A stretch of 63,871 nucleotides of DNA from a virus, in IMG/VR virus record IMGVR_UViG_3300010885_075200, positions 1 through 63,871 of that record; one strand, given 5' to 3'. Below are positions 1 through 63,871 of the stretch, one piece after another (the first letter of the stretch is position 1; every line of letters begins with the position of its first letter). The notes under the pieces were generated by a model. It saw nothing but the letters and a program-made list of their open reading frames with translations, did not search any database and was not told the origin of the DNA. Both the position numbers and the translations under genes were made by a program.

Positions 1-1
1 T

Positions 2-694
2 GTAGCGGCAGTTAACGCCGATGATGATTACGATGTTGTCGAGATGGATCCAGCTCTTCTTGACCGTTGGTTTATGATCGATTTCGATCCTACTCCAAAG
101 GAATGGATTGATTGGGCACGTTCCGCCAAGGTTCACCCTGCTGTTGTAGAGTTTGTTGCTCGCAATCAGAACCTTCTCGATCCTCCGGTCGGTAACATCG
201 AGTCTGGTCGCGTCTATCCTTCTCGTCGTTCTTGGTCTGCTCTTTCCGATACCATCATCGCCATGAATCTCACGGATGATACAGATGGTATGGTAACTCA
301 GATCGCTAAGGGCTGGGTTGGTCGAGAGGTCGCAGTTATGTTCCAGAAGTTCATGACTAACGAATTCTCTCAGCTTAAGGCAGCAGATGTTCTTGACAAG
401 TTTGAGGAGATGGAGCCAAAGATCGAGGCTGCCTGCTCAGATATCGAGGTAATCGCCGCTCTCGCTAACTCCATCATTGACGAGGTTGCAGGTCGCTCTG
501 CCGCCAAGATGAAGGAGAAGCAGACAGAGGCTCTTAAGAAGTTCTTTGCTATGGTTCCAAAGGACGTTGCTTCTAACCTTTGGACTTCTCTTCTCTCCAA
601 TCCAAAGACGAAGAAGATCGTTATGCCTTGGCAGTCCGATGCAGATTTCTGCGAGGTTCTCCGCAAGGTATACGGCATCGACTCTAAGAACTAG
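2..694 (+). CDS. MoxR-type AAA+ ATPase, 5'-truncated (C-terminal part)
   Basis: The reading frame is open to the left edge of the window, so only the C-terminal ~230 residues are present. The segment ending in MDPALLDRWFMIDFDP matches the sensor-2/arginine-finger end of AAA_5/MoxR ATPases, where a Y-x-V-x-x-hydrophobic-DPALLDRF motif is typical. A helical C-terminal region follows. The Walker A and B motifs must lie upstream. The next gene encodes a VWA/metallopeptidase-like protein, the usual partner of MoxR ATPases, which supports the assignment. Such pairs act as chaperone-like or remodelling machines; the substrate in a phage is unknown. Codon use is rich in C-ending and CGT codons, unlike most of the window and like the capsid gene. 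A strong terminator follows. Confidence 0.72.
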   Translation, partial: VAAVNADDDYDVVEMDPALLDRWFMIDFDPTPKEWIDWARSAKVHPAVVEFVARNQNLLDPPVGNIESGRVYPSRRSWSALSDTIIAMNLTDDTDGMVTQIAKGWVGREVAVMFQKFMTNEFSQLKAADVLDKFEEMEPKIEAACSDIEVIAALANSIIDEVAGRSAAKMKEKQTEALKKFFAMVPKDVASNLWTSLLSNPKTKKIVMPWQSDADFCEVLRKVYGIDSKN

Positions 695-705
695 AGTCTG
701 CCCTC

Positions 706-747
706 AATAAGAGGGGGAGGTATCCCCTCCCCCTCTTATTCTTTTTA
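706..747 (+). terminator. Rho-independent terminator after the AAA ATPase gene
   Basis: A perfect 15-bp stem (706-720 with 726-740) with a 5-base loop is followed by CTTTTT. It separates the ATPase gene from the VWA gene although the two are probably functional partners. Confidence 0.92.
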
Positions 748-776
748 TAGAACACCAATCATTCCAAGGAGAAATT

Positions 777-1922
777 ATGTCGTATGATCGTGCCGCGCGT
801 GACAATCTCGAGTCCGCAATCTCCACTCTTGTTCTTCTCTATCCACTTTACGGTACAGTGTTCCTCTATCTGAACAAGATCGAGCGAAAGGACTTGCCAA
901 CAATGGCAGTCGGCACTACTCGCCGTGTTGACCTCGCTCTTTACTACAACCCAGACTTTGTGAAGAAGATGACTTACACTCAGCTTCGTGCAGTCCTTAA
1001 GCATGAGGCTCTCCACGTTCTTCTTCATCATATCTCTCGTAATCAATACTTCAACTACAACATGAAGGGCTACAATTACGCAGCAGATATGGCAATCAAC
1101 TGTCATATCGAGGGTCTACCAGAGGGTGCCCTCTATCCTAAGAACTTCCAGCTTCCAGATAACGAGTCCTCTGAGTGGTACTACGAGAAGCTTAAGAAGG
1201 AAGAGGAGGAGAAGGGAGAGGGTGCCCTTGAAGGCAAGGGAGAGCTTGTAGACGACCACGAAATGTGGGGTGAGTGCGACGACGATATTATCAAGGAGAA
1301 GGTTCGTAATATCGCAGAACAGGCTATTAAGTCCCAAGAAGCTAAGGGTTGGGGAGATATTTCCGGTAACCTTGCTCAGCAGATCATCGCTGCAAACAAG
1401 CCTGTGGTAAATTGGAAGCGTGAGGTTCGTTACTTCATCAATCAGATTATCATGATGGGTCGAAAGTCAACCCGTATGCGTCCTAACCGTCGCTTCGGCT
1501 ACAAAGACCCAGGTTCTAAGCGAGACTACACCAGCAAGATTCTTGTTGCGATTGATACCTCCGGCTCTGTCTCAGATCAAGAGCTAGAATACTTCCTGCA
1601 GGAATTGAATGGCATGATCTCCCATGTCAAGGTAGATCTACTTCAGTTTGACCATGAGATCAAGTCTGACCCAAAGCCATTTGAGAAGAAGGTAAAGAGG
1701 CTTGGCATAGTTGGCCGAGGTGGAACAAACGTCGATCCCGTTCTCCGAATGGCAGACGAAAAGCACTACGATGGTCTAATCATCATGACAGATGGTGGCT
1801 TCGGTATCGGTGTTCCAAAGCCAAAGTGTCGCGTAATGTGGTGTGGCGTTAAGGCTAACGAGCATCACTTCAATCACATCACCTTCGGCAAGAAGGTAAT
1901 GATCGAACAGAAGAAGAAGTGA
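777..1922 (+). CDS. VWA-like protein with putative metallopeptidase domain (DUF2201-like)
   Basis: The 381-residue protein has two recognisable parts. Residues 76-80 form HEALH, an HExxH zinc-binding motif, followed by AADMAIN near residue 100, as in the putative metallopeptidase domain of the COG3864/DUF2201 family. A VWA-like domain starts near residue 255, with a MIDAS-type DTSGS at 260-264, a later GGTNVDP and an MTDGG motif. The middle is charged and low in complexity. The start is fixed by AAGGAG a few bases upstream. The gene follows a MoxR-type ATPase, the classic pairing for this family. Known relatives are cofactor-insertion or complex-remodelling partners; the role here is not known. 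Codon use suggests high expression. Confidence 0.85.
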   Translation: MSYDRAARDNLESAISTLVLLYPLYGTVFLYLNKIERKDLPTMAVGTTRRVDLALYYNPDFVKKMTYTQLRAVLKHEALHVLLHHISRNQYFNYNMKGYNYAADMAINCHIEGLPEGALYPKNFQLPDNESSEWYYEKLKKEEEEKGEGALEGKGELVDDHEMWGECDDDIIKEKVRNIAEQAIKSQEAKGWGDISGNLAQQIIAANKPVVNWKREVRYFINQIIMMGRKSTRMRPNRRFGYKDPGSKRDYTSKILVAIDTSGSVSDQELEYFLQELNGMISHVKVDLLQFDHEIKSDPKPFEKKVKRLGIVGRGGTNVDPVLRMADEKHYDGLIIMTDGGFGIGVPKPKCRVMWCGVKANEHHFNHITFGKKVMIEQKKK

Positions 1923-1928
1923 TCTGAG

Positions 1929-1966
1929 AAATAGCCGGGTAGGTTAAAATCTTCCCGGCTATTTTT
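1929..1966 (+). terminator. Rho-independent terminator after the VWA gene
   Basis: An 11-bp stem (1929-1939 with 1954-1964; GC core CCGGG/CCCGG) is followed by a short T run. It closes the VWA transcript and sits just ahead of a -10-like sequence at 1994. Confidence 0.85.
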
Positions 1967-1993
1967 GTATCTATCAAAATTAAAAAAATAAAG

Positions 1994-1999
1994 TATTAT
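1994..1999 (+). promoter_or_regulatory. Candidate -10 element (GTATTAT) upstream of the M16 peptidase
   Basis: TATTAT preceded by G, between a terminator and the AAGGAG of the peptidase gene. It is one of seven GTAYNAT-like sites found at the starts of gene groups in this window. No clear -35 is seen. Confidence 0.4.
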
Positions 2000-2014
2000 C
2001 CTTAAGGAGTAAAA

Positions 2015-3214
2015 ATGAAGTTCATTATCAACAAGAATCCATCAAAGCTAGCTACAATCGCGGTTGCATTTCAGGCTGGAGCAGCATTAGAGCGAGAGGC
2101 TGGCGTACCGGATGGTAGCGCACATTTCTTGGAGCACTTTCTTTTCAAGGGTACTCCTACTCGCGATTCTTTTGAGCTTTCTCGCCAGATTGCTTTTTAT
2201 GGCGGTGATTCAAATGCCTATACCTCACATGAAGAGGTTGTATATTTTATCACACTACCTGTAGATCACTTTGAGGCTGGAGTAGAGATTCTGCATGATA
2301 TGGTGACAAATCCAGCCTTTCCAGAGTCTGAGTTTGACAAGGAGAAGCAGGTAATCCTAGAAGAGCTTGCATCTGGAAATGACTCTGTTAATCGAGCACT
2401 TGGAAAGGAATTTGCAAGTAAGTTCTACTCAAACTATCTTTCTCGCCCTGTAATTGGAACAGAGGAGTCAATTAATGCAATCCAGCTAGATCACCTAAAG
2501 CACTTCTTCTCTACCTTCTACAAGAAGGAGAATATGCTTATCTCTGTCTGTGCTCCAATGAAGCAGTCAGAGACAGAGGCAGTTATTACCAAATACTTTG
2601 GTGAGCAGGATGGACAGGCAAACTTCCTTCTTACGCCAGAAAAGACGAAGGTAAAGAAGACTCTTACTGTAGAGGTTCCAAGAAACGATCTAGAGCAAGC
2701 TCACGTTATTTGGGCTTGGCCTTCATTCAAGTATGGCTCCAAGGAGGTATATGCAGCAGCAGTCCTAGGAAATATTCTTGGTGATGGTATGGATAGCAGA
2801 CTATTCCAAGAGGTAAGAGAGAAAGCAAACCTTGTTTATGGAATCGGTGCCGGTAACTCAACAGACCGTACATCTGGATCTTTCTCAATCCACTTCTCAA
2901 CTAGACCACAGAATATGGAGCAGGCAAAGAGCATCATTCTTGCAGAGATTCAGAAGGCTATGACTACCCTTCCAACAGAGGAAGAAGTTCAGCGTTCAAA
3001 GAATAAGATGCGTACAGGAATCTATAGAAGCTGGCAGTCAGCAGAAGGAATTGCTCTTAAGTGTGTAGACCACTACTTCATGAAGAAGAAGATTCCAAGT
3101 ATTGCAGCAACAAACCGTAAGCTTTCAAAAGTAACAGCAGAAGATGTAATGGCAGCAGCAAAGAAGATTTTTGTAGGAAAGAATGTTATTGCTGTAGCAA
3201 AGAAGGTTGAATAA
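2015..3214 (+). CDS. M16 family zinc metallopeptidase (processing peptidase/insulinase-like)
   Basis: A full-length, two-domain M16-type protein of 399 residues. The inverted zinc motif HFLEH (HxxEH) is at residues 37-41, and the distal glutamate lies in ILEEL near 116-117. The C-terminal half carries the NLVYGIGAG segment typical of the family's second domain. M16 enzymes degrade or process peptides in a closed chamber. No signal peptide is visible, so it should act in the host cytoplasm. The start is supported by AAGGAG seven bases upstream. Its stop codon overlaps the start of thyX (TAATG), so the two are probably co-expressed. Peptidases of this family are not a standard part of phage genomes. 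The fold assignment is firm, the role open. Confidence 0.9.
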   Translation: MKFIINKNPSKLATIAVAFQAGAALEREAGVPDGSAHFLEHFLFKGTPTRDSFELSRQIAFYGGDSNAYTSHEEVVYFITLPVDHFEAGVEILHDMVTNPAFPESEFDKEKQVILEELASGNDSVNRALGKEFASKFYSNYLSRPVIGTEESINAIQLDHLKHFFSTFYKKENMLISVCAPMKQSETEAVITKYFGEQDGQANFLLTPEKTKVKKTLTVEVPRNDLEQAHVIWAWPSFKYGSKEVYAAAVLGNILGDGMDSRLFQEVREKANLVYGIGAGNSTDRTSGSFSIHFSTRPQNMEQAKSIILAEIQKAMTTLPTEEEVQRSKNKMRTGIYRSWQSAEGIALKCVDHYFMKKKIPSIAATNRKLSKVTAEDVMAAAKKIFVGKNVIAVAKKVE

Positions 3215-4272
3215 TGAATCTAATAATCACAGGAAATCTAAGAAGTGTTGCAAATTCGGCTTGGGTTTCCACCCTTGACGAATCAAAGGCAGCTTCAAAG
3301 TCAGATGAGGAGGTTATTCGTGTAACCAAGTTTTTGGTTGACAATCATCATACCTCACCATTTGAGTCGGTAACGCTTACCTTCTCATTCTCAGCATCAG
3401 AGGAATCAGAGGACGCATCTTACCAGCATTGGGAAATGGCTCCATTCCTTGCCTCTCCATATGTAAAGTCTTCTCAATCTGAAGATGGATCGGTTGCATA
3501 TATTACAACAGATCTCTTTAACTTCATAAAGATTGCAAAGTCTGCATATAGGAATGGCGAGTATAAGAGCACAACCTTCTGGAAGATTTTTGAAGGACAA
3601 GATCCTTTGCTTGCATCGACGGTAGATGGATTTAAGGCACTAGAGCCTTATATCGTAGGTGCTCCAGATGTGTCTGGTCTTATTGGCGAAAACGGAATTA
3701 CCGTTGAGTTAGTAGACGTTCACCACGCACCCGTGCGTGAGCATGTGCGTGCAACATGGCGTATCTGCTGCCCGCTATCCATAGCAGTCCAAATGCTTCG
3801 TCATAGGACGGGAAGCTGGAACATGACCAGCGGAAGGTATCGCACACTCAATCAGGATATGGTTGATACTTATAGCGATATATCCGAGATTATGAAAAAG
3901 ATGGTTCCAACAGAACCAAATGCGATTGATGTTGCTTTCAATGACCTAATGGAAGAAGATCATAACAAAGAATTTAGCAATCTACTAAAGAATACAAGTA
4001 TTGCCTTTAAAACATATGAAGCGCAGATGCAGGCTTCAAAAACCGCTAAGGCAGATGGAAGAATTACAAATGATGAGTATAAGCGATTCAGAGAATTTGC
4101 TCGCTATATTCTGCCAGAGGGAAGAATGACAGAGCTTTACTGCACCTTTTATCTTCCAGATTTCCTTAACTATCTTCAGCTTCGTGATTCTACCCATGCC
4201 CAAACAGAGCATATCTACGTTGCACAACAGATGAAAAAGAATCTGAATGAAAATTTAAAAGAAAAAATATAA
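3214..4272 (+). CDS. thyX: Flavin-dependent thymidylate synthase ThyX
   Basis: Makes dTMP from dUMP with FAD and methylene-tetrahydrofolate, supplying thymidine for an AT-rich genome. The diagnostic RHRxxSxxxxSxRY motif is intact at residues 196-209 (R196, H197, R198, S201, S206, R208). At 352 residues it is longer than the commonest ThyX proteins (about 210-260), with extra sequence before the motif and at the C-terminus. Translation is coupled to the upstream peptidase by a TAATG overlap. Bases 3716-3846, which encode the region around the motif, are clearly more GC-rich than the rest of the gene and use CGT rather than AGA arginine codons. Confidence 0.95.
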   Translation: MNLIITGNLRSVANSAWVSTLDESKAASKSDEEVIRVTKFLVDNHHTSPFESVTLTFSFSASEESEDASYQHWEMAPFLASPYVKSSQSEDGSVAYITTDLFNFIKIAKSAYRNGEYKSTTFWKIFEGQDPLLASTVDGFKALEPYIVGAPDVSGLIGENGITVELVDVHHAPVREHVRATWRICCPLSIAVQMLRHRTGSWNMTSGRYRTLNQDMVDTYSDISEIMKKMVPTEPNAIDVAFNDLMEEDHNKEFSNLLKNTSIAFKTYEAQMQASKTAKADGRITNDEYKRFREFARYILPEGRMTELYCTFYLPDFLNYLQLRDSTHAQTEHIYVAQQMKKNLNENLKEKI

Positions 4273-4302
4273 AAATATTTTGATTATCAATGATAAAAAA
4301 AG

Positions 4303-4308
4303 TATATT
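4303..4308 (+). promoter_or_regulatory. Candidate -10 element (GTATATT) upstream of the DUF1360 gene
   Basis: TATATT preceded by G, ending six bases before the ATG at 4315, which has no Shine-Dalgarno. If used, the transcript would be leaderless or nearly so. This is a weaker match to the GTAYNAT pattern (T at the fifth base). Confidence 0.28.
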
Positions 4309-4314
4309 AATATC

Positions 4315-4650
4315 ATGAGTACAGAACTTATAATCCTAGGGCTAGTTGGAATAACAATAATAATAACGACTGGTGCTATTTTTGAAGAGCTAAGAGAAAA
4401 AATATCGGATCTTTCTCAGGTGCTAGGAAAGCTAATAAACTGTCCAATGTGTACCGGATTTTGGGTAGGGTTCTTTTTTGGCTTCCTATCCGAAATTGCA
4501 CCACCAATAATAGTTGGTGGCCTAGTAAGCGTGCTTTCTTGGGCGCTATACTCAATTGTTGATTACTTTAGTACTAAAAGCACTTGGTATGCAACACAAA
4601 TAGTAAAAGAAACAGAGACTGAATCTATTGCTGAGGAACAAAATGAATAG
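4315..4650 (+). CDS. DUF1360-family small membrane protein
   Basis: A 111-residue protein with hydrophobic segments at about 4-22, 47-60 and 65-83. The central motif NCPMCTGFWVG (C43, C46) matches the CPxCxGFWxG signature of DUF1360 proteins, which recur in large phages and bacilli as small membrane proteins of unknown function. No Shine-Dalgarno precedes the ATG. The 3' end overlaps the Hsp20-like gene by 8 bases. A host membrane role is inferred from hydrophobicity alone. Confidence 0.75.
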   Translation: MSTELIILGLVGITIIITTGAIFEELREKISDLSQVLGKLINCPMCTGFWVGFFFGFLSEIAPPIIVGGLVSVLSWALYSIVDYFSTKSTWYATQIVKETETESIAEEQNE

Positions 4651-5161
4651 AAATAAATCTAGTAGGATATCAATTCCTGGAAAGATAGTGCAGCTATTAC
4701 TTCATGATGATGAGTTTTTTAGAGATGTCACAAACATAAAGAAGGTCGGAACAGCAGGTACTTTTCCAAAGTACGATCAGTGGTGTGATGGTGATGGATT
4801 CCATATGGAGTTTGCCCTAGCTGGTTATGCAAAAAAAGATCTTGAAGTTTGTTACTATGGTCAAGAGCTTATAGTTAAATCTACAAAGGCCAATCAAGAA
4901 ATTGAAGCAATTGAAGATACCGCCACAAGCGAAGTTATAATTGACATTCCAAACAATAGAAGCTCTTCTCTTCCAAAAATACATCAGGGAGCAATAGTAA
5001 GAGGAATTGCTAGAAGAAATTTCTCAACTAACTTTTTAATAAGCCAAGACTTTGATGTATCAGCAGCAAAGGCATCTGTAAGGGATGGTCTCTTGCACAT
5101 TACAATCCCAGCAAAGGGTGAAATTACAACAACTAAGATTGAAATTCAAAATGGAGAATAA
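4643..5161 (+). CDS. Small heat-shock protein, Hsp20/alpha-crystallin type
   Basis: A 172-residue protein whose middle and C-terminal part follow the alpha-crystallin domain: a DGFHMEFALAGYAKKDLEV strand pair, an ELIVKS strand, then RNFSTNF and a VRDGLLHITIP strand that matches the conserved end of the domain. A loop of about 40 residues between the strands is longer than usual. The ATG at 4643 is preferred to an in-frame TTG at 4628 because GAGG lies seven bases ahead of it. Small heat-shock proteins hold unfolded proteins. Here it complements the phage GroEL encoded at 34806, possibly during rapid capsid synthesis. The KH-protein gene starts right after its stop. Confidence 0.85.
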   Translation: MNRNKSSRISIPGKIVQLLLHDDEFFRDVTNIKKVGTAGTFPKYDQWCDGDGFHMEFALAGYAKKDLEVCYYGQELIVKSTKANQEIEAIEDTATSEVIIDIPNNRSSSLPKIHQGAIVRGIARRNFSTNFLISQDFDVSAAKASVRDGLLHITIPAKGEITTTKIEIQNGE

Positions 5162-5162
5162 A

Positions 5163-5411
5163 ATGACTGGTATTTCTGAACTAATTGGAACTATGATTAA
5201 GGCCATTGTAGATGATCCTGCTGCCGTAGCAGTTTCTGAGGTAAGCTCACCAAAGGGTCCACTTTATGAGGTTCGCGTCGGAGCAGCAGACGTTGGCAAG
5301 ATTATTGGAAAGCAGGGCCGTATTGCAAACGCAATTAGAACAATTGCAAAGGCTGCTGGTGCAAAATCAAACCAGAGAGTAATGGTAAACGTATTAAATA
5401 AGTCTGCCTAA
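5163..5411 (+). CDS. KhpA-like single KH-domain RNA-binding protein
   Basis: An 82-residue protein consisting of one type II KH domain. The signature VGKIIGKQGRIANAIRTI (GxxG as GKQG) is near residues 40-57 and a VMVNVL strand closes the domain. Length and order match bacterial KhpA, an RNA chaperone that binds many transcripts. The ATG at 5163 is preferred over upstream in-frame starts because GGAG is placed seven bases ahead of it, formed by the last codons of the Hsp20 gene. A phage-encoded copy could affect RNA stability or small-RNA pairing in the host; this is inference. Confidence 0.85.
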   Translation: MTGISELIGTMIKAIVDDPAAVAVSEVSSPKGPLYEVRVGAADVGKIIGKQGRIANAIRTIAKAAGAKSNQRVMVNVLNKSA

Positions 5412-5420
5412 GGAATAAAA

Positions 5421-5801
5421 ATGAGCCTATTCTGGAACAATATAATTGATAAAAAAGCTCTGTCGATGTTTCAGAAGGCCCATCGTGCTGCAAATAGAAG
5501 AGCAGCAAAGAAGCACCTACCATTTGAGATATCTCTTGATGACATAATTCATCAGTTTATATCTCAAAGTGGTAGGTGTTTTTATTCTGGGCTTGAAATG
5601 AATATATCAAAAACAAACAAAGCAGTTCTTCACGATCCATATAAGATGACTCTTGATTGTAAAAAGTCAGAGCTTGGTTATAGAAAAGACAATATAGTTT
5701 GGTGCATTTACTGCGTAAATTCTTTCAAACAAAAAATGGAAAAAGAAGAAATTATTAATATCTGTAAGAATATAGTGAAGCATAATGAAGAAGAAAATTA
5801 G
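5421..5801 (+). CDS. HNH-like endonuclease or zinc-binding protein
   Basis: A 126-residue protein with the layout of phage HNH nucleases: a basic helical N-terminus, GRCFYSGLE, a histidine in VLHDPY, MTLDCKKSELGY, then DNIVWCIYCVNSFK. The GY-x-x-DNIVW stretch is very typical of the family. The usual sIDRid is replaced by TLDCKK, so activity is uncertain. It may be a free-standing homing nuclease or a DNA-processing enzyme. AGGA precedes the start. The next small gene overlaps its end by 17 bases. Confidence 0.6.
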   Translation: MSLFWNNIIDKKALSMFQKAHRAANRRAAKKHLPFEISLDDIIHQFISQSGRCFYSGLEMNISKTNKAVLHDPYKMTLDCKKSELGYRKDNIVWCIYCVNSFKQKMEKEEIINICKNIVKHNEEEN

Positions 5802-5988
5802 CGAAGAAAAAATATTAGAAAGAATCAAAAAACTATATCAAAACTATGGAATTGACATCTTAGTTATGGAAGATGAAGAGTTCAAGAGAATTGTAGAGTT
5901 TTATAAATCAAATGTAGAAAAACTTGCTGAAGATTTAAAAAAGTCAAGTTCTCATGCGAATAGTTTTTCAGATGTAGATATAATCTAG
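5785..5988 (+). CDS. Small hypothetical protein
   Basis: Sixty-seven residues, highly charged and predicted largely helical (MKKKISEEKILERIKKLYQ at the start). It overlaps the HNH-like gene by 17 bases, suggesting coupled translation. No family is recognised. Confidence 0.55.
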   Translation: MKKKISEEKILERIKKLYQNYGIDILVMEDEEFKRIVEFYKSNVEKLAEDLKKSSSHANSFSDVDII

Positions 5989-5997
5989 TTATATTTA

Positions 5998-6006
5998 CTA
6001 TTTATA
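5998..6006 (+). promoter_or_regulatory. Candidate late-type promoter motif CTATTTATA
   Basis: Lies in the 55-base AT-rich gap before the HU-like gene and the two fibre genes. The same CTAYTWATA-like sequence occurs in most gaps of the virion cluster. Confidence 0.38.
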
Positions 6007-6043
6007 CTTACATAGTATATATAGCAAACTAAGGATATGAGAA

Positions 6044-6325
6044 ATGATTAACAAAAAAGAATTAGCAAGAAAGTTGTCAGAAAAAACTTTATTTTCAATA
6101 AAAGAAAGCTCCCAGATGATCGATGTTCTTTTTGATTGCATTACAGAAGAGCTTTCCTCAGGAAATGAAATTTCTATAGTTAATTTTGGAAAATTTACGC
6201 TATATAAGCAGAAGCCAAGGCCAGTAAGAAATCCAAAGACAATGCAAGAAATGGTATTGGATGAATTTTTATCTGTAAAGTTTAAGCCATCTACTTATAT
6301 TAAAGATAAAGTAAAGAATAAATAA
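6044..6325 (+). CDS. HU/IHF-family DNA-binding protein
   Basis: A 93-residue protein matching the HU fold across its length: MINKKELARKLSEKT helix, a second helix ending in ITEELSSG, then EISIVNFGKFTLYKQ (the conserved xFGxF strand), followed by KPRPVRNPKT, which is the DNA-inserting arm with its proline, and a C-terminal FKPSTYIKD helix (equivalent to FKPGKxLK). It bends and compacts DNA and could organise phage DNA or serve as a cofactor for replication or packaging. It lies directly ahead of the fibre genes, one base from the next start. Confidence 0.93.
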   Translation: MINKKELARKLSEKTLFSIKESSQMIDVLFDCITEELSSGNEISIVNFGKFTLYKQKPRPVRNPKTMQEMVLDEFLSVKFKPSTYIKDKVKNK

Positions 6326-6326
6326 A

Positions 6327-8054
6327 ATGGCAACCTCTAAAAAATTAACAAAATATACTTCTGGCTCCACAATAGTAACCGCTGATATTGCGAACTCTTG
6401 GTTCGGAGGATTATACGGAAGCTATGAAGGATCTTTTTTAGATAGTGATGATCCAAGATTAACTGGTCACGTTCATGACGGAGATCATTATGATGGCCAT
6501 GCCGGAAAGATTGATCTTGTTGCTCACGTTAAATCAAAGTTGCAGCATCAAAATCTTGCCGACAATGCAGTAGAAGTAAATAATGTGGCAAGGTTTGAAG
6601 ATCAAGCATCTGCAATACCAGAGTATCAAGATATTGATGGAACAAGATATTATTATTTAGATCTAACTGCAGCATACGAATATACCGATGCCGCAGTAGA
6701 AGACATTGTTGTTGGATCTTCTCCATTTGAGGCCGCAGATACAGATGCTGACACCGTCAATGATGTAGTAAGGCAGATGGATACAGACTATACTACAGGC
6801 GGTATGGACTTTGTTTATGGTTCATCAAAACTTGATGACATGAATGATGCAGGAAAGGGCGATGAAAGACTTCTGTTTGATAAGAGCAAGGGTGCATTTA
6901 GAGCCGGTAGCGTAAATTCAACCCAATGGAATGATAGTAACAGAGGAGATTATTCTGCCGCATTAGGCAGAAATAACACTGCTAGTGGAACTGCATCCTT
7001 TGCTTCTGGTGCAGAAAATACCGCCTCTGGAACAAACTCATTTGTTGTAGGAGCTTCAAATAGCACCTCAGCAAATAATTCTGCAGTATTTGGAAATTCA
7101 AATACAGTTACCTCGACAGGATCTCTTGTATCGGGCGAGGCAAACTCAATAACAGCAGGCTCAACAAATCTTGTCGGCGGCAGAGAACATACTGCAACTG
7201 CAAACAATACTCTTATAACAGGAAAAGATAATCTTGTTGAGGGTGATTATAATGCAGTAACTGGCTATCAGTCAGATGTTGATGATGATGGAAATATAGT
7301 TTCCGGTACTTTGAATTATGTTCGCGGAAACTATGGCGCGGCATTTGGACAAGAGAATGCCATCAATAATGATGGTGGAGTAACATCTGATTCAACAGGC
7401 TCTCTTGTTGCCGGAAATAAGAATACAGTAAAAGCAAAATATACTGTTTCAGGCGGACAGCAGAATCTGACTAATTTTGGAGCAGATGGAGCTGCCGTAT
7501 TTGGAAAGGGCAACGGTGTCTTTGGGCAGAATTCACTAGTCTTTGGCTCTGAGGCAATATCAAAGCTATCAGGAGAGTTTGCTCACGCCTCAGGAAAATT
7601 CTCTATTGTTGGTGATGCACAAACAACAAGATATGTTGTAAGAGGAAGTATTATTAATCCATTTGCTGCACCTGGATTAGTTTTATCTGTAGATGGTACA
7701 CCAATAGGTAAAAATTATCAGATGGATTTAAATTCAGCCTATCATGTAAGTGTTATGCTGGTTGGAAAGCTCGCGGGGCCAGGATTACAGGAAGCTGGTG
7801 CATATAAATTAGAGGCTTTGGCAATTGGCCCAACCACCCTACCATTAGTAGGATCTATTTCTTCCCCTGTAATAACCTATATTTCAAGAACACCATATTT
7901 TACTGCAGGACTGCCATTTGTAAATGCAACCCTTACAGTATCAGGTGTTGGATCTAATATAATTCAAGTAAATGTATCAGATAATCATCCAGGTCCAAAC
8001 TTTATTCCATCAAACTGGGTTGCCACAGTAACCCTAACTGCTTGTAGATTTTAG
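6327..8054 (+). CDS. Fibre/adhesin-like protein with YadA-head-type repeats
   Basis: A 575-residue protein. Residues about 205-410 consist of roughly 14-residue repeats such as NTASGTNSFVVGAS and NSAVFGNSNTV. These have the [NS]xAxGxxSxAxGxx pattern of the left-handed beta-roll in trimeric autotransporter (YadA) heads, also found in phage fibres. The N-terminal ~190 residues (with HVHDGDHYDGHAGKIDLVAHV-type text) are probably the particle-attachment part. The C-terminal ~140 residues are beta-rich and may bind the receptor. No catalytic motif is seen. It is adjacent to a second repeat-built protein, so the pair likely forms host-contact fibres. The exact position on the virion is not determined. 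Confidence 0.75.
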   Translation: MATSKKLTKYTSGSTIVTADIANSWFGGLYGSYEGSFLDSDDPRLTGHVHDGDHYDGHAGKIDLVAHVKSKLQHQNLADNAVEVNNVARFEDQASAIPEYQDIDGTRYYYLDLTAAYEYTDAAVEDIVVGSSPFEAADTDADTVNDVVRQMDTDYTTGGMDFVYGSSKLDDMNDAGKGDERLLFDKSKGAFRAGSVNSTQWNDSNRGDYSAALGRNNTASGTASFASGAENTASGTNSFVVGASNSTSANNSAVFGNSNTVTSTGSLVSGEANSITAGSTNLVGGREHTATANNTLITGKDNLVEGDYNAVTGYQSDVDDDGNIVSGTLNYVRGNYGAAFGQENAINNDGGVTSDSTGSLVAGNKNTVKAKYTVSGGQQNLTNFGADGAAVFGKGNGVFGQNSLVFGSEAISKLSGEFAHASGKFSIVGDAQTTRYVVRGSIINPFAAPGLVLSVDGTPIGKNYQMDLNSAYHVSVMLVGKLAGPGLQEAGAYKLEALAIGPTTLPLVGSISSPVITYISRTPYFTAGLPFVNATLTVSGVGSNIIQVNVSDNHPGPNFIPSNWVATVTLTACRF

Positions 8055-8062
8055 AGGTTAAT

Positions 8063-10183
8063 ATGGCAATTGAAATTGATAATGATAATGGCGAAATTAG
8101 AGTCGATGGTTATGAGTATGCCACAACTAAAGTAAAAGTAAAAACTTATGGCGTTTCCTCTGAAAACAGTCAAACTGGAAATTCTGCCGACCTAAGACTA
8201 ATAGATTCTGATGGTTATACGGACAATTTAACATTTACTGGAGGAACAAATGTAACCATAGTTAGGACTGATGCAAATAAAATTACGATTTCAGCATCAG
8301 CAAATGATACAAATACTACCTATGGAATTTCCGCAGAATCAAATGTTACGCCAAAGTCAGCAGACTTAAGACTTACCGGATCTGATGCATCTACTGATAA
8401 TGTAACACTTGTTGGTGGTACAAACGTAACAATAACAAGAACAGATGCCAATACAATTACATTTTCTGCAACAGACATTGATACCAATACAAAATATTCT
8501 GTTTCTGCGGAAAGTAGCCAGACTGGCAACTCAGCAGACCTAAGACTAACAGATACAGACGGCTATATTGATAACGTTACAATTACTGGCGGAAGCAATG
8601 TTTCTATAGTCAGAAATAGCGCAAATCAATTAACAGTATCATCATCGTATACTGGGTTTGGAGCGTTTACCGATGGCTATAATACAGCAGGTGCAGATCA
8701 GGCAATGGATACCATTAGTTTTGCCTCAGGAGCCGGAATAAAGCTTACTGTTGATTCTGGAGCTGACAAGCTAACGATAGATAACGATGGAGTTAGAACA
8801 TTCAATGGCTTCAATGGAGATATCTCTTATAATGCATTTGGAGCAATAACAGATGGATACAATACTGCAATAGCAGATTGGCCAATGGACACTTTCAGAA
8901 TTAACGCTGGAGCAGGAGTATCGTTTGTTGTCGATGGCTATACAGATAGCGCTACACTTACAAATACCGGCGTTACACAAATAAATCAAGGAAGTGGAAT
9001 AACAGTATCTGGGCAAACTGGAAATGTAACAGTAACAAATGATGGCGTAAGAACATTCAACGGCGCAAAAGGAACTGTTCTATATAATGCATATGCAAAC
9101 ATATCAGATGGATATAATATAGCATCTGCAAATCAGGCAACTGATACATTTACATTGATTTCTGGCGCAGGAATTAGTGCAGTAGTCAATAGTCCCGGTG
9201 AAAATGTAACTATATCAAATACAGGTGTACGACAGGCCATAGCAGGAACTGGAATATCAGTTTCTGCCGGAACAGGAAATGTTACAATAAATAATACCGG
9301 AGTTACTGCAATAACTCCTGGAACAGGAATAACCACCTCTGGCTCTGGAAATGTAACAGTAAATAATGACGGTGTAACCACATTTAATACTGCAAAGGGA
9401 GCAATAACCTACAATTCATTTGGGTCCATCTCTGATGGATATAATACTGCTACTGCTGACCAGGCAACTGATACAGTCACATTTATTGCAGGCACTGGGA
9501 TTGGAGTTCTTGTAAATGGTCCGGGTGATAGCTTAACAATATCAAATACTGGCGTTACATCTCTTAATAGCGGCACTGGATCTCAGTATACCTATAGTAC
9601 GTTTACAGACGGTACAGCCCCAACAACTGCAAGTCCTGGAAATACTACCATGACTTTGACTGGCTCAAATGGAATAAAAGTAACCACAAGTCCTAATACT
9701 GCAACAGTTTCAATGACAGAAGCAACATTTGTAAGGGGCTCCGATCTTACTATAGGAAAGGGTTCAACCGCAAGTGTCATTGCTACAGGCTCTATTTCGC
9801 AAAACAAAACCATAGAAATATCTGGAATAATAATGTTTTCGTTTACCGTTTCGCCTCCAGCATTAAATACATTTGATATTATACTTTCTACTGGAACAGG
9901 AACAATAGGCGCAAATACATCAAAGGCTGTAATAGGATTTACATGTCATGCTGGCGATGCAGCAGGATCACCGCTAGAGGCATCAAAGCAGGATCCTAGT
10001 GCAACATATCCTCAGCAAATTGGAAATACAAATATTCATGTAATTAGATTCTCTGGTATATTTCAAACAGACGGTACTACAGCAACCACTCTCATTATTA
10101 GTATGAAAAATAATAACAATGGAGCAGGTACAGAGGATCTTATCGTTTATGCGAAATCATTTATAAGATATAATGAAATTTAA
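8063..10183 (+). CDS. Long repetitive tail-fibre or virion surface protein
   Basis: A 706-residue, Thr/Ser/Gly/Asn-rich beta protein built of two repeat families. Residues about 30-200 hold three units of about 58 residues that begin with SAESSQTGNSADLRL-like text and include DNVTITGGTNVTI. Residues about 200-500 hold four units of about 90 residues marked by ITDGYNTA, DTxTFxxGAGI and VRTFNGxxG. The last ~160 residues are non-repetitive and probably a head or trimerisation domain. Short in-frame units such as GTGITVSG-GNVTVNN recur between them. The arrangement suits an elongated trimeric fibre. The gene follows the YadA-like gene with GAGG before its ATG. Confidence 0.72.
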   Translation: MAIEIDNDNGEIRVDGYEYATTKVKVKTYGVSSENSQTGNSADLRLIDSDGYTDNLTFTGGTNVTIVRTDANKITISASANDTNTTYGISAESNVTPKSADLRLTGSDASTDNVTLVGGTNVTITRTDANTITFSATDIDTNTKYSVSAESSQTGNSADLRLTDTDGYIDNVTITGGSNVSIVRNSANQLTVSSSYTGFGAFTDGYNTAGADQAMDTISFASGAGIKLTVDSGADKLTIDNDGVRTFNGFNGDISYNAFGAITDGYNTAIADWPMDTFRINAGAGVSFVVDGYTDSATLTNTGVTQINQGSGITVSGQTGNVTVTNDGVRTFNGAKGTVLYNAYANISDGYNIASANQATDTFTLISGAGISAVVNSPGENVTISNTGVRQAIAGTGISVSAGTGNVTINNTGVTAITPGTGITTSGSGNVTVNNDGVTTFNTAKGAITYNSFGSISDGYNTATADQATDTVTFIAGTGIGVLVNGPGDSLTISNTGVTSLNSGTGSQYTYSTFTDGTAPTTASPGNTTMTLTGSNGIKVTTSPNTATVSMTEATFVRGSDLTIGKGSTASVIATGSISQNKTIEISGIIMFSFTVSPPALNTFDIILSTGTGTIGANTSKAVIGFTCHAGDAAGSPLEASKQDPSATYPQQIGNTNIHVIRFSGIFQTDGTTATTLIISMKNNNNGAGTEDLIVYAKSFIRYNEI

Positions 10184-10193
10184 TAAACTTTAG

Positions 10194-10199
10194 TATAAT
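10194..10199 (+). promoter_or_regulatory. Candidate -10 element (GTATAAT)
   Basis: A consensus TATAAT preceded by G, eight bases before the GTG start at 10208 and right after the fibre operon. It would begin the transcript covering the FtsK-like, primase and SbcDC genes. Confidence 0.45.
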
Positions 10200-10207
10200 G
10201 AAAAGCA

Positions 10208-10531
10208 GTGACGAAATTGAACTTATACTTAGGATGCAACGGAAATGCTGACAAGGACGGCTTTGTTTATTGTTCTTCTAATAATAATCTGCTGCTAGAT
10301 CTATCTACAGTTCCTGCTGAAAAGCAGCAGAAGTTAATGAACTTCTTAGATAGCGCAGCAGACCTTTTCTCTGGTCCAATAGAAAATTATAATAAAGCAT
10401 TTAATGTTATTAATTTTTTGCACCGAGATTTTGGTATATTTAATCCAGAGAAGATATTGAAGATCCAAAAATTCTTTCAGATGCATAAAGAATGTGGAAT
10501 TTACCTAGTGTTAATACCGGAGAAAAAATGA
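10208..10531 (+). CDS. Hypothetical protein
   Basis: A 107-residue acidic protein (MTKLNLYLGCNGNADKDGF start) with no recognised family. It begins with GTG and has no evident Shine-Dalgarno. An ATG ten bases upstream is in another frame and runs into a stop quickly. It is the first gene of the run leading to the FtsK-like ATPase, and its end overlaps the next start by 4 bases. Confidence 0.6.
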   Translation: MTKLNLYLGCNGNADKDGFVYCSSNNNLLLDLSTVPAEKQQKLMNFLDSAADLFSGPIENYNKAFNVINFLHRDFGIFNPEKILKIQKFFQMHKECGIYLVLIPEKK

Positions 10532-10869
10532 GTGACGAAATAGAGATTCCAAAAAATTCATCTTATTTGGATGCAAAGAAGCAGGATGCAAAGGTTAGGT
10601 TTTCTGCAGTTATAGATGAGTATAAGAAGTTATTGTCTGACAAAACTCATCCAGATAACCAAACACAATCCTATCACAACAATGTCAAATCAATTTTAAC
10701 AAGGCTATTGACAACGGCTGACGAGTTGGATAAGGTAGTACCGGGTGAAGGAATATTTGGCCTCATAATTCTTTCGCTCCGCTCCTCCCTAAAAACTAGG
10801 GATGAACTGGTAAAAAACGAGGTCAAGATCAGGGAACTTGAAAGGGAGTTGAAAAAACTCAAGAGGTAA
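10528..10869 (+). CDS. Hypothetical coiled-coil protein
   Basis: A 113-residue protein. The C-terminal ~40 residues (ELVKNEVKIRELERELKKLK) form a clear charged coiled coil. The ATG at 10528 is chosen over an in-frame ATG at 10492 because GGAG lies just ahead and the start overlaps the upstream stop (ATGA). It sits directly in front of the FtsK-like ATPase gene and may be an accessory factor for it; function unknown. Confidence 0.6.
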   Translation: MSDEIEIPKNSSYLDAKKQDAKVRFSAVIDEYKKLLSDKTHPDNQTQSYHNNVKSILTRLLTTADELDKVVPGEGIFGLIILSLRSSLKTRDELVKNEVKIRELERELKKLKR

Positions 10870-10871
10870 AT

Positions 10872-11918
10872 ATGAATAAAGATGTAGAGAGAGCAAAGCA
10901 CTTCTTCTTCATTCAGAAAATCCAAGTTGCAGAAGTTAAAAAGACCCAAGTTGGGTCTTTTGACGTATTTGAAGTATATCCAGAATTTGGAACAAAGCTA
11001 TCTAAGCTTTCCAAGTCAATTGGAGACTTTGCTCTTTACATGGGATCAATTAGCGAGCCAAACGGTGAGATCAATTATCAGGCAGGCTCCTACAAGATTT
11101 CGATCCAAAGAAGGGACATTGACCAGATGCTCCTAAGTCAAGCCCTAGCCCTCCTGCCCGCTTCGGCCCTCTCCCCTATGGTGCTGGGCTGCACCGCGCT
11201 AGGCGGGCCGCTGGTAGTGGATCAAGGGGCCGTACCTAATACCCTCGTGGCAGGTGCCCCCGGCGCAGGAAAGAGTACGCTGCTAAAGGTAATGATAGAG
11301 TGCCTCCTAACCTCTGGAGCAATGGTTACAATTATCGATCCAAAGATTGTGGACTTTAATCAGTTTAGCAAAAGGAACCGTTGCACAGTCGTTTCAGATC
11401 CAGACGATTTTGGAACGAATCTTGATTATATTATAGATAGAATGAACTCAATTTATTCTATTTTAAGCAAAAGAGGCTATGTTTCTGCAGCTCAGAACAA
11501 CATGATGAATTCTCAAAAGATCTGCCCACAAGTCTTGGTAGTTGACGAGTGGTCAGATGTTTACCTTTCTGACAAAAAGAATCTAAACAAGATCCTTACA
11601 ATTTCACAAAAGGGCAGAGCCGCAGGAATCTCTGTAATCCTAGCAACGCAGCGTCCATCATCATCAATTCTTCCAGGTCAAATTAAGGCAAACTTTACGG
11701 GAAGAATTGCAATGAGAGTATCTTCAGATATGGAGTCAAGAATTATTATGAATTCTTCTCTTGCCTCAAACATCACTGAGCCGGGAATGGCGTACTATAT
11801 GGACCAGACCTGTCGTGAGCCAATTTATTTTAGGGTTGCGAAGAATGATATTGCAAACGTCGATGTTCCACAGAAGGGCACTTCATTTTGGTCAAACCTA
11901 ATTTCAATATTTAAGTAA
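10872..11918 (+). CDS. FtsK/HerA-type DNA-translocating ATPase
   Basis: A 348-residue P-loop ATPase. Walker A GAPGAGKST is at residues 128-136, Walker B is in VLVVDEWSD near 220, and GISVILATQRPSSSIL followed by IKANFTGRIAMRVSS is the hallmark of the FtsK/SpoIIIE motor. It lacks membrane segments and a gamma DNA-reading domain, so it is a bare cytoplasmic motor. It may move phage DNA during replication, resolution or packaging. TerL is encoded elsewhere, so it is not the main packaging motor. Bases 11129-11290, ending in the Walker A codons, are strikingly GC-rich with CCC, CTC and GCG codons rare in the rest of the gene. Confidence 0.88.
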   Translation: MNKDVERAKHFFFIQKIQVAEVKKTQVGSFDVFEVYPEFGTKLSKLSKSIGDFALYMGSISEPNGEINYQAGSYKISIQRRDIDQMLLSQALALLPASALSPMVLGCTALGGPLVVDQGAVPNTLVAGAPGAGKSTLLKVMIECLLTSGAMVTIIDPKIVDFNQFSKRNRCTVVSDPDDFGTNLDYIIDRMNSIYSILSKRGYVSAAQNNMMNSQKICPQVLVVDEWSDVYLSDKKNLNKILTISQKGRAAGISVILATQRPSSSILPGQIKANFTGRIAMRVSSDMESRIIMNSSLASNITEPGMAYYMDQTCREPIYFRVAKNDIANVDVPQKGTSFWSNLISIFK

Positions 11919-11922
11919 TAAA

Positions 11923-12450
11923 ATGAAAATTGCATCCAGAACAGACATAGCAAAGCAAGTAAAAATATTAGAACTTGCATCACAGTTTGGAATACAGCTT
12001 GAAGCAACTTCTGCGGGTAACTTTGATTACCGTTGTCGTTGCCCATCTGTAGACCATAAGCATGGAAAGGAAAAGACATCTTCTTGCTATATAAACTCAA
12101 GAGATAATAATTTCTTTTGTTATGGATGCAATCAAGGCGTTTCATCAATTGACTTCTATATGTTTTGCACCGGCAAGACATTCTCAGAGGCAATGGTTGA
12201 AATGAGGTCTATGGTCAAAAATCCAGGGGCTTATCAGGATGTAATAGAGCAAAAGAGAGTTGCTTTTCCCATTCTTTTAAATACATCTTCAATAATTAGA
12301 GAGTTTCTTTCAAAGAATCCGAGCCAAATAGACAATATGTCTGGATTGCTAAAGAAAATAGATCGTATTTCTTTTGAAAGCTCAAAGGAAGATCCTGATA
12401 AAATAGAAAGACTAAATGAAAAATTGAAAAAAATGCTGGAGTCAAAATGA
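11923..12450 (+). CDS. DnaG-type primase zinc-binding domain protein (split primase, N-terminal part)
   Basis: A 175-residue protein whose first ~85 residues follow the CHC2 zinc-binding domain of DnaG: C38/C40, H45 or H47, then GKEKTSSCYINS (equivalent to EKTPSF), and FFCYGCNQG with C66 and C69, followed by SIDFYM. No Toprim catalytic domain follows; the rest is a charged helical region. A separate gene at 37971 encodes a DnaG-like Toprim domain without a zinc finger, so the two probably form one primase from two polypeptides. The N-terminal CxC and the extra residues before the histidine differ from the usual CPFH. Its end overlaps the SbcD-like gene by 4 bases. Confidence 0.8.
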   Translation: MKIASRTDIAKQVKILELASQFGIQLEATSAGNFDYRCRCPSVDHKHGKEKTSSCYINSRDNNFFCYGCNQGVSSIDFYMFCTGKTFSEAMVEMRSMVKNPGAYQDVIEQKRVAFPILLNTSSIIREFLSKNPSQIDNMSGLLKKIDRISFESSKEDPDKIERLNEKLKKMLESK

Positions 12451-13610
12451 AAACCGTAATTTGCGGAGATACCCATATTGGTGCTGTCTTTGGATTAGGA
12501 AGAGCAAACGGATCTGGTGGAAATACCAGGGTTGATGATTACGAACGTTCTTTAAATTTTATAATTGACTACTGCATTTCAAACAATGTTGAGGTCTTTA
12601 TTCAGACTGGAGATCTTTTTGAAGTAAGAAATCCAACCACTGAGCATATTCAGATTGCAGATCGTGCAATAAAAAGACTTTCTGATGCAAATATCTTTAC
12701 TGTAGTCATAATGGGAAATCATGATTACAGAAAGACTGGAGATAGCTATACTAGCGCATTGGCAACAATGCAGGCAAACTCCTACAAGAACGTTAGAATT
12801 CTTCTTAAGCCAGAGTCAATAATTTATTCTAATAAAAATGGCGAATCTCAAGCCATGCTTCTTATTCCATATCGCGATAAAAGAATGTATGCTGGTACCG
12901 GATCAAAAGAATGTACGGATCTTTTTAACTTGCAGTTAAAAGAAATGGCAGAGAGAATACCAGATGATATTCCATCAATAGCCGTTGGTCACAACTTCTT
13001 CTTTGAGGGAAATTACTTTGATTATGGTGGGCACGAAGTTCTTGTATCACCAGATTCCTTAAAGAATCTAAGTGGTGTGGTAATGGGCCATCATCATGAG
13101 TTTAGAAGAATTAGAAAGTCAAACCCGAAGGCTTATTATGTTGGCTCCCTTGAAAAGACAAATTTCGGTGATGCAGATGTTGATAAGTTCTTTTTAGTTT
13201 TTGATTCAGAAAAATCTGACTTTGAACAGGTCAAGATTCCGACTAGAGACCTATTCGATCTTTCTTTTGATCTTTCTTCATCTACAGCCTTTACTTATCT
13301 TCAGGATTACAGTGAGCAGATTAAAAAGTTCTCTCTTGATAATAAAATTTGCAGAGCAAAAATTAAAATAAAGGATGGAACACAGGCCTTATTCTCAAGG
13401 AGCGAGATAGAAAAAACCTTATATGCCGCTGGAGCATTCCATGTTTCAAAGATAACATGGGATGTTGAGCAGGTAAGGCTTGAAAAAGATAAGGAAATTC
13501 TTTCTCATAAAACAGACTACGAGGTATTTCAAGCTTTTGCAAAAACCCAAGGCCTTAATGATGATTTCTTAACCAAGCTTCTAGAAGAAGCAAAAAAGAT
13601 TATGGTGTAA
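12447..13610 (+). CDS. sbcD: SbcD/Mre11-like nuclease subunit (T4 gp47-like)
   Basis: A 387-residue calcineurin-like phosphoesterase. Metal-binding motifs appear in order: GDTH (D8, H10), TGDLFE (D56), MGNHDYR (N90, H91), AVGHNFF and VMGHHHEF. This is the Mre11/SbcD set. It pairs with the SbcC/Rad50 homologue encoded two bases downstream. The complex trims DNA ends and feeds RecA-type recombination, as gp46/gp47 do in T4. The C-terminal ~130 residues should contact the ATPase. Start and upstream stop overlap (ATGA). Confidence 0.95.
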   Translation: MKTVICGDTHIGAVFGLGRANGSGGNTRVDDYERSLNFIIDYCISNNVEVFIQTGDLFEVRNPTTEHIQIADRAIKRLSDANIFTVVIMGNHDYRKTGDSYTSALATMQANSYKNVRILLKPESIIYSNKNGESQAMLLIPYRDKRMYAGTGSKECTDLFNLQLKEMAERIPDDIPSIAVGHNFFFEGNYFDYGGHEVLVSPDSLKNLSGVVMGHHHEFRRIRKSNPKAYYVGSLEKTNFGDADVDKFFLVFDSEKSDFEQVKIPTRDLFDLSFDLSSSTAFTYLQDYSEQIKKFSLDNKICRAKIKIKDGTQALFSRSEIEKTLYAAGAFHVSKITWDVEQVRLEKDKEILSHKTDYEVFQAFAKTQGLNDDFLTKLLEEAKKIMV

Positions 13611-13611
13611 A

Positions 13612-15726
13612 ATGCTTCCAAAGAAACTAAAATTAGAAAACTTCTTTTCACATAAGTCAAGTGAAATAGACTTTTCACTTTTTAATTCTGCACTTTTAGT
13701 CGGCTCTGTTGATGGAGATTATTACAGATCAAATGGATCTGGAAAATCTGCAATAATGGAATCAATCCTATGGTGTCTATACAATAAGTCCAGAGCAACT
13801 ACAATGGACGATGTAATAACTTGGGGAGAAAATAAATGCGAGGTTTCGCTTGAATTTTCTCATGGCGATGGAAGCTATCTTGTAAAGAGAATTAGGCTAA
13901 GAAACACCTCTACTTCAACAGTGGATCTTTTTACTCTTGACTCAGAAGGAAAGTGGAAGTCACTATCTGGATCAACCTCAGGAGAAACAAATGACAGAAT
14001 CGTCAATCTTTTAAAGATTGATTATAAAACATTTGTAAATTCAGCCTATTTTAGGCAAAATGATATTTCAGAGTTTGCAACTTCTGAAGCTTCAAAGAAA
14101 AAAGAAATCCTTAAGAGCATTGTAGATATTTCAAAATGGGACTCTTTTGAAAAAGAAGCAAAGAAAAAAGCAAAAGATGTTCAAACTGAAATTGTAAAAT
14201 ACCAAGCAAGATACGACTCTTTAAACTCAGAGGTTCAGTCACTTATTGCCAGTGAATCAGAGCTTTTGCTAGCCACAAAGATACTTGAGACAAAATCAAA
14301 AGAGAAAGAGGCACTACAGGAATCTGTAGAGGCACTTTCTGAAAAGTATCTTAAGATGAAAAATAATATTGATACAGCAAGTTGGGATAAGGCAATTGCA
14401 GAGATAGCTTCGCTAAAGGCCTCTGGAAAGGATCTAAAAGGCAGGTTTGATCAGGTATTACAATCACTTACAAAGAGATTGGAAAGAAGCGATTCACTAT
14501 CCTCAAAGATAAGCCTATTAGAAAAAAAGATCAAAACATTATCTTTTGATCCAGATATTGAGCAAAAAATAGAAAAAATGTCCACAGAGTGGATTGAATA
14601 TTCTGGGTCAATTCAGCAGTCAAAGATAAAGCTAAAAGAGCTATCCGATGTTCATCTTCACACCGGAAAGTGTCATGTTTGTCTGCAAGAGGTAAACGAA
14701 GAGATTGCATCAAGGTTGCACTCAGAGCATCAGTCAAGCGTAGAGTACTACACAAAAAAGAAGGTAAATTCAGAAAAGAGAATTCAATACCTATCAGATC
14801 TGAAAAAAGAGCTTGAAAAGCAGAGGGCAGATAATCTGGAAATAGAAAGAGGCAAGGAAGAGATTGAAAATCTTCTTTCTCAAAAGGAAATTCTAAAAGA
14901 AGAAATTTCTTCTGGTGAAGAAGAAAAAGAAGATCTATATTCAAGAATGGTAGAAGTAAAGAGAAAGATATCTGCAAATGAAGATATTTTGAATTCACTA
15001 AAGAATGAAGATTTTCAAATTCTACATGATGATCTTAAGTCAGGCAAAGAAAAGCTTCAGGTTATCTCAGATGAAATATTGCAAGCTGGAATAAAGGTGG
15101 GATCTCTTAGAGAGAAAACAGAATCTTTATCAGCAAAGAAGATTGAGTTAAAGGACCTAAAAAATTCTTTTGATTCAAAAAATGAGCAAATGGCAGTCTT
15201 TGATAAGATGGTAAAGATGTTTGGAAAGAGCGGAATTCAAGCACTTCTTCTTGAGGCAGTAATTGAAGATCTCCAGAAAACAGCAAATAGAATTCTTTCT
15301 TCTATTTCTGATCAGTTCTCAATTTCCCTAGAAACACAGAGAGTTGGATCCGATGGTATTTCTACAGTAGAAACTCTTGACTTGAATGTAAAGAAGGACG
15401 GTGCTCTTTGCGGATTCTCTTCTCTTAGTGGTGGAGAGCAATTTAGAATAGCACTATCACTTAGAATCGCCTTGTCAGAAATTGCAACCCAACATGGTGG
15501 TTCTGCGCTAGAATTCCTGCTTCTTGACGAGATAAATTCGCCTCTAGATAAAAGTGGCGTAGAGACTCTGTTTGTAAATATAATAAAGCAGCTTGAAAAT
15601 AAATACAAGATTTTGGTTATTACGCACGATGATTCTCTAAAGGAAAGATTTGAAAACGTACTAGATGTTTCAAAAATAAATGGAGATAGCTCAATTTCTT
15701 TTTACACTGGTAATATATCTGCTTAA
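13612..15726 (+). CDS. sbcC: SbcC/Rad50-like ATPase subunit (T4 gp46-like)
   Basis: A 704-residue SMC-type protein. Walker A SNGSGKS is at residues 40-46, long coiled coils flank a zinc hook CHVC (C354, C357), the ABC signature SLSGGEQF lies near 604-611 and Walker B FLLLDEINSPLD near 636. Every expected element is present and the coiled coils are short, as in phage homologues. It forms the ATP-driven partner of the adjacent SbcD-like nuclease, processing double-strand ends for recombination-dependent replication. The two genes are separated by a single base. Confidence 0.95.
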   Translation: MLPKKLKLENFFSHKSSEIDFSLFNSALLVGSVDGDYYRSNGSGKSAIMESILWCLYNKSRATTMDDVITWGENKCEVSLEFSHGDGSYLVKRIRLRNTSTSTVDLFTLDSEGKWKSLSGSTSGETNDRIVNLLKIDYKTFVNSAYFRQNDISEFATSEASKKKEILKSIVDISKWDSFEKEAKKKAKDVQTEIVKYQARYDSLNSEVQSLIASESELLLATKILETKSKEKEALQESVEALSEKYLKMKNNIDTASWDKAIAEIASLKASGKDLKGRFDQVLQSLTKRLERSDSLSSKISLLEKKIKTLSFDPDIEQKIEKMSTEWIEYSGSIQQSKIKLKELSDVHLHTGKCHVCLQEVNEEIASRLHSEHQSSVEYYTKKKVNSEKRIQYLSDLKKELEKQRADNLEIERGKEEIENLLSQKEILKEEISSGEEEKEDLYSRMVEVKRKISANEDILNSLKNEDFQILHDDLKSGKEKLQVISDEILQAGIKVGSLREKTESLSAKKIELKDLKNSFDSKNEQMAVFDKMVKMFGKSGIQALLLEAVIEDLQKTANRILSSISDQFSISLETQRVGSDGISTVETLDLNVKKDGALCGFSSLSGGEQFRIALSLRIALSEIATQHGGSALEFLLLDEINSPLDKSGVETLFVNIIKQLENKYKILVITHDDSLKERFENVLDVSKINGDSSISFYTGNISA

Positions 15727-15729
15727 GAT

Positions 15730-16611
15730 ATGGCAATCATTCTTACAGTAGTTCAAAGCACAAACCAAATAATATCAGGCATACCAGAGTATGTCGAGGT
15801 AGAAACAAACGTACCATCTGTTGTATTTTATACATTTGATGGTACTGATCCAACTATAGAATCTGAGTTCCTAACGGGAACGAGGCTTTTGCTTCCAACC
15901 TCCAGCAATAGTGTTCTTTTAAAGCTTGTTGCTATCGCTGGTGCTGACTCATCAGATATATTTGAACATGAATGGGGAACTTTTGTAAATGCAATAACAA
16001 GAAGATTTGAAGAAAATCAGGGAATAAATATTCTTCCTCCAAGCGCAGAGGTTGTTGACTCTCTTGCTGTAACAGAATCTGGCACACCAGCAAGAGAGAC
16101 ATCAATAGAATTTGTAGACCTTGAAATGAAGGCAACAGATAGAGATAAGTATAAAAAATTTGACGGAGGAAAAACTAGCTTAGACTTTATTAATTTCAGA
16201 CTTGAAATTTTAATAAATGAGCAACCATATCAATCAAAGGTATCTACAGTAAACAATAACCTTGATTTTGATCCAAAGGCTGGATTAATAATAATTGATG
16301 GATCTACTCCAGAGAAAATGACTGCACAAGCAATAAAAATAATAAACAGACCAGTTGATACGCTAGCACCGAGATCTGACTCCTATAACTTCAGAGTGGG
16401 ACTAGACTCAGTGCAGAGCAGCAACCTTGTAAGATATTTTATAAACCCAAAGACTGGTAAAATGGTATTTTATTATTTTGATTCAAGAGAGTGTAGGTGG
16501 GTTCAGTCTATTCAGAAGATTACACCAAGACCTTTGGACCTAGGACAACAAGTTGGCAACCCAAGAGTTTTTTCCTGGATTCAAGATCCAATTATGAGTA
16601 AAATATTCTAA
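15730..16611 (+). CDS. Hypothetical protein with chitobiase-C-terminal-like beta domain
   Basis: A 293-residue beta-rich protein. Residues about 10-75 include VVFYTFDGTDPTIES, resembling the IYYTxDGSxPT motif of CHB_HEX_C_1 domains, often surface or carbohydrate-associated. The remainder is unrecognised and lacks signal or membrane segments. It lies between recombination genes, three bases after sbcC, but its composition is that of a virion protein, so it may be a structural component placed among replication genes. The last base of its stop is the first base of the nuclease start. Confidence 0.55.
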   Translation: MAIILTVVQSTNQIISGIPEYVEVETNVPSVVFYTFDGTDPTIESEFLTGTRLLLPTSSNSVLLKLVAIAGADSSDIFEHEWGTFVNAITRRFEENQGINILPPSAEVVDSLAVTESGTPARETSIEFVDLEMKATDRDKYKKFDGGKTSLDFINFRLEILINEQPYQSKVSTVNNNLDFDPKAGLIIIDGSTPEKMTAQAIKIINRPVDTLAPRSDSYNFRVGLDSVQSSNLVRYFINPKTGKMVFYYFDSRECRWVQSIQKITPRPLDLGQQVGNPRVFSWIQDPIMSKIF

Positions 16612-17369
16612 TGCAAGACCAAAATTCAACACCAAAAAAAATAAAGCTTTCAGTATCATCCATAAAAACATACGAGGATTGTCCAAAGAAATATTGGTAT
16701 GGCTATGTAGAGAAACCACCAATAGAAAAGAAACCATGGGTCCATCTTGAGTTTGGATCATGTCTACATTTAGCACTTGAAAATTTCCATGAATTCTTAA
16801 TGGAAAATCAGCTTCCATCAACAGAGTATCCCGGCCTAATGAAGAAGTGCATGGAGGCTGCAATAAAAGACTTCAATCAGGATCTTTTGGAGCCAGAATA
16901 TAAAAACATGCAATTGATAATGCAGTCCTACTTAAATGACATAAAGACCAAGGGTCTCCCTAACGTTCTTTGGGTAGAAAAACCCTTCGAAATAACCATC
17001 GGAGATTTTTTTCTCAAAGGATTTATAGATAGGGTTGACCGCACCGGCCCCGGTGCTTATAAAGTAGTGGACTACAAGACGACGAAGAACCCCGCCTACC
17101 TCGACAGCTTTCAGTTGCTCGTTTATGCGATGGTTCTAAAGAATGAGCTTCCCGATCTAGAAAAGATTTCTGGAAGCTACACTCTTCTAAAGCACGATTG
17201 CAAGGAAAAGTCTTGGGAATTCACGATGAACGATTTGGAAAAATGTAAGGAGAAGATTTTAAAATATGGACACCTAATCTTAAAAGAAGATACTTGGCAG
17301 AAGAAGCCCTCAAAGCTCTGCGACTTCTGTGACTACAAAGAGCTTTGTATTAGCAACTGGTCTGATTAA
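16611..17369 (+). CDS. PD-(D/E)xK nuclease of RecB/Cas4 type with Fe-S cysteines
   Basis: A 252-residue nuclease. SVSSIKTYEDCPKKYWY at the N-terminus carries the first cluster cysteine (C24). H53 lies in GSCLHLALE, D140 in GFIDRVDR, and D154/K156 in VVDYKTTK form the active site. QLLVYA is motif QxxxY. C237, C240 and C246 (CDFCDYKELC) complete a four-cysteine cluster as in AddB and Cas4. Expected activity is 5' or 3' exonuclease on DNA ends. No Cas genes are near, so a recombination role with SbcCD is more likely. Bases 17036-17130, covering the catalytic DxK, are GC-rich with a perfect hairpin at 17041-17056. Confidence 0.9.
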   Translation: MQDQNSTPKKIKLSVSSIKTYEDCPKKYWYGYVEKPPIEKKPWVHLEFGSCLHLALENFHEFLMENQLPSTEYPGLMKKCMEAAIKDFNQDLLEPEYKNMQLIMQSYLNDIKTKGLPNVLWVEKPFEITIGDFFLKGFIDRVDRTGPGAYKVVDYKTTKNPAYLDSFQLLVYAMVLKNELPDLEKISGSYTLLKHDCKEKSWEFTMNDLEKCKEKILKYGHLILKEDTWQKKPSKLCDFCDYKELCISNWSD

Positions 17370-17397
17370 CTGATTCCTAGCCGATTAATAAAATAAC
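17367..17397 (+). promoter_or_regulatory. Candidate shared regulatory element (copy 1)
   Basis: The stretch after the nuclease stop, containing CTGATTC, then GATTAATAAAA, closely resembles 33493-33520 in front of the ssDNA-binding protein gene. It lies just upstream of the sigma-like factor and may be a promoter or operator. Confidence 0.3.
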
Positions 17398-17411
17398 CAA
17401 ACGGAGAAAAT

Positions 17412-18191
17412 ATGAGCAATCACTTTGAAGGCAATGTAAAGCTTTACAACGAAGAATTTTATGTAAATACAGGCACAGGAGAAGGGCTTGATCGAGTTCT
17501 AAAGAAGATTGATCCACTTCTATTTAAGATGTCAAACTCATTGTTTATTCCAAATTATGCTCCAGAAGATGTAAAGCAGGAGCTTGCAATAATTGCGATA
17601 GAGGGTGTAAGGTCTTACGACTCTACAAAGAATGTTAAGCTGAGTACATTTCTTCACATTCACCTTCACAATAAGATAATTTCAAAAATTCGCAGCAAGA
17701 ACAAACTTTCTAATAATGCATTCTCTGTTTCTGAAAATGCCTCTTTGCCAGATACATGCGAGTGCGGTGGTGGATCATTTAAATCTGAAATGAAGGACGG
17801 AGACGAAATCTCTCGTGAATGCACATCTTGTGACAAGGTATACAAGAAAGAAATTAGGACAGCAAAAAAGGAAGTTCTATTTTCTGAGATTGGAACAAGA
17901 ATGAGCGCAAACCTTGATGAAGAAGTTCTCTTCATTGATTCGGTTGGAAATGAGGATTCCATCTTTGGAAATATGAGGGCAGAGGTAGATGTTCTTGAGG
18001 CAGAGGCATCAATAGCCTCTATTTGCGATGGTCTTGATGATAAGACCTCTCAGATCCTAAAGCTAATCTCACTAGAGGACTATAGCATTAAGGACGCAGC
18101 AGAAGAGGTTGGACTCTCTCCTTGGGCCGCAAATCTAAGACTAAAGAACCTCTCCAGAAATAAAAAGATTCGTGATATGCTTCTAAAGTAA
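17412..18191 (+). CDS. Sigma-70-family-like factor with inserted zinc ribbon
   Basis: A 259-residue protein. Residues about 50-95 (PEDVKQELAIIAIEGVRSYD, then STFLHIHLHNKI) match sigma region 2. Residues about 210-250 match region 4, with an HTH at about 226-245 (IKDAAEEVGLSPWAANLRLK). Between them C116, C118, C137 and C140 form a zinc-ribbon-like insertion absent from standard sigma factors. It is probably an RNA polymerase specificity subunit used for phage late or middle promoters. GGAG precedes the ATG. Its stop overlaps the next gene (TAATG). A second sigma-like HTH protein is encoded at 38729. Confidence 0.78.
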   Translation: MSNHFEGNVKLYNEEFYVNTGTGEGLDRVLKKIDPLLFKMSNSLFIPNYAPEDVKQELAIIAIEGVRSYDSTKNVKLSTFLHIHLHNKIISKIRSKNKLSNNAFSVSENASLPDTCECGGGSFKSEMKDGDEISRECTSCDKVYKKEIRTAKKEVLFSEIGTRMSANLDEEVLFIDSVGNEDSIFGNMRAEVDVLEAEASIASICDGLDDKTSQILKLISLEDYSIKDAAEEVGLSPWAANLRLKNLSRNKKIRDMLLK

Positions 18192-19225
18192 TGGAACAAG
18201 ATTATTTAAAATATTTAAATACAGAAAGAGAAATATCAGAATTTAAGATAGAATATCTTAAAAAGATGCTTCATAAAGGCGATGCATCAACAAAAAGGCT
18301 TCTTGCAATCGAAGAGGAATTTATACAGATTCCTTTTGAAAAGATTGCAGGAAGCCTTTCGGAGCTTTTGTCTGCAATAAAAATATTTAGAGAATCAAGA
18401 ACTACATTTCATGATCTCTATAAAGATGAGCGTGTATCAAAAGAAAATATATTAAAATCATTTCAAAATGAAATAAAAGAAAAAATACTAGAAATAGACT
18501 CTGGAATAGCTGGCCTAAAGATAAAGGCTGCGAGAGAGAGAGCCAGGGTATTGACAATATTGCTGTGCATTCAATTATATATAAATGAAAGCATAAAAAA
18601 AGTAAATAATCTTGGCCTAAATATAGATGAGGGAGATCTTCTTATTGAGATAAGCAAAAAATATGAAGATGATATTTTCATATTTTATAATGATGTAATT
18701 GAAAATATAAAAGATTTTGATTTTTTAAGTAAAAGCTCAAGAGACATTATCTCTGAAATTAAGAAGCTAGATGATATAACCTGTGAGTTTTGCAGTGGCT
18801 TTTTTGAAATAAAGCCAAAGGCATTTAGAAATAAAAAAGTATTTGGATTTTTTCTTCCATCAAAACACTCTGGAAGAGAAACTCTAAGGCCATATTATAT
18901 GAGTATCTTTGATGAAGATGGATTTAGTTTATCAAAACTATTTTCAAGCTCACCAAAGGCAGTAATACTAAATGATGAATATTATAAGTTTATAACTCTT
19001 GTATCTTTAGAAGATATAAAAGATAATCTGGTATTATTGGAAAAATATGAAGAGTTAATGAAAAAAATATTCCATATAAAACTTAGCGGAAAATCTGATC
19101 TAAAAATAGATACAGACTCTTCAAAGATCTTAATTCCATCTTCACGAACAGAAGATGAGGGAATAAGATCGGCATTAAGTGAATCTTCTGCTATTTTTTC
19201 AAATATATTAAAAAGTATTATTTAA
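18191..19225 (+). CDS. Hypothetical helical protein
   Basis: A 344-residue, charged, largely helical protein with coiled-coil stretches and one CEFC motif near residue 198. No family is recognised. It overlaps the sigma-like gene by one base and precedes the giant gene. It may be a partner of either; nothing in the sequence decides this. Confidence 0.6.
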   Translation: MEQDYLKYLNTEREISEFKIEYLKKMLHKGDASTKRLLAIEEEFIQIPFEKIAGSLSELLSAIKIFRESRTTFHDLYKDERVSKENILKSFQNEIKEKILEIDSGIAGLKIKAARERARVLTILLCIQLYINESIKKVNNLGLNIDEGDLLIEISKKYEDDIFIFYNDVIENIKDFDFLSKSSRDIISEIKKLDDITCEFCSGFFEIKPKAFRNKKVFGFFLPSKHSGRETLRPYYMSIFDEDGFSLSKLFSSSPKAVILNDEYYKFITLVSLEDIKDNLVLLEKYEELMKKIFHIKLSGKSDLKIDTDSSKILIPSSRTEDEGIRSALSESSAIFSNILKSII

Positions 19226-19237
19226 TTAGAGTGAAAT

Positions 19238-22200
19238 ATGATTAAAAAGACAGCACAGAGCTTAGAAGAAATAGACTATATGTATAAAAATATAGTCTTT
19301 AATCCTTCAGAAGAAATAAAGCCATCAATTCAGGATAGAATAAGTATCTCAGAGTCTGCAATAAAAGAAGCAGAGCAGGCAATTTTAGCTGGGGATAATC
19401 CATTCTATTACAATACTGATTTTATTGAAAAGCTCTTTGGGTCACCAGATTATAATACATTGGCCCAAGAAGACAGAAGGATGCTGGTAAATGCTGCTGG
19501 CACAATAATGCTAACATCTGACTTTGACTCAGAAGATCTAATAGAGGCTATTAAGTCTACATTCAATAAATATAGGGGCAGCTTTATCCAGCAGGATACC
19601 CAAAGAGAAGAGATTGTAGAACAGCAGGCAGTTATAGAAGAAGAGACAGTAGAAGAAGATTTATACGGATGGTATGTAACATCTGGACAGTCCTTTTCGC
19701 CATCAGAGCATTTCTTTGGGCCATTTGATAACAAAACAGAGGCAATACTTCATTCCATATTAATTCATCCAGATGGTGCTGCTGGTGAAAATACTGTTCT
19801 TTCTGCATCACAAGCATTAAACTCACTAAGAGCATTTGACAAAAGTATATTAAATCTAGATGGAGCAAGAGATATAGAGGTTCAGCCAATTGTAAATGCA
19901 AATCTATCTGGAGCTATTTTACAAAATATATTAGAGCTATCATCTGGAACGATGAATTCAGATATATTTTTAGGCGGCGATATATATAAATTTTTAGTAA
20001 AATACATAGAGGATAGAAACACAGAATCCTCAATAGATTCTATATCTAAAGTAACTAGAATTTTAACTTTAGATTTTATAAAAGAATTTGCAAGCGACTA
20101 TTTGGATGCAAAGAAAATATCTAAAAAAGATATTAAGAAAAAAGAGCTTGTAAAAACAGTACCAGAAGTAAAAGCAGATGAGAAAAAAGATATATCGGAA
20201 GTTATACTTCGGTTAAACTCAGAGAATAATCCTCCAAAGATAGATCTTCCAAAGAGCAAGGCTCCACTATCAAGATCAGTTTTTAATGCTTTTGATTCAT
20301 CAGTGCTGCAGTCAATATCCATATTAGATGAGCAAGATCCTGATATATTATCAGATGCAAAGATATCTGAATTTATAAGACAGATGGAGGAAAAGTCTGC
20401 AGAGCTTTCAAAACTAAGTAATGAAGCAATTAGTGGCACACTAGATAAGTGCTTTGATCAGCTTAGAGAATTCTTTGAAAAAAGCCTAAAGAAAGATAGG
20501 GAGATTAAAGAGCTTATTTTTGAGTTTAGAAGAAAAAATCCACTTCTATTAAGTCAGGATTGGACACAAACAAAGTCTGCCGAGTGGGAATTTCAGAGTA
20601 GATTTTCAATTACAAAAAGATTATTTGAAAATAAAACGACACTTGAAAATATAAGCTCATTTTTTTACAGTCTTATGAACTCATTTTTCCTTATAAAAGG
20701 AAAAAAAGATATTAACATAAAAATAGGAAAATATGTAAGGAGATTTTCTCTAAAACTAGATGAAGACAAGACTGAGGAAGCAGAAGATGCTATATATATA
20801 AGCGTACTACCAGCATTGAAAAAAGTTGCAAAAAATGCAATAAAAGAAAAAATAGAAAAAATAACATCAACAGCATTAATTGACACTATAGACTTATCAT
20901 CTGTTATTGACGATTTGGTCCTAAATGATGTTAATATGTCATCTTATATAAATAATGAAATTCAAAAATATTTTCAGACAGGTGAGAATATTTTAGACCA
21001 GCAGTCATATAATACAATTACATGCGGTGTTTGTGGTCAGGTAACTCAGGTTCCATCAGAATATAAGGATGAGTTAATTGAATTTTCAAGAAATGAGAAC
21101 CAATATTCATTCTTTAAGGAAAATGGAGATTTTATATCAGAATCAGAGCTAAATCTTCAGCCTCACAATCTGTCATCTGATGCTAAAAACATTATATCAT
21201 CAATTATAAAAAAGCAATATTCAAAAAAATCAGAAATAGAATTTGACTCAATCTTATCAAAATTCCTAAACAGAAGTTATAATTGGAATGAGATAAATGA
21301 AATGATATATGATCCAACTTCAGTTGATGAATCACAAGAGTCAAAAATACTTACAAACGTAATTGGACATATAATAAGAAATGATAAACTGAAGCATCTT
21401 GGTGCCTCACCATCTGGCGTTAGAGGAATCTTTCAGAACAAAACTCTTTGTGCCGCCTCACTCATTAAGCTTTCAGAATCAATGAGGCAAGATAAAAGAA
21501 TTATTAAGAGCCTAGAGGAAAGAAAGGATTATGCCTGTCTTGCAAAGGTAAGAAAGACTTATCAAAGTGAAGATATGGAAATTCCAAAGTATCAACTCAC
21601 TGCATATAATGAATATTCAGGAGAGGGTGTTGCAAGCGAAGGTCTTGAGACGGGATTTAAGATAGGATATAGATTTTCAAGGAATACCGCAAGCTGTCCA
21701 TGTCACATAAGTCGTGATTCGGCAGTTGGCTCATCAATACTTAGCTCAAAAAAGTATGAAGGATTGATTAACTTTATTGCAATACCAAATATACCAGGAA
21801 GTCTGTCTGATGAAATCTTAACAAATAAAGACTTTGGATTTAGACAGGAAGACTTATATTATCCTCCAACCGCTCCAGATGGTGGTCTTGCCGACCACAA
21901 TCAACTATCAAGGATAGCTTATCCAATCTGTGGAAAGAAAGTATCTATATCTATGTTTGATAAAGATCCTTCTAGCAAAAATTATATAAGAAATGTTCTT
22001 TTAAATATTTTTAACTCAAAAGGAAAAGACTCTCTTATTGTTGCAGTAAAGGTTCTTATAAACTATGGAATAGAGATGAATGATCTAGTACCTCACGTTG
22101 AGGCGGTTATTGGAAATGTAGTCTCTGCATCATCAAAAAGATATATTCTTAATACTTTGTTTAAGAAATCAAAAATAGCATTAGCACAAGATGCAAGAGA

Positions 22201-25200
22201 AGCAGACCTTTATCTGATAAAGGATCTTGGTCTTGTTTGTGATAGCGGTCATAGATTTACTCTTGAGCAGTCATGGCTATTCTCTAAGACACATTCGTCC
22301 GTTTCAATATCACATACATCTAGAAGTATAAGTAAAAAAGCGATATTATCGTTATTGTCCGGAAGTGAAGATACAATACTTAAAACACTTGTATCTTCAA
22401 AATATACTGATGGAATTGGAATAATAAAAGTTTTTAGTGAAAATGATCCAATTCCAACAGGGTATATTATGCCAAATCAGGCAAGAAGTGTTGAAGAACT
22501 AACGAGCGCCATAAATGATCAGAGACTTTATTTTAAAGTAGGTGGTTTATTATATATTATTGGACAAAAATCATCATCTGGATTATTCAAGAAATCTCCA
22601 TGGGAATATGGTAAACTATCTTATCCATCAAGAACTGATTTTTATGTAAAAAGATATATAAGTGGTGTTCAGAGTACGACTATTGTTTCAGAAGAAGGCG
22701 GAACAACGGAGCTTGATATTGCAGATACTTCAGATATGCCAGATGAATATGCAGATGAGGCAGTTACAACCCCAAGGGCTGTTGCAAATAAGTCAGATCA
22801 GTTATTCTATACTAAGGAAATTATTGAAAAATATGGATTAATAGAAACACTAATGCCTGGAATAACAGAGGAATATTTTGCATCATATTCTGATATTCCA
22901 GAGAATGCAGAGGAATTTGCTTCATCAATATTATCTGAGGCATCATCAGAATTTATAAGAAAGTTTGTAAAACTATTAAAAATGTCAAGATATTGGGGAA
23001 ATGTATCTGCGGATGGTCAGGTAGATTTTCTTAGCTATCCACTCTCAATACCAAAGAAAAATCCAAAATTAAATGAAAAGATAAAATCAACATTAGATAG
23101 TTTTGCAAGAGCGTTCAATATAATTGGCGATAAATTAGAAATTATATATTCAAACTTTTTTAGCGCATATGATGTTGATGGACTATTTGAGAGAAATGTA
23201 TCTATTGATAAGTTTGTTAGCCTAGCCGGAATTGCACAATATTACAAAGATTTTTCTGCACCATTTATATCAAACCTTACTGAGAAAGCAGCAGTCAAAG
23301 AAATAATCAGTAGTATTTCTTCTGCCGTATATAAAAATATTGGTCTTATATTTGGAATAAATGAAAGCGATATAATTTCAACCATTGGAGAAAAATCGGC
23401 AAAAGATTTTTGTGACAATATATCTATACTGCTATATGATCCATATAAAAATTATGAGATTAAAAAAATATTAGAAGAATCTGTTGTAAACTATACCGGA
23501 AGAGCAATAACATTTTCATATGCAACAGATATTGCAAATAGCATAAGATCTTTTTATTCCAGGTATTTCCTAAATCAATCTTCTCAGCTTTATATTGGTG
23601 TTACGGGAGCAAAATCAGATGTATTTGGATTAATAAGCGAATCTCTTCAGTCTGTCAGATCTGATGATTCTTCAGAGTCTGTTTTCATTCCAAAAATATT
23701 AATAATGGAAAATGAAGAATTTGATAGAAATATATCTGAAATAGAAGCAGGATTAAGGGAATCATATTCTTTGGACACAATATTTGCTGGATATATGAAG
23801 TCAAAGGGATTGGCAATAAATATAAACGATAAAGCACTATACAATACACAGAGGGCTATTGTATTTTCTAGATTTGAGCAGTGCATAAGGATGGCTTCAT
23901 CTGCAATAGACTATATTATTATGGATATAATTCCAAAGCCAATTGGATCAAAGTCAGTAGGAACTGCTGCAAAACAACTTGATTCATATATAGAATTTAT
24001 AATGAAACAAAGAGATCCAGAAAATTTTGAATCAATGAAGCAAAAAATGCTTGAATCAAGAATGCTATATGGTGAAGCAGATAAAATATTTGAAAAAAAT
24101 GCCGTACAGTATGGAAAAATACAGTTAAATCCAGACTTAGTAAGATTTGATTATAACGAAAATATTTATCCAGCTCCAATGGTATTTTCCCAGCAGGAGC
24201 TATACTCTATGGGAATAAATAGAAATAAACTAATAAATGGAAGTAGCTATACATATAGATTTGGGCAAAGAACAATAAAAGATCCTTATCTTGTTTTGAT
24301 TAAAGAAATTGTTGTTGATAGCACTGATTCAAGCAAAATATTCTACTTATGCATTGCTCCAAAAGATCTTATTATAAGAAATATATCTGATACCAGCAAA
24401 ATGTCTAATATAGATATAATTGACATTATGCCAAGTAGCACAATAAGGCTAAATACAAAACAAGGTCTTGAGTTTGCATCAAGATATATACAAAATATAG
24501 ACTCATTTGATAAGTCAAGATTATTATTAGTTGATTCAAGTATAAGGAGCGGAAGTCTATTTACTCAGTCACATGTTGATTCTGCAATAATAGGATCTGC
24601 AACTCAGAATAATATTTTTGAGATAAGAGTTCAAAAAATAGATGATGCACCAGCATTTTGGCCACCACCAAATAATCTAATTATAAATAATAATTACGTT
24701 TTAAGATCCCCAGATGATGTTACTGATAAATATATAATGGAATTAAATAATATACTAGCTTCAAGGGGTCTACCACCAACAGGGATCGATGTATCTGCCG
24801 GAATACCTCCCAAGAGAATTTGGGAAAATCTAAGATTTGGGTTTAAGGGTGATAAATCAAAAGATGCAGAGATATATTATGATGGTCTTTTTGGGAAAAA
24901 TATAGAGGAATTCTTAAGAAATATTGAGTTATTTCCAACTTCACCAACCTCAAGGACAATGATTACTTCTTCATCACATGGAGTAGTACTTCCTATTGGT
25001 GGAGACTCAGAATATATATCAAAGGTAACTAATTATATTGAGAAAGAGCTCTTTCAGGATCAAAAAGATAATTTTATATTTACCGAATCAAACATGTTTA
25101 TTCCAAGAGATAATAAAGAACCACTAAATATATCTTGGACATTTATATCAAGAGATCCTCAATTTAAGGATGAAAATGGAATTGTAAGGACAAGGATAGT

Positions 25201-26605
25201 TCAATCTGGTGTTGTGCAAAAACTTAGATATATATCAATGCAACTATCAGAATTATACAATTGGTTTAAACCAGCAGAGCAAATTCTTTTAGAGATAAAA
25301 AAGAAAAAGTTTAGAAGAAGTTGGAATATTTCAGCCCAAACAGAGCAGATCTTTTTAGAAAATATAATATCTGAAAGCTCTCCAATAGTCAGCTTAACAA
25401 TGGATCTTTCTACTGGGCTGCGTATGGCATATCCAGCAAGATATGATTCCGTGCTTCCTGCTTATCCAAAAGATTCTAAGATAAGTCTTCAATTGTTCTT
25501 GGAGAAGCTAGGATTATTATGCGATCTTTATAATGCCGCTCAAAAATTAAATAAAATATATATAAATCAGACTCCACTTATTGATTCTGTTACTGCAAAA
25601 AATTTGGCAATTAAAGATTCAAAAAGTACATTGGAAAAGAAACATGGCGATAGAGCCTTTTGCATGAGGCTTCTTGATCCATATTCTATGTGGACTATGT
25701 TGAATAATCCAGCAATGCATACGACATTTGGTGGCCCAATAAATCCAGAAGATATAGAAGATTATAAGGAATTTATAAAGTCAACATTTGGATTGCAAGA
25801 TCTTGTATCCGAAGTTCATTCTGAGACTGGCATTCAAGAAAATCTATTTACGGTAGAGGATCTTTTTGATCTTCCTGGATTCTTTAAAAGATCTGCAAAC
25901 ATAGAAGAAACTATTCTAAAGAAAATTGCAGAATTATTTAATCTAGAGTTAAATCAGGACCGGTCTGTGGTAACACATAGATTGGGAACTCCAAAACTTT
26001 CTGCCGCAAAGTCAAAAAAGATAACAGGCATAATTGAGTCATGCCAAACATCTGACTATGCAATTCATCCAGATTCTAATATTATATATCCAGCAAAAGT
26101 TACGCATTCTCTTAATGATCTTACGGGCAGTGCTCTCAAAGTAATATTAAAAGAAGCAAGAAGCAAAGTTGCAAAAATGAGGCCAGAAATTGAAGCGAGA
26201 ATAATCGAAGAATCTGCTGGTCTCACAAGAGAAGAGATTGATCAGAAAGTTCTAAATGAGCTAAAGAGATTAACAACGGAAGAAGTAATAAATCACAGAG
26301 ATATTTTGGAATCAAGAAGAAAAGCTGCTGCATTAAACTCTGGAGAAGAGGTCCTACCAATTGATGAGATTGTAAAAACTTTCATCCCAATTTATGATAT
26401 TGAGAGACCAAGAGAATTAACTATAGAAACCTTAAGGATATTTAGGGATCTCTGGACCTCAGATACAAAGAAGGTTGGAAAAGATTTGTCCTGGAGAAAG
26501 ATTGCACAGTCCGCAACTGATGATGACGGTACTATAATAACGTCCCTCTACCGTAGGTGGTGGGAAGCGTACCTAAATACAATCGCCAAGAACTACTACA
26601 ATTAG
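19238..26605 (+). CDS. Giant protein of unknown function (2455 residues)
   Basis: One uninterrupted 7.4-kb frame encoding about 275 kDa. No Walker, polymerase or hydrolase motif is recognised. Between residues about 590 and 1005 there are several Cys/His groups: TCGVCGQ near 595, SCPCHI near 820, CGKK near 898 and CDSGHRF near 1001, suggesting zinc-binding substructures. Residues about 145-170 (YGWYVTSGQSFSPSEHFFGP) resemble a small beta domain. It does not look like a tape measure, because long coiled coils and transmembrane repeats are absent. The N-terminus MIKKTAQS resembles those of virion-cluster proteins encoded at 51057, 51354, 56854 and 58764, so a packaged or ejected protein is one possibility. 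GTGAAATATG is the start context, with only a weak Shine-Dalgarno. The last ~150 bases have less AT-rich codons. Confidence 0.75.
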   Translation: MIKKTAQSLEEIDYMYKNIVFNPSEEIKPSIQDRISISESAIKEAEQAILAGDNPFYYNTDFIEKLFGSPDYNTLAQEDRRMLVNAAGTIMLTSDFDSEDLIEAIKSTFNKYRGSFIQQDTQREEIVEQQAVIEEETVEEDLYGWYVTSGQSFSPSEHFFGPFDNKTEAILHSILIHPDGAAGENTVLSASQALNSLRAFDKSILNLDGARDIEVQPIVNANLSGAILQNILELSSGTMNSDIFLGGDIYKFLVKYIEDRNTESSIDSISKVTRILTLDFIKEFASDYLDAKKISKKDIKKKELVKTVPEVKADEKKDISEVILRLNSENNPPKIDLPKSKAPLSRSVFNAFDSSVLQSISILDEQDPDILSDAKISEFIRQMEEKSAELSKLSNEAISGTLDKCFDQLREFFEKSLKKDREIKELIFEFRRKNPLLLSQDWTQTKSAEWEFQSRFSITKRLFENKTTLENISSFFYSLMNSFFLIKGKKDINIKIGKYVRRFSLKLDEDKTEEAEDAIYISVLPALKKVAKNAIKEKIEKITSTALIDTIDLSSVIDDLVLNDVNMSSYINNEIQKYFQTGENILDQQSYNTITCGVCGQVTQVPSEYKDELIEFSRNENQYSFFKENGDFISESELNLQPHNLSSDAKNIISSIIKKQYSKKSEIEFDSILSKFLNRSYNWNEINEMIYDPTSVDESQESKILTNVIGHIIRNDKLKHLGASPSGVRGIFQNKTLCAASLIKLSESMRQDKRIIKSLEERKDYACLAKVRKTYQSEDMEIPKYQLTAYNEYSGEGVASEGLETGFKIGYRFSRNTASCPCHISRDSAVGSSILSSKKYEGLINFIAIPNIPGSLSDEILTNKDFGFRQEDLYYPPTAPDGGLADHNQLSRIAYPICGKKVSISMFDKDPSSKNYIRNVLLNIFNSKGKDSLIVAVKVLINYGIEMNDLVPHVEAVIGNVVSASSKRYILNTLFKKSKIALAQDAREADLYLIKDLGLVCDSGHRFTLEQSWLFSKTHSSVSISHTSRSISKKAILSLLSGSEDTILKTLVSSKYTDGIGIIKVFSENDPIPTGYIMPNQARSVEELTSAINDQRLYFKVGGLLYIIGQKSSSGLFKKSPWEYGKLSYPSRTDFYVKRYISGVQSTTIVSEEGGTTELDIADTSDMPDEYADEAVTTPRAVANKSDQLFYTKEIIEKYGLIETLMPGITEEYFASYSDIPENAEEFASSILSEASSEFIRKFVKLLKMSRYWGNVSADGQVDFLSYPLSIPKKNPKLNEKIKSTLDSFARAFNIIGDKLEIIYSNFFSAYDVDGLFERNVSIDKFVSLAGIAQYYKDFSAPFISNLTEKAAVKEIISSISSAVYKNIGLIFGINESDIISTIGEKSAKDFCDNISILLYDPYKNYEIKKILEESVVNYTGRAITFSYATDIANSIRSFYSRYFLNQSSQLYIGVTGAKSDVFGLISESLQSVRSDDSSESVFIPKILIMENEEFDRNISEIEAGLRESYSLDTIFAGYMKSKGLAININDKALYNTQRAIVFSRFEQCIRMASSAIDYIIMDIIPKPIGSKSVGTAAKQLDSYIEFIMKQRDPENFESMKQKMLESRMLYGEADKIFEKNAVQYGKIQLNPDLVRFDYNENIYPAPMVFSQQELYSMGINRNKLINGSSYTYRFGQRTIKDPYLVLIKEIVVDSTDSSKIFYLCIAPKDLIIRNISDTSKMSNIDIIDIMPSSTIRLNTKQGLEFASRYIQNIDSFDKSRLLLVDSSIRSGSLFTQSHVDSAIIGSATQNNIFEIRVQKIDDAPAFWPPPNNLIINNNYVLRSPDDVTDKYIMELNNILASRGLPPTGIDVSAGIPPKRIWENLRFGFKGDKSKDAEIYYDGLFGKNIEEFLRNIELFPTSPTSRTMITSSSHGVVLPIGGDSEYISKVTNYIEKELFQDQKDNFIFTESNMFIPRDNKEPLNISWTFISRDPQFKDENGIVRTRIVQSGVVQKLRYISMQLSELYNWFKPAEQILLEIKKKKFRRSWNISAQTEQIFLENIISESSPIVSLTMDLSTGLRMAYPARYDSVLPAYPKDSKISLQLFLEKLGLLCDLYNAAQKLNKIYINQTPLIDSVTAKNLAIKDSKSTLEKKHGDRAFCMRLLDPYSMWTMLNNPAMHTTFGGPINPEDIEDYKEFIKSTFGLQDLVSEVHSETGIQENLFTVEDLFDLPGFFKRSANIEETILKKIAELFNLELNQDRSVVTHRLGTPKLSAAKSKKITGIIESCQTSDYAIHPDSNIIYPAKVTHSLNDLTGSALKVILKEARSKVAKMRPEIEARIIEESAGLTREEIDQKVLNELKRLTTEEVINHRDILESRRKAAALNSGEEVLPIDEIVKTFIPIYDIERPRELTIETLRIFRDLWTSDTKKVGKDLSWRKIAQSATDDDGTIITSLYRRWWEAYLNTIAKNYYN

Positions 26606-26613
26606 GAGAATAA

Positions 26614-26895
26614 ATGAGCGCCGAATCTACCGAAACAACCACAAAGACAGAAGTAAAGAATGGCAACTATAGCATGGACAATGTTCGTTCAATGGTTCGC
26701 CAGCTGAATGAACTCGATGCTCAAATGAAAGAGCTTCGTGAAGAGCGCAAGCGAGTTGTAGCAGACTTTGTTGATGAATACAACGTTCCTCTAAAGGAAG
26801 TAAAGGAAGCCGTTAAGATGGCTAAGTCCGATATCGATCCAGAGGTAACCGCATCAATCTACGCTCACATTGCAGATCTAGTAGAGCAGAAGTGA
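26614..26895 (+). CDS. Small acidic coiled-coil protein
   Basis: A 93-residue protein with a coiled coil (LNELDAQMKELREERKRVV) and a second helical part (VPLKEVKEAVKMAKSDID). No family is assigned; the layout is that of a small DNA- or protein-binding dimer. AGGAG lies six bases before the ATG. Codons such as CGT, CGC and ATC suggest high expression compared with the neighbouring giant gene. Confidence 0.6.
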   Translation: MSAESTETTTKTEVKNGNYSMDNVRSMVRQLNELDAQMKELREERKRVVADFVDEYNVPLKEVKEAVKMAKSDIDPEVTASIYAHIADLVEQK

Positions 26896-26929
26896 TCGCT
26901 AATAGCGCAGAGTAATCAGGAGTAATAAG

Positions 26930-27586
26930 ATGATAAATAGAGTAGAGCAGGTAAGCACCTCTAATGATTTTTATGACTTTATAACACAAAAATTTTCAGA
27001 TGGTGTTAATTTAGTAGAAAGCGTATCCGATGATCTAACAAAAGAAATAGAAAAAGAAACTGGATATCTTATTGGTGGCTCTCAGTACTTTGATCTTGAA
27101 AAAAATGAAAGTGTTGCTGTTTTTTCCATGCAAAAGAATATAGATAGGGAACACAGTCATTGGGTAAATCCAAAATATGACAAAGTAGTAAGAATATCAA
27201 GCAATCCATATTCTGATAGAAAGGAAAATATAGAGCACAAAAGCATAGAGTCTGCAAAAGATGCATATGATAGAGCAATTCAAAATGATTGGCTTGTAGT
27301 AAGAGCTGATATACCAAAGATGCTAAAATTTGGATGGCTTGAAGTAAGAGGATCTGGAACAACTCATCACTGTATTTCTGCAAGAAATCTAAAAGGATTA
27401 CAGAGAAAAGCACCTGATTCAATAGGTAAAACCCTAGAAGAATATAACAGAATGTTTCCAGATGCAGTTTGCTCTGAGGAGTTTACTACAACCAAAAAAG
27501 ATGGAACTATAGTAAATGTTTTAGAGACGGTTAGCAGGGTAGCAGAAGTTATTGCAATAACTCATGCAAAATCTATTGAAAAATAG
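26930..27586 (+). CDS. Hypothetical protein
   Basis: A 218-residue protein with no recognised family. It has a mixed alpha/beta composition, a central segment with GWLEVRGSGTTHHCISARN and a helical C-terminus. AGGAG precedes the start. It is the last gene before a strong terminator and the DNA polymerase gene. Confidence 0.6.
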   Translation: MINRVEQVSTSNDFYDFITQKFSDGVNLVESVSDDLTKEIEKETGYLIGGSQYFDLEKNESVAVFSMQKNIDREHSHWVNPKYDKVVRISSNPYSDRKENIEHKSIESAKDAYDRAIQNDWLVVRADIPKMLKFGWLEVRGSGTTHHCISARNLKGLQRKAPDSIGKTLEEYNRMFPDAVCSEEFTTTKKDGTIVNVLETVSRVAEVIAITHAKSIEK

Positions 27587-27608
27587 TACGGCCTTTTAAA
27601 AATAAAAG

Positions 27609-27642
27609 AAGAGCGGGAGAAGTAGAATTCTCCCGCTCTTTT
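27609..27642 (+). terminator. Rho-independent terminator before the DNA polymerase gene
   Basis: A perfect 12-bp stem (27609-27620 with 27629-27640; core GCGGGAGA) extended by one A-T pair, followed by TTTT. It ends the transcript of the giant-gene group. Confidence 0.88.
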
Positions 27643-27650
27643 CGTTCGCG

Positions 27651-27656
27651 TACAAT
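27651..27656 (+). promoter_or_regulatory. Candidate -10 element (GTACAAT) upstream of dnaE
   Basis: TACAAT preceded by G, located between the terminator and the GCGAGG of dnaE. The expected -35 position would fall inside the terminator hairpin, so recognition would rest on the extended -10. Confidence 0.45.
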
Positions 27657-27672
27657 ATAAGGCGAGGATTTT

Positions 27673-30600
27673 ATGCCCAACGGACCTTTCGTATCTCTTC
27701 ACAACCACACAGAGCAGGGTAGCCCACTAGACGGAATGAATGATGTAGGGCTTCTCTTTGAGAAGGCAAAGGAGCTAGATCATCCTTCTATTGCTATCAC
27801 CGATCACGGTACAATGACTGCTCATTACGATGCTTATAAGGCATCACAGAAGACTGGAGTAAAGCTTATTCCAGGAATGGAGGTTTATTTTGCTACAGAT
27901 CTTTCTGAGAAAAAGTCAAATCATATGGTTCTTGTTCCAAAGACAGAGAAGGGCTATAAGAACATTCTTCGTCTAAACTATGAGGCTTACAACAATCAGG
28001 CATCTGGTTATATGGGTAAGCTTACTCCAAGAATTTCTTGGAATCACATTGAAGAATTCAATGAGGATATCTTCTGCCTTACTGCTTGTTCAAATGGAGT
28101 TCTATCAAGAGATATCGTCCAAGATCGTCTTGATAAAGCTGAAGAAAATGTCCTGAGGTTAAAGTCTGTCTTTAGAGATAGGCTGTTTCTTGAGATTCAG
28201 CCACATGCTCTTAAGACAGATGATGGAAATGTAGATCAGGTAAAGCTAAACGACACACTGATTGGTCTATCTAGAAAGCACGATATTCCATATGTTGCTA
28301 CCTGCGATGCGCATTATCTTGATCGTGATCATGCAAAATATCACGATATGATGCTTGCGATTAAAGATAAGAAGCCACTGTCAGATCCTAATCGCTTCCG
28401 TTATGGCGTACAGGAAATGTACCTAAAGCCATTCCATGAGATTACAGATTTCTTCGGTAATCATGTTGGAACAATCGCTATGAACAACTCTCTTAAGATT
28501 GCTGCAGCCTGTGAAGAGCCTCACTATCTTAAGTCTCGTGGAGCCATTCTTCCACAGTTTCCAGTAAAGCACCAGCAAGATTATATTGAATTTAAAGTAT
28601 GGTGGCAGGAGAATTGCGAGGAGCTGCCAGAGGACAAGGCATATCTTCGCTATCGTTGTGTTGAGGGCTTCAAGGTATTTACTGATGGTTTCTCTCCAGA
28701 GAAAAAGAGAGACTACTGGAATCGAGTAAAGTATGAGCTTTCTGTATTAGAGCTACATAACTTTTCCTCTTATATGTTGATCGTTGCAGACTATATCAAC
28801 TGGGCAAATAACAATGAGGTTATTGTTGGTCCAGCTCGTGGATCTGGAGCAGGTTCTCTTGTTGCATTTCTAATTGGAATTACAAAGGTAGATCCAATTA
28901 AATACAACCTTCTTTTTGAGAGGTTCCACAACAAGCAGAAGAAGTCTTTCCCAGATATTGACTCTGACTTTTCTCACCCAGATAAGGTAAAAGCATATAT
29001 CAAAGAAAGATACGGCAAAGAATATGTTGCTCAGATTAGCAACTGGTCAACACTATCTCCAAAGGTAGTTCTAAAAGACGTTGCGAGATCTCTTGAAATT
29101 GGTGGAGATAAGTCTTCTGCTTTTGAAATAGCAAACCATCTTACTTCTATCATGCCAGACGTTCACACGATAGAAGAGGCTATCACTGGCAATAAAGAAT
29201 TTGCAAAATTTATGCAAAAATACCCAGAGGTAAAAGAGTTCTCTACAAAGCTTCAAAACCTTACTCGTCAGTGGTCAGTTCATGCAGCAGGAGTAGTAAT
29301 TGGAGATCGCCCTCTTTATGAAATGGTTCCTCTAAGAATTGGTGTTGATGAGGACTCTGGCGAAACAGTAACTGCAACTCAGTGGGAAAAGACAAGGGCA
29401 GAAGAATTTGGCCTTGTAAAGATGGACGTTCTTGGCCTTAAGACTCTAATTATTATCTCTGAAACATTGAAATATATTGAGGAAACAACTGGCAAGAAAA
29501 TTAGAATTGATGAGATTCCACTTGACGATCCTAAGACCTACAAGATGATTTCAAAGGGAGATAACCTTGGGGTATTTCAGCTAGAGTCTTCTCTATCGCC
29601 ACTTTGCATGAAGATTAAGCCAACAGACGTTGATACTGTAGCAGCGATCAATGCACTAGGCCGTCCAAGCTGTCCACCAGAACAGAGAAAGGCCTATATT
29701 CAACGTCGCTTTGGCATAGAGAAGATTAGATATACTCATCCAACTCTTGAGAGAGCACTAAAAGATACTTATGGGATCTCCCTCTACGAAGAGAGCATGA
29801 TGAGTATTGCAAAGGATTGCGCCGGATGGGATCTAAACAAAGCAGACAATCTTCGCAAGCTAACAAAGCTAAAGGGTAAAGATCCAGAGCTAGTACTTAA
29901 GACAGAGGCAAATTTCATTAAGGGTTGCATGGAGCACTCCAAGATGACCTATGAAGAGGCTCAAGAGGTTTGGGAGCATGAGATTTCAAGCTTCTCTGGT
30001 TACGGATTCAACAAATCTCACGCAATCTCATACTCTATTATCTCTGTTCAAACAGCCTGGTTGAAGTGTCATTATCCAACAGAGTTTATGTGTGCTACTC
30101 TCAATCTTACTGATCCAAATTCAGATGGGGCACAGGAATACTTGGCAGAGTGCAAGAGACTCGGGATTGTAATTACTCCTCCAGATATCAATAAGGGAGC
30201 TGAGAACTACAAGGTTATTGATGATAAGAAGATTGCGACGGGATTCGCAGCAGTAAAGGGAGTTGGCCCAGCCGCAATCTCCCAGCTTCTAAAGGCACAA
30301 CCATTTGAAGATTTCTGTGACTTTCTCCTAAAGGGTAACAGTATTATCTGTAAGGGTGAGACAGAAGAAGAGGAGGAGACTGTAACTCCAGCGATGGATT
30401 GGGTAGGTACAGGAAATGCATTACCAAAGACTTGCAAAATTGAATCTCAGCCATTCATTGGAAAAGGCTCCATTCAATCTCTTGCCGCCTGTGGTGCGCT
30501 AGATATCTTTGGAAGAACAAGAAAGGATGTGTATGAGAATTTTGATTCTTACCGAACAAAAGTAAAGAATGCAATTAAGAAGGGTAAGATGATTGTGGAC

Positions 30601-31053
30601 GCCGATCTTGGAAGAACAGAAGAAGAGTGGGATAGAAAGGAATTCCTATACAATGAAAGAGAAGTAATGGGAAGAACTCTATCTGGAGATACACACGAGA
30701 TCTTCAAGGGTTTCTTTAAGGGAGGATCTGACACCTTCAAATTCAAAGACATAAAGTTTATGAAGGTTAAGTCAAAAGTAAAGGTTGAGGGGATAGTAAA
30801 GGCACTCAGCAAAGAGTTCAAGATCAAGAATGGTAAAAACATTGGAAGAAAGTTTGGCAAGTACCTAATCGAAGACCTTGAAGGAAATACAATCGGGCTA
30901 ACCCTATGGACTGAGGATTATGAAAAGTATGTCACCACACTAAAAGACGGCATACCATTCAAAGCAATCTGCGAGGTTGGAGAGTATATGGAAGAGAAGT
31001 CTCTCAATCTAGTTGAAATGATGGAAGTTTTTGGAATTAAGAAGATATCCTAA
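27673..31053 (+). CDS. dnaE: DNA polymerase III alpha subunit (DnaE-type replicase)
   Basis: A 1126-residue family C DNA polymerase. The PHP domain occupies about residues 1-290 with HNH at 10-12, AITDHG, GMEVYF, a later cysteine and CDAHYL, the full set of likely metal ligands. The catalytic palm carries GPARGSGAGSL and PDIDSDF (427-433, D428 and D430). EESMMSIAKDCAGW and GYGFNKSHA are typical of the fingers. An OB-fold begins near residue 1034 (KVEGIVKAL) and ends the protein. No inserted intein or exonuclease domain is seen. It should copy the phage genome, using phage or host clamp and loader. It converges with the cysteine synthase gene, overlapping it by 4 bases. Confidence 0.96.
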   Translation: MPNGPFVSLHNHTEQGSPLDGMNDVGLLFEKAKELDHPSIAITDHGTMTAHYDAYKASQKTGVKLIPGMEVYFATDLSEKKSNHMVLVPKTEKGYKNILRLNYEAYNNQASGYMGKLTPRISWNHIEEFNEDIFCLTACSNGVLSRDIVQDRLDKAEENVLRLKSVFRDRLFLEIQPHALKTDDGNVDQVKLNDTLIGLSRKHDIPYVATCDAHYLDRDHAKYHDMMLAIKDKKPLSDPNRFRYGVQEMYLKPFHEITDFFGNHVGTIAMNNSLKIAAACEEPHYLKSRGAILPQFPVKHQQDYIEFKVWWQENCEELPEDKAYLRYRCVEGFKVFTDGFSPEKKRDYWNRVKYELSVLELHNFSSYMLIVADYINWANNNEVIVGPARGSGAGSLVAFLIGITKVDPIKYNLLFERFHNKQKKSFPDIDSDFSHPDKVKAYIKERYGKEYVAQISNWSTLSPKVVLKDVARSLEIGGDKSSAFEIANHLTSIMPDVHTIEEAITGNKEFAKFMQKYPEVKEFSTKLQNLTRQWSVHAAGVVIGDRPLYEMVPLRIGVDEDSGETVTATQWEKTRAEEFGLVKMDVLGLKTLIIISETLKYIEETTGKKIRIDEIPLDDPKTYKMISKGDNLGVFQLESSLSPLCMKIKPTDVDTVAAINALGRPSCPPEQRKAYIQRRFGIEKIRYTHPTLERALKDTYGISLYEESMMSIAKDCAGWDLNKADNLRKLTKLKGKDPELVLKTEANFIKGCMEHSKMTYEEAQEVWEHEISSFSGYGFNKSHAISYSIISVQTAWLKCHYPTEFMCATLNLTDPNSDGAQEYLAECKRLGIVITPPDINKGAENYKVIDDKKIATGFAAVKGVGPAAISQLLKAQPFEDFCDFLLKGNSIICKGETEEEEETVTPAMDWVGTGNALPKTCKIESQPFIGKGSIQSLAACGALDIFGRTRKDVYENFDSYRTKVKNAIKKGKMIVDADLGRTEEEWDRKEFLYNEREVMGRTLSGDTHEIFKGFFKGGSDTFKFKDIKFMKVKSKVKVEGIVKALSKEFKIKNGKNIGRKFGKYLIEDLEGNTIGLTLWTEDYEKYVTTLKDGIPFKAICEVGEYMEEKSLNLVEMMEVFGIKKIS

Positions 31054-31931
31054 AACATAGATAGGTATCTTTCTCCTCTGTCGCAAAGAATGGTTACGGC
31101 AACCTCATCTTCTTTTAATGATCTTGTTGCCAGCCATTTCTTTGCGGCTAGAGAGTTTGCTCCAGCACTAATACCAACAAAGTTTCCAGTTGTTCTTGCC
31201 AATAGCCTAGCCTCTTCTATTGCTTCACTAGTAGAAACATGAACTATTCCGTTTATAAAGGTTAAATCAACAAGAAACTTGCTTCCATCACCTATTCCCT
31301 GTATGCCGTGAAGACCTGGTTTTCCGCCGGCCATTACTGGTGATTCTAAAGGTTCTACTGCCCATACTTCAACTCCAGGAAAGCTATTTTTTATAGCAGT
31401 TCCGGCACCCATCAGTGTTCCGCCTGTTCCTGTACCACAAATGAAAAGCTTTGGGCAAAGTCCTGCCCTCATACACTGCGAAACAATCTCTGACCCTATC
31501 TCATACCTATGACATGCAATATTGAGTTTATTATGAAATTGATTTGTGGTAAACCATCCATTATCAGAACAAAGCTTATCTCTTAATGCAATTGCTCCAT
31601 CAAAATCTCCATCGCCAACTAGTATTAATTCCGCTCCAAAGCCAGCGATCATCTTCTTTCTTTCTTCGCTCATATTTTTTGGCATAATTATTTTTATATT
31701 ATAGCCTTTCATTGCACCAATCATTGCTAGTGCGATGCCGGTATTTCCGCTACTAGCTTCCACTATAATGTCACCGGGCTTTATATATCCATTTGATTCT
31801 GCATGTTCTATTATGTATTTCATTGGACGATCTTTTATTGATCCTCCAGGATTTATTGACTCAAGCTTTGCATAAAGATTTTTGTCAATATTTATAAGAG
31901 GAGTATTCCCTATAGAATTTAATAAGTTCAT
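31050..31931 (-). CDS. cysM: Cysteine synthase, CysM/CysK-like PLP enzyme
   Basis: A 293-residue PLP fold type II enzyme, the only - strand gene seen. The PLP lysine lies in PGGSIKDRP (K33). SSGNTGIALAMIGAMKGYN and MPKNMSEERK follow the CysM pattern, GTGTGGTLMG is the phosphate loop and CDRGERYLS ends the protein as in CysM. It should make cysteine from an activated serine and sulfide or thiosulfate. All main catalytic segments are intact, so it appears active rather than decayed. It is transcribed against dnaE with a 4-base tail-to-tail overlap and divergently from the zinc-ribbon gene at 31989. It is probably an auxiliary metabolic gene acquired by transfer. Confidence 0.92.
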   Translation of the reverse strand: MNLLNSIGNTPLINIDKNLYAKLESINPGGSIKDRPMKYIIEHAESNGYIKPGDIIVEASSGNTGIALAMIGAMKGYNIKIIMPKNMSEERKKMIAGFGAELILVGDGDFDGAIALRDKLCSDNGWFTTNQFHNKLNIACHRYEIGSEIVSQCMRAGLCPKLFICGTGTGGTLMGAGTAIKNSFPGVEVWAVEPLESPVMAGGKPGLHGIQGIGDGSKFLVDLTFINGIVHVSTSEAIEEARLLARTTGNFVGISAGANSLAAKKWLATRSLKEDEVAVTILCDRGERYLSMF

Positions 31932-31964
31932 GTTGGCCCGCCCTTCAATAACTATAAAAATTAG

Positions 31965-31970
31965 TACAAT
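31965..31970 (+). promoter_or_regulatory. Candidate -10 element (GTACAAT) in the cysM divergent gap
   Basis: TACAAT preceded by G, 18 bases before the ATG at 31989. The GTAC core is a palindrome, so a similar GTACTAA reads on the other strand toward cysM. The 57-base gap must hold both promoters. Confidence 0.4.
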
Positions 31971-31988
31971 TAAAAACGAGGAACCATC

Positions 31989-32591
31989 ATGCTAAGCTGT
32001 CAAAAATGTAATTTCAAAATTCTCCCAAAAATGAGATTTGCACTTGTAAAAAACTTTTGCCCCTCCTGCGGAGGAACTCTATTATCAGATCTTGATTCAC
32101 ATGAAATTGGAGTTATAAATAAAAGACTTCAATCTCAAGAGTTTATGATATCACTTTCTGATCAGCTAAACAAAGATTTAGTTCAGAACCTTATCTATGA
32201 TCTAAGTATTTTCATTAAATTTGATCTAAAGAAAGAAATGGGCCTTTCTATTGTAAATGAAAGTGTCAGCAATGAATCAGAAGATGAGGAGTATGAGCAG
32301 CCAGAAGAGTCATCAGAGGAGGATGAGGATGATAGGCCAAAAATTCCATCAAAAAGAATAGCTAGAATTTCAGGCGTACCAGACCGCAATCAAGCTCCAT
32401 TACAAATGAGATCTCTAAGAAGAATGTCATCTACAGATAATGAGCCAGAGGATGAGTATGGCGATGACGAAGATTCTTCTGATGATTCAGATGAAGATCT
32501 TGATGATCGAGTAAAGAGACTAAAGAATCTTTATAAAACATCTCCTACATTAAGAAAGTTTTCAGGAATAACAAGATCTGACGATGTCTAA
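31989..32591 (+). CDS. Zinc-ribbon protein with acidic middle region
   Basis: A 200-residue protein. CQKC at residues 4-7 and CPSCGG near 24-29 form a zinc ribbon. The middle and C-terminal parts are strongly acidic, with runs of Glu, Asp and Ser, and contain a basic patch (KIPSKRIARISG). This layout suits a protein that contacts nucleic acid or the transcription machinery; no specific family is recognised. It overlaps the next gene by 8 bases. GAGG precedes the ATG. Confidence 0.65.
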   Translation: MLSCQKCNFKILPKMRFALVKNFCPSCGGTLLSDLDSHEIGVINKRLQSQEFMISLSDQLNKDLVQNLIYDLSIFIKFDLKKEMGLSIVNESVSNESEDEEYEQPEESSEEDEDDRPKIPSKRIARISGVPDRNQAPLQMRSLRRMSSTDNEPEDEYGDDEDSSDDSDEDLDDRVKRLKNLYKTSPTLRKFSGITRSDDV

Positions 32592-32877
32592 TTTTAAATC
32601 AATTGCAAATACCAGAATCTCTCTGTCAAGAGAGGAATGGGAATATTACGAAAGGCTAAAGCAAATGTTTGGAGAGGACTCTTTTAGGGGTCTTTTCCAA
32701 ACCGATCTTGCCGGAAATATTGCCGGAATATCTCCACCGCTAGACAAACCAACCCCTCAGCCTATATTGTTTTTTCTCCTAAATGTATCTTTCAACCAGA
32801 GAATGAGGCAAGTAGAAAGGTTCGTTCAAAAGGTGGCAGACCTGGAAGAGAGAATTAAAACTCTGGAGCAAAAATAG
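32584..32877 (+). CDS. Hypothetical small protein
   Basis: A 97-residue protein ending in a coiled coil (VEKVADLEERIKTLEQ-like). No family is recognised. It overlaps the zinc-ribbon gene by 8 bases and precedes a hairpin and the UvsY-like gene. Confidence 0.6.
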   Translation: MSNFKSIANTRISLSREEWEYYERLKQMFGEDSFRGLFQTDLAGNIAGISPPLDKPTPQPILFFLLNVSFNQRMRQVERFVQKVADLEERIKTLEQK

Positions 32878-32909
32878 AATAGTTCCGCTCTAACGAGCGG
32901 CGTACTATT
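32878..32909 (+). repeat. Interrupted hairpin between a small gene and the UvsY-like gene
   Basis: An outer stem AATAGT/ACTATT (32878-32883 with 32904-32909) encloses a perfect inner stem CCGCTC/GAGCGG (32885-32890 with 32895-32900) with a TAAC loop. No T run follows, so it is unlikely to be a simple terminator. The right arm overlaps a GTACTAT promoter-like sequence. It could be an operator, an RNA control element or a processing site. Confidence 0.6.
32903..32908 (+). promoter_or_regulatory. Candidate -10 element (GTACTAT)
   Basis: TACTAT preceded by G, inside the right arm of the hairpin and upstream of a GGAAGG Shine-Dalgarno. It would drive the UvsY-like and ssDNA-binding genes. Confidence 0.4.
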
Positions 32910-32931
32910 TAGGGGAAGGAAGGAAGGCACG

Positions 32932-33495
32932 ATGCGCTTCAGCGAGGTAATAAATACCAAGGAATTTTCGATAGAAAACCTTGATATAACTGAGATTCAA
33001 AGGTTGGCAGCTTCTCTGCCAAAAACAAAAGTTATTGATGCAAATATTGCAGAGCTTTACTTGGTATCAACAATCGAAGCGCAAGATCTTTGTCAGGAAA
33101 AGATAATCCAGGTTGAAAGATGGATTTCGATAAAGAAAACAGCCTATGACAAAGCAGAAGCAGAGTCTGCACTCATAAGGGCAAAAAATGCAGGATATAA
33201 GACCGCAAAAGAAAAAGAGTGGTTTATTCAATCTGATGATGAGGTTATTGCAGTTAAGGATGAGCTTGAAAAAGCAAAAGTCTGCAAACTATGGTTAGAA
33301 AATAAAATAAAGTATTTTTCAATGTGGCATTATTCTCTAAAATCATTCCTAAGGAGAGATTATGGTATAGAGGCTTCCTCAAATTATTCAACTTTTGCTC
33401 CCACGCCGGAGTATAATGAAGGTGACGATCACGGGTTCCGCAGCCGTGGCAGTCAAGAAAACAAAGATATCTGCGGTGATATTGATTGGAAATAA
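32932..33495 (+). CDS. Candidate recombination mediator (UvsY-like), uncertain
   Basis: A 187-residue, helical, charged protein. The segment about residues 105-145 (KAKVCKLWLENKIKYFSMWH then YSLKSFLRRDYGIE) has the look of phage UvsY-type or related accessory proteins. The position directly before the gp32-like gene, and not far from recA, fits that role. The C-terminus ends in GDIDWK, echoing GEIDWN at the start of the next protein. The link to UvsY rests on general pattern and context, not on a firm motif. It has a strong purine-rich Shine-Dalgarno region (GGAAGGAAGGAAGG). Confidence 0.45.
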   Translation: MRFSEVINTKEFSIENLDITEIQRLAASLPKTKVIDANIAELYLVSTIEAQDLCQEKIIQVERWISIKKTAYDKAEAESALIRAKNAGYKTAKEKEWFIQSDDEVIAVKDELEKAKVCKLWLENKIKYFSMWHYSLKSFLRRDYGIEASSNYSTFAPTPEYNEGDDHGFRSRGSQENKDICGDIDWK

Positions 33496-33520
33496 CTGAT
33501 TCTAACTTGATTCATAAAAC
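33493..33520 (+). promoter_or_regulatory. Candidate shared regulatory element (copy 2)
   Basis: TAACTGATTCTAA followed by TTGATTCATAAAAC lies between the UvsY-like stop and the ssDNA-binding protein gene. It resembles 17367-17397 in front of the sigma-like gene. Confidence 0.3.
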
Positions 33521-33531
33521 AGGAGTATAAA

Positions 33532-34182
33532 ATGGCAAAAGAAGTAGTATCTGGCGAGATTGATTGGAACGAAGCAGACCTCCCATCCCCAAAAAGCGGT
33601 GGTGGTAAAAACGATTATATGAGACTAAAAGAGGGAGAGAACGTTGTACGAATCATGGGTAATCCAGTTCAGACGTACATTCATTGGGTAACCCTTCCAG
33701 ATGGAACACAGAGAAAGATTGTAAGTCCATCAAATAGTCCAGCTCTAGTTAAGAAGCTTGAGGAAGCCGGCTTCCGTCGTCAGCCAAACTGGATCATCAA
33801 AGTTCTTGATCGCTCAGATAATGAGTTCAAGCTTCTTGAGATTGGAAATCAAATCTACAAGGGAATCCAGACCTTGTTCAATAATCCAAAGTGGGGAAAG
33901 GTAACTGGATACGATATTTCAATTAATCGCGGTCCAAAGGGTCAGCAGCCACTATACTCTGTAACTCCAAATCCAAAGGAATCCCTTGAGTCAACATTTA
34001 AGCAGAAGTTCATTGACTTTAATGATCGAATCAATCTTGACAAGCTAATTTCTCCAATGCCAGCTGATGAAGTAGCAAAGATGCTTGGACTATCAACCTC
34101 CTCTTCAAGAGACGAGGACGATGATGTTCCAGCAAAGAAGACAGCATCTTCTTCAAAGAGCTTTAACTTTGACTTTGAGTAG
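33532..34182 (+). CDS. gp32-like single-stranded DNA-binding protein
   Basis: A 216-residue protein. A core with YMRLKEGENVVRIMGNPVQ and WIIKVLDRSDNEFKLLEIG matches phage gp32-type OB-fold proteins. The C-terminus is a flexible acidic and serine-rich tail (SSSRDEDDDVP then SKSFNFDFE) ending in aromatic/acidic residues, the typical protein-docking tip of SSBs. The T4-type zinc cysteines are absent. It should coat ssDNA at forks and recombination intermediates and interact with RecA, primase and polymerase. AGGAG precedes the ATG and a terminator follows directly, allowing separate strong expression. Confidence 0.82.
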   Translation: MAKEVVSGEIDWNEADLPSPKSGGGKNDYMRLKEGENVVRIMGNPVQTYIHWVTLPDGTQRKIVSPSNSPALVKKLEEAGFRRQPNWIIKVLDRSDNEFKLLEIGNQIYKGIQTLFNNPKWGKVTGYDISINRGPKGQQPLYSVTPNPKESLESTFKQKFIDFNDRINLDKLISPMPADEVAKMLGLSTSSSRDEDDDVPAKKTASSSKSFNFDFE

Positions 34183-34196
34183 TCTTTCATAAAATA

Positions 34197-34235
34197 AACG
34201 CGCACATGTGCAAACACGCATGTGTGCGTTTTTTA
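34197..34235 (+). terminator. Rho-independent terminator after the ssDNA-binding protein
   Basis: A 12-bp stem with one G-U pair (34197-34208 with 34219-34230) is followed by six Ts. Confidence 0.88.
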
Positions 34236-34244
34236 TTTTTGCAG

Positions 34245-34250
34245 TATCAT
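34245..34250 (+). promoter_or_regulatory. Candidate -10 element (GTATCAT) upstream of ruvC
   Basis: TATCAT preceded by G, only five bases from the ruvC ATG and right behind a terminator. No Shine-Dalgarno is present, so a leaderless transcript is possible. Confidence 0.38.
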
Positions 34251-34255
34251 AACCT

Positions 34256-34813
34256 ATGAAAAAAGTAATTGGATTAGATGTTAGTTCATCTGTAATAGGT
34301 TATGGAATAATTGAGTTTGACAAAGACAGTATAAATCTTGTAAAATATGGGCATATAAAACCACCAGGGTCTGATAAAGGCTCTCTTGCCTTCAGAGGAC
34401 TTGAAGCCTCAAAGAAAGTAAGAGAGCTTTTAATTGCAGAATCTCCAGATGCAGTAGCAGTTGAGATGTATGCAAATAGGTTTAGTGCAGGTAGAAGTAG
34501 CGCAAGAACTATTATAGTTCTTTCATTTTTTAATGAATTAATGTCATTAACATCACTTGATTCAGTTGGAATTGAGACAGATAAATATACTGTTGCAAAC
34601 ATAAGATCTACCATTTCAAAATATTTAAAAAATAAGTCAATATCAAAAGATCAGATATTTGAAGTTATAAGAGCAACATTTCCTAGCTTTACACCTAGAG
34701 TAAATAAAAATGGTAACATAGGTACAGAATCTTTTGATCAGGCTGACGCTATTGCTGTTGCATTTTGTCACGCAATAGTAAATCAAAACAAAATAGGAGT
34801 TAAAGGTGTCTAA
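34256..34813 (+). CDS. ruvC: RuvC-like Holliday junction resolvase
   Basis: A 185-residue RNase H-fold nuclease. The acidic active site is visible: D8 in IGLDVSSSVIGYG, E70 in AVEMY, and D161/D164 in FDQADAIAVAFCH. Length and order match RuvC. It should resolve branched DNA before packaging, a job done by endonuclease VII in T4. The gene opens the groEL-recA transcript and overlaps groEL by 8 bases. The ATG has no Shine-Dalgarno. Confidence 0.9.
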   Translation: MKKVIGLDVSSSVIGYGIIEFDKDSINLVKYGHIKPPGSDKGSLAFRGLEASKKVRELLIAESPDAVAVEMYANRFSAGRSSARTIIVLSFFNELMSLTSLDSVGIETDKYTVANIRSTISKYLKNKSISKDQIFEVIRATFPSFTPRVNKNGNIGTESFDQADAIAVAFCHAIVNQNKIGVKGV

Positions 34814-36449
34814 GATTACTTTATATGGAGAAGAGGCAAGAAATAGGGTTCTTGATGGCGCAAATAAGCTAGCAAGAACAGTAGCAACAACTATGGGTCC
34901 ATACGGAAGAAATGTACTTATGGGTAGAGCAGTTGGAGCACCAGTAATTACAAAGGACGGAGTATCTGTAGCGAGAGAAGTTGTTCTTGATGATCCAATA
35001 GAAGAGCTTGGCTCTCAGATGGTAAAAGAGGTATCTGGAAGAACCGCAGATGTTGCTGGTGATGGAACTACAACCGCAACTGTTTTGGCTGCAGAAATAC
35101 TTGGTGGAGGAGTAACTGTAATTAAGGATGGTGTAAATCCAATCTATTTTAGAGATGGAATCAACCATACGCTATCTTTGATTTTGGATCAGATAAATAC
35201 TCTATCAAGGCCTGTATCATCAACAAGAGATATTCAGAGTATTGCAACAATTTCTGCAAATAATGATTCATCCCTTGGCGATGCAATCTCTGGCGCATTT
35301 GAAGCTGTAGGTCAAAATGGCGTAGTTACTGCAGAAGCAACACCAGGAAAGAATACACACTTTAGGGTAACTGATGGTATAGAGATTAGAGCTGGGTATT
35401 GCACTCCAGCACTTCTAAATGCTGGTGAAGATCCTGTGACACTAGAGAATCCATATGTTCTAATCTGTGATAGAGAAATGACGCACATGCAGGACTTCAT
35501 GCAGGTTCTGTCTAGAGTACATGAGCAAAACAAGTCGCTCCTAATTATTGCCAGAGGAATAAAGCAGGAGGCACTGCAGACTCTTGTTGTAAATAGAAGA
35601 TCCGGCAGACTCAATGCGGTTGCTGTTGAATATCCAAACTTTGGAAAGTACAACGATCAGTGGCTAGATGATCTTGCAATTCTTGTTGGAACTTCTGTCT
35701 TCTCAGAAGATAAGGGAAATCCTCTATCTGGAGCAACAGTAGAGTCTCTTGGGTTTGCAAAGAAGATAAACATAACAAGATATAATACGACCATAATTAG
35801 TGGTGCAAAAAATGAAGCAGCAATTAAGGAGAAGGAGCTAATCTATAACGCTACTCTTGATACTGCAATATCAGATACCGACAGAAAGGATGTACGAGCA
35901 AGGCTCGCCTTCCTCCAGAGCAAGGCAGCAGTTGTATGCGTAGGCTATTCCACTGAGGCAGAGCTTCGCGAGAAGGGTGATAGGGTAGAGGACGCCGTAT
36001 GCGCTACTAAGGCAGCAATCGAGAGCGGTATACTTCCAGGCGGTGGAACTGCACTACTTAGAGCATCACTCTCAATTGATATTTCATCAATTCCAGAGAA
36101 ATTTAGACCAGCCGCTAAGGTTCTTATATCAGCTTGCCAAAAGCCATTCAGACAGATTTTAGAGAACGGCTACATTTCTCCAGAAGATATTTTGGCAAAA
36201 ATTGGCAACCATAACGATCCTTGGGTGGGGTATAATTTAGTCACCGGAGAGGTTGGAAATCTTCTAGATCTTGGCGTAGTAGATCCAAAAAAGGTAACAG
36301 AAACAGCACTAAAAAATGCAGTTAGTGCAGCACTACTTCTAATAAACACAGAAGCAGTGATGGCAGAAAATCCAGAGAAACCATCGGGATGGCAACCTCC
36401 CGCGGGCTGGAGACCACCCTCCGATACAAACCTAAATCATAAGTATTAA
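34806..36449 (+). CDS. groEL: GroEL-type chaperonin (Hsp60)
   Basis: A full-length, 547-residue group I chaperonin. TTMGPYGRNVLM, GDGTTT at 85-90 (ATP binding), EDAVCATKAAIESGILPGGG and the closing VVDPKKVTETALKNA are all diagnostic. The usual flexible GGM-rich tail is replaced by KPSGWQPPAGWRPPSDTN. It should fold phage proteins, possibly the capsid protein. No GroES-like gene is seen in this window, so it may use the host co-chaperonin, one encoded elsewhere, or none. The start is GTG with AAAGG upstream, inside the end of ruvC. Bases 35889-36055 form a GC-rich patch. Confidence 0.97.
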   Translation: MSKITLYGEEARNRVLDGANKLARTVATTMGPYGRNVLMGRAVGAPVITKDGVSVAREVVLDDPIEELGSQMVKEVSGRTADVAGDGTTTATVLAAEILGGGVTVIKDGVNPIYFRDGINHTLSLILDQINTLSRPVSSTRDIQSIATISANNDSSLGDAISGAFEAVGQNGVVTAEATPGKNTHFRVTDGIEIRAGYCTPALLNAGEDPVTLENPYVLICDREMTHMQDFMQVLSRVHEQNKSLLIIARGIKQEALQTLVVNRRSGRLNAVAVEYPNFGKYNDQWLDDLAILVGTSVFSEDKGNPLSGATVESLGFAKKINITRYNTTIISGAKNEAAIKEKELIYNATLDTAISDTDRKDVRARLAFLQSKAAVVCVGYSTEAELREKGDRVEDAVCATKAAIESGILPGGGTALLRASLSIDISSIPEKFRPAAKVLISACQKPFRQILENGYISPEDILAKIGNHNDPWVGYNLVTGEVGNLLDLGVVDPKKVTETALKNAVSAALLLINTEAVMAENPEKPSGWQPPAGWRPPSDTNLNHKY

Positions 36450-36461
36450 ACTGGAGAAAAA

Positions 36462-37619
36462 ATGAGCAGCAAAAAGCCAACCGAAGGCGAAAAGGATATC
36501 CTTTCTCTTTTTGGAGAAGATACTCTATATCTAGATGGCGATATTGAAACAGTAGGAACATATGATGTAATTAAGACTGGAAGCCCCTCTCTTGATTATG
36601 CTCTTGGAATTGGCGGTATGCCAAGAGGAAGAATTATTCAGCTCGCAGGAAAGGAAAGCTCAGGAAAGACGCTCCTATCACTTCTATGCATGAAGTCTTG
36701 GCTGGATGAAAATCCAGAGAATACAGTAATGTTTATTGACGCAGAATATACTTATGATGCAGGCTGGGCAAGACAGCTTGGTGTCGATACAAAAAGAGTT
36801 ATTGTTGCAAAAACAAATGATGCAAAAAAGATCTTTGAAGGTCTTCTTGGAAAGACAACGGTAAACAAGAATACTGGCAAGTCTTCAAAGAGCGTCAAGG
36901 GAGTTCTAGATCTTGTAAAAGAAGGAGAGGATCCAAAGTTTAAAAACCTAGGACTAATTGTTCTTGACTCTGTGGCCGCAATGAATACTCCAATGGAGGT
37001 CGATGCTGCAATCGGCAAGCAGAACATGGCACCAATGCCAAGATTCCTCTCTACAGAGCTTAAGAAGCTTACTCCTGCTGTTGCAGAGGCAAATGTCTCA
37101 ATGATCTTCATCAATCAGGTTCGTGTTAATCCAGGTGTAATGTATGGTAATCCAGAAGATTCTCCAGGTGGCAAAGCACTAAAGCATGCTTGCAGCGTAA
37201 TGATTAATATGGCCCCAATTAATTCTGCTGATAGCAGAATTGAAGATGATAATGAGGTTGTCGTTGGTCACAAGGTAAGGGCAAAGATTCAAAAGAATAA
37301 GGTTGGCGCACCATTCCGTGAGGCTATCTATACCATAAAATATACAGAGGGACTAATTAATAAAGAAGAGGAGCTTCTTGATCTTGCAGTTCTCTGTGGA
37401 GTAATTACAAGACCAAACAATAGAACGTATGAGCTTGCTGATGAAAAGTTTACAAGCAGACAGCTTATGGTAGATTATCTGAAAAATGAGGCTTGCTTTG
37501 GCGGAGTAGAAGATTTATGTCGTCAAAAGTACCTAAGTGGTCAGGTAGAAGGCTCACTGCCATCTGATGATGAAAATATGGCAGAAGATACAGAAACAAT
37601 TTTTGATATAATGGAGTAA
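36462..37619 (+). CDS. recA: RecA-family recombinase
   Basis: A 385-residue recombinase. Walker A GKESSGKT is at 63-70, VMFIDAEYTYD follows, LGLIVLDSVAAM is Walker B, and MIFINQVRVNPGVMYGNPED with PGGKALKHACSV are the L1/L2-adjacent segments. A C-terminal acidic tail (DDENMAEDTE) is present as in bacterial RecA. It drives strand exchange for repair and recombination-dependent replication, working with the SSB, the UvsY-like candidate, SbcCD and RuvC encoded nearby. GGAG precedes the ATG. Confidence 0.95.
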   Translation: MSSKKPTEGEKDILSLFGEDTLYLDGDIETVGTYDVIKTGSPSLDYALGIGGMPRGRIIQLAGKESSGKTLLSLLCMKSWLDENPENTVMFIDAEYTYDAGWARQLGVDTKRVIVAKTNDAKKIFEGLLGKTTVNKNTGKSSKSVKGVLDLVKEGEDPKFKNLGLIVLDSVAAMNTPMEVDAAIGKQNMAPMPRFLSTELKKLTPAVAEANVSMIFINQVRVNPGVMYGNPEDSPGGKALKHACSVMINMAPINSADSRIEDDNEVVVGHKVRAKIQKNKVGAPFREAIYTIKYTEGLINKEEELLDLAVLCGVITRPNNRTYELADEKFTSRQLMVDYLKNEACFGGVEDLCRQKYLSGQVEGSLPSDDENMAEDTETIFDIME

Positions 37620-37621
37620 AG

Positions 37622-38005
37622 ATGCTAGTAAGCTGTAATCCAAGGTGCAAGAAATCAGATGGAAGAACCGAAGGATCCCTTGATGTAGATAGAAATGAAG
37701 TTGTATGCAAGCTTTGTGGCGATGATATTTCTGGAATATCATCATTTACAAAGCAAAGCATGAAGCAAAATAAAGATGTTGTAACTGCTGCAAAAAAAGC
37801 ATTTATGTTTAATTGTAAAAACTGTCACAAGAAAGTAGAGACGGTTGTGGTTAATGGGGTAGCATACGGAAAGGATTGCCAGACCAAAAACTGCACAATC
37901 GTAATCAGCGAGATAATGGCCAATGCAATGGAAAAGATCTCACCTACACTAAGCAAACTAGAGGAGTCAGATGAACGAGGTCCAGGAGCTAACAAAACTG
38001 ATTGA
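37622..38005 (+). CDS. Zinc-binding hypothetical protein
   Basis: A 127-residue protein with four cysteine groups: C5/C9, CKLC near 29-32, CKNC near 65-68, and C...C near 86-91. They probably form two zinc-ribbon-like sites. No family is recognised. It lies between recA and the Toprim primase gene and overlaps the latter by 35 bases, which suggests a replication-related role. Confidence 0.65.
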   Translation: MLVSCNPRCKKSDGRTEGSLDVDRNEVVCKLCGDDISGISSFTKQSMKQNKDVVTAAKKAFMFNCKNCHKKVETVVVNGVAYGKDCQTKNCTIVISEIMANAMEKISPTLSKLEESDERGPGANKTD

Positions 38006-38729
38006 GATTTGTCACGACAATCTCAAGAAAACAAAGCTTGGAAAGGACTATATCTTCGGAGAGAGAAATCTCTCCGTTGATGCTTTTCAAAAATACAAAA
38101 TTGGTTTTTTTCCAAGAAATATAAAGAAATTAACAGACTATGTTTCTGATGACTTTTTAAAGTCAGCAGGCCTTATGGATTATGATGGCAGTAGTCAGTT
38201 TTCAAATTATTATTCAATAACCTTTCCAATCTATGACGATTACGGAACTCCTGTTGCAATGGCTGGAAGATGTATGTTATCAAGTGAGGAAAGAGAGATA
38301 GTTGGAATACCAAAGTATAAAAATTCAAAGTTTAAAAAGACGAATTATTTATTTGGGCTAAATCTAGCAAGAAGAGATATTCTACTAAATCAAAATGCAT
38401 ATGTTGTTGAAGGCTACTTTGATCAGATTAGCATGTATGATGCTGGCATAAAGAATACGGTAGCAGTATGTGGAACTGGATTTTCAAAAAATCATTTTGT
38501 AAAGCTTGCAAGATATACTGACAAAATATCGGTCCTTTTAGATGGAGATGAGCCGGGACAGAAATCTGCTGAAGCCATTTATAATAAATATATAAATAAA
38601 GGAATAAAACTTAGATTTTTGAAACTTCCATTAGATTATAAAGATGCGGGAGAGTACTTTTTAGATAATAAAAAATCTCTCGATGACTTTCATAGTGAAA
38701 TAGAGAGTATTATTCCAATGGAGTGGTAA
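37971..38729 (+). CDS. dnaG: DnaG-type primase catalytic (Toprim) subunit (split primase)
   Basis: A 252-residue protein equivalent to the RNA polymerase domain of DnaG. The N-terminal half (residues about 25-130) includes RNLSVDAFQKYKIGFFPRN and FPIYDDYGTPVAMAGR, typical of the DnaG core. The Toprim site follows: E147 in VVEGYFD, and D191/D193 in LLDGDEPGQKSA. No zinc finger is encoded here; it is supplied by a separate gene at 11923. The helicase-interacting C-terminal domain is also missing. It should synthesise RNA primers for the DnaE replicase. The start overlaps the zinc-protein gene by 35 bases. Confidence 0.9.
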   Translation: MNEVQELTKLIEICHDNLKKTKLGKDYIFGERNLSVDAFQKYKIGFFPRNIKKLTDYVSDDFLKSAGLMDYDGSSQFSNYYSITFPIYDDYGTPVAMAGRCMLSSEEREIVGIPKYKNSKFKKTNYLFGLNLARRDILLNQNAYVVEGYFDQISMYDAGIKNTVAVCGTGFSKNHFVKLARYTDKISVLLDGDEPGQKSAEAIYNKYINKGIKLRFLKLPLDYKDAGEYFLDNKKSLDDFHSEIESIIPMEW

Positions 38730-39163
38730 TGAAATTAAAGAGTAAGAATTATCAGTACAAAATAGTTGAAGTTGCATTTGATCAGTCTAAGCTAAATAAT
38801 TTTTCAGAAGAAAAAGGCATAGGCGGAATTTTGGCTGATAATTCTTACTCCGAAGAACTTCTCGATCTAAGAGAAAGGCTTCTTGAAGAGGTTTACTCTG
38901 TTGTAAATAGCGAGATGCTTACTGAGCATCAAAAGAAAGTATTATTTATGATTCTTATGGGCAAAACTCAAAATGAAATAGCAGAGCACCTAGGAATAAC
39001 ACAGTCTGCTGTTCATAAGGCTCTGCGTGGAAATCTAGACTATAGAAATGATAAAAAAAGATATGGTGGTATTTTTAAAAAATTAAAAAAAATTTGCAAA
39101 AATAACGAAAAAATACAGGAAATATTATTAGAAATGGAATCACTAAGAAAGAAGGTTGATTAA
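38729..39163 (+). CDS. Sigma-region-4-like helix-turn-helix protein
   Basis: A 144-residue protein. Residues about 65-105 (LTEHQKKVLFMILMGKTQNE then IAEHLGITQSAVHKAL) are a clear sigma region 4/LuxR-type HTH. The N-terminal part is acidic and lacks sigma region 2. It may be a transcription co-activator or a partial sigma factor, comparable in concept to small phage proteins that bind host polymerase. The ATG at 38729 (TAATG junction, GGAG six bases upstream) is preferred to a GTG at 38723. It is the last gene before the virion cluster. Confidence 0.7.
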   Translation: MKLKSKNYQYKIVEVAFDQSKLNNFSEEKGIGGILADNSYSEELLDLRERLLEEVYSVVNSEMLTEHQKKVLFMILMGKTQNEIAEHLGITQSAVHKALRGNLDYRNDKKRYGGIFKKLKKICKNNEKIQEILLEMESLRKKVD

Positions 39164-39209
39164 ACTATTAATTATATAAGATATATTATATTTTCATACA
39201 AAAGTCTTT

Positions 39210-39218
39210 CTATTAATA
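39210..39218 (+). promoter_or_regulatory. Candidate late-type promoter motif CTATTAATA
   Basis: Lies in the 82-base AT-rich gap that separates replication genes from the virion cluster, 27 bases before the first ATG of that cluster. Confidence 0.42.
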
Positions 39219-39245
39219 AAGCAAATTATCTTCAGAGGTTTCCAT

Positions 39246-39725
39246 ATGTCTAGCTATTTAGACGATATCTTAATTAAACTTGCAAAAAAACAATCTTCAG
39301 ATTTGGGCGTAAAAGACCAAATTGAAATAAGTAATTCTATTTCATTTAAAAAGGTTGCTTTTGATAGATTTAAGGTTGCTGACGATCCATACGATGGATT
39401 GTGGGCCTTACAAGATATTGACGGCAAACCACATTTAGTTAGAGCATCTAATCCTCAATTTGAGACAAGAAAAAATGGAGATTGGGAAGTAATATCTGAT
39501 TATGATAAAAGAAATGTTACTTTATCATACAAAAATATTCCAATAACAAGATTCTCATCAGATGAATATGGATTTTCATCTGATGATATTTCTATTTTTA
39601 AATCAGCATTGATTGAAAAGACATCTTCAGATAACTCATTCCTCAAAGAGCTTCTAAATGACCAGCCTCAGACAAAAAGAGAAGCTCTAGTCTCAACTTT
39701 TCCAGAATTGAAAAAATTTATTTAG
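39246..39725 (+). CDS. Hypothetical protein, first gene of the virion cluster
   Basis: A 159-residue protein with no recognised family. The N-terminus MSSYLDDILIKLAKKQ is helical and the middle is beta-rich. It precedes a larger unknown protein by a few bases. A structural role is suggested by its place behind a late-type motif and in front of terminase genes. Confidence 0.6.
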   Translation: MSSYLDDILIKLAKKQSSDLGVKDQIEISNSISFKKVAFDRFKVADDPYDGLWALQDIDGKPHLVRASNPQFETRKNGDWEVISDYDKRNVTLSYKNIPITRFSSDEYGFSSDDISIFKSALIEKTSSDNSFLKELLNDQPQTKREALVSTFPELKKFI

Positions 39726-39734
39726 GTGAAAACT

Positions 39735-41282
39735 ATGTCATTAAAAAATTTAAAGAAACAAGCAGAAAGTGCTCTACGCTCATTAGAAATTGGAAGAGAA
39801 TATCCAAGCAATTATGTATTAAATAGATTTGATACTGCATGGGAAAATAATCAAAAAGACCAAGTAATTGGAAATATGAGAAATGTTATTAAGAAAGTTG
39901 CTTCAAAGCAGCAGTATATAACACAGAATGAAATTACATCTCTTTATGATAAATTCTTAAACATCTCAGGTGGAGCAACAGCATTCCGTGATGAGCTTGG
40001 AGATCTACTTCGTGATAGCTACGGAAGACTTCCAGAGCCAAATAAAACAAGCATATCAAAAACTGCAGCAGATATGTCAAAGCCAGTATCATTAGGTGGC
40101 ACAACTCCACTTTCTGATGCATTCTCTGTACTATTTTCATTTGGATCAAATGATGACTCCGGTACATATAATAAGAACCTAGTAAAGAAAGCAGAAAGGC
40201 TAGTAACCTTAGAGCTTAATGCAATGGGAATTAAACCAGATATGGTAAAGACCGTAACTGGAAATGAACACTACATACTCTGCAATGCATACTACAAGAA
40301 TCCAGACTTTACAACAAGCTATGTAAGCATTCCAGTTCAGATTTCAAACGGTTCTGTTGGAATTCCATCCAAAGTTGTTTCCGAAGGAAATCTTGTAAAA
40401 TTAAACAAAGAGAATATTCTAGTCACATTAAAGACTGCACAGAAAAAACAGAAGGACACAAATCTTTCTAAGTATGCAGATCTTAGACAGACCGAGTCAG
40501 TATCAATACCATCAGTTGCTGCACCAACTGGACTAAGAGAGAAGTTTGAAATGTCAGAAGAGGTTCTTCTCGCTTCATCTAAATATTCTCCATCCCAGAT
40601 TAAGCTTGCACATTCAGTTGTATCAACTGAGGTTTCCTCTTGGGGTGCAAGAGCACAGATAAAGTTCTCTGGAACAAGCAAAAAGGGAATGACCTTTATG
40701 GTAAAGACTGCAACATCAGCAGGAGAAAGAAGCTTTGTTGTGCCTGTCGAGATGGTTGGTGAGAAAGTTCTAATGCCATCAGAATTTGCATCAGGCAATT
40801 CAAAGTATGACTTCTCAACTTCTGGTTACTCAGAATTTTTATCTGGAGCAAAGCAGGTAAATAATGTAGCATTCTCTAGAGAGTCAGATGAATTAGGCAA
40901 ACTCTCTTATGCACAGCTTATGGATGTCGTTATTGATGGCGTTGCAAAGAAGGACTACAAAGCATCAGAAGACGCTCTATCAACAATAGGCACAAAGTTT
41001 GGTCCAGAAAGATTCAAGATGGCTCTAGAGGACTTCCAGAAGATGATTAAGACTGCATCACAGTCATTAAATCAGGACATTGTAAAGGAAGCGCTAAGAA
41101 GAGGCGATCTGATTCGCACAAGAAACTCTATTGAGCTATATTGTCCAAAGCTTGGCTTACCACTTAGTAAGATTGCATTTGATGAAAAGGGTCGTCCAGT
41201 TCCAAAATTCAGAAATGAAAAAAGAGGACTTGACTCAATCGAAGGTACTGTAATTTCAACAAGCAAAATTGTAATGAGCTAA
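39735..41282 (+). CDS. Hypothetical virion-cluster protein
   Basis: A 515-residue protein, mixed alpha/beta, with repeated Lys-Thr-Ala and Lys-Lys-Val-Ala steps (KKVASKQ, SKTAADM, VKTATSAG, MIKTASQS). No family is recognised. The ATG at 39735 is chosen over a GTG at 39726 because AGGTG lies seven bases ahead of it. Two bases separate it from the next gene. Confidence 0.65.
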   Translation: MSLKNLKKQAESALRSLEIGREYPSNYVLNRFDTAWENNQKDQVIGNMRNVIKKVASKQQYITQNEITSLYDKFLNISGGATAFRDELGDLLRDSYGRLPEPNKTSISKTAADMSKPVSLGGTTPLSDAFSVLFSFGSNDDSGTYNKNLVKKAERLVTLELNAMGIKPDMVKTVTGNEHYILCNAYYKNPDFTTSYVSIPVQISNGSVGIPSKVVSEGNLVKLNKENILVTLKTAQKKQKDTNLSKYADLRQTESVSIPSVAAPTGLREKFEMSEEVLLASSKYSPSQIKLAHSVVSTEVSSWGARAQIKFSGTSKKGMTFMVKTATSAGERSFVVPVEMVGEKVLMPSEFASGNSKYDFSTSGYSEFLSGAKQVNNVAFSRESDELGKLSYAQLMDVVIDGVAKKDYKASEDALSTIGTKFGPERFKMALEDFQKMIKTASQSLNQDIVKEALRRGDLIRTRNSIELYCPKLGLPLSKIAFDEKGRPVPKFRNEKRGLDSIEGTVISTSKIVMS

Positions 41283-41284
41283 AA

Positions 41285-41683
41285 ATGAATAAAGCAGAAA
41301 GAGTAAAAGCATTAGAAAGATTATACAAGGTTGCACAGGTTACTGGAATTCTTCAGGAGCCAAGAAACAATGTAACTGAATATAAAAACAGATTTGATAT
41401 TCTTGATGAAATGGATCTTCCTAAGGTTGATCCAGAAAAAAGATATGGCGTATTTGGTGAGCAGCCAGACTATAAGCCAATCTTATCAGAGGGAAATCAC
41501 TCACTATCAACAAGGTACGCCCCAGATATGCCAGGAGTTCAGGCTGCAGTACCATCGGATGGTGTAAGGGTAAATCCATACACCAAGCAGGTATTCAACT
41601 ATAATGAGGGCTTTAAGACAAGTGATGGAAGATCTTTCTCTCCAACATCTGTTTCAAATCAGACTAAAATCTTTTCAAGATAA
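41285..41683 (+). CDS. Hypothetical virion-cluster protein
   Basis: A 132-residue protein with a helical N-terminus (MNKAERVKALERLYKVAQV) and a proline/glycine-rich extended rest. No family is recognised. It ends the first small operon of the cluster, just before a terminator. Confidence 0.6.
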   Translation: MNKAERVKALERLYKVAQVTGILQEPRNNVTEYKNRFDILDEMDLPKVDPEKRYGVFGEQPDYKPILSEGNHSLSTRYAPDMPGVQAAVPSDGVRVNPYTKQVFNYNEGFKTSDGRSFSPTSVSNQTKIFSR

Positions 41684-41702
41684 AGTATTCTGATATTTCG
41701 TA

Positions 41703-41732
41703 AAATAAGCCTATTCGTGGGCTTATTTTTTT
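41703..41732 (+). terminator. Rho-independent terminator with UUCG loop
   Basis: An 11-bp stem with one G-U pair (41703-41713 with 41718-41728) is capped by TTCG and followed by a T run. Confidence 0.88.
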
Positions 41733-41742
41733 AGGAAAAAAA

Positions 41743-42444
41743 ATGGAATCAAATAAAGTAGCTAGACATCCAGACAAAGAAGAAATAATAAAAATGTTGC
41801 TTAATGGAGAATCCGTTAAGCAAGTTGATGCTTGGCTAAAAAAGAAATATCCAAAAAAAAGAAGGCTTCATATATCATATATGACTTTACAAAAGTTTAG
41901 ATCAGAACATCTAAACATAAAAGGCGATCTGCTTGAGGATATAAAATCAAAAAAGAAATCTGATGATTTGGTATCTGAAGAAAATGAATTAAAGCTTGCA
42001 GTATCAAACTCTTCTGAATATCAGAAGAAAATAAGTGAGATTGTTTCAAATGAAATGGATGTTCAGAGAAAGCTTCTTGAGATGGAAAGATTAATCTCAT
42101 CTAGAATGGAATTTTATTATAACACAGTTGCTGCAGGCGGCAATATAAAGCATGATAGGGTATTTTTAGAATATTTAAATATGATGAGATCAATCATGCA
42201 GGATTGGAAAAAATATATTGAAGGATTTGCTGATAAAAAGATTGAGCATAATTTAAATGTAAACATTGTAAATGATCAAATAAATATAATGAAAGAAGTT
42301 GTTATTGATGTTTTGAAGGATATGGATCCAGCACTTATATTAATTTTTATGGAAAGATTAAATTATAAGATGTCAAATTTAAAACATGATTCTCCAGAAT
42401 ATAATCAATACTTAATAGAGGTGTCAGATGCAGAAGAAGTCTAG
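41743..42444 (+). CDS. HTH DNA-binding protein, candidate terminase small subunit
   Basis: A 233-residue protein. Residues about 8-60 (HPDKEEIIKMLLNGESVKQV, then LHISYMTLQKFRSEHL) look like a homeodomain-type HTH as found in phage small terminases. A coiled coil and a helical C-terminus follow, which suits ring formation. TerL lies about 4.4 kb downstream with other morphogenesis genes between, so position supports but does not prove the role. The 196-residue protein just before terL is a rival candidate. It overlaps the next gene by 17 bases. Confidence 0.5.
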   Translation: MESNKVARHPDKEEIIKMLLNGESVKQVDAWLKKKYPKKRRLHISYMTLQKFRSEHLNIKGDLLEDIKSKKKSDDLVSEENELKLAVSNSSEYQKKISEIVSNEMDVQRKLLEMERLISSRMEFYYNTVAAGGNIKHDRVFLEYLNMMRSIMQDWKKYIEGFADKKIEHNLNVNIVNDQINIMKEVVIDVLKDMDPALILIFMERLNYKMSNLKHDSPEYNQYLIEVSDAEEV

Positions 42445-42682
42445 TGAAAATTCAGGTGCTCCAGCCGGAAGTGTTATGATAAAAATATCTGACTTAAATA
42501 GTGAGATATCAATAAGAGATTGGATAAAAGAAAAATTAAGTTATACAGATCCAGAACTATCAAACGATCTTATAAAAAAAGCACTAGAAGGTATATCAAG
42601 AGATCCTATATTTAACTCTATTGAGCCTTCAAAAAAGAATGCTTATCTTAAGATAATAAACAAACTAATAGAAAAATTATAA
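42428..42682 (+). CDS. Small hypothetical protein
   Basis: Eighty-four residues, helical. GAGGTG precedes the ATG, which lies inside the end of the previous gene (17-base overlap). No family is recognised. Confidence 0.55.
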   Translation: MQKKSSENSGAPAGSVMIKISDLNSEISIRDWIKEKLSYTDPELSNDLIKKALEGISRDPIFNSIEPSKKNAYLKIINKLIEKL

Positions 42683-42686
42683 TTAC

Positions 42687-44108
42687 ATGAAAAAATACAA
42701 TCATCCAATTGATAATTTTTTAAAAAATTTGCCAAAAGATATAAAGGAATCTGAAGTAAAAAATTATTTTAAATTAAAAGTTGCTTCAAGAAATTTACTC
42801 GGCAAAAATCATAATTCTTTTGTTAAAAATGCATGGGAAAATAAGGATATTATAAATAAGCTAAAAACAAAAAATGATTTTTATTTTTTTGTAACTTCGC
42901 TATTAATTGGTGATAAAGAAATAAAAAAGAAAGCATATCCAATGATGGAGAATTATTTTTTTAAAGATCCATTTTTTGGGTATGATTTACAAAAATGGGC
43001 AGCATGTGTTCACAAGATTTATGAATCAACACATAGGGACGGCCTAGATTATGGTGATGCTGTAATAAAATATTCTAGTAATATTTTTGAAGATGAAGAA
43101 GAAAAGAAAAACTTTTTAAATTGGTTAAAATATTATAACCAAGGAGAGCACTTGAGATATAACGTAAAGACTGCATCATTTCAACTTCCATTAAGCGCAA
43201 CTGGTGACGCATATACATCTACTTCAAATTATATTGGAGCTGATTATGCTCTTGATCATGATAAATATGTAAATAATGCAAAAGAGCAGGGCGAAAAAAA
43301 GCTAAATTATAAAAATTGGAAAAAGAAATTTAACACTGCACTGAGAAGAGTTGATAAAATCTTAAAAGAAAGTGAAGATTATGTCGAGCCAGAGAAATAT
43401 GAAGAAATATCCCAAGTTTTAAACAAACTGGATATTCAGGTTGGAAAGATAAGGCTACAATCTACAGCATCTGATGTTAGTTTTCGTGCAGCAAATCAGC
43501 TTAAGAAGCTTGGCTTTAACGATGGCGCATCTGTTCTGTACAAGTATTCTCAGGAGGCAGCTCCACCAGTACCAGTCGATCAGGAGCAGCCTGTAGCAGC
43601 TACAGGGCCAGTAGAGTCTCCCGTTCCAGCAGAAACTGGAGTAGAAGAGGTAATTTCTCCAGACCAGATTCAGAGAAAGCAGCAGGAAAAAGAAAATATT
43701 GAAAAAGGAAGAGAAATATTAAGCGATGTTAGTCCAGTTCCTGGTCCAGCAAAGGGAGAGTATGATCAGATTTTATCTGGAGATATAGATGTTGATGATG
43801 CATCAAAGAAACTTGAGCAGATTGCAGGAACACTATCAGATAGACGTGTAATTAGATATCTTGCAGAGTTTGACATTATGTTGGATAAAATTGGCATTGC
43901 ATCAATGTTTCCTGAGCTAGCAGAGGCGCAGAGTAAGCTAATTGAGTCTTATTCTTATGCTTTAACTAGAGTAACAAAGATGCTTGGTATGTTGTCAAAT
44001 AATAAAGCAATAATGGATATGGCAAGGGCCGAGGCAGAGCAAGAACTACAACAGCCAAAACAGCAGGTAGCTCCACAGGTTCCGCAGACTCCACAAGCAC
44101 CAGAATAA
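42687..44108 (+). CDS. Hypothetical virion-cluster protein
   Basis: A 473-residue protein. The first ~250 residues are charged and helical. Residues about 255-290 carry a helix-Gly-helix motif (FRAANQLKKLGFNDGASVLY) that recurs in other virion-cluster proteins. A proline-rich linker follows (VPVDQEQPVAATGPVESP), then a helical domain and a Gln/Pro-rich tail. The linker suggests a multi-domain structural or scaffold-type protein. No family is recognised. Confidence 0.65.
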   Translation: MKKYNHPIDNFLKNLPKDIKESEVKNYFKLKVASRNLLGKNHNSFVKNAWENKDIINKLKTKNDFYFFVTSLLIGDKEIKKKAYPMMENYFFKDPFFGYDLQKWAACVHKIYESTHRDGLDYGDAVIKYSSNIFEDEEEKKNFLNWLKYYNQGEHLRYNVKTASFQLPLSATGDAYTSTSNYIGADYALDHDKYVNNAKEQGEKKLNYKNWKKKFNTALRRVDKILKESEDYVEPEKYEEISQVLNKLDIQVGKIRLQSTASDVSFRAANQLKKLGFNDGASVLYKYSQEAAPPVPVDQEQPVAATGPVESPVPAETGVEEVISPDQIQRKQQEKENIEKGREILSDVSPVPGPAKGEYDQILSGDIDVDDASKKLEQIAGTLSDRRVIRYLAEFDIMLDKIGIASMFPELAEAQSKLIESYSYALTRVTKMLGMLSNNKAIMDMARAEAEQELQQPKQQVAPQVPQTPQAPE

Positions 44109-44119
44109 GGTAGGATAAA

Positions 44120-44905
44120 TTGGTCGTTGATTACTTAAAAGATTATAATGATTTTCTTAGTGCACTTTTAAGCATAAGTGGTCAATACTCAATTGATAGA
44201 CCATATATTGTTGGTGGTATTGTTAGAAATTATCTTTTAAATGAAAATATAAAAAATAGAGATATTGACATTACAACCTTATCAAGCGAATGCATAAGGC
44301 TTGGAATTATCCTTTCTTTTACAAAAAAAGTTTCATTTAAAATGTTTGAAGATAAGCATATTAGAGTTTTTTATAATGGAAATGGCATAGATTTTTCTCC
44401 AGGAGTTTTAAGTAATCAGCATCCAATGGTAAGGGAATGGGTTCAAAAAAATCATCCAGAAAAAATAAAATATGTTGAATCTTTTTCAAGAGATTTTACT
44501 ATAAATTGTATGCATCAAGATTTTGAGACAGGAGAGATATTTGATCCAACTGGCATGGGTATTTCAGATATTAAATATAAAATATTAAGAACTCCAATCC
44601 TACCGGAAATAACAATAAAAAATGATCCAAGAAGAATATTTAGGGCAATAAAATTATCGTCTCAATATGGATTATCAATAGATAGCAGCATAGTTGATTA
44701 CGTTAGAGATAATTCAGAAATTATATTAAATAATAGATTAACAACAAATTATATTACAAATGAAATAAATATTGCACTTGAATCAAACTCTGAATTAGCA
44801 ATATCAAACATATTTGACCTTGGATTATTTAAATTAATTCCTCTTTCTGGACTTTATTCAGAGTATCTTATAAAAAATAAAATGTTATCAAAGTATTTAT
44901 CCTAA
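44120..44905 (+). CDS. CCA-adding enzyme/poly(A) polymerase-like nucleotidyltransferase, short form
   Basis: A 261-residue member of the class II nucleotidyltransferase superfamily. YIVGGIVRNYLL followed by RDIDITT (GG at 32-33, D48, D50) is the catalytic head. SRDFTINCMHQD, FDPTGMGISDIK and NDPRRIFRAIKLSSQYGL match the neck region that selects nucleotides. The body and tail domains that bind tRNA are missing, as typical enzymes have about 400 residues. It begins with TTG; no better start is seen. No tRNA genes are visible in the window and the gene sits among virion genes, so the substrate is open: host tRNA, phage tRNA elsewhere, or another RNA end. Confidence 0.85.
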   Translation: MVVDYLKDYNDFLSALLSISGQYSIDRPYIVGGIVRNYLLNENIKNRDIDITTLSSECIRLGIILSFTKKVSFKMFEDKHIRVFYNGNGIDFSPGVLSNQHPMVREWVQKNHPEKIKYVESFSRDFTINCMHQDFETGEIFDPTGMGISDIKYKILRTPILPEITIKNDPRRIFRAIKLSSQYGLSIDSSIVDYVRDNSEIILNNRLTTNYITNEINIALESNSELAISNIFDLGLFKLIPLSGLYSEYLIKNKMLSKYLS

Positions 44906-44908
44906 CTA

Positions 44909-44917
44909 CTATTAATA
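44909..44917 (+). promoter_or_regulatory. Candidate late-type promoter motif CTATTAATA
   Basis: In the 29-base gap between the nucleotidyltransferase and the cysteine-rich gene, 17 bases before the ATG. Followed by a T run. Confidence 0.4.
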
Positions 44918-44934
44918 TTTTTTGTAAAAACATC

Positions 44935-45327
44935 ATGATTAGAGGAAAAAATAAACAGTGTCCTTTTGGACTTCCAATTCCAGATGCCTGCAAGTGCATT
45001 GGAAATTCTGTATTTTCTTTAAAGAAAATAAATGAAGATTCTAGCGAATCTGATAAAGAAGAAAATTACGAAGTATTTTTATCAATAGAAGAAAAATCAG
45101 AGTGCCCATTTGCAGATCTTATAATGGAAAAAAGAGGTGCGGTTGATTGCAAGTGGACTCCAGGTGAGCACAAAAGATTATCTGGAAATAGTTTTGTTTC
45201 TGGTAGCCCAATATATCCAAATTTATATATTGGAAACTCAAAGTCTTATCAGTCTTATCCTGTAAACTACTATTCTGATGATAATATTAGAAGCATATAT
45301 TATGGTATTATAAGTTTAATTGATTAG
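44935..45327 (+). CDS. Cysteine-containing hypothetical protein
   Basis: A 130-residue protein with cysteines at about 9, 19, 21, 60 and 75 (QCPFGLP, ACKC, ECPFADL, DCKW). Two CPF motifs suggest a metal site. No family is recognised. There is no Shine-Dalgarno ahead of the ATG, which follows a late-type motif closely. Confidence 0.6.
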   Translation: MIRGKNKQCPFGLPIPDACKCIGNSVFSLKKINEDSSESDKEENYEVFLSIEEKSECPFADLIMEKRGAVDCKWTPGEHKRLSGNSFVSGSPIYPNLYIGNSKSYQSYPVNYYSDDNIRSIYYGIISLID

Positions 45328-45335
45328 GAGATATA

Positions 45336-46235
45336 ATGTATAAATCATCAAACGGTTCTGTAACATACTCAGAGAGCAATGGAATTGTGTCATTTGCTGA
45401 GGATGAATCTTTACTTGTTGATAATGGATTTCAACATAGCGAAGTATATGATGGTTTTTCGCCTCAACCAGAAGTAGGCACTCTAATTCCAGGTTCTACA
45501 ATTTATAAGGAAGACTATAAAAAAGAACTAGAATTGCAGGAAAATGACACTGATGATGAGCCAGTCAAGCCCAAAAGCTGGGAAGAGGATCGTGCAGTTG
45601 ATCGTTTTATGGACTATATAAAAGACTCTTATCCAGGAAAAATTCCAAAGCATGATGGAAAGAGTATTGTTGGTGCAGAAAGAGCAGTAAAATGGCTTAC
45701 TAATCTTGGAAAAGAGATTTCTGAAGCTGTAAGAAAAGATGAAACTGGCGTTCTTGATGATGCCCTTTTGGAAGAAACCAGAGTAAAGGTAATGAAAGAT
45801 ATATTGCTTTTGAAAGAGCATATTAAAACCCTAGATAAAGCATTTAAAAAGGGATTAAAGAAAAAAGCAGGACTTGATGATGATATGATGAAATATGCAG
45901 AAGAAATTGAGATTGCATATAATCATGAGGTTACAAGTGAAATAAAAAAGGTAGCAGCTCACCCAAAGATAAATCTTTTTGTTTCACCATTTGAAAGAGC
46001 AATAGCTGGAATAATAATAAATTCTGTTGTATCTGGCGGAAAGCCACTAGAGGAAGTTTATGATTTTCTAAAAGAAAAATATGACCTCTCAGATAGGGAA
46101 GAGCTTGCAATAATGCAGGTAATTATGGACAGCGGTTATCCAATATTTAAGGATCGTGGAACCTTCTCATCAAAGAAAAATAAAGATGGAGCAAAAGGAC
46201 ACGGAATTGAGTTCATAAAGAACTATTTTGCATAG
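45336..46235 (+). CDS. Hypothetical virion-cluster protein
   Basis: A 299-residue protein. The N-terminal ~100 residues are acidic and partly extended; the rest is helical (LLEETRVKVMKDILLLKEHI) with a compact C-terminal domain (VSPFERAIAGIIINSVVSGG). No family is recognised. AGGAGAT precedes the ATG. Confidence 0.6.
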   Translation: MYKSSNGSVTYSESNGIVSFAEDESLLVDNGFQHSEVYDGFSPQPEVGTLIPGSTIYKEDYKKELELQENDTDDEPVKPKSWEEDRAVDRFMDYIKDSYPGKIPKHDGKSIVGAERAVKWLTNLGKEISEAVRKDETGVLDDALLEETRVKVMKDILLLKEHIKTLDKAFKKGLKKKAGLDDDMMKYAEEIEIAYNHEVTSEIKKVAAHPKINLFVSPFERAIAGIIINSVVSGGKPLEEVYDFLKEKYDLSDREELAIMQVIMDSGYPIFKDRGTFSSKKNKDGAKGHGIEFIKNYFA

Positions 46236-46244
46236 GATTTAATA

Positions 46245-46835
46245 ATGTCTGAAATAAAAAGAACAAATGAAACAGAAAAGTATAATACAACCGTTGGTTG
46301 GCTTGACGATTTCTTTTCAAAAATGGCAAGAAACAATCCTCCTGCCCCTCCTGTTGCAACTGCTAGCACTGAAAAATTTGCAACAATAGAAGAAAAGATG
46401 CAGGACATAAAGTCTCGCGTTGGATTTTCTTCCGTTTCAGATTTAAAAAAAGAAAGCGCCTCAAAAGAGAAATCAAAATCACAAAAGAAGTGCAAGTGTG
46501 GTAAGTCAAAAAAGAATTGCTCCTGTGGCAAAAATGCTGATAAGGTTCGTATTCTTGGCCTAAAAACTATACTAAAATACATAACAGATATGATTAACTC
46601 TGAACCACACCTTCTTGAGCCAGAAATATTGGCAAGATGCTCAGACAACAAGGATCTTAATTTTGATTCATTAGGAATAAGCCCAAAGAAATTAAGCTCA
46701 TTTATAAATGGCAAGAAAAAACCAAGTCATGATTCAGTCGAAGTCATTTATGTAAGGCCAAGTATTGACAATAATTCAAACCCACTTGAGAATATGGCAG
46801 ATTATTATAGACATGGTATGCCAAATTTATTTTAA
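46245..46835 (+). CDS. Cysteine-cluster protein upstream of terL (possible packaging factor)
   Basis: A 196-residue protein with a compact CKCGKSKKNCSCGK cluster near residues 84-97, a likely small zinc knuckle. The C-terminal ~90 residues are helical, with LGISPKKLSSFINGKKKPS resembling an HTH. It lies directly before terL, the usual place of a small terminase subunit, and has a basic, DNA-binding look. The role is inferred from position. Confidence 0.55.
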   Translation: MSEIKRTNETEKYNTTVGWLDDFFSKMARNNPPAPPVATASTEKFATIEEKMQDIKSRVGFSSVSDLKKESASKEKSKSQKKCKCGKSKKNCSCGKNADKVRILGLKTILKYITDMINSEPHLLEPEILARCSDNKDLNFDSLGISPKKLSSFINGKKKPSHDSVEVIYVRPSIDNNSNPLENMADYYRHGMPNLF

Positions 46836-46853
46836 ATAAGTAAAATTTATTTT

Positions 46854-48632
46854 ATGAGTGATTTAAAACAAAAAGAAAAAGAGAGTTTTGAGCAAATCAA
46901 AACCTCTTTTTTGGATTTTGACCCAGCATATTTTATTCAAAACAATTTAACTATTGACGGAAGTGAATTTAAAATCATAGGAAATGGTTGGAAGTTCATG
47001 GTCGATATATATAGATATATTGGAGTGCAATCGACACAAAAGGGTGGAAAGCCAGTCGTAATAAAGAAAGGTCGTCAGGTTGGTGCAACAATGATGGCTG
47101 CAGCAATAGATCTATTCTTTACTAATAGTGGCCTATTTACAAAGCCTCCGATAAGAGTTCTCCATGCATTTCCATCCTTAGGTCAGGTAAAAAAGTTTTC
47201 TCAAGATAAATTAGAAGGCTTTATTAGAACATCTAAAGGTGGATTTATTTCAAAAAATAAACTAACAAGCGGTAACGCTGTTGACAATTTAACAATGAAG
47301 CAGTTTAATACTGGAACACTTTGGGTAGATAGTATTGGTGAAGATGGCGATAGAATCCGTGGTATGACTGTTGATGCAATATTCTTTGACGAGGTTCAAG
47401 ATATGTTTGCATCTGCAATAGGAAATGCAACAAAGACATTGACCGCTGCAAAGTATGGGCCAGTTGGTCAGGGTGTTCAGGTTTATTTTGGAACACCAAA
47501 AGAAAAGAATAGCTATTTCTCATCTCTTTGGGATATGTCAGATCAGAGATACTATCACCTTGGATGTAAGAATTGTAATCAAACATTTCCATTTTATCTT
47601 CCTGATGATAAAAGATGGATGGATATTTGGGTTTCTGGATATACAATAAAGTGTCCACTATGTTCTTGCGAGCAACATAAAATAGAGGCAATAGAAAGAG
47701 GTGCTTGGGTTCCTTCAAGAAATCCTGAAGAATGCAAGCTTGTTGGCTTTCATATAAATCAGCTATACATTCCATATTTTACAAAAGAAAATATTTTAAA
47801 TTTGATGCCAGAAAATAATCCACTTCAAACAGAAAGAATTTTCAAAAATGAAGTCATTGGGGAGTTTTTCTCTGGCGCAGGCCTTCCTATCACAAGAGCA
47901 GAAATTTATGAAAAATGTAGAGATGCAGATAGGTCATTTGCAAAGAGTTTAAATCCAAGAGAAAGAAATGTTTATCTTGGCGTTGACTGGGGCGGAAAAG
48001 ACGATGGAGAGGATAGTAACATAGGACAGTCATACTCATGCGTAGTAATACTATCATCTGCGCCAGATGGAACACTTCTTGTAGAACATGCGCATAAATT
48101 AAGAAAGCAAGATTTTGATTATAAAAAAGAAACAATTCATGAGATGTATAAACGATTTGGTGTAAAACAAGGACTTTCTGACTGGTTCTTCGGCCAGGAT
48201 GTAGTCCATGATCTTCAGCGTCATTATGGGCCAAGGTTTCTTGGAGCACAAGGAAGCGGAAATCTTCTAAAGCCACTAAAGTTTAGAGAAGATGAGCTAA
48301 TTGTATCATACAATAAAGATCTTATGGTTGAAGAGATTTTTGATCTTTTTAGAAAAGGAAAGATTAGATTTCCATGGAAAAGCTTTGAATACATAGAATG
48401 GCTGATAGATCACTGCACATCAATGGAATCAGCAATAAGAACTATTGGTGGTCAGCCAGTAAAAACATATGTAAAGGGTCCATCACCCAATGACGGATTG
48501 ATGGCCCTAATGTATGCATACATGGCATATAAATTTGATATTACTAAGGGATTTTCTATTAAACCCGGTATAAATGGTAGTGAACAACCAAGTCTTAGGC
48601 CAGTTTTGGCACATGTAGCAAGAAGGATTTAA
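46854..48632 (+). CDS. terL: Terminase large subunit (GpA-like packaging ATPase-nuclease)
   Basis: A 592-residue packaging motor. Walker A-like GRQVGAT is at 73-79, Walker B IFFDEVQD ends with D179/E180, a zinc-finger-like pair CKNC and CPLCSC lies near 238-272 as in lambda GpA-type enzymes, and the RNase H-type nuclease begins at YLGVDWGGKDDGED (D378). It cuts concatemeric DNA and pumps it into the prohead through the portal encoded next (one base between the genes). No intein is seen. Confidence 0.95.
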   Translation: MSDLKQKEKESFEQIKTSFLDFDPAYFIQNNLTIDGSEFKIIGNGWKFMVDIYRYIGVQSTQKGGKPVVIKKGRQVGATMMAAAIDLFFTNSGLFTKPPIRVLHAFPSLGQVKKFSQDKLEGFIRTSKGGFISKNKLTSGNAVDNLTMKQFNTGTLWVDSIGEDGDRIRGMTVDAIFFDEVQDMFASAIGNATKTLTAAKYGPVGQGVQVYFGTPKEKNSYFSSLWDMSDQRYYHLGCKNCNQTFPFYLPDDKRWMDIWVSGYTIKCPLCSCEQHKIEAIERGAWVPSRNPEECKLVGFHINQLYIPYFTKENILNLMPENNPLQTERIFKNEVIGEFFSGAGLPITRAEIYEKCRDADRSFAKSLNPRERNVYLGVDWGGKDDGEDSNIGQSYSCVVILSSAPDGTLLVEHAHKLRKQDFDYKKETIHEMYKRFGVKQGLSDWFFGQDVVHDLQRHYGPRFLGAQGSGNLLKPLKFREDELIVSYNKDLMVEEIFDLFRKGKIRFPWKSFEYIEWLIDHCTSMESAIRTIGGQPVKTYVKGPSPNDGLMALMYAYMAYKFDITKGFSIKPGINGSEQPSLRPVLAHVARRI

Positions 48633-48633
48633 A

Positions 48634-50307
48634 ATGAGAAGAACTGATAGACCACCAACAGAGATTAGTAAGTTTGCAGCGTCACAGGTTTCTGAGGTAA
48701 GAAGAGCAGAAATTACAAATGCCGTAACTAGACAACAGGATGCAAAAGAAATTTCAAAAATGTCTGCAGTAGTTGCTCATAGTCCTGGATTCAAAAAGGG
48801 AGCCTCAATTTCATCTCCAATGGGTCCACTCACAACAACAAATACTGTTGATAGAATGGCACCAGAAGTATTTTCACCACTCTTTCTTCTTGCAAACCTA
48901 AATCTACCAAGAGATAGAGTTACAATGAATGCTTGGAATCGTATTTATTACGATACTAATCCAATTGTAAGAAATTCAATAAATTTGCACTCATCTTATC
49001 CAATTAGCAAAATAAATATTGCATGTAAAAATAAAAAAGTTCAACAGTTTTTTCTTGAATGGGCAGAAAAGATAGACCTCTACTCCATAGTCTATGGTGT
49101 TGCTCTAGAGTATTGGAAGCTTGGAGAGGCATTTCCATATGCAGAGCTAGATCAGTCTTCTGGAACTTGGAAGAGAATAACTATTCTAAATCCAGATTAT
49201 GTGCATGTAAAAAGATCTGTAATAGGAGATCAGACAATTGTATCTTTAAGACCAGATGCAACTCTACAGCGACTTGTAAATTCAACAGATCCTGGTGATC
49301 TTGCAATGAAATCAAGACTACCTCCACATATCGTTGACTACGTTAGAAGAGGACAAAATATACCACTTGACAACTTTAACGTATCTCATCTAAAGCTTCT
49401 TTCTGCACCATATGACATTAGAGGCACATCAATTGTAGTTTCTGTCTATAAAGATCTAATGCTTCTTGACAAGATTCGTGAAGCAAAATTTGCTCAAGCA
49501 GATGGCATGATCAATCCACTTACACTTGTAAAGCTTGGTGGAGAAGAATACAAGCCAACCCAGGCAGACCTTGAGGCATTTAGACAGGTTCTTGAAGAAG
49601 CTCAGTATGATAAAGACTTTAAGATTGTAACACATAATGGTGTTGACATCACTCGTGTTGGATTCTCTGGATCTACACTTGAAGTTCAGTCAGACCTTGA
49701 GTTTATCATGAACAATCTTTATAATGGTCTTATGGCTCCAAAAGCTCTATTTGATTCTGAAGGTGCAACTTATGCATCTTCATCTGTTGGCCTAGAAGTT
49801 CTTAGGCAGAGATATGATATATTCAGAAATATGATGAAGAAGTGGTTGGAGAGAAAAATATTTGCTCCAATCTGTGAACTTCAGGACTTCTTTGAATATG
49901 TTGATGGAGAAAAGAGACTTCAGGTTCCAGTAATTGATTTTAATCATATGAATCTTTACGATCTATCTGATTATGTTAATGCAATAAATACTTATGTTGG
50001 AAATAAGCAAATTTCAATACAAACTCTTTGCAGAAGCCTTGGACTTTCATATGAGGAGGAGCAGAAGAGACTTCGTGAGGAATCAATTCAAGAAGCAATT
50101 GTAAATAAGGAAAAGGCAATTCTTGGAAATATGAGGTTGTCCGAGCTTCTATCCCTAGACCCAGATAAGGCTATCCCAGAGCCTCCAGAAGAGGTTGCGC
50201 CAGCAGCGGGTGGAGAGTCTGGCGGCGGTGGTGGTGGTGATATGGGAGGATTACCGGGCCTGAGTGCACCACCAGCAGGAGGGGCACCAGAAGGCGCTCC
50301 AGCTTAG
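48634..50307 (+). CDS. Portal protein
   Basis: A 557-residue protein immediately after terL. The NAWNRIYYDTNPIVRNSINL and EYWKLGEAFPYAE segments, the stem helix region around YKDLMLLDKIREAKFAQAD and the GATYASSSVGLEVLRQRYDI block are typical of phage portals. The C-terminus is a Gly/Pro/Ala-rich flexible tail. It forms the dodecameric vertex ring for DNA entry and tail attachment. Confidence 0.92.
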   Translation: MRRTDRPPTEISKFAASQVSEVRRAEITNAVTRQQDAKEISKMSAVVAHSPGFKKGASISSPMGPLTTTNTVDRMAPEVFSPLFLLANLNLPRDRVTMNAWNRIYYDTNPIVRNSINLHSSYPISKINIACKNKKVQQFFLEWAEKIDLYSIVYGVALEYWKLGEAFPYAELDQSSGTWKRITILNPDYVHVKRSVIGDQTIVSLRPDATLQRLVNSTDPGDLAMKSRLPPHIVDYVRRGQNIPLDNFNVSHLKLLSAPYDIRGTSIVVSVYKDLMLLDKIREAKFAQADGMINPLTLVKLGGEEYKPTQADLEAFRQVLEEAQYDKDFKIVTHNGVDITRVGFSGSTLEVQSDLEFIMNNLYNGLMAPKALFDSEGATYASSSVGLEVLRQRYDIFRNMMKKWLERKIFAPICELQDFFEYVDGEKRLQVPVIDFNHMNLYDLSDYVNAINTYVGNKQISIQTLCRSLGLSYEEEQKRLREESIQEAIVNKEKAILGNMRLSELLSLDPDKAIPEPPEEVAPAAGGESGGGGGGDMGGLPGLSAPPAGGAPEGAPA

Positions 50308-50317
50308 TTAGATAAAA

Positions 50318-50326
50318 CTGCTAATA
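50318..50326 (+). promoter_or_regulatory. Candidate late-type promoter motif CTGCTAATA
   Basis: In the 34-base gap after the portal gene, 15 bases before the next ATG, followed by a T-rich tract. Confidence 0.4.
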
Positions 50327-50341
50327 TTTTATTCATTTTTT

Positions 50342-50569
50342 ATGAATAATAAAAAAGCATCAAATGGTGGTTCAACGACCACTCCACTATATGAAACAAA
50401 AGGACCCGATGGAGAAAAGATAATATTTACTCCATCGGATCTTGTTGCTGGAATGGGTCACTTAAAAACAAAGAGTGGTAAAAAATTTAAGCCAACAAGG
50501 TACAAGGGATCTTCTTTGTCTGACCGCATAATGTCAAGCGGCTTTGGCAAAACAAAAAAGGAAGATTAA
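50342..50569 (+). CDS. Small hypothetical protein
   Basis: Seventy-five residues, basic and Gly/Ser-rich. The start has no Shine-Dalgarno but lies just behind a late-type motif. It overlaps the next gene by one base (TAATG). No family is recognised. Confidence 0.55.
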   Translation: MNNKKASNGGSTTTPLYETKGPDGEKIIFTPSDLVAGMGHLKTKSGKKFKPTRYKGSSLSDRIMSSGFGKTKKED

Positions 50570-51057
50570 TGAGAAAAATATCTTATAGAAATAAAGATTT
50601 TAAACCACAGGTATTACCACCAACGGATGAGCTACCTACTATTGGCAAATCTGATTCATCTACGGAATCTGGTGGTAGAAGCGGATTTCATTTTCCAGGT
50701 GAGCCACAAACTCATGATCTTCCAGATGAGGAGATATCTGATCCAGTATCTCTTATTAAAGATCTGGTAGAAACTGCAGATGGAGCAGACTTAGATGGTA
50801 TGGAGGTTGAGGCTGATTTTTTTGATTTTTTAATAACAAAATTTGCCCAAGTAATAAAAGAGGAGCCATCTCAAGAAGAGAGATATATAGATTTTATCTA
50901 TAAAATATATAATTCAAATATTCCAAATTCATTAAAAAAAATAGGTGAAATGTCAACAAGATATTCACTTAAAGTTAATTCTGGTATTAATTCTGGAGTA
51001 GATAAGGAATCTGCAAAGAAAGCAGCATTTAACTCAGAATTATTAATGGTGAAATAA
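50569..51057 (+). CDS. Hypothetical virion-cluster protein
   Basis: A 162-residue acidic protein. The N-terminal half is extended and Pro/Gly-rich, the C-terminal half helical. It is TAATG-coupled on both sides. No family is recognised. Confidence 0.58.
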   Translation: MRKISYRNKDFKPQVLPPTDELPTIGKSDSSTESGGRSGFHFPGEPQTHDLPDEEISDPVSLIKDLVETADGADLDGMEVEADFFDFLITKFAQVIKEEPSQEERYIDFIYKIYNSNIPNSLKKIGEMSTRYSLKVNSGINSGVDKESAKKAAFNSELLMVK

Positions 51058-51344
51058 TGAACAAAACTGCGCAAGATAGAACTAGTGATCCAAAATATGT
51101 TGCAGAGGAAATTTCAAAAATAATAAGAGTTATTATAAGCAAAATGTCTGTTGAGTCTCAGAATAAAGCAAGAATAAATTTAAAAAATAGAGTTTTGAGA
51201 TTAAATCCACATGAAATGACAACAAAGAAAACTCCCGCCGGTGCTTCAATTGGAACTAGCATTGCACTTGTAAAAAATATATTAAATGGAAAAGATGGCC
51301 ACTTTATAAGGTTGGTAATCGATGAACTAGTAAAATCATTATAA
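51057..51344 (+). CDS. Small hypothetical protein
   Basis: A 95-residue basic, helical protein starting MNKTAQDRTSD, similar to the start of the 2455-residue protein (MIKKTAQS). It is coupled to the previous gene by an overlap of one base. No family is recognised. Confidence 0.57.
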   Translation: MNKTAQDRTSDPKYVAEEISKIIRVIISKMSVESQNKARINLKNRVLRLNPHEMTTKKTPAGASIGTSIALVKNILNGKDGHFIRLVIDELVKSL

Positions 51345-51353
51345 GAGAAAAAT

Positions 51354-53456
51354 ATGAAAAAAATAGCCTCAACCACACTAATGAGTAGAGAAGAAAAAGA
51401 AGGAAAAAATTCTTTTGATTCTGCAACTTTTGAAAGAAATTATCCAGAAAAGACATATCAAAGTTTTAATACAACCTATGTAAATACAGTTGATGGTGAG
51501 CCTGTAGCAGAGCCATTTGGATATAGCGAAGGAAAGATAAGTCCAGTGGATGGAGAGATGAGTGAGGATATAAGTACTCCTGGTCCAAAAGAAGCCTCTT
51601 TAAAGATGTTTAAATCGCTTGTAGCATCTGGAAATTGGTCATCAATTGCAACATATAATGTTAATTTAAATTCAAATGCAATTTTAAAATATTCATCTGA
51701 TAAAAGTGCCACCCTGCATAAAGATCTTAGGTTTTCTCCAATTGATAAAAAATTTGATTTATTTTATTTTGATTTTTCAAATATAAAAAGTGATGATTTA
51801 AGTTACTGCATAGCAAACTCACTATCTTCATCAAGGCCATCATCCATTGGATTTATATCTGGCGTTAAAAGCTCAAACTTAAAACAGATTATGGAACTTG
51901 GATTTTCAAAATCAAGTTCTTTTGTTGGAGATGGTGTATTTTTTATAAAAAAGAATGATCTTAATAAAATATCAAGTGTAAAGATCTCAGGAGATGGGGG
52001 AGAAGAGAAGGCATCATTTTTATGCGATATAGCAGAAACTATGGAAGAAAAAATTGCAGGTTTGCAGCCATATAGAGAATTGAAGTATGGCTCAGGATTA
52101 CTATTTCCATATAAAAAGCCACAGGATGTTACTTATCACATGGGCTCCGTATCTTTTCCAATTGACATAATATTTGTTGGTTCAAATGGAAAGGTTAAGA
52201 AAATTGCAAAAGATATTCAGCCAGGAACTCTTGGTGTATTTGGATCTTCTGATGTGTCAATGGTGCTTGAGATTGCCGGTGGCGCAAGCTCTATGCTCGG
52301 AATATCATCTGGAGATAGAGTTTTCTCCTCAAGTCCAACCGAAAGCGAATATTCTAATTTTGAAAAAAATTATAGAAATTTTTCAAATTCAAATAATATA
52401 TATGTAAAGACAGCTTCTTTTTCAAAGAAAATATCATTTGAAAATTTTGATATTTTTAATCATGATAAAAATAATACTCTAACATCTTCAATAATAAAGA
52501 TGGGATCATTTAATAATAATATCAAGAAGCAAACAGTAGTTTATAATTTTGATGAATTCTTAAGCTCAGGCTTTGGAGATATTTCTAATATACATATTTC
52601 AAAAATATCAAAAGATTTTTATAGTCAGGATCTAATGACAAAGTCAGGATCTTTATCAAATTTTTTGGCAGTAAACTCATTTACTCCATTTGAAATAAGA
52701 AGAGCTTTTTTTGAATTAGAAAAAGATTTAAATAAAAATAAAAAAATTGTTATAGCAACAAATATAAATAAAAATCTTGATTTATTAAAATCGTTATTTA
52801 TAAAAAGAGCATCAGAAGAAATTATTTTTGATCAAAAAATACATTCAATTGAATTTGTTTCAATTCCAAATGCAGCAAAATCAGATATATTGTCAGGTCT
52901 TTCTGATAGATACTCATCAAATATTGAGTATAAAGTTATATCAATTGATAAAATTGCTGGTGCAAAAATTCCAGATGAGATAAAAGAATCTGCATCAAAA
53001 GCACTTGAAATTCTTTTGTCTACAAAAGAAGATCTTGAACTGGTAGTTGATGCATTTAAAAATAACTCAGAACAATATATGAAAGCAAAAGATAAGCCCG
53101 AGCTAGTTAAAAAATCAGAAAAAGAATACAATTTATCTTGTAAGAGAATATCTAAAAAAATTGTTAAAATGTTATTAAATGTTAAAAAAGTTATTATAAT
53201 AATGAATAAAATAAAAGATATTTCTAGTGTTGATGAAAAAATAGAATCACTATCTCTTTCTTGCAAAGAATTTGTAACTACTGCAGAAGGAATTTTTGCG
53301 CTAGAATCAAAAATAAGCCAAGATGACTTTGTGGATTTATTATCAGCCGAATCAAGTAGGATAGAAAAATCTGGTGAAGATGTAGAGAATAATATAAATA
53401 ATTTTTCTGATTATATTTCAAAAAATATTTTAAATAAAAGAATTTTATCGAGGTAA
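51354..53456 (+). CDS. Virion-cluster protein with DUF192-like domain
   Basis: A 700-residue protein. Residues about 220-322 follow the DUF192 (UPF0127) pattern: a basic/aromatic GLQPYRELKYGSGLLFPY, SFPIDIIFVGSNGKVKKIA, a PG turn and VLEIAGGASSMLGISSGDRV. DUF192 is normally a free-standing ~110-residue domain of unknown function in bacteria and archaea. The N-terminal part is beta-rich and the C-terminal ~250 residues are a long helical, lysine-rich region with coiled coils. N-terminus MKKIAST. A structural or ejected protein is plausible from position. No signal peptide is seen. Confidence 0.65.
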   Translation: MKKIASTTLMSREEKEGKNSFDSATFERNYPEKTYQSFNTTYVNTVDGEPVAEPFGYSEGKISPVDGEMSEDISTPGPKEASLKMFKSLVASGNWSSIATYNVNLNSNAILKYSSDKSATLHKDLRFSPIDKKFDLFYFDFSNIKSDDLSYCIANSLSSSRPSSIGFISGVKSSNLKQIMELGFSKSSSFVGDGVFFIKKNDLNKISSVKISGDGGEEKASFLCDIAETMEEKIAGLQPYRELKYGSGLLFPYKKPQDVTYHMGSVSFPIDIIFVGSNGKVKKIAKDIQPGTLGVFGSSDVSMVLEIAGGASSMLGISSGDRVFSSSPTESEYSNFEKNYRNFSNSNNIYVKTASFSKKISFENFDIFNHDKNNTLTSSIIKMGSFNNNIKKQTVVYNFDEFLSSGFGDISNIHISKISKDFYSQDLMTKSGSLSNFLAVNSFTPFEIRRAFFELEKDLNKNKKIVIATNINKNLDLLKSLFIKRASEEIIFDQKIHSIEFVSIPNAAKSDILSGLSDRYSSNIEYKVISIDKIAGAKIPDEIKESASKALEILLSTKEDLELVVDAFKNNSEQYMKAKDKPELVKKSEKEYNLSCKRISKKIVKMLLNVKKVIIIMNKIKDISSVDEKIESLSLSCKEFVTTAEGIFALESKISQDDFVDLLSAESSRIEKSGEDVENNINNFSDYISKNILNKRILSR

Positions 53457-53458
53457 AA

Positions 53459-53671
53459 ATGTTTGTAAAATACGGAGATAACACAGAGTCTATTGCAATA
53501 GAAAAAACTGCAAATATTTGCAGTGTTTGTGGTGAAAATAAATTAATTGTGAATGAAAAAACAGAATGTAAGTGCTCTAAAGATAAAAATTTTAATAAAT
53601 TAAAAAAAATCTTTACACAAGAAAATAATTCGACTAATTTTCAAGAAAATAAGCGAGTAGAGAATGTTTAA
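53459..53671 (+). CDS. Small zinc-ribbon-like protein
   Basis: Seventy residues with CSVC (about 18-21) and CKC (about 36-38), a probable small zinc site, followed by a basic tail. It overlaps the protease gene by 8 bases. GAGG precedes the ATG. No family is recognised. Confidence 0.58.
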   Translation: MFVKYGDNTESIAIEKTANICSVCGENKLIVNEKTECKCSKDKNFNKLKKIFTQENNSTNFQENKRVENV

Positions 53672-56600
53672 AAAAATAGGTTATTCACCATCACCAATCA
53701 CCAGCATATCAAAGGAAGCCGTACTGGCAGATCCTGTTATTGTTGAGAGATTTACAAAGCTAGCACATGAAATAAAAAGTCTTGCTCCAAAATCAGACGA
53801 CTTTCTTTATTTCTCAATAATCTTTTTAAAGTCAGCAGAATCAGCCCTATTGGATGAATCTGGATCAATCAAAAAGGTTGGAAGCGAAAAGGCTTGGGGC
53901 TATTTTGATGAAGGTTGGAAGTGGCATGGAAACGTAAAGCCACACAAAAATAACAATGGTGATATCTTTCCAGAAATAGAGCTAAAAAAGGCCGCTAGCA
54001 AATGGGTTGGTATGCCGCTCTGCAAAGACCATGAGTCATCATCGGTTGATGGAATAAGAGGAATTATTCTAGATACATTTTATGATGAAAAGCTAAAACA
54101 GGTAGTTGGTCTTTGTGCGCTTGACAGGGTCAACTACGCAGATCTTGCAAGAAAGGTTGAGACCGGAATTGTAAGATATGGATCAATGGGTACTGCAGTA
54201 GAAACATCTGTATGCTCAGAGTGTCAAAACTTTGCAAAGACAGCAAGTGAATACTGTAACCATGTCAAAGGCAGAACTGCATGGGGAGAAATCAACGTTG
54301 GATTAAAGCCAATTGAATATTCTCTTGTTGTTCAGCCTGCAGAACCAGGTGCGGTTTTACTCCGTTGCATTGCATCACTAAAAGAATATAAGAAAGAATT
54401 TATAAATTACGGTGTTGAGAATTTTGATGAGATGATAGGAAAACTTTCTCTTGATCAGGCACAACATCTAAATACTATCGTTAAAACTGCTTGTGGTGAA
54501 GATGGATGCTCACCATCAGAAAGAAGAAAAATTATAACCTCATTCTTAAAAACAAACTCTTTAATAAAGGCTTCTAGTACACCAGTTGGATCACATTCTG
54601 TTTCTGAAGAGCAGAATATGACTTCACATTGGAGTGATTCTTTGCGTAATAATAATGAGTATGTTAGTGAAAATCTTGATGGTGTAAAAGATTACACCGG
54701 AACTGATGGAAGCAAAGGATTAATTGCATCTGTATCTGATGATTATGCTGATAGAGGTAATCCACAGCTTGGTGATTCTATATTAGATAATGCTATACCA
54801 GATATTTCAATAATCAATCAGGCTTCTCTTAAAAAAGAAGCAACAAAAAACAAGTCTCTAATCTCAACAATAATGGAGGAAATTATGACAGAAAAAGAGC
54901 TCAGAAAAAGAGCTGAATTAAGAAGAAAGCTTGCATATCATCAGGGTGGATCAGAAGGTCTTGAGCCATCAGGCTTCAAATCAAAGCCATTCTCTCACAA
55001 TGAAGATAAGCACATGAAGCAGACCAAGAGCATGGGCAGCAAAGATGGCATGTTCCCAGGTGACGAGCAGAAGAAAGAGAAGCTCTCAAGAGCAGAGCTT
55101 GAAGAGCGTCAGATGCGTCGTCTTGCTTATTTCCAGGGTGGCTCAGAGAAAGGTGTAGAGCCAGCTGGCTACAAATCAAAGCCATTCTCTCACAATGAAG
55201 ATAAGCACATGAAGCAGACCAAAGGAATGGGCGGAAAAGAAACGCTATTCCCAGGCGACGAGAAAGTAAAGCAGACCCAGAAAAGAGCTGCTTACTCAGG
55301 TCCAGCCCTTAGCACCAAGCTAAGCTGGCCAGTCTCAGCATCAGGTGGCATAAACAAGTCAGCAGCACTCTTTGAAGTTTATGCTGGCGATAGAAAAGTA
55401 ATTGCAGCAACTGGTCACGAAATCTTCGGAAATGAAGTTTCAGAAAATTGGAACTGGTTTACAAGCAGAGAGTATGGTCAGGAAGTTTGCAAGCAGATCA
55501 GAACAGCAGGACTTAGCCACGTTGCAATGCTTCTAAAGGGCGCACAGGCAACTGATCCAGCCGCAGCAGTTCCACCTCCACCTCCAGGTGGCGATGTACC
55601 TCCAGCCCCAGATATGGGTGCTCCTCCAGCCCCTCCAATGCCAGAAATGCCACCTATGGGCGGCGAAGAAGGCGAAGAGGGTGAGGAGAAGTCTCCAAAA
55701 GAGAAGGTTGAGGAATCACTCACTGTAATTGAAAGCGAGATTGACAAGGTAAGAAGCGCACTCAAAGACCTTGCTGGTGGTGAGCCAGTAGAAGTAAATG
55801 TAAATGTTGGCGATGAAGGCGTTGAGAAGGATGAGTCACAACTCAAGCTATCAAGCTCAGTAAAGACACAGCTAAAGGTTGCCTTGGCTGAAATGAATGA
55901 AGCTGCTGACGAGCTAGCAATGATTGCAGAAACATACGAAGGTGCAGATCGCCTATCAGGTGCAAATAGAAGAGAACTCGACAATATCGCCTCTGAATCA
56001 CTAAGAGTAGCTGCATCACTTATTGGACGCTCTGGCGCACTTACAAAGGTTGCAAGAACACTTTCTACAACCCTAACCAAGGTTGCAAAGGTAGCTTACG
56101 CAGAAGCTGAAATGCACATGGATCATGATATGATGAACGACGCAGAAGATGATGTTGATCACGCAGAAGATGAGGCTGATTACGCAGCTGATTTCATGAG
56201 TGACATGAGCGATATGGCAGATGATGAATCAGTAGAGGAAGATGATGGTGTAGATCACCTTATAGCAACTGCACTCGATCTTCGTCGCGCAAGAAGAGAG
56301 CAACTTGTCGTTGAAGCTGCCAAGAAATCAAAAAAGATGGACGAGAGAATGGAGAAGATGAGAGCAGCAAAGAAAGACGAAAAGAAGTCTGATCCAAAGG
56401 CTGCCAAGAAATCAAAGAAGGAAGAAGAGGAAGAGGAAATGAAGGGCAAGAAGCCAGCAAAGAAAGCTTCTGATACATCTTCAATCTCAAAATCCGCAGC
56501 ACTTCGTGATATGGTACATGATGCATTCCAGACAAAGAAGGCCGAAGACGAGAAGGACTCATACAAAGTTAAGCTTCGTAGAGCATACGATGTTGCAATC

Positions 56601-56843
56601 GACATGCAGAAGAAGGGATTACTTCCAATGAGCAAGACTGCTCTTGACAAGCAGGTTGACGACATAATGGACTTTGATGACAGAGCATTTGAAGCATTCA
56701 AGAGATCTGTTGCATCTGCTCGTCCAGTTGAGTCAGTAAAAATTGCAAGAGACCTTGGTGGCATCAATGTTGGTGTAGAATCAACATCAGATCAACCATC
56801 AGCAAAATCAACCGCAGAACTTTTAAGCATGCTTTGGGGCTAA
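53664..56843 (+). CDS. Head maturation protease fused to scaffold region
   Basis: A 1059-residue protein. Residues about 70-240 match phage prohead proteases of the type with NGDIFPEIELKKAASKWVG, the CKDHES histidine, LDRVNYADLARKVETGIV and YGSMG. A zinc-knuckle-like C184, C187, C198, H200 follows. Residues about 420-540 contain a tandem duplication (GFKSKPFSHNEDKHMKQTK and its copy). A proline-rich linker (about 636-666) leads into acidic, coiled-coil and Lys-rich sequence typical of scaffolds. A strong GGAGGA before an in-frame ATG at 54885 suggests that the scaffold part is also made separately. It processes and shapes the prohead. No Shine-Dalgarno of note at the main start, which overlaps the previous gene. 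Confidence 0.82.
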   Translation: MFKKIGYSPSPITSISKEAVLADPVIVERFTKLAHEIKSLAPKSDDFLYFSIIFLKSAESALLDESGSIKKVGSEKAWGYFDEGWKWHGNVKPHKNNNGDIFPEIELKKAASKWVGMPLCKDHESSSVDGIRGIILDTFYDEKLKQVVGLCALDRVNYADLARKVETGIVRYGSMGTAVETSVCSECQNFAKTASEYCNHVKGRTAWGEINVGLKPIEYSLVVQPAEPGAVLLRCIASLKEYKKEFINYGVENFDEMIGKLSLDQAQHLNTIVKTACGEDGCSPSERRKIITSFLKTNSLIKASSTPVGSHSVSEEQNMTSHWSDSLRNNNEYVSENLDGVKDYTGTDGSKGLIASVSDDYADRGNPQLGDSILDNAIPDISIINQASLKKEATKNKSLISTIMEEIMTEKELRKRAELRRKLAYHQGGSEGLEPSGFKSKPFSHNEDKHMKQTKSMGSKDGMFPGDEQKKEKLSRAELEERQMRRLAYFQGGSEKGVEPAGYKSKPFSHNEDKHMKQTKGMGGKETLFPGDEKVKQTQKRAAYSGPALSTKLSWPVSASGGINKSAALFEVYAGDRKVIAATGHEIFGNEVSENWNWFTSREYGQEVCKQIRTAGLSHVAMLLKGAQATDPAAAVPPPPPGGDVPPAPDMGAPPAPPMPEMPPMGGEEGEEGEEKSPKEKVEESLTVIESEIDKVRSALKDLAGGEPVEVNVNVGDEGVEKDESQLKLSSSVKTQLKVALAEMNEAADELAMIAETYEGADRLSGANRRELDNIASESLRVAASLIGRSGALTKVARTLSTTLTKVAKVAYAEAEMHMDHDMMNDAEDDVDHAEDEADYAADFMSDMSDMADDESVEEDDGVDHLIATALDLRRARREQLVVEAAKKSKKMDERMEKMRAAKKDEKKSDPKAAKKSKKEEEEEEMKGKKPAKKASDTSSISKSAALRDMVHDAFQTKKAEDEKDSYKVKLRRAYDVAIDMQKKGLLPMSKTALDKQVDDIMDFDDRAFEAFKRSVASARPVESVKIARDLGGINVGVESTSDQPSAKSTAELLSMLWG
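54885..56843 (+). CDS. Candidate nested scaffold protein from internal start
   Basis: An in-frame ATG (residue 408 of the protease ORF) has GGAGGA at 54875-54880, four bases upstream, one of the best Shine-Dalgarno sequences in the window. It would yield a 652-residue protein starting MTEKELRKRAELRRK and containing only the duplicated, proline-rich and acidic coiled-coil parts. This matches the known design of nested protease/scaffold genes such as lambda C/Nu3. Part of the GGAGGA is dictated by Met-Glu-Glu codons, so chance is possible. Confidence 0.5.
   Translation: MTEKELRKRAELRRKLAYHQGGSEGLEPSGFKSKPFSHNEDKHMKQTKSMGSKDGMFPGDEQKKEKLSRAELEERQMRRLAYFQGGSEKGVEPAGYKSKPFSHNEDKHMKQTKGMGGKETLFPGDEKVKQTQKRAAYSGPALSTKLSWPVSASGGINKSAALFEVYAGDRKVIAATGHEIFGNEVSENWNWFTSREYGQEVCKQIRTAGLSHVAMLLKGAQATDPAAAVPPPPPGGDVPPAPDMGAPPAPPMPEMPPMGGEEGEEGEEKSPKEKVEESLTVIESEIDKVRSALKDLAGGEPVEVNVNVGDEGVEKDESQLKLSSSVKTQLKVALAEMNEAADELAMIAETYEGADRLSGANRRELDNIASESLRVAASLIGRSGALTKVARTLSTTLTKVAKVAYAEAEMHMDHDMMNDAEDDVDHAEDEADYAADFMSDMSDMADDESVEEDDGVDHLIATALDLRRARREQLVVEAAKKSKKMDERMEKMRAAKKDEKKSDPKAAKKSKKEEEEEEMKGKKPAKKASDTSSISKSAALRDMVHDAFQTKKAEDEKDSYKVKLRRAYDVAIDMQKKGLLPMSKTALDKQVDDIMDFDDRAFEAFKRSVASARPVESVKIARDLGGINVGVESTSDQPSAKSTAELLSMLWG
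54977..55027 (+). repeat. 51-bp direct repeat, copy 1
   Basis: Identical to 55172-55222. It lies within a longer duplicated unit of about 130 bp in the protease-scaffold gene that repeats every 195 bp (65 codons) and encodes KSKPFSHNEDKHMKQTK. Confidence 0.9.
55172..55222 (+). repeat. 51-bp direct repeat, copy 2
   Basis: Second perfect copy of 54977-55027. The flanking sequence is diverged but alignable, showing an in-frame tandem duplication whose core has stayed or been kept identical. Confidence 0.9.
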
Positions 56844-56853
56844 GGAGTAAAAA

Positions 56854-57480
56854 ATGAAAAAAGTAGCAGCAGACCTTATTGCATCAGAAATGTTCAGACT
56901 TCTAAAGAAGGCCTCTGATAATGATGCAGCTTTAAATGGACAAATGTTATCAGATAATGCTCATGATATGCATGAAGATGCAGCAGAAGATGATGAAGAC
57001 ATGGCAGATGACATGAATGAAGATTTGGCAGAAGATGATGAAGACATGGCAGATGATGAACTCCGTGGATACCTAATGGATCATGGAGACGAATCAGATG
57101 ATGATGCATCATATGTCGATAATGAGATAGAGTCAATGCACAACATGGCTCACGATGATCTCACTAACAACCTCATGAGACAGGATGGATCATATGAGAT
57201 GATGAATGATGAAGACGGACTCCTTGCAAAAGCAAGTGATATGAGACTGATGACTGGACTTGGTAGAATCGAAGCATCACTCCGCAATAAGGGAGAGGGA
57301 TTTGCAGCAGACCTAGTTCGTGCAACAGCATCAAGCATCAAGGAAGATATCGTAAAAGAAGCTTCACAGAGAACCTTCGTTGTAAAGAATCTTGTAAAGA
57401 TGGCATCAGATCTTGATCGCAGAGGAAATAGAGAAGCAGCAAGAATGGTAAAGTCTACCATTATGAAAATTAACAGATAA
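56854..57480 (+). CDS. Acidic scaffold-like protein
   Basis: A 208-residue protein. The N-terminus MKKVAADLIASEMFRLLKKA is helical. Residues about 30-75 are strongly acidic with a repeated AEDDEDMADD unit. The C-terminal half contains two helix-Gly-helix motifs (RIEASLRNKGEGFAADLVRA; LDRRGNREAARMVKSTI). Composition and place between the protease-scaffold and capsid genes suggest a scaffold or core protein. AAGGAG precedes the ATG and a terminator follows. Confidence 0.65.
   Translation: MKKVAADLIASEMFRLLKKASDNDAALNGQMLSDNAHDMHEDAAEDDEDMADDMNEDLAEDDEDMADDELRGYLMDHGDESDDDASYVDNEIESMHNMAHDDLTNNLMRQDGSYEMMNDEDGLLAKASDMRLMTGLGRIEASLRNKGEGFAADLVRATASSIKEDIVKEASQRTFVVKNLVKMASDLDRRGNREAARMVKSTIMKINR
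56983..57056 (+). repeat. Two 29-bp direct repeats in the acidic scaffold-like gene
   Basis: 56983-57011 and 57028-57056 are identical and 45 bp apart, encoding the AEDDEDMADD unit twice with a 15-residue period. Confidence 0.85.
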
Positions 57481-57501
57481 TTTTAATCTGGTAGTTTAAA
57501 G

Positions 57502-57544
57502 TGAAGCAGAGATAGTAAAATATCTCTGCTTCATTATTTTTTTG
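57502..57544 (+). terminator. Rho-independent terminator after the scaffold-like gene
   Basis: A perfect 13-bp stem (57502-57514 with 57521-57533; core GAAGCAGAGATA) is followed by ATTATTTTTTT. Confidence 0.9.
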
Positions 57545-57550
57545 CTAATA
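57542..57550 (+). promoter_or_regulatory. Candidate late-type promoter motif TTGCTAATA
   Basis: A variant of the CTAYTWATA motif at the end of the terminator T run, 26 bases before the GTG start at 57577. It would restart transcription. Confidence 0.33.
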
Positions 57551-57576
57551 ATTATAGATCAATCTGGAGATATAAA

Positions 57577-58275
57577 GTGTTAAAAGTAATACATTCTGGC
57601 AATGCAATGCCAATGAGTTTACCAGTAGATCCTACGGCTGAATTTCAACCCGGTGCCTTTGCTCAGCTTAGAGTAATTGGAAACGATATAGTTGCTGGAG
57701 TTTCTGACGGAACTGCACCAATAGGAATAATTGACGATGCTCGTGTTGCTGCATTTACAAAATCTCAGATTGATGAAATAGTTCAAATTCAAGTTCCAGA
57801 AACATCAATTGCAATTGATGATAACGGAAAGCTTGTTAACTCATCTGAAGTTAGCAGCCCACTAAATAATCCACATATAATACAGTCTAGTTTTATTTCT
57901 GATATTTCTGTATTTTTAAACTATGTAAATGGAATTATAACTGTACCTGCCGGTACAGAACTTAACTATGACTTTGATGGTGATGGAATAAATGATGGAT
58001 TTAAAATTGTTGTAAATTATATATATAGAATTTCAAATAGACCAGGTGATGATACAACTTTATCAAGCGGAAGAGTCACAATTCACTACCAGCGTGGAAT
58101 TTACGCAACAGATCAATTAGACACAACTCAGGTTTACCCTCTGAATGCAACTCTATATGTAGGTCTTGATGGACACCTTACTACAAAACAGCCAACCGAA
58201 AATCATCCTGGCGTTGCAATAGTAACAGGACCACCATCTTCAACTCAGGGAACTTTAGAATTCCTATTATTATAA
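57577..58275 (+). CDS. Probable head decoration or virion structural protein
   Basis: A 232-residue beta-rich protein. The N-terminus (MPMSLPVDPTAEFQPGAFAQ, VIGNDIVAGVSDGTAPIGII) resembles capsid decoration or stabilisation proteins, with a long insertion or extra domain (DFDGDGINDGFKIVV) before a C-terminal VYPLNATLYVGLDGHLTT and HPGVAIVTGPPSS. It starts with GTG after GGAG. The position before the capsid gene supports a head role. The calcium-loop-like DFDGDGINDG is notable. Confidence 0.6.
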   Translation: MLKVIHSGNAMPMSLPVDPTAEFQPGAFAQLRVIGNDIVAGVSDGTAPIGIIDDARVAAFTKSQIDEIVQIQVPETSIAIDDNGKLVNSSEVSSPLNNPHIIQSSFISDISVFLNYVNGIITVPAGTELNYDFDGDGINDGFKIVVNYIYRISNRPGDDTTLSSGRVTIHYQRGIYATDQLDTTQVYPLNATLYVGLDGHLTTKQPTENHPGVAIVTGPPSSTQGTLEFLLL

Positions 58276-58278
58276 TAT

Positions 58279-58287
58279 CTACTATTA
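58279..58287 (+). promoter_or_regulatory. Candidate late-type promoter motif CTACTATTA
   Basis: In the 40-base gap before the gene at 58316; a weaker match to CTAYTWATA. Confidence 0.3.
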
Positions 58288-58315
58288 TTCCCCTAATTAT
58301 TTAAGTGGAGATTTT

Positions 58316-58762
58316 ATGAAAAGATGGGCAAAAGAAGACAGATATTCTTGGGAAAATAGCGAAGTAATGAAAGAGTTTGAATCAAAAATTCTTTCTAACT
58401 ATTCTTTTCTTGAAAAATCAGCAGTGCAAAAATTAAATCCACAATATAATCAGCAGCTAAAAGATGCAGTCCAATCAACAAAAGAGCTTGCAGAAGCAAC
58501 AAAAAATTTAAATAAAGAAATGTTGGGAACATCTTCTGCTGCAGATGATGGAATGAGCCTAAAAGAATGCCAGTGCAATGAGGCCGAAGATTGTGAGATC
58601 TGCAGAGGTAGTGATGATGACTACTCTGATGATGATGTTAAACTAGCTAAAGCAGCCATAATATTTGACCTAAAAAAGATGGCAGATGATGCAATAAAAT
58701 CTGGAAATATAAAGCTTGCATACAAAATAGAGAGAACAATCTCTGAGGTTGAAGAGGAATAA
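58316..58762 (+). CDS. Hypothetical virion-cluster protein with cysteine motif
   Basis: A 148-residue protein with a helical N-terminus, a CQCNEAEDCEIC cysteine cluster near residues 83-94 and a C-terminal helix-Gly-helix motif (LKKMADDAIKSGNIKLAYKI). GGAG precedes the ATG. No family is recognised. Confidence 0.6.
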   Translation: MKRWAKEDRYSWENSEVMKEFESKILSNYSFLEKSAVQKLNPQYNQQLKDAVQSTKELAEATKNLNKEMLGTSSAADDGMSLKECQCNEAEDCEICRGSDDDYSDDDVKLAKAAIIFDLKKMADDAIKSGNIKLAYKIERTISEVEEE

Positions 58763-58763
58763 A

Positions 58764-61238
58764 ATGATAAAGAGAGCTTCATCATCTGAAATATTTGATA
58801 TTTATACAAAGAAAATGATATCAAAAAGATCATCTGCAGCAGGCGCTTTTGAAGGAATCTTAAGATTTGTCGATGATCTTTCTGAATCTGCAATGAAAAT
58901 TGGAGGATCACAGATTGATGATGCAGTATTAAATTCTGTAACTGCAGCTGGAAGATTAAGGCCAGAACTTCAATCTGGTATAAAATTAATTTCAAAAATA
59001 GATGAATCTCGCGCAATATTAAAAGTAGAAAGATTAGCCCAAAGTGCACATATTGCAGAGGGTGCTGAAGATATTCTTAGGGCTGCAAACAGATCTGGGT
59101 ACACAGAATCTGATGTTGTAAGATTTTTAGAAAAATATACAACAGATTTAAGAAAGATGTCATCAGAGTATGAAGCGCTTACCTCAGGCACTCCAACTGA
59201 TGAGCAGGTAATTAGGTTTGTTACTGAAAATGAAAAAGCAATAAAGTTTTTTAATGAGACTCAGGGCCCAAAAATGCAAAGGGTCCTGTCAGACGAGTTT
59301 GCAGAAGCAGGAAAAAGGGCTGCCATGTCCGGAAAGAGAGAGGTTTCTATGGCAGAAGCCGGACTAGCCTCTGGTGGAGCTACTCGCCCAAGGACGGGTG
59401 ATCCGTCAGATACACCAGCAAGACGCCCTTCTGGTGATACATCAGACCCACCATCAACTGGAAGGCCAAAAACACAGGCTGAGATTGATGCAGAGCTTGA
59501 AAGATATAGAGCAAATACAGAAAAAATTAAAACTGATACTGCAAAAGTTAATGCAGATGCAGATGCTACAGCAGCCAGTTCAAAAATGAAAGGATATGTT
59601 GGTATGGCCGCATTGGGTGGTTCATTATTAGCTGGAGCAATACAGCTTGGTATATTTGGAGGTATTGGTGCGGCTGGACTTGGATTATGGAATAAGATAT
59701 CTGGTAAAATTGCCGCAGCATCAGGTGAATCAGAAGAACATTTTCAAAAGCTAAAAGATGCAATAGCCTGTATTGATGCAATCGATCTAGAGCCGGGAAG
59801 TCCTGCTGTAGAGCAGAGAGAAAATATAAAAAATAACCTTAACGCAGTACTTTTAATTGAAGAAATTGGAAATAATCCTGATAGGGCACAGTCAAAAGAG
59901 TTTTTTGATAATGGCATTGCCGCAGGAAAAGCTCTTATGGGAGATGGAGAGGGATCAATCTCCTTATTTGTAAAGACAATATCAGAGCATCCAATGGATA
60001 ACCTTGAGGGCTTTTTTAAAGGCAATAAGTATACATCAACCGCCTCTGGAGTAGTTGGTGGCGCTGCGTCTGGATTCATGATGTCAAAAACACTAATTGG
60101 TGGAGTTATTGGCGCTGCAGTAGGTGGCCTTGCTGGATATAGGTTTTTGGGTGATTGGTATGATGATGAGATGACATGTGTCTTAAAAGCTGGCGATGCT
60201 ATAAAGCAGATTGATAATGCATTCTCAAAATATCTTGGAATTAATCAGGATGGTAGCCCAATTGATGGAGGCACAATCGCTGACAGGGGTAGCGCAGTAG
60301 AAACTCCACGTCAAACTCGTGAAGATGCTGGCGGATCAGCAGATGATATAAGCTTCCTAGAGAGAGTTCTTGCTGCTGGTGCTACACAGAAATTAATTGG
60401 CATTCCTGGAATTGAATTAACAAACGAGGTTAAGCTAACTCAAGCATATAATATGGCTTGTGGTGGCATAAGAAATGCTGCAGAAATTATATTGATGAAG
60501 AATCCAAATATAAAGAGCTGGATACAATATATAAGAGAGAATGATCCAGGTATATTGACAGCTCCAGTTGACTCTAGTCTTTCTGGAAATAAATCAGCAA
60601 AATCATTCTTACAATCGCTTTACCTTACTCTACAGGCCACATTTAAGAATGCAGTGAGAGGAAATCGTGGATTCTTGGGTTTAACTCCAAATACAGAAAA
60701 GCTCTCTCAGTTAATTAGATCCCAGCTTGCAAAAGAGGGAATAACAATAACAGCAAAAAATAATTTAAATAAAATGAAAAAGACATCAAAATCTATTAAT
60801 AATCAAGAGTTAATACGAAAAGCTGCTGAAACAAGAGTTTCTTATTTTGGAGACGCCAATTTGGGTCTCAAAGAACAACTTACTAAGTCTTATTATGCTG
60901 GTCTAACTGACATGTATAATGAGAAGCCTCAGAAAAGATCTTCTGACTACAAAGATCTTTATGGTTTTCAAGAAGAAACCGGAGAGGACCTCGTCCTACA
61001 GAGTCATCCAAAGTCAGTTACTTTGGCAGACGCAATGGGCAAAGGAGGCTTGGTAGAAAATGGCTTAGAAGCGAAAGAAAAGTCAACATATGTTGCCTTA
61101 AATACCCCAAGCGGTAATTTCCAGTCTAAGTATGCCTCAACCATCGTTTACCTTAAAAAATTAGCAAAGGCAGCCGATGATCAGGGCAAGAAAGAAGTTT
61201 CAAAACTTATAAATCAGACAATTCAAAAACTAAAATAA
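58764..61238 (+). CDS. Large virion-cluster protein with two glycine-rich hydrophobic segments
   Basis: An 824-residue protein. The N-terminal ~210 residues are helical; a low-complexity Pro/Thr/Arg/Asp linker and coiled coil follow. Two Gly/Ala-rich hydrophobic segments are at about 275-315 (GMAALGGSLLAGAIQLGIFG) and 428-465 (LIGGVIGAAVGGLAGYRFLG), of the type that can insert in membranes. The C-terminus carries LAKAADDQGKKEVSKLINQ. It may be an internal head or ejected protein that contacts the host membrane. The ATG at 58764 (GAGG seven bases upstream) is preferred to a TTG at 58749. No enzyme domain is recognised. Confidence 0.65.
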   Translation: MIKRASSSEIFDIYTKKMISKRSSAAGAFEGILRFVDDLSESAMKIGGSQIDDAVLNSVTAAGRLRPELQSGIKLISKIDESRAILKVERLAQSAHIAEGAEDILRAANRSGYTESDVVRFLEKYTTDLRKMSSEYEALTSGTPTDEQVIRFVTENEKAIKFFNETQGPKMQRVLSDEFAEAGKRAAMSGKREVSMAEAGLASGGATRPRTGDPSDTPARRPSGDTSDPPSTGRPKTQAEIDAELERYRANTEKIKTDTAKVNADADATAASSKMKGYVGMAALGGSLLAGAIQLGIFGGIGAAGLGLWNKISGKIAAASGESEEHFQKLKDAIACIDAIDLEPGSPAVEQRENIKNNLNAVLLIEEIGNNPDRAQSKEFFDNGIAAGKALMGDGEGSISLFVKTISEHPMDNLEGFFKGNKYTSTASGVVGGAASGFMMSKTLIGGVIGAAVGGLAGYRFLGDWYDDEMTCVLKAGDAIKQIDNAFSKYLGINQDGSPIDGGTIADRGSAVETPRQTREDAGGSADDISFLERVLAAGATQKLIGIPGIELTNEVKLTQAYNMACGGIRNAAEIILMKNPNIKSWIQYIRENDPGILTAPVDSSLSGNKSAKSFLQSLYLTLQATFKNAVRGNRGFLGLTPNTEKLSQLIRSQLAKEGITITAKNNLNKMKKTSKSINNQELIRKAAETRVSYFGDANLGLKEQLTKSYYAGLTDMYNEKPQKRSSDYKDLYGFQEETGEDLVLQSHPKSVTLADAMGKGGLVENGLEAKEKSTYVALNTPSGNFQSKYASTIVYLKKLAKAADDQGKKEVSKLINQTIQKLK

Positions 61239-61255
61239 TTTAGGAGAATTTTAAT

Positions 61256-61894
61256 ATGGCACTCAAACCACTCACTCCTGGCTACCTTCCACTCGGCCAG
61301 TACGACCTTCTCGACTCAGCACCAACAATCGTTGGTGGCGAAGTTGGTGTTTTCGGAACCGCAGTATCTGCAGATTACTACGCTGCTGATGCAGGTGGTC
61401 CATCAATCGGTGTAGACGTAAAAGTAACCGCTGATCAGGCAGTTGCAGGCGAAGTATTCGGCCTTCTTGACGAAGGTACCTCCGGATACGGCACCTACTA
61501 CGGAACAGTTATCGGTGGCACTGTTGGTCAGGGCACTGCATTCGCTTCTGGCGTTGCAGCAACCGCAGCATCAGGCACCGGCTACGTTGTAGTTGGACCA
61601 AGAACCTCATTTGCCTCAGGAAAAGCAACCCTCTGGACAATGCCAGGTCTTTACGGCGTAACAGCCGATGCCTTTGCATCAACACCAACTGCATCATCAT
61701 TCGGTCCAAACACCAAACTATACGGCACAGCATCAACAGGCAAGCTTGCACCATCCCTTGGAACAGTCCAGGTTGCAGTTGGCATAAATTCTGTATCAGA
61801 TAGCTCATTAGTATCAACCTCTGCAGCTGCAGCAACCGGCACAGCTTCAGCAACAGAGTACTATGCAATCTACCTCTTGGGCACCCACGTATAA
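61256..61894 (+). CDS. Probable major head decoration or second structural protein
   Basis: A 212-residue Ala/Gly/Thr-rich beta protein with almost no charge clusters. Its codons (TAC, ATC, CTC, GGC) are as strongly biased as those of the adjacent capsid gene, pointing to a very abundant product. It lies 29 bases before the capsid gene, a common place for decoration or cementing proteins. TAGGAG precedes the ATG. No named family is recognised. Confidence 0.65.
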   Translation: MALKPLTPGYLPLGQYDLLDSAPTIVGGEVGVFGTAVSADYYAADAGGPSIGVDVKVTADQAVAGEVFGLLDEGTSGYGTYYGTVIGGTVGQGTAFASGVAATAASGTGYVVVGPRTSFASGKATLWTMPGLYGVTADAFASTPTASSFGPNTKLYGTASTGKLAPSLGTVQVAVGINSVSDSSLVSTSAAAATGTASATEYYAIYLLGTHV

Positions 61895-61923
61895 TTTACT
61901 GAGTAATTAAGGAGAAAAATAAA

Positions 61924-62964
61924 ATGTCAAATATCTTCAATACACACGGCGAACTCAATGCCGGTAACGTAAAAGAGGCCCTTCAGCAGATTGTCAAGTA
62001 CGCTTCAATCATCGAAGAGCTTCAGCCATCAAATGCAGTAATTGCATCTGGCCCATCACTCAACGACGATCAGCGCGACGAAATGATCAAGCAGGCTCTT
62101 CTTACTCAGGAAGGCAAAGTAGCTCTCGGTCAGGCAATGGCAACCCCAATCCGCCGCAACTTAGACTACGCAGGCGTTGGCCGTAAGGCTCTCGTTGTAG
62201 ACCCACTCCCACAGGGCGCTCTCCCAGTTTACGACCGCGACATCGACGTTGCTGCCGTTGTTATCTCTTCAAATGGTTCCGCTCCAGAAAGCCGTGTTTT
62301 CGGTGATCGCGTAACCGTTCCAGAGTTCGAAATCGTCAGCAATCCAACCGTCCGTATCGCTGAAGTCAAACGTCGTCGTTTCAACGTCATCGACCGTGCC
62401 CAGCAGAAGGCTCGTCAGGAAATCCAGGCCCAGGAAGACGCCAACGTCTTTGCTGCCCTCGACTTCGCATCTGACACCACCAAGGGCGGCGAGAACACCA
62501 ACCAGAGACTCGATCTAAACGACACTGCTACAAGCGGCAAGCTTTCAAAGAACGGCATGCTCTCTCTCAAGCGTCAGATTGACCGTTGGGACCTTGTAAC
62601 CTCAAAGTACTTCATGAACATCAATGAGTTCACTGATATCCTCAGCTGGGAGTCAGCAGGTGCAGCAGGCTCTTCTCAGGTTGACCCAGTCACCCAGAGA
62701 GAGATCCTCCAGACCGGTCTTTACGGCCAGATCTTCGGCGCAGACATCATCGTCTCAAAGATTGTTCCAGCAGGCAAGGCTTTTGCCACTGCAGAGCCAG
62801 AGTTTGTAGGTGTCATGCCAGTTCGTCAGGACATCGAAGTCCTCCCAGCAGACGAGCCAAAGCAGCTCAAGCTCGGTTGGGTTGTCTCTGAGATCGTCGG
62901 TATCGGTATCGTCAACCCACGTGGCGTTGCTTCCGGTACAATCCAGGGCTCAGAGTCTATCTAA
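61924..62964 (+). CDS. Major capsid protein (HK97-fold type)
   Basis: A 346-residue protein with the organisation of HK97-like capsid proteins: a helical N-terminal arm (residues 1-60), an E-loop-like region around VVDPLPQGALPVYDRDIDVA, the spine-helix region around RRRFNVIDRAQQKARQEIQA, and a C-terminal A-domain ending in WVVSEIVGIGIVNPRGVA. Strong codon bias (CGT, CTC, ATC), an AAGGAG Shine-Dalgarno and a terminator right after the gene mark it as the most highly expressed in the cluster. The N-terminal arm may be removed by the upstream protease. Confidence 0.88.
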   Translation: MSNIFNTHGELNAGNVKEALQQIVKYASIIEELQPSNAVIASGPSLNDDQRDEMIKQALLTQEGKVALGQAMATPIRRNLDYAGVGRKALVVDPLPQGALPVYDRDIDVAAVVISSNGSAPESRVFGDRVTVPEFEIVSNPTVRIAEVKRRRFNVIDRAQQKARQEIQAQEDANVFAALDFASDTTKGGENTNQRLDLNDTATSGKLSKNGMLSLKRQIDRWDLVTSKYFMNINEFTDILSWESAGAAGSSQVDPVTQREILQTGLYGQIFGADIIVSKIVPAGKAFATAEPEFVGVMPVRQDIEVLPADEPKQLKLGWVVSEIVGIGIVNPRGVASGTIQGSESI

Positions 62965-62985
62965 TTTTTTAGATAGCATCTAGAA

Positions 62986-63024
62986 TAAGGCCAGGTAGGG
63001 AAACTTACCTGGCTTTATTTTTTT
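62986..63024 (+). terminator. Rho-independent terminator after the capsid gene
   Basis: A 14-bp stem with two G-U pairs (62986-62999 with 63004-63017; core GCCAGGTA) capped by a GAAA tetraloop and followed by seven Ts. Confidence 0.92.
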
Positions 63025-63047
63025 AGTAAAATTAAATTGAGGTTAAA

Positions 63048-63272
63048 GTGAATAAAAAAGAAATGCAGAATAGGATAAAATTTTCACCAGCATATAAAAA
63101 GAAAATTTTAGAATCAAAACCAACATCAATATCTAGAAGAGAGCAAAATTATATTGATGATTCTGATTTAAAAAAAGATAGCATTGTGTCTGACTTTTTT
63201 GAATTTGAAAAGGAATTATCCGAAATGAAGCCGTCAAATAAAATAAATTCAAGTAGTGACGATTTAAAATAA
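63048..63272 (+). CDS. Small hypothetical protein
   Basis: Seventy-four residues, charged and basic at the start (GTG start, GAGG upstream). No family is recognised. Codon use is AT-rich, unlike the capsid gene before it. Confidence 0.55.
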   Translation: MNKKEMQNRIKFSPAYKKKILESKPTSISRREQNYIDDSDLKKDSIVSDFFEFEKELSEMKPSNKINSSSDDLK

Positions 63273-63338
63273 AATAAATTTATTATTTATTGATAAACAC
63301 AATCATTTTACTTTTAGAAATATAATCATTTATATTTT

Positions 63339-63347
63339 CTATTTATA
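63339..63347 (+). promoter_or_regulatory. Candidate late-type promoter motif CTATTTATA
   Basis: In the 99-base, very AT-rich gap between two small genes, the longest gap of the window. The gap otherwise shows no gene or hairpin. Confidence 0.4.
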
Positions 63348-63371
63348 TTTTAATACTATGGAAGAACAGAT

Positions 63372-63620
63372 ATGATCAGTGTAGTAGGAACAATGGAAGA
63401 TAATAAATTTATAACATCAGATTTATCACTTGCTGCATTTTTAACAATGAAGGGTATGACATTATCCCGTTGTAATAAAACTGCAACTGGAAAGTTTGAA
63501 TTTATTTTTGACGATCCAGATGAAAAAGCACCTGGATTATCAATGAATTATTTAAATAGTGAATTTTGTAAATTTGATAATCATGTTAGAACATTAAAAA
63601 AAATGTTATACAAAAATTAA
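63372..63620 (+). CDS. Small hypothetical protein
   Basis: An 82-residue protein with a compact mixed fold (FITSDLSLAAFLTMKGMTLS, then FEFIFDDPDEKAPGL). The text resembles short phage proteins of about 80 residues with a DUF5659-like look, but this is only an impression. GGAAGA precedes the ATG. Confidence 0.58.
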   Translation: MISVVGTMEDNKFITSDLSLAAFLTMKGMTLSRCNKTATGKFEFIFDDPDEKAPGLSMNYLNSEFCKFDNHVRTLKKMLYKN

Positions 63621-63635
63621 AAATAGCTTATTTTC

Positions 63636-63644
63636 TACTAATAT
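63636..63644 (+). promoter_or_regulatory. Candidate late-type promoter motif CTACTAATA
   Basis: In the 88-base gap before the last gene, followed by a run of eight Ts and 64 bases from the ATG. Confidence 0.4.
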
Positions 63645-63708
63645 TTTTTTTGAATATTACAGTTTAGTCATAAGTTAGGTTTTAACATTTCTCAATGGGA
63701 ATAACTTA

Positions 63709-63871
63709 ATGGCAAGAGTTCTTCAAACAGGTTTTGAGTTTCCTGGAACAGGACCTACACTTGGTACAGGTGTAGGAATTCCTGCATCCTGGGTTCCTGC
63801 TGCAAGCATCCCTTCGCTTGGTCTACCAATTACTTCTGCTGGCACAGCAGTAGCAGTTTTAAAGCAGGGAA
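63709..63871 (+). CDS. Hypothetical structural protein, 3'-truncated by window end
   Basis: An ATG at 63709 with GGGA upstream opens a frame that runs to the window edge (54 residues: MARVLQTGFEFPGTGP and onward). The sequence is Gly/Pro/Ala/Thr-rich and non-charged, like virion proteins. The family cannot be named from this fragment. Confidence 0.6.
   Translation, partial: MARVLQTGFEFPGTGPTLGTGVGIPASWVPAASIPSLGLPITSAGTAVAVLKQG

Follow-up and report, generated by a model that had tools for sequence, protein, structure and literature searches.

In bacteriophage lambda the scaffold Nu3 is encoded in frame inside the gene for the head protease C, from an internal start and with a shared stop, and C itself is a ClpP/S49-type protease. 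Nested protease and scaffold genes are already known from lambda, Mu and the herpesviruses. The roles of lambda C and Nu3 have been described (PMC3224144). In Mu and the Mu-like phages PaMx73 and KS10/BcepMu, a scaffold start with a Shine-Dalgarno (SD) sequence lies in frame inside the protease gene (PMC4378225; PMC2628397), and a scaffold nested in the protease gene is reported to be true of many phages (PMC2628397). Herpesvirus UL26/UL26.5 joins an N-terminal protease of assemblin fold to a C-terminal scaffold, and a shorter, co-terminal scaffold starts inside the longer gene (PMC12474303). The proteases of T4 (gp21), of giant phages and of herpesviruses are related (PMC5694885).

Here we describe an open reading frame (ORF) that very probably gives two co-terminal, in-frame products: a protease-scaffold fusion in small amount and, more abundantly, a scaffold of 652 aa. 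The window (the whole stretch of DNA analysed, a virus record of 63,871 bases) carries its head genes in the usual order: terminase, portal, protease ORF and capsid gene. The ORF (53664..56843; this and all features within it lie on the + strand) encodes a protease-linker-scaffold fusion of 1059 aa from a start with a weak SD. Inside it, GGAGGA (54875..54880) is separated by the 4-nt spacer AATT (54881-54884) from an ATG (54885-54887) that is codon 408 of 1059 and in frame with 53664. The putative nested gene (54885..56843) shares its stop with the fusion; protease and scaffold regions occupy one frame and end together. A first-pass annotation had proposed this nested gene, and the coordinates bear out its GGAGGA four bases 5' of an in-frame ATG and the 652 residues of the internal ORF. 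Its view that the main start has the poorer ribosome site also holds, the anti-SD pairing energy being -5.0 kcal/mol at 53664 against -9.3 at the internal site. The best gene start in the window, that of the major capsid protein, reaches -9.2 kcal/mol, and the internal site is equally good; among the 36 in-frame ATGs of the ORF, 54885 has the strongest pairing. The annotation was right to place the ATG at the start of the scaffold region and wrong to place it exactly where the protease ends. The protease fold ends near codon 240-300, and the ATG lies ~110-160 codons past that domain, beyond a variable linker (54564..54872) whose alignment is gap-rich and of low identity. The conserved scaffold region opens at the ATG, and at the level of sequence a conserved internal ribosome site and start codon mark its boundary. 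Taken by itself the site is unremarkable: when synonymous codons were shuffled with the protein fixed, an equally strong SD arose at this Met in 392 of 1000 shuffles (39%) and at some Met in 594 of 1000, so that its significance comes only from conservation in homologues.

The protease region (53664..54563, residues 1-300, with the fold spanning about 41-238) matches the PHROG head maturation protease at 1.8e-10. An AlphaFold2 (AF2) model of the protease (mean pLDDT 82.9) was aligned by VIA-align with the VZV protease (1vzv; Z 11.5, 114 residues, 2.4 A) and with T4 gp21 (5jbl; Z 10.3, 129 residues, 3.3 A), against only Z 7 for unrelated MCE-type folds. A Foldseek search of the PDB with this model gave no match with E below 0.001, and among predicted viral structures phage G gp19 comes nearest. 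The model predicts that the protease shares the herpesvirus assemblin/T4 gp21 fold. Residues H123 (54030-54032) and S174 (54183-54185) are invariant in 42 sequences and are likely candidates for the catalytic residues. In the 42 homologues, phage G relatives included, C184, C187 and C198 are invariant and H200 is near-invariant; their C-x2-C-x10-C-x-H pattern (54213-54263) is a zinc-finger-like insert, which suggests zinc binding in this protease family. Two relatives carry further insertions. An intein of ~375 aa (Intein_splicing 5e-13, LAGLIDADG_3 2e-9) sits inside the protease of IMGVR_UViG_3300035670_013179 (L023:818-5083), at the conserved NNN/GDIFP motif and with Cys substituting for the next residue. 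Gp97 of Mycobacterium phage Myrna (L008:5839-9474) is annotated as a tape measure, yet its N-terminus is a prohead protease; its linker holds extra domains, one stretch of which matches tape-measure or endolysin proteins of other phages and may account for the annotation.

With the predicted protease fold, the closest parallel is herpesvirus UL26/UL26.5. The window ORF resembles it in the N-terminal protease, the C-terminal scaffold, the shorter co-terminal product and the protease fold (Z up to 11.5). It differs in that its short product is predicted from an internal bacterial ribosome site and that the scaffold is longer (652 residues versus 329 in herpesvirus), no R or M cleavage site was identified in the window protein, and no scaffold homology between window and herpesvirus was detected. 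Descent of the nested assemblin-type protease/scaffold pairs of large phages and herpesviruses from a common tailed-virus ancestor, instead of two separate origins, strikes us as quite improbable; if it were true, these phages would be the bacterial counterpart of the UL26/UL26.5 system. Lambda C/Nu3 is a functional parallel, sharing the in-frame scaffold within the protease gene, the common stop and the internal start. Homology to lambda C as an S49/ClpP-type protease was not found: the protease part has no Pfam match and its predicted fold is herpesvirus/T4 gp21-like, which differs from that of lambda C and so indicates that the arrangement was not inherited from lambda. The Mu-like phages, with an in-frame, SD-preceded scaffold start inside the protease gene, are likewise a functional parallel. 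Their nested scaffold is 148 aa in KS10 versus 652 aa in the window, and family searches of the window proteins gave no match to Mu-type families.

What does the region downstream of the internal start look like? From residue 408 the protein comprises two tandem repeats, an alpha/beta domain, a Pro-rich stretch and long helices, and the duplication, Pro-rich linker and acidic/helical regions described in the first-pass annotation are all present. The tandem duplication (54933..55262), with two copies of AYxQGG...DKHMKQTK...FPGDE, is found in the homologues with both copies, and the small alpha/beta domain (55308..55541, scaffold residues 142-219) forms an AF2 block with pLDDT about 77-85. The AF2 model of the scaffold as a whole is mostly helical or disordered with a predicted C-terminal helix; at pLDDT 62.7 and pTM 0.29 it was too uncertain for a fold search. 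A profile search of PDB sequences yielded no credible relative and no solved scaffold matching the region. The C-terminal helical domain (56550..56720) has a homologue within gp21 of Bacillus phage G: hhalign aligns 57 residues at 42% identity (E 3e-7), and tblastn over the whole phage collection also led from the scaffold C-terminus to gp21 (2e-3). Phage G resembles the window in this domain of gp21 and in gp19, which comes closest among named proteases (33% over 209 aa). Unlike the window, it has gp19 and gp21 as separate genes, each with its own SD, gp21 lying two genes past the protease with the acidic gene gp20 between them; in phage G and related contigs (L152-L159) the protease is a stand-alone ORF of about 300 aa. 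The scaffold C-terminal region thus occupies its own gene elsewhere. Gene position, helical or disordered character and the phage G comparison suggest that the 652-aa product would act as a scaffold. Directly 3' of the scaffold, a gene with a strong SD (56854-57480) encodes a very acidic protein that contains repeats of DDEDMADD type. Family searches with it gave no match, and it is possibly a second core or scaffold protein.

Codon usage changes along the ORF. With each phage's own capsid gene as the reference, capsid-like codon adaptation is higher downstream of the internal start in 25/25 sequences. The step was equalled in 0/1000 permutations in 13 of the 25 and is weak in about seven homologues; in the window it was equalled in 0/2000, with a change point at codons 426-429. 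Such a step implies that the two parts of the ORF are expressed differently. In 23/23 sequences the RNA folds less strongly around the internal start than in the rest of the ORF. Step and open RNA together fit a separate, stronger translation of the 3' part, and an internal promoter may be an alternative account of its expression. Within the window, capsid-like codon usage singles out the genes at 44, 777, 61256 and 61924 (regions 44-1922 and 61256-62964), those at 44 and 777 being perhaps further abundant structural proteins.

Based on these observations, we propose a model in which the weak ribosome site at 53664 would yield a minor, 1059-aa protease-scaffold fusion and the strong SD at 54885 a 652-aa scaffold in greater amount; SD strength and codon usage point to this excess indirectly. 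Assembling together with the major capsid protein (61924-62964), the scaffold would bring in a few copies of the fusion, the protease being packaged via its own scaffold domain; the protease would then excise itself and the scaffold during head maturation. We infer initiation at 54885 and the ratio of the products, as well as the function as a scaffold and the order of the cleavage steps. The competing explanation that fares best accepts the internal start and makes the 652-aa product an internal core or ejected head protein, the scaffold being another gene, such as that at 56854-57480. Large phages do pack many protease-processed internal head proteins (PMC5694885; PMC10052503), the ORF is directly followed by a gene for an acidic repeat protein whose SD is strong, and phage G has an extra acidic gene between protease and gp21. 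We nevertheless regard it as unlikely, as fusion to a protease and a place between protease and capsid gene typify the scaffolds of Mu-like phages and herpesviruses (PMC2628397; PMC12474303), and the codon adaptation fits a high copy number.

The case for an internal start is carried by the homologues, which were gathered from IMG/VR by searches that took the ORF's protein and the capsid protein as queries. A codon alignment was built from 24 non-redundant sequences, the window and 23 homologues, leaving out the intein-bearing L023. Homologues lacking the ATG or the SD would argue against a nested scaffold start, and these were looked for: the fused ORF and the internal ATG are present in all 24, and GGAGGA is kept in all except L079, which has AGAGGA. 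The conserved Glu follows a Met, Val or Leu (a Lys in L079), the first three encoded by ATG, GTG or TTG, and Val and Leu are always GTG and TTG in the close homologues. The Glu codon itself is GAG in 24/24, whereas GAG accounts for 41% of the gene's other Glu codons, and this is the sole conserved Glu column of the ORF that is 100% GAG. These codon choices mean that GGAGG is retained beyond what Met-Glu-Glu requires, as the nested reading predicts. We rejected treating the NTG codons for Val and Leu as separate events: a single substitution converts any of ATG, GTG and TTG into another, and the only evidence is that the third base has not drifted since. Synonymous divergence in 5-codon windows reaches its minimum for the whole ORF over the SD, at codons 402-406, where 13 changes were counted and 37.3 expected (z -5.64); the scan takes neighbour pairs round the tree and counts each branch about twice, so that this z overstates significance, while the rank, lowest of roughly a thousand windows, is unaffected. 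The 9- and 15-codon minima cover the same region.

The pattern extends well beyond the close relatives. Profile searches retrieved ~90 distinct fused ORFs whose protease and scaffold regions are homologous; their contigs reach about 450 kb in length, and all complete homologues outside the phage G clade carry the fused ORF. In nearly all of ~75 non-redundant fused ORFs from IMG/VR a start codon and an SD are kept at the scaffold boundary, and the residues that encode the SD differ among clades (MEDI, KEEQS, GGTS, GTGDI, QEEN), as do the codon phases. With clades named after the residues directly before the Met, the KEEQS clade has the SD AAGGAGG, the GGTS clade AGGAGGAACTTCT (core AGGAGG), the GTGDI clade AGGAGATATT (core AGGAG), the QEEN clade GAGGAAA (core GAGG) and the TEEL clade GGAGG; L169, L176, L183 and L209 are ambiguous and were left out of this motif comparison. 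GTG replaces the internal ATG in L133, and L114 has one additional codon between SD and ATG. An anti-SD energy of <= -6 kcal/mol is found at 88% of the 75 non-redundant sites (four of which, L069, L084, L091 and L133, were assigned by the script to a wrong upstream codon and do contain the -9.3 site) versus 8.6% of 2326 other in-frame ATGs; in synonymous-codon nulls for the 75 sites 28% on average, and 40% at most, reach this value. The SD of one large and distant clade pairs less strongly (about -6.0), and its Glu-Glu is conserved at the residue level too. That the wider family keeps SD and start with other residues supports the nested protease/scaffold reading. The protease ORFs of the cultured actinophages Myrna, ArcherS7, E3, Phrappuccino and Finch are also fused, and have a Met at a shared position (MARS/MARQ/MTAT/MSRT) after an AAAGGA- or AAGGAG-like sequence. 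This Met is possibly another internal start, judging from the sequence, and is not distinguishable from background: its energies run from -4.6 to -8.0, 25% of other in-frame ATGs are at -5.4 or better, and a composition step was looked for in these ORFs and not found. We do not claim an internal start in these five phages. The window scaffold has no detectable similarity to its counterparts in Myrna, E3 and BcepSaruman.

Could the boundary instead be conserved as a cleavage site? On this account only the fusion is made, as with gpO of phage P2, and self-cleavage at an x-x-E junction frees the scaffold, I-M/V/L-E-D/E being the protease site. The close clade does have I-x-E immediately before the Met, and cleavage follows A/S/G/T-x-E in related proteases of giant phages and Glu in T4 gp21 (PMC5694885). 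A cleavage site, however, demands neither GAG over GAA, nor GTG/TTG for Val/Leu, nor a start codon, and the codon-usage step implies unequal expression of the two parts. Moreover, at 24 of 71 sites, those of the GGTS and GTGDI clades included, the six residues upstream of the start contain no [AGSTILVM]-x-E and yet SD and start are kept, so the motif is not the sole cause of conservation and was rejected as such. We therefore hold a fusion-only product to be highly improbable, and cleavage near the junction may occur in addition to the internal start. That the SD and ATG are an unused by-product of a conserved Met-Glu-Glu-Ile-Met peptide is scarcely credible, since, although 39% of synonymous shuffles of the window sequence alone produce an equally strong site at this Met, the strongest synonymous constraint of the whole ORF falls on it, the SD persists while peptide and codon phase change between clades, and codon step and open RNA structure coincide there; conservation likewise led us to reject a chance origin.

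What are the implications of two products from one protease ORF? Our literature search, of incomplete coverage, found Mu-like and herpesvirus precedents only and none for the nested arrangement in this phage group. What is new is the group itself (large, mostly uncultured, big phages), how widely conservation extends, a protease of assemblin type and the comparison with the separate genes of phage G. Fused ORFs of this kind would be annotated as one long protein, hiding the likely scaffold, and gene calling needs to be corrected for them. Since the genes are split in phage G and fused in its relatives, the advantage of nesting becomes testable, and the assemblin-type protease provides a phage comparison for the herpesvirus arrangement. 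The double-start reading of the ORF extends a recurrent design to one more lineage, apparently an independent one; in this design a scaffold-fused protease is packaged and surplus scaffold comes from an internal start.
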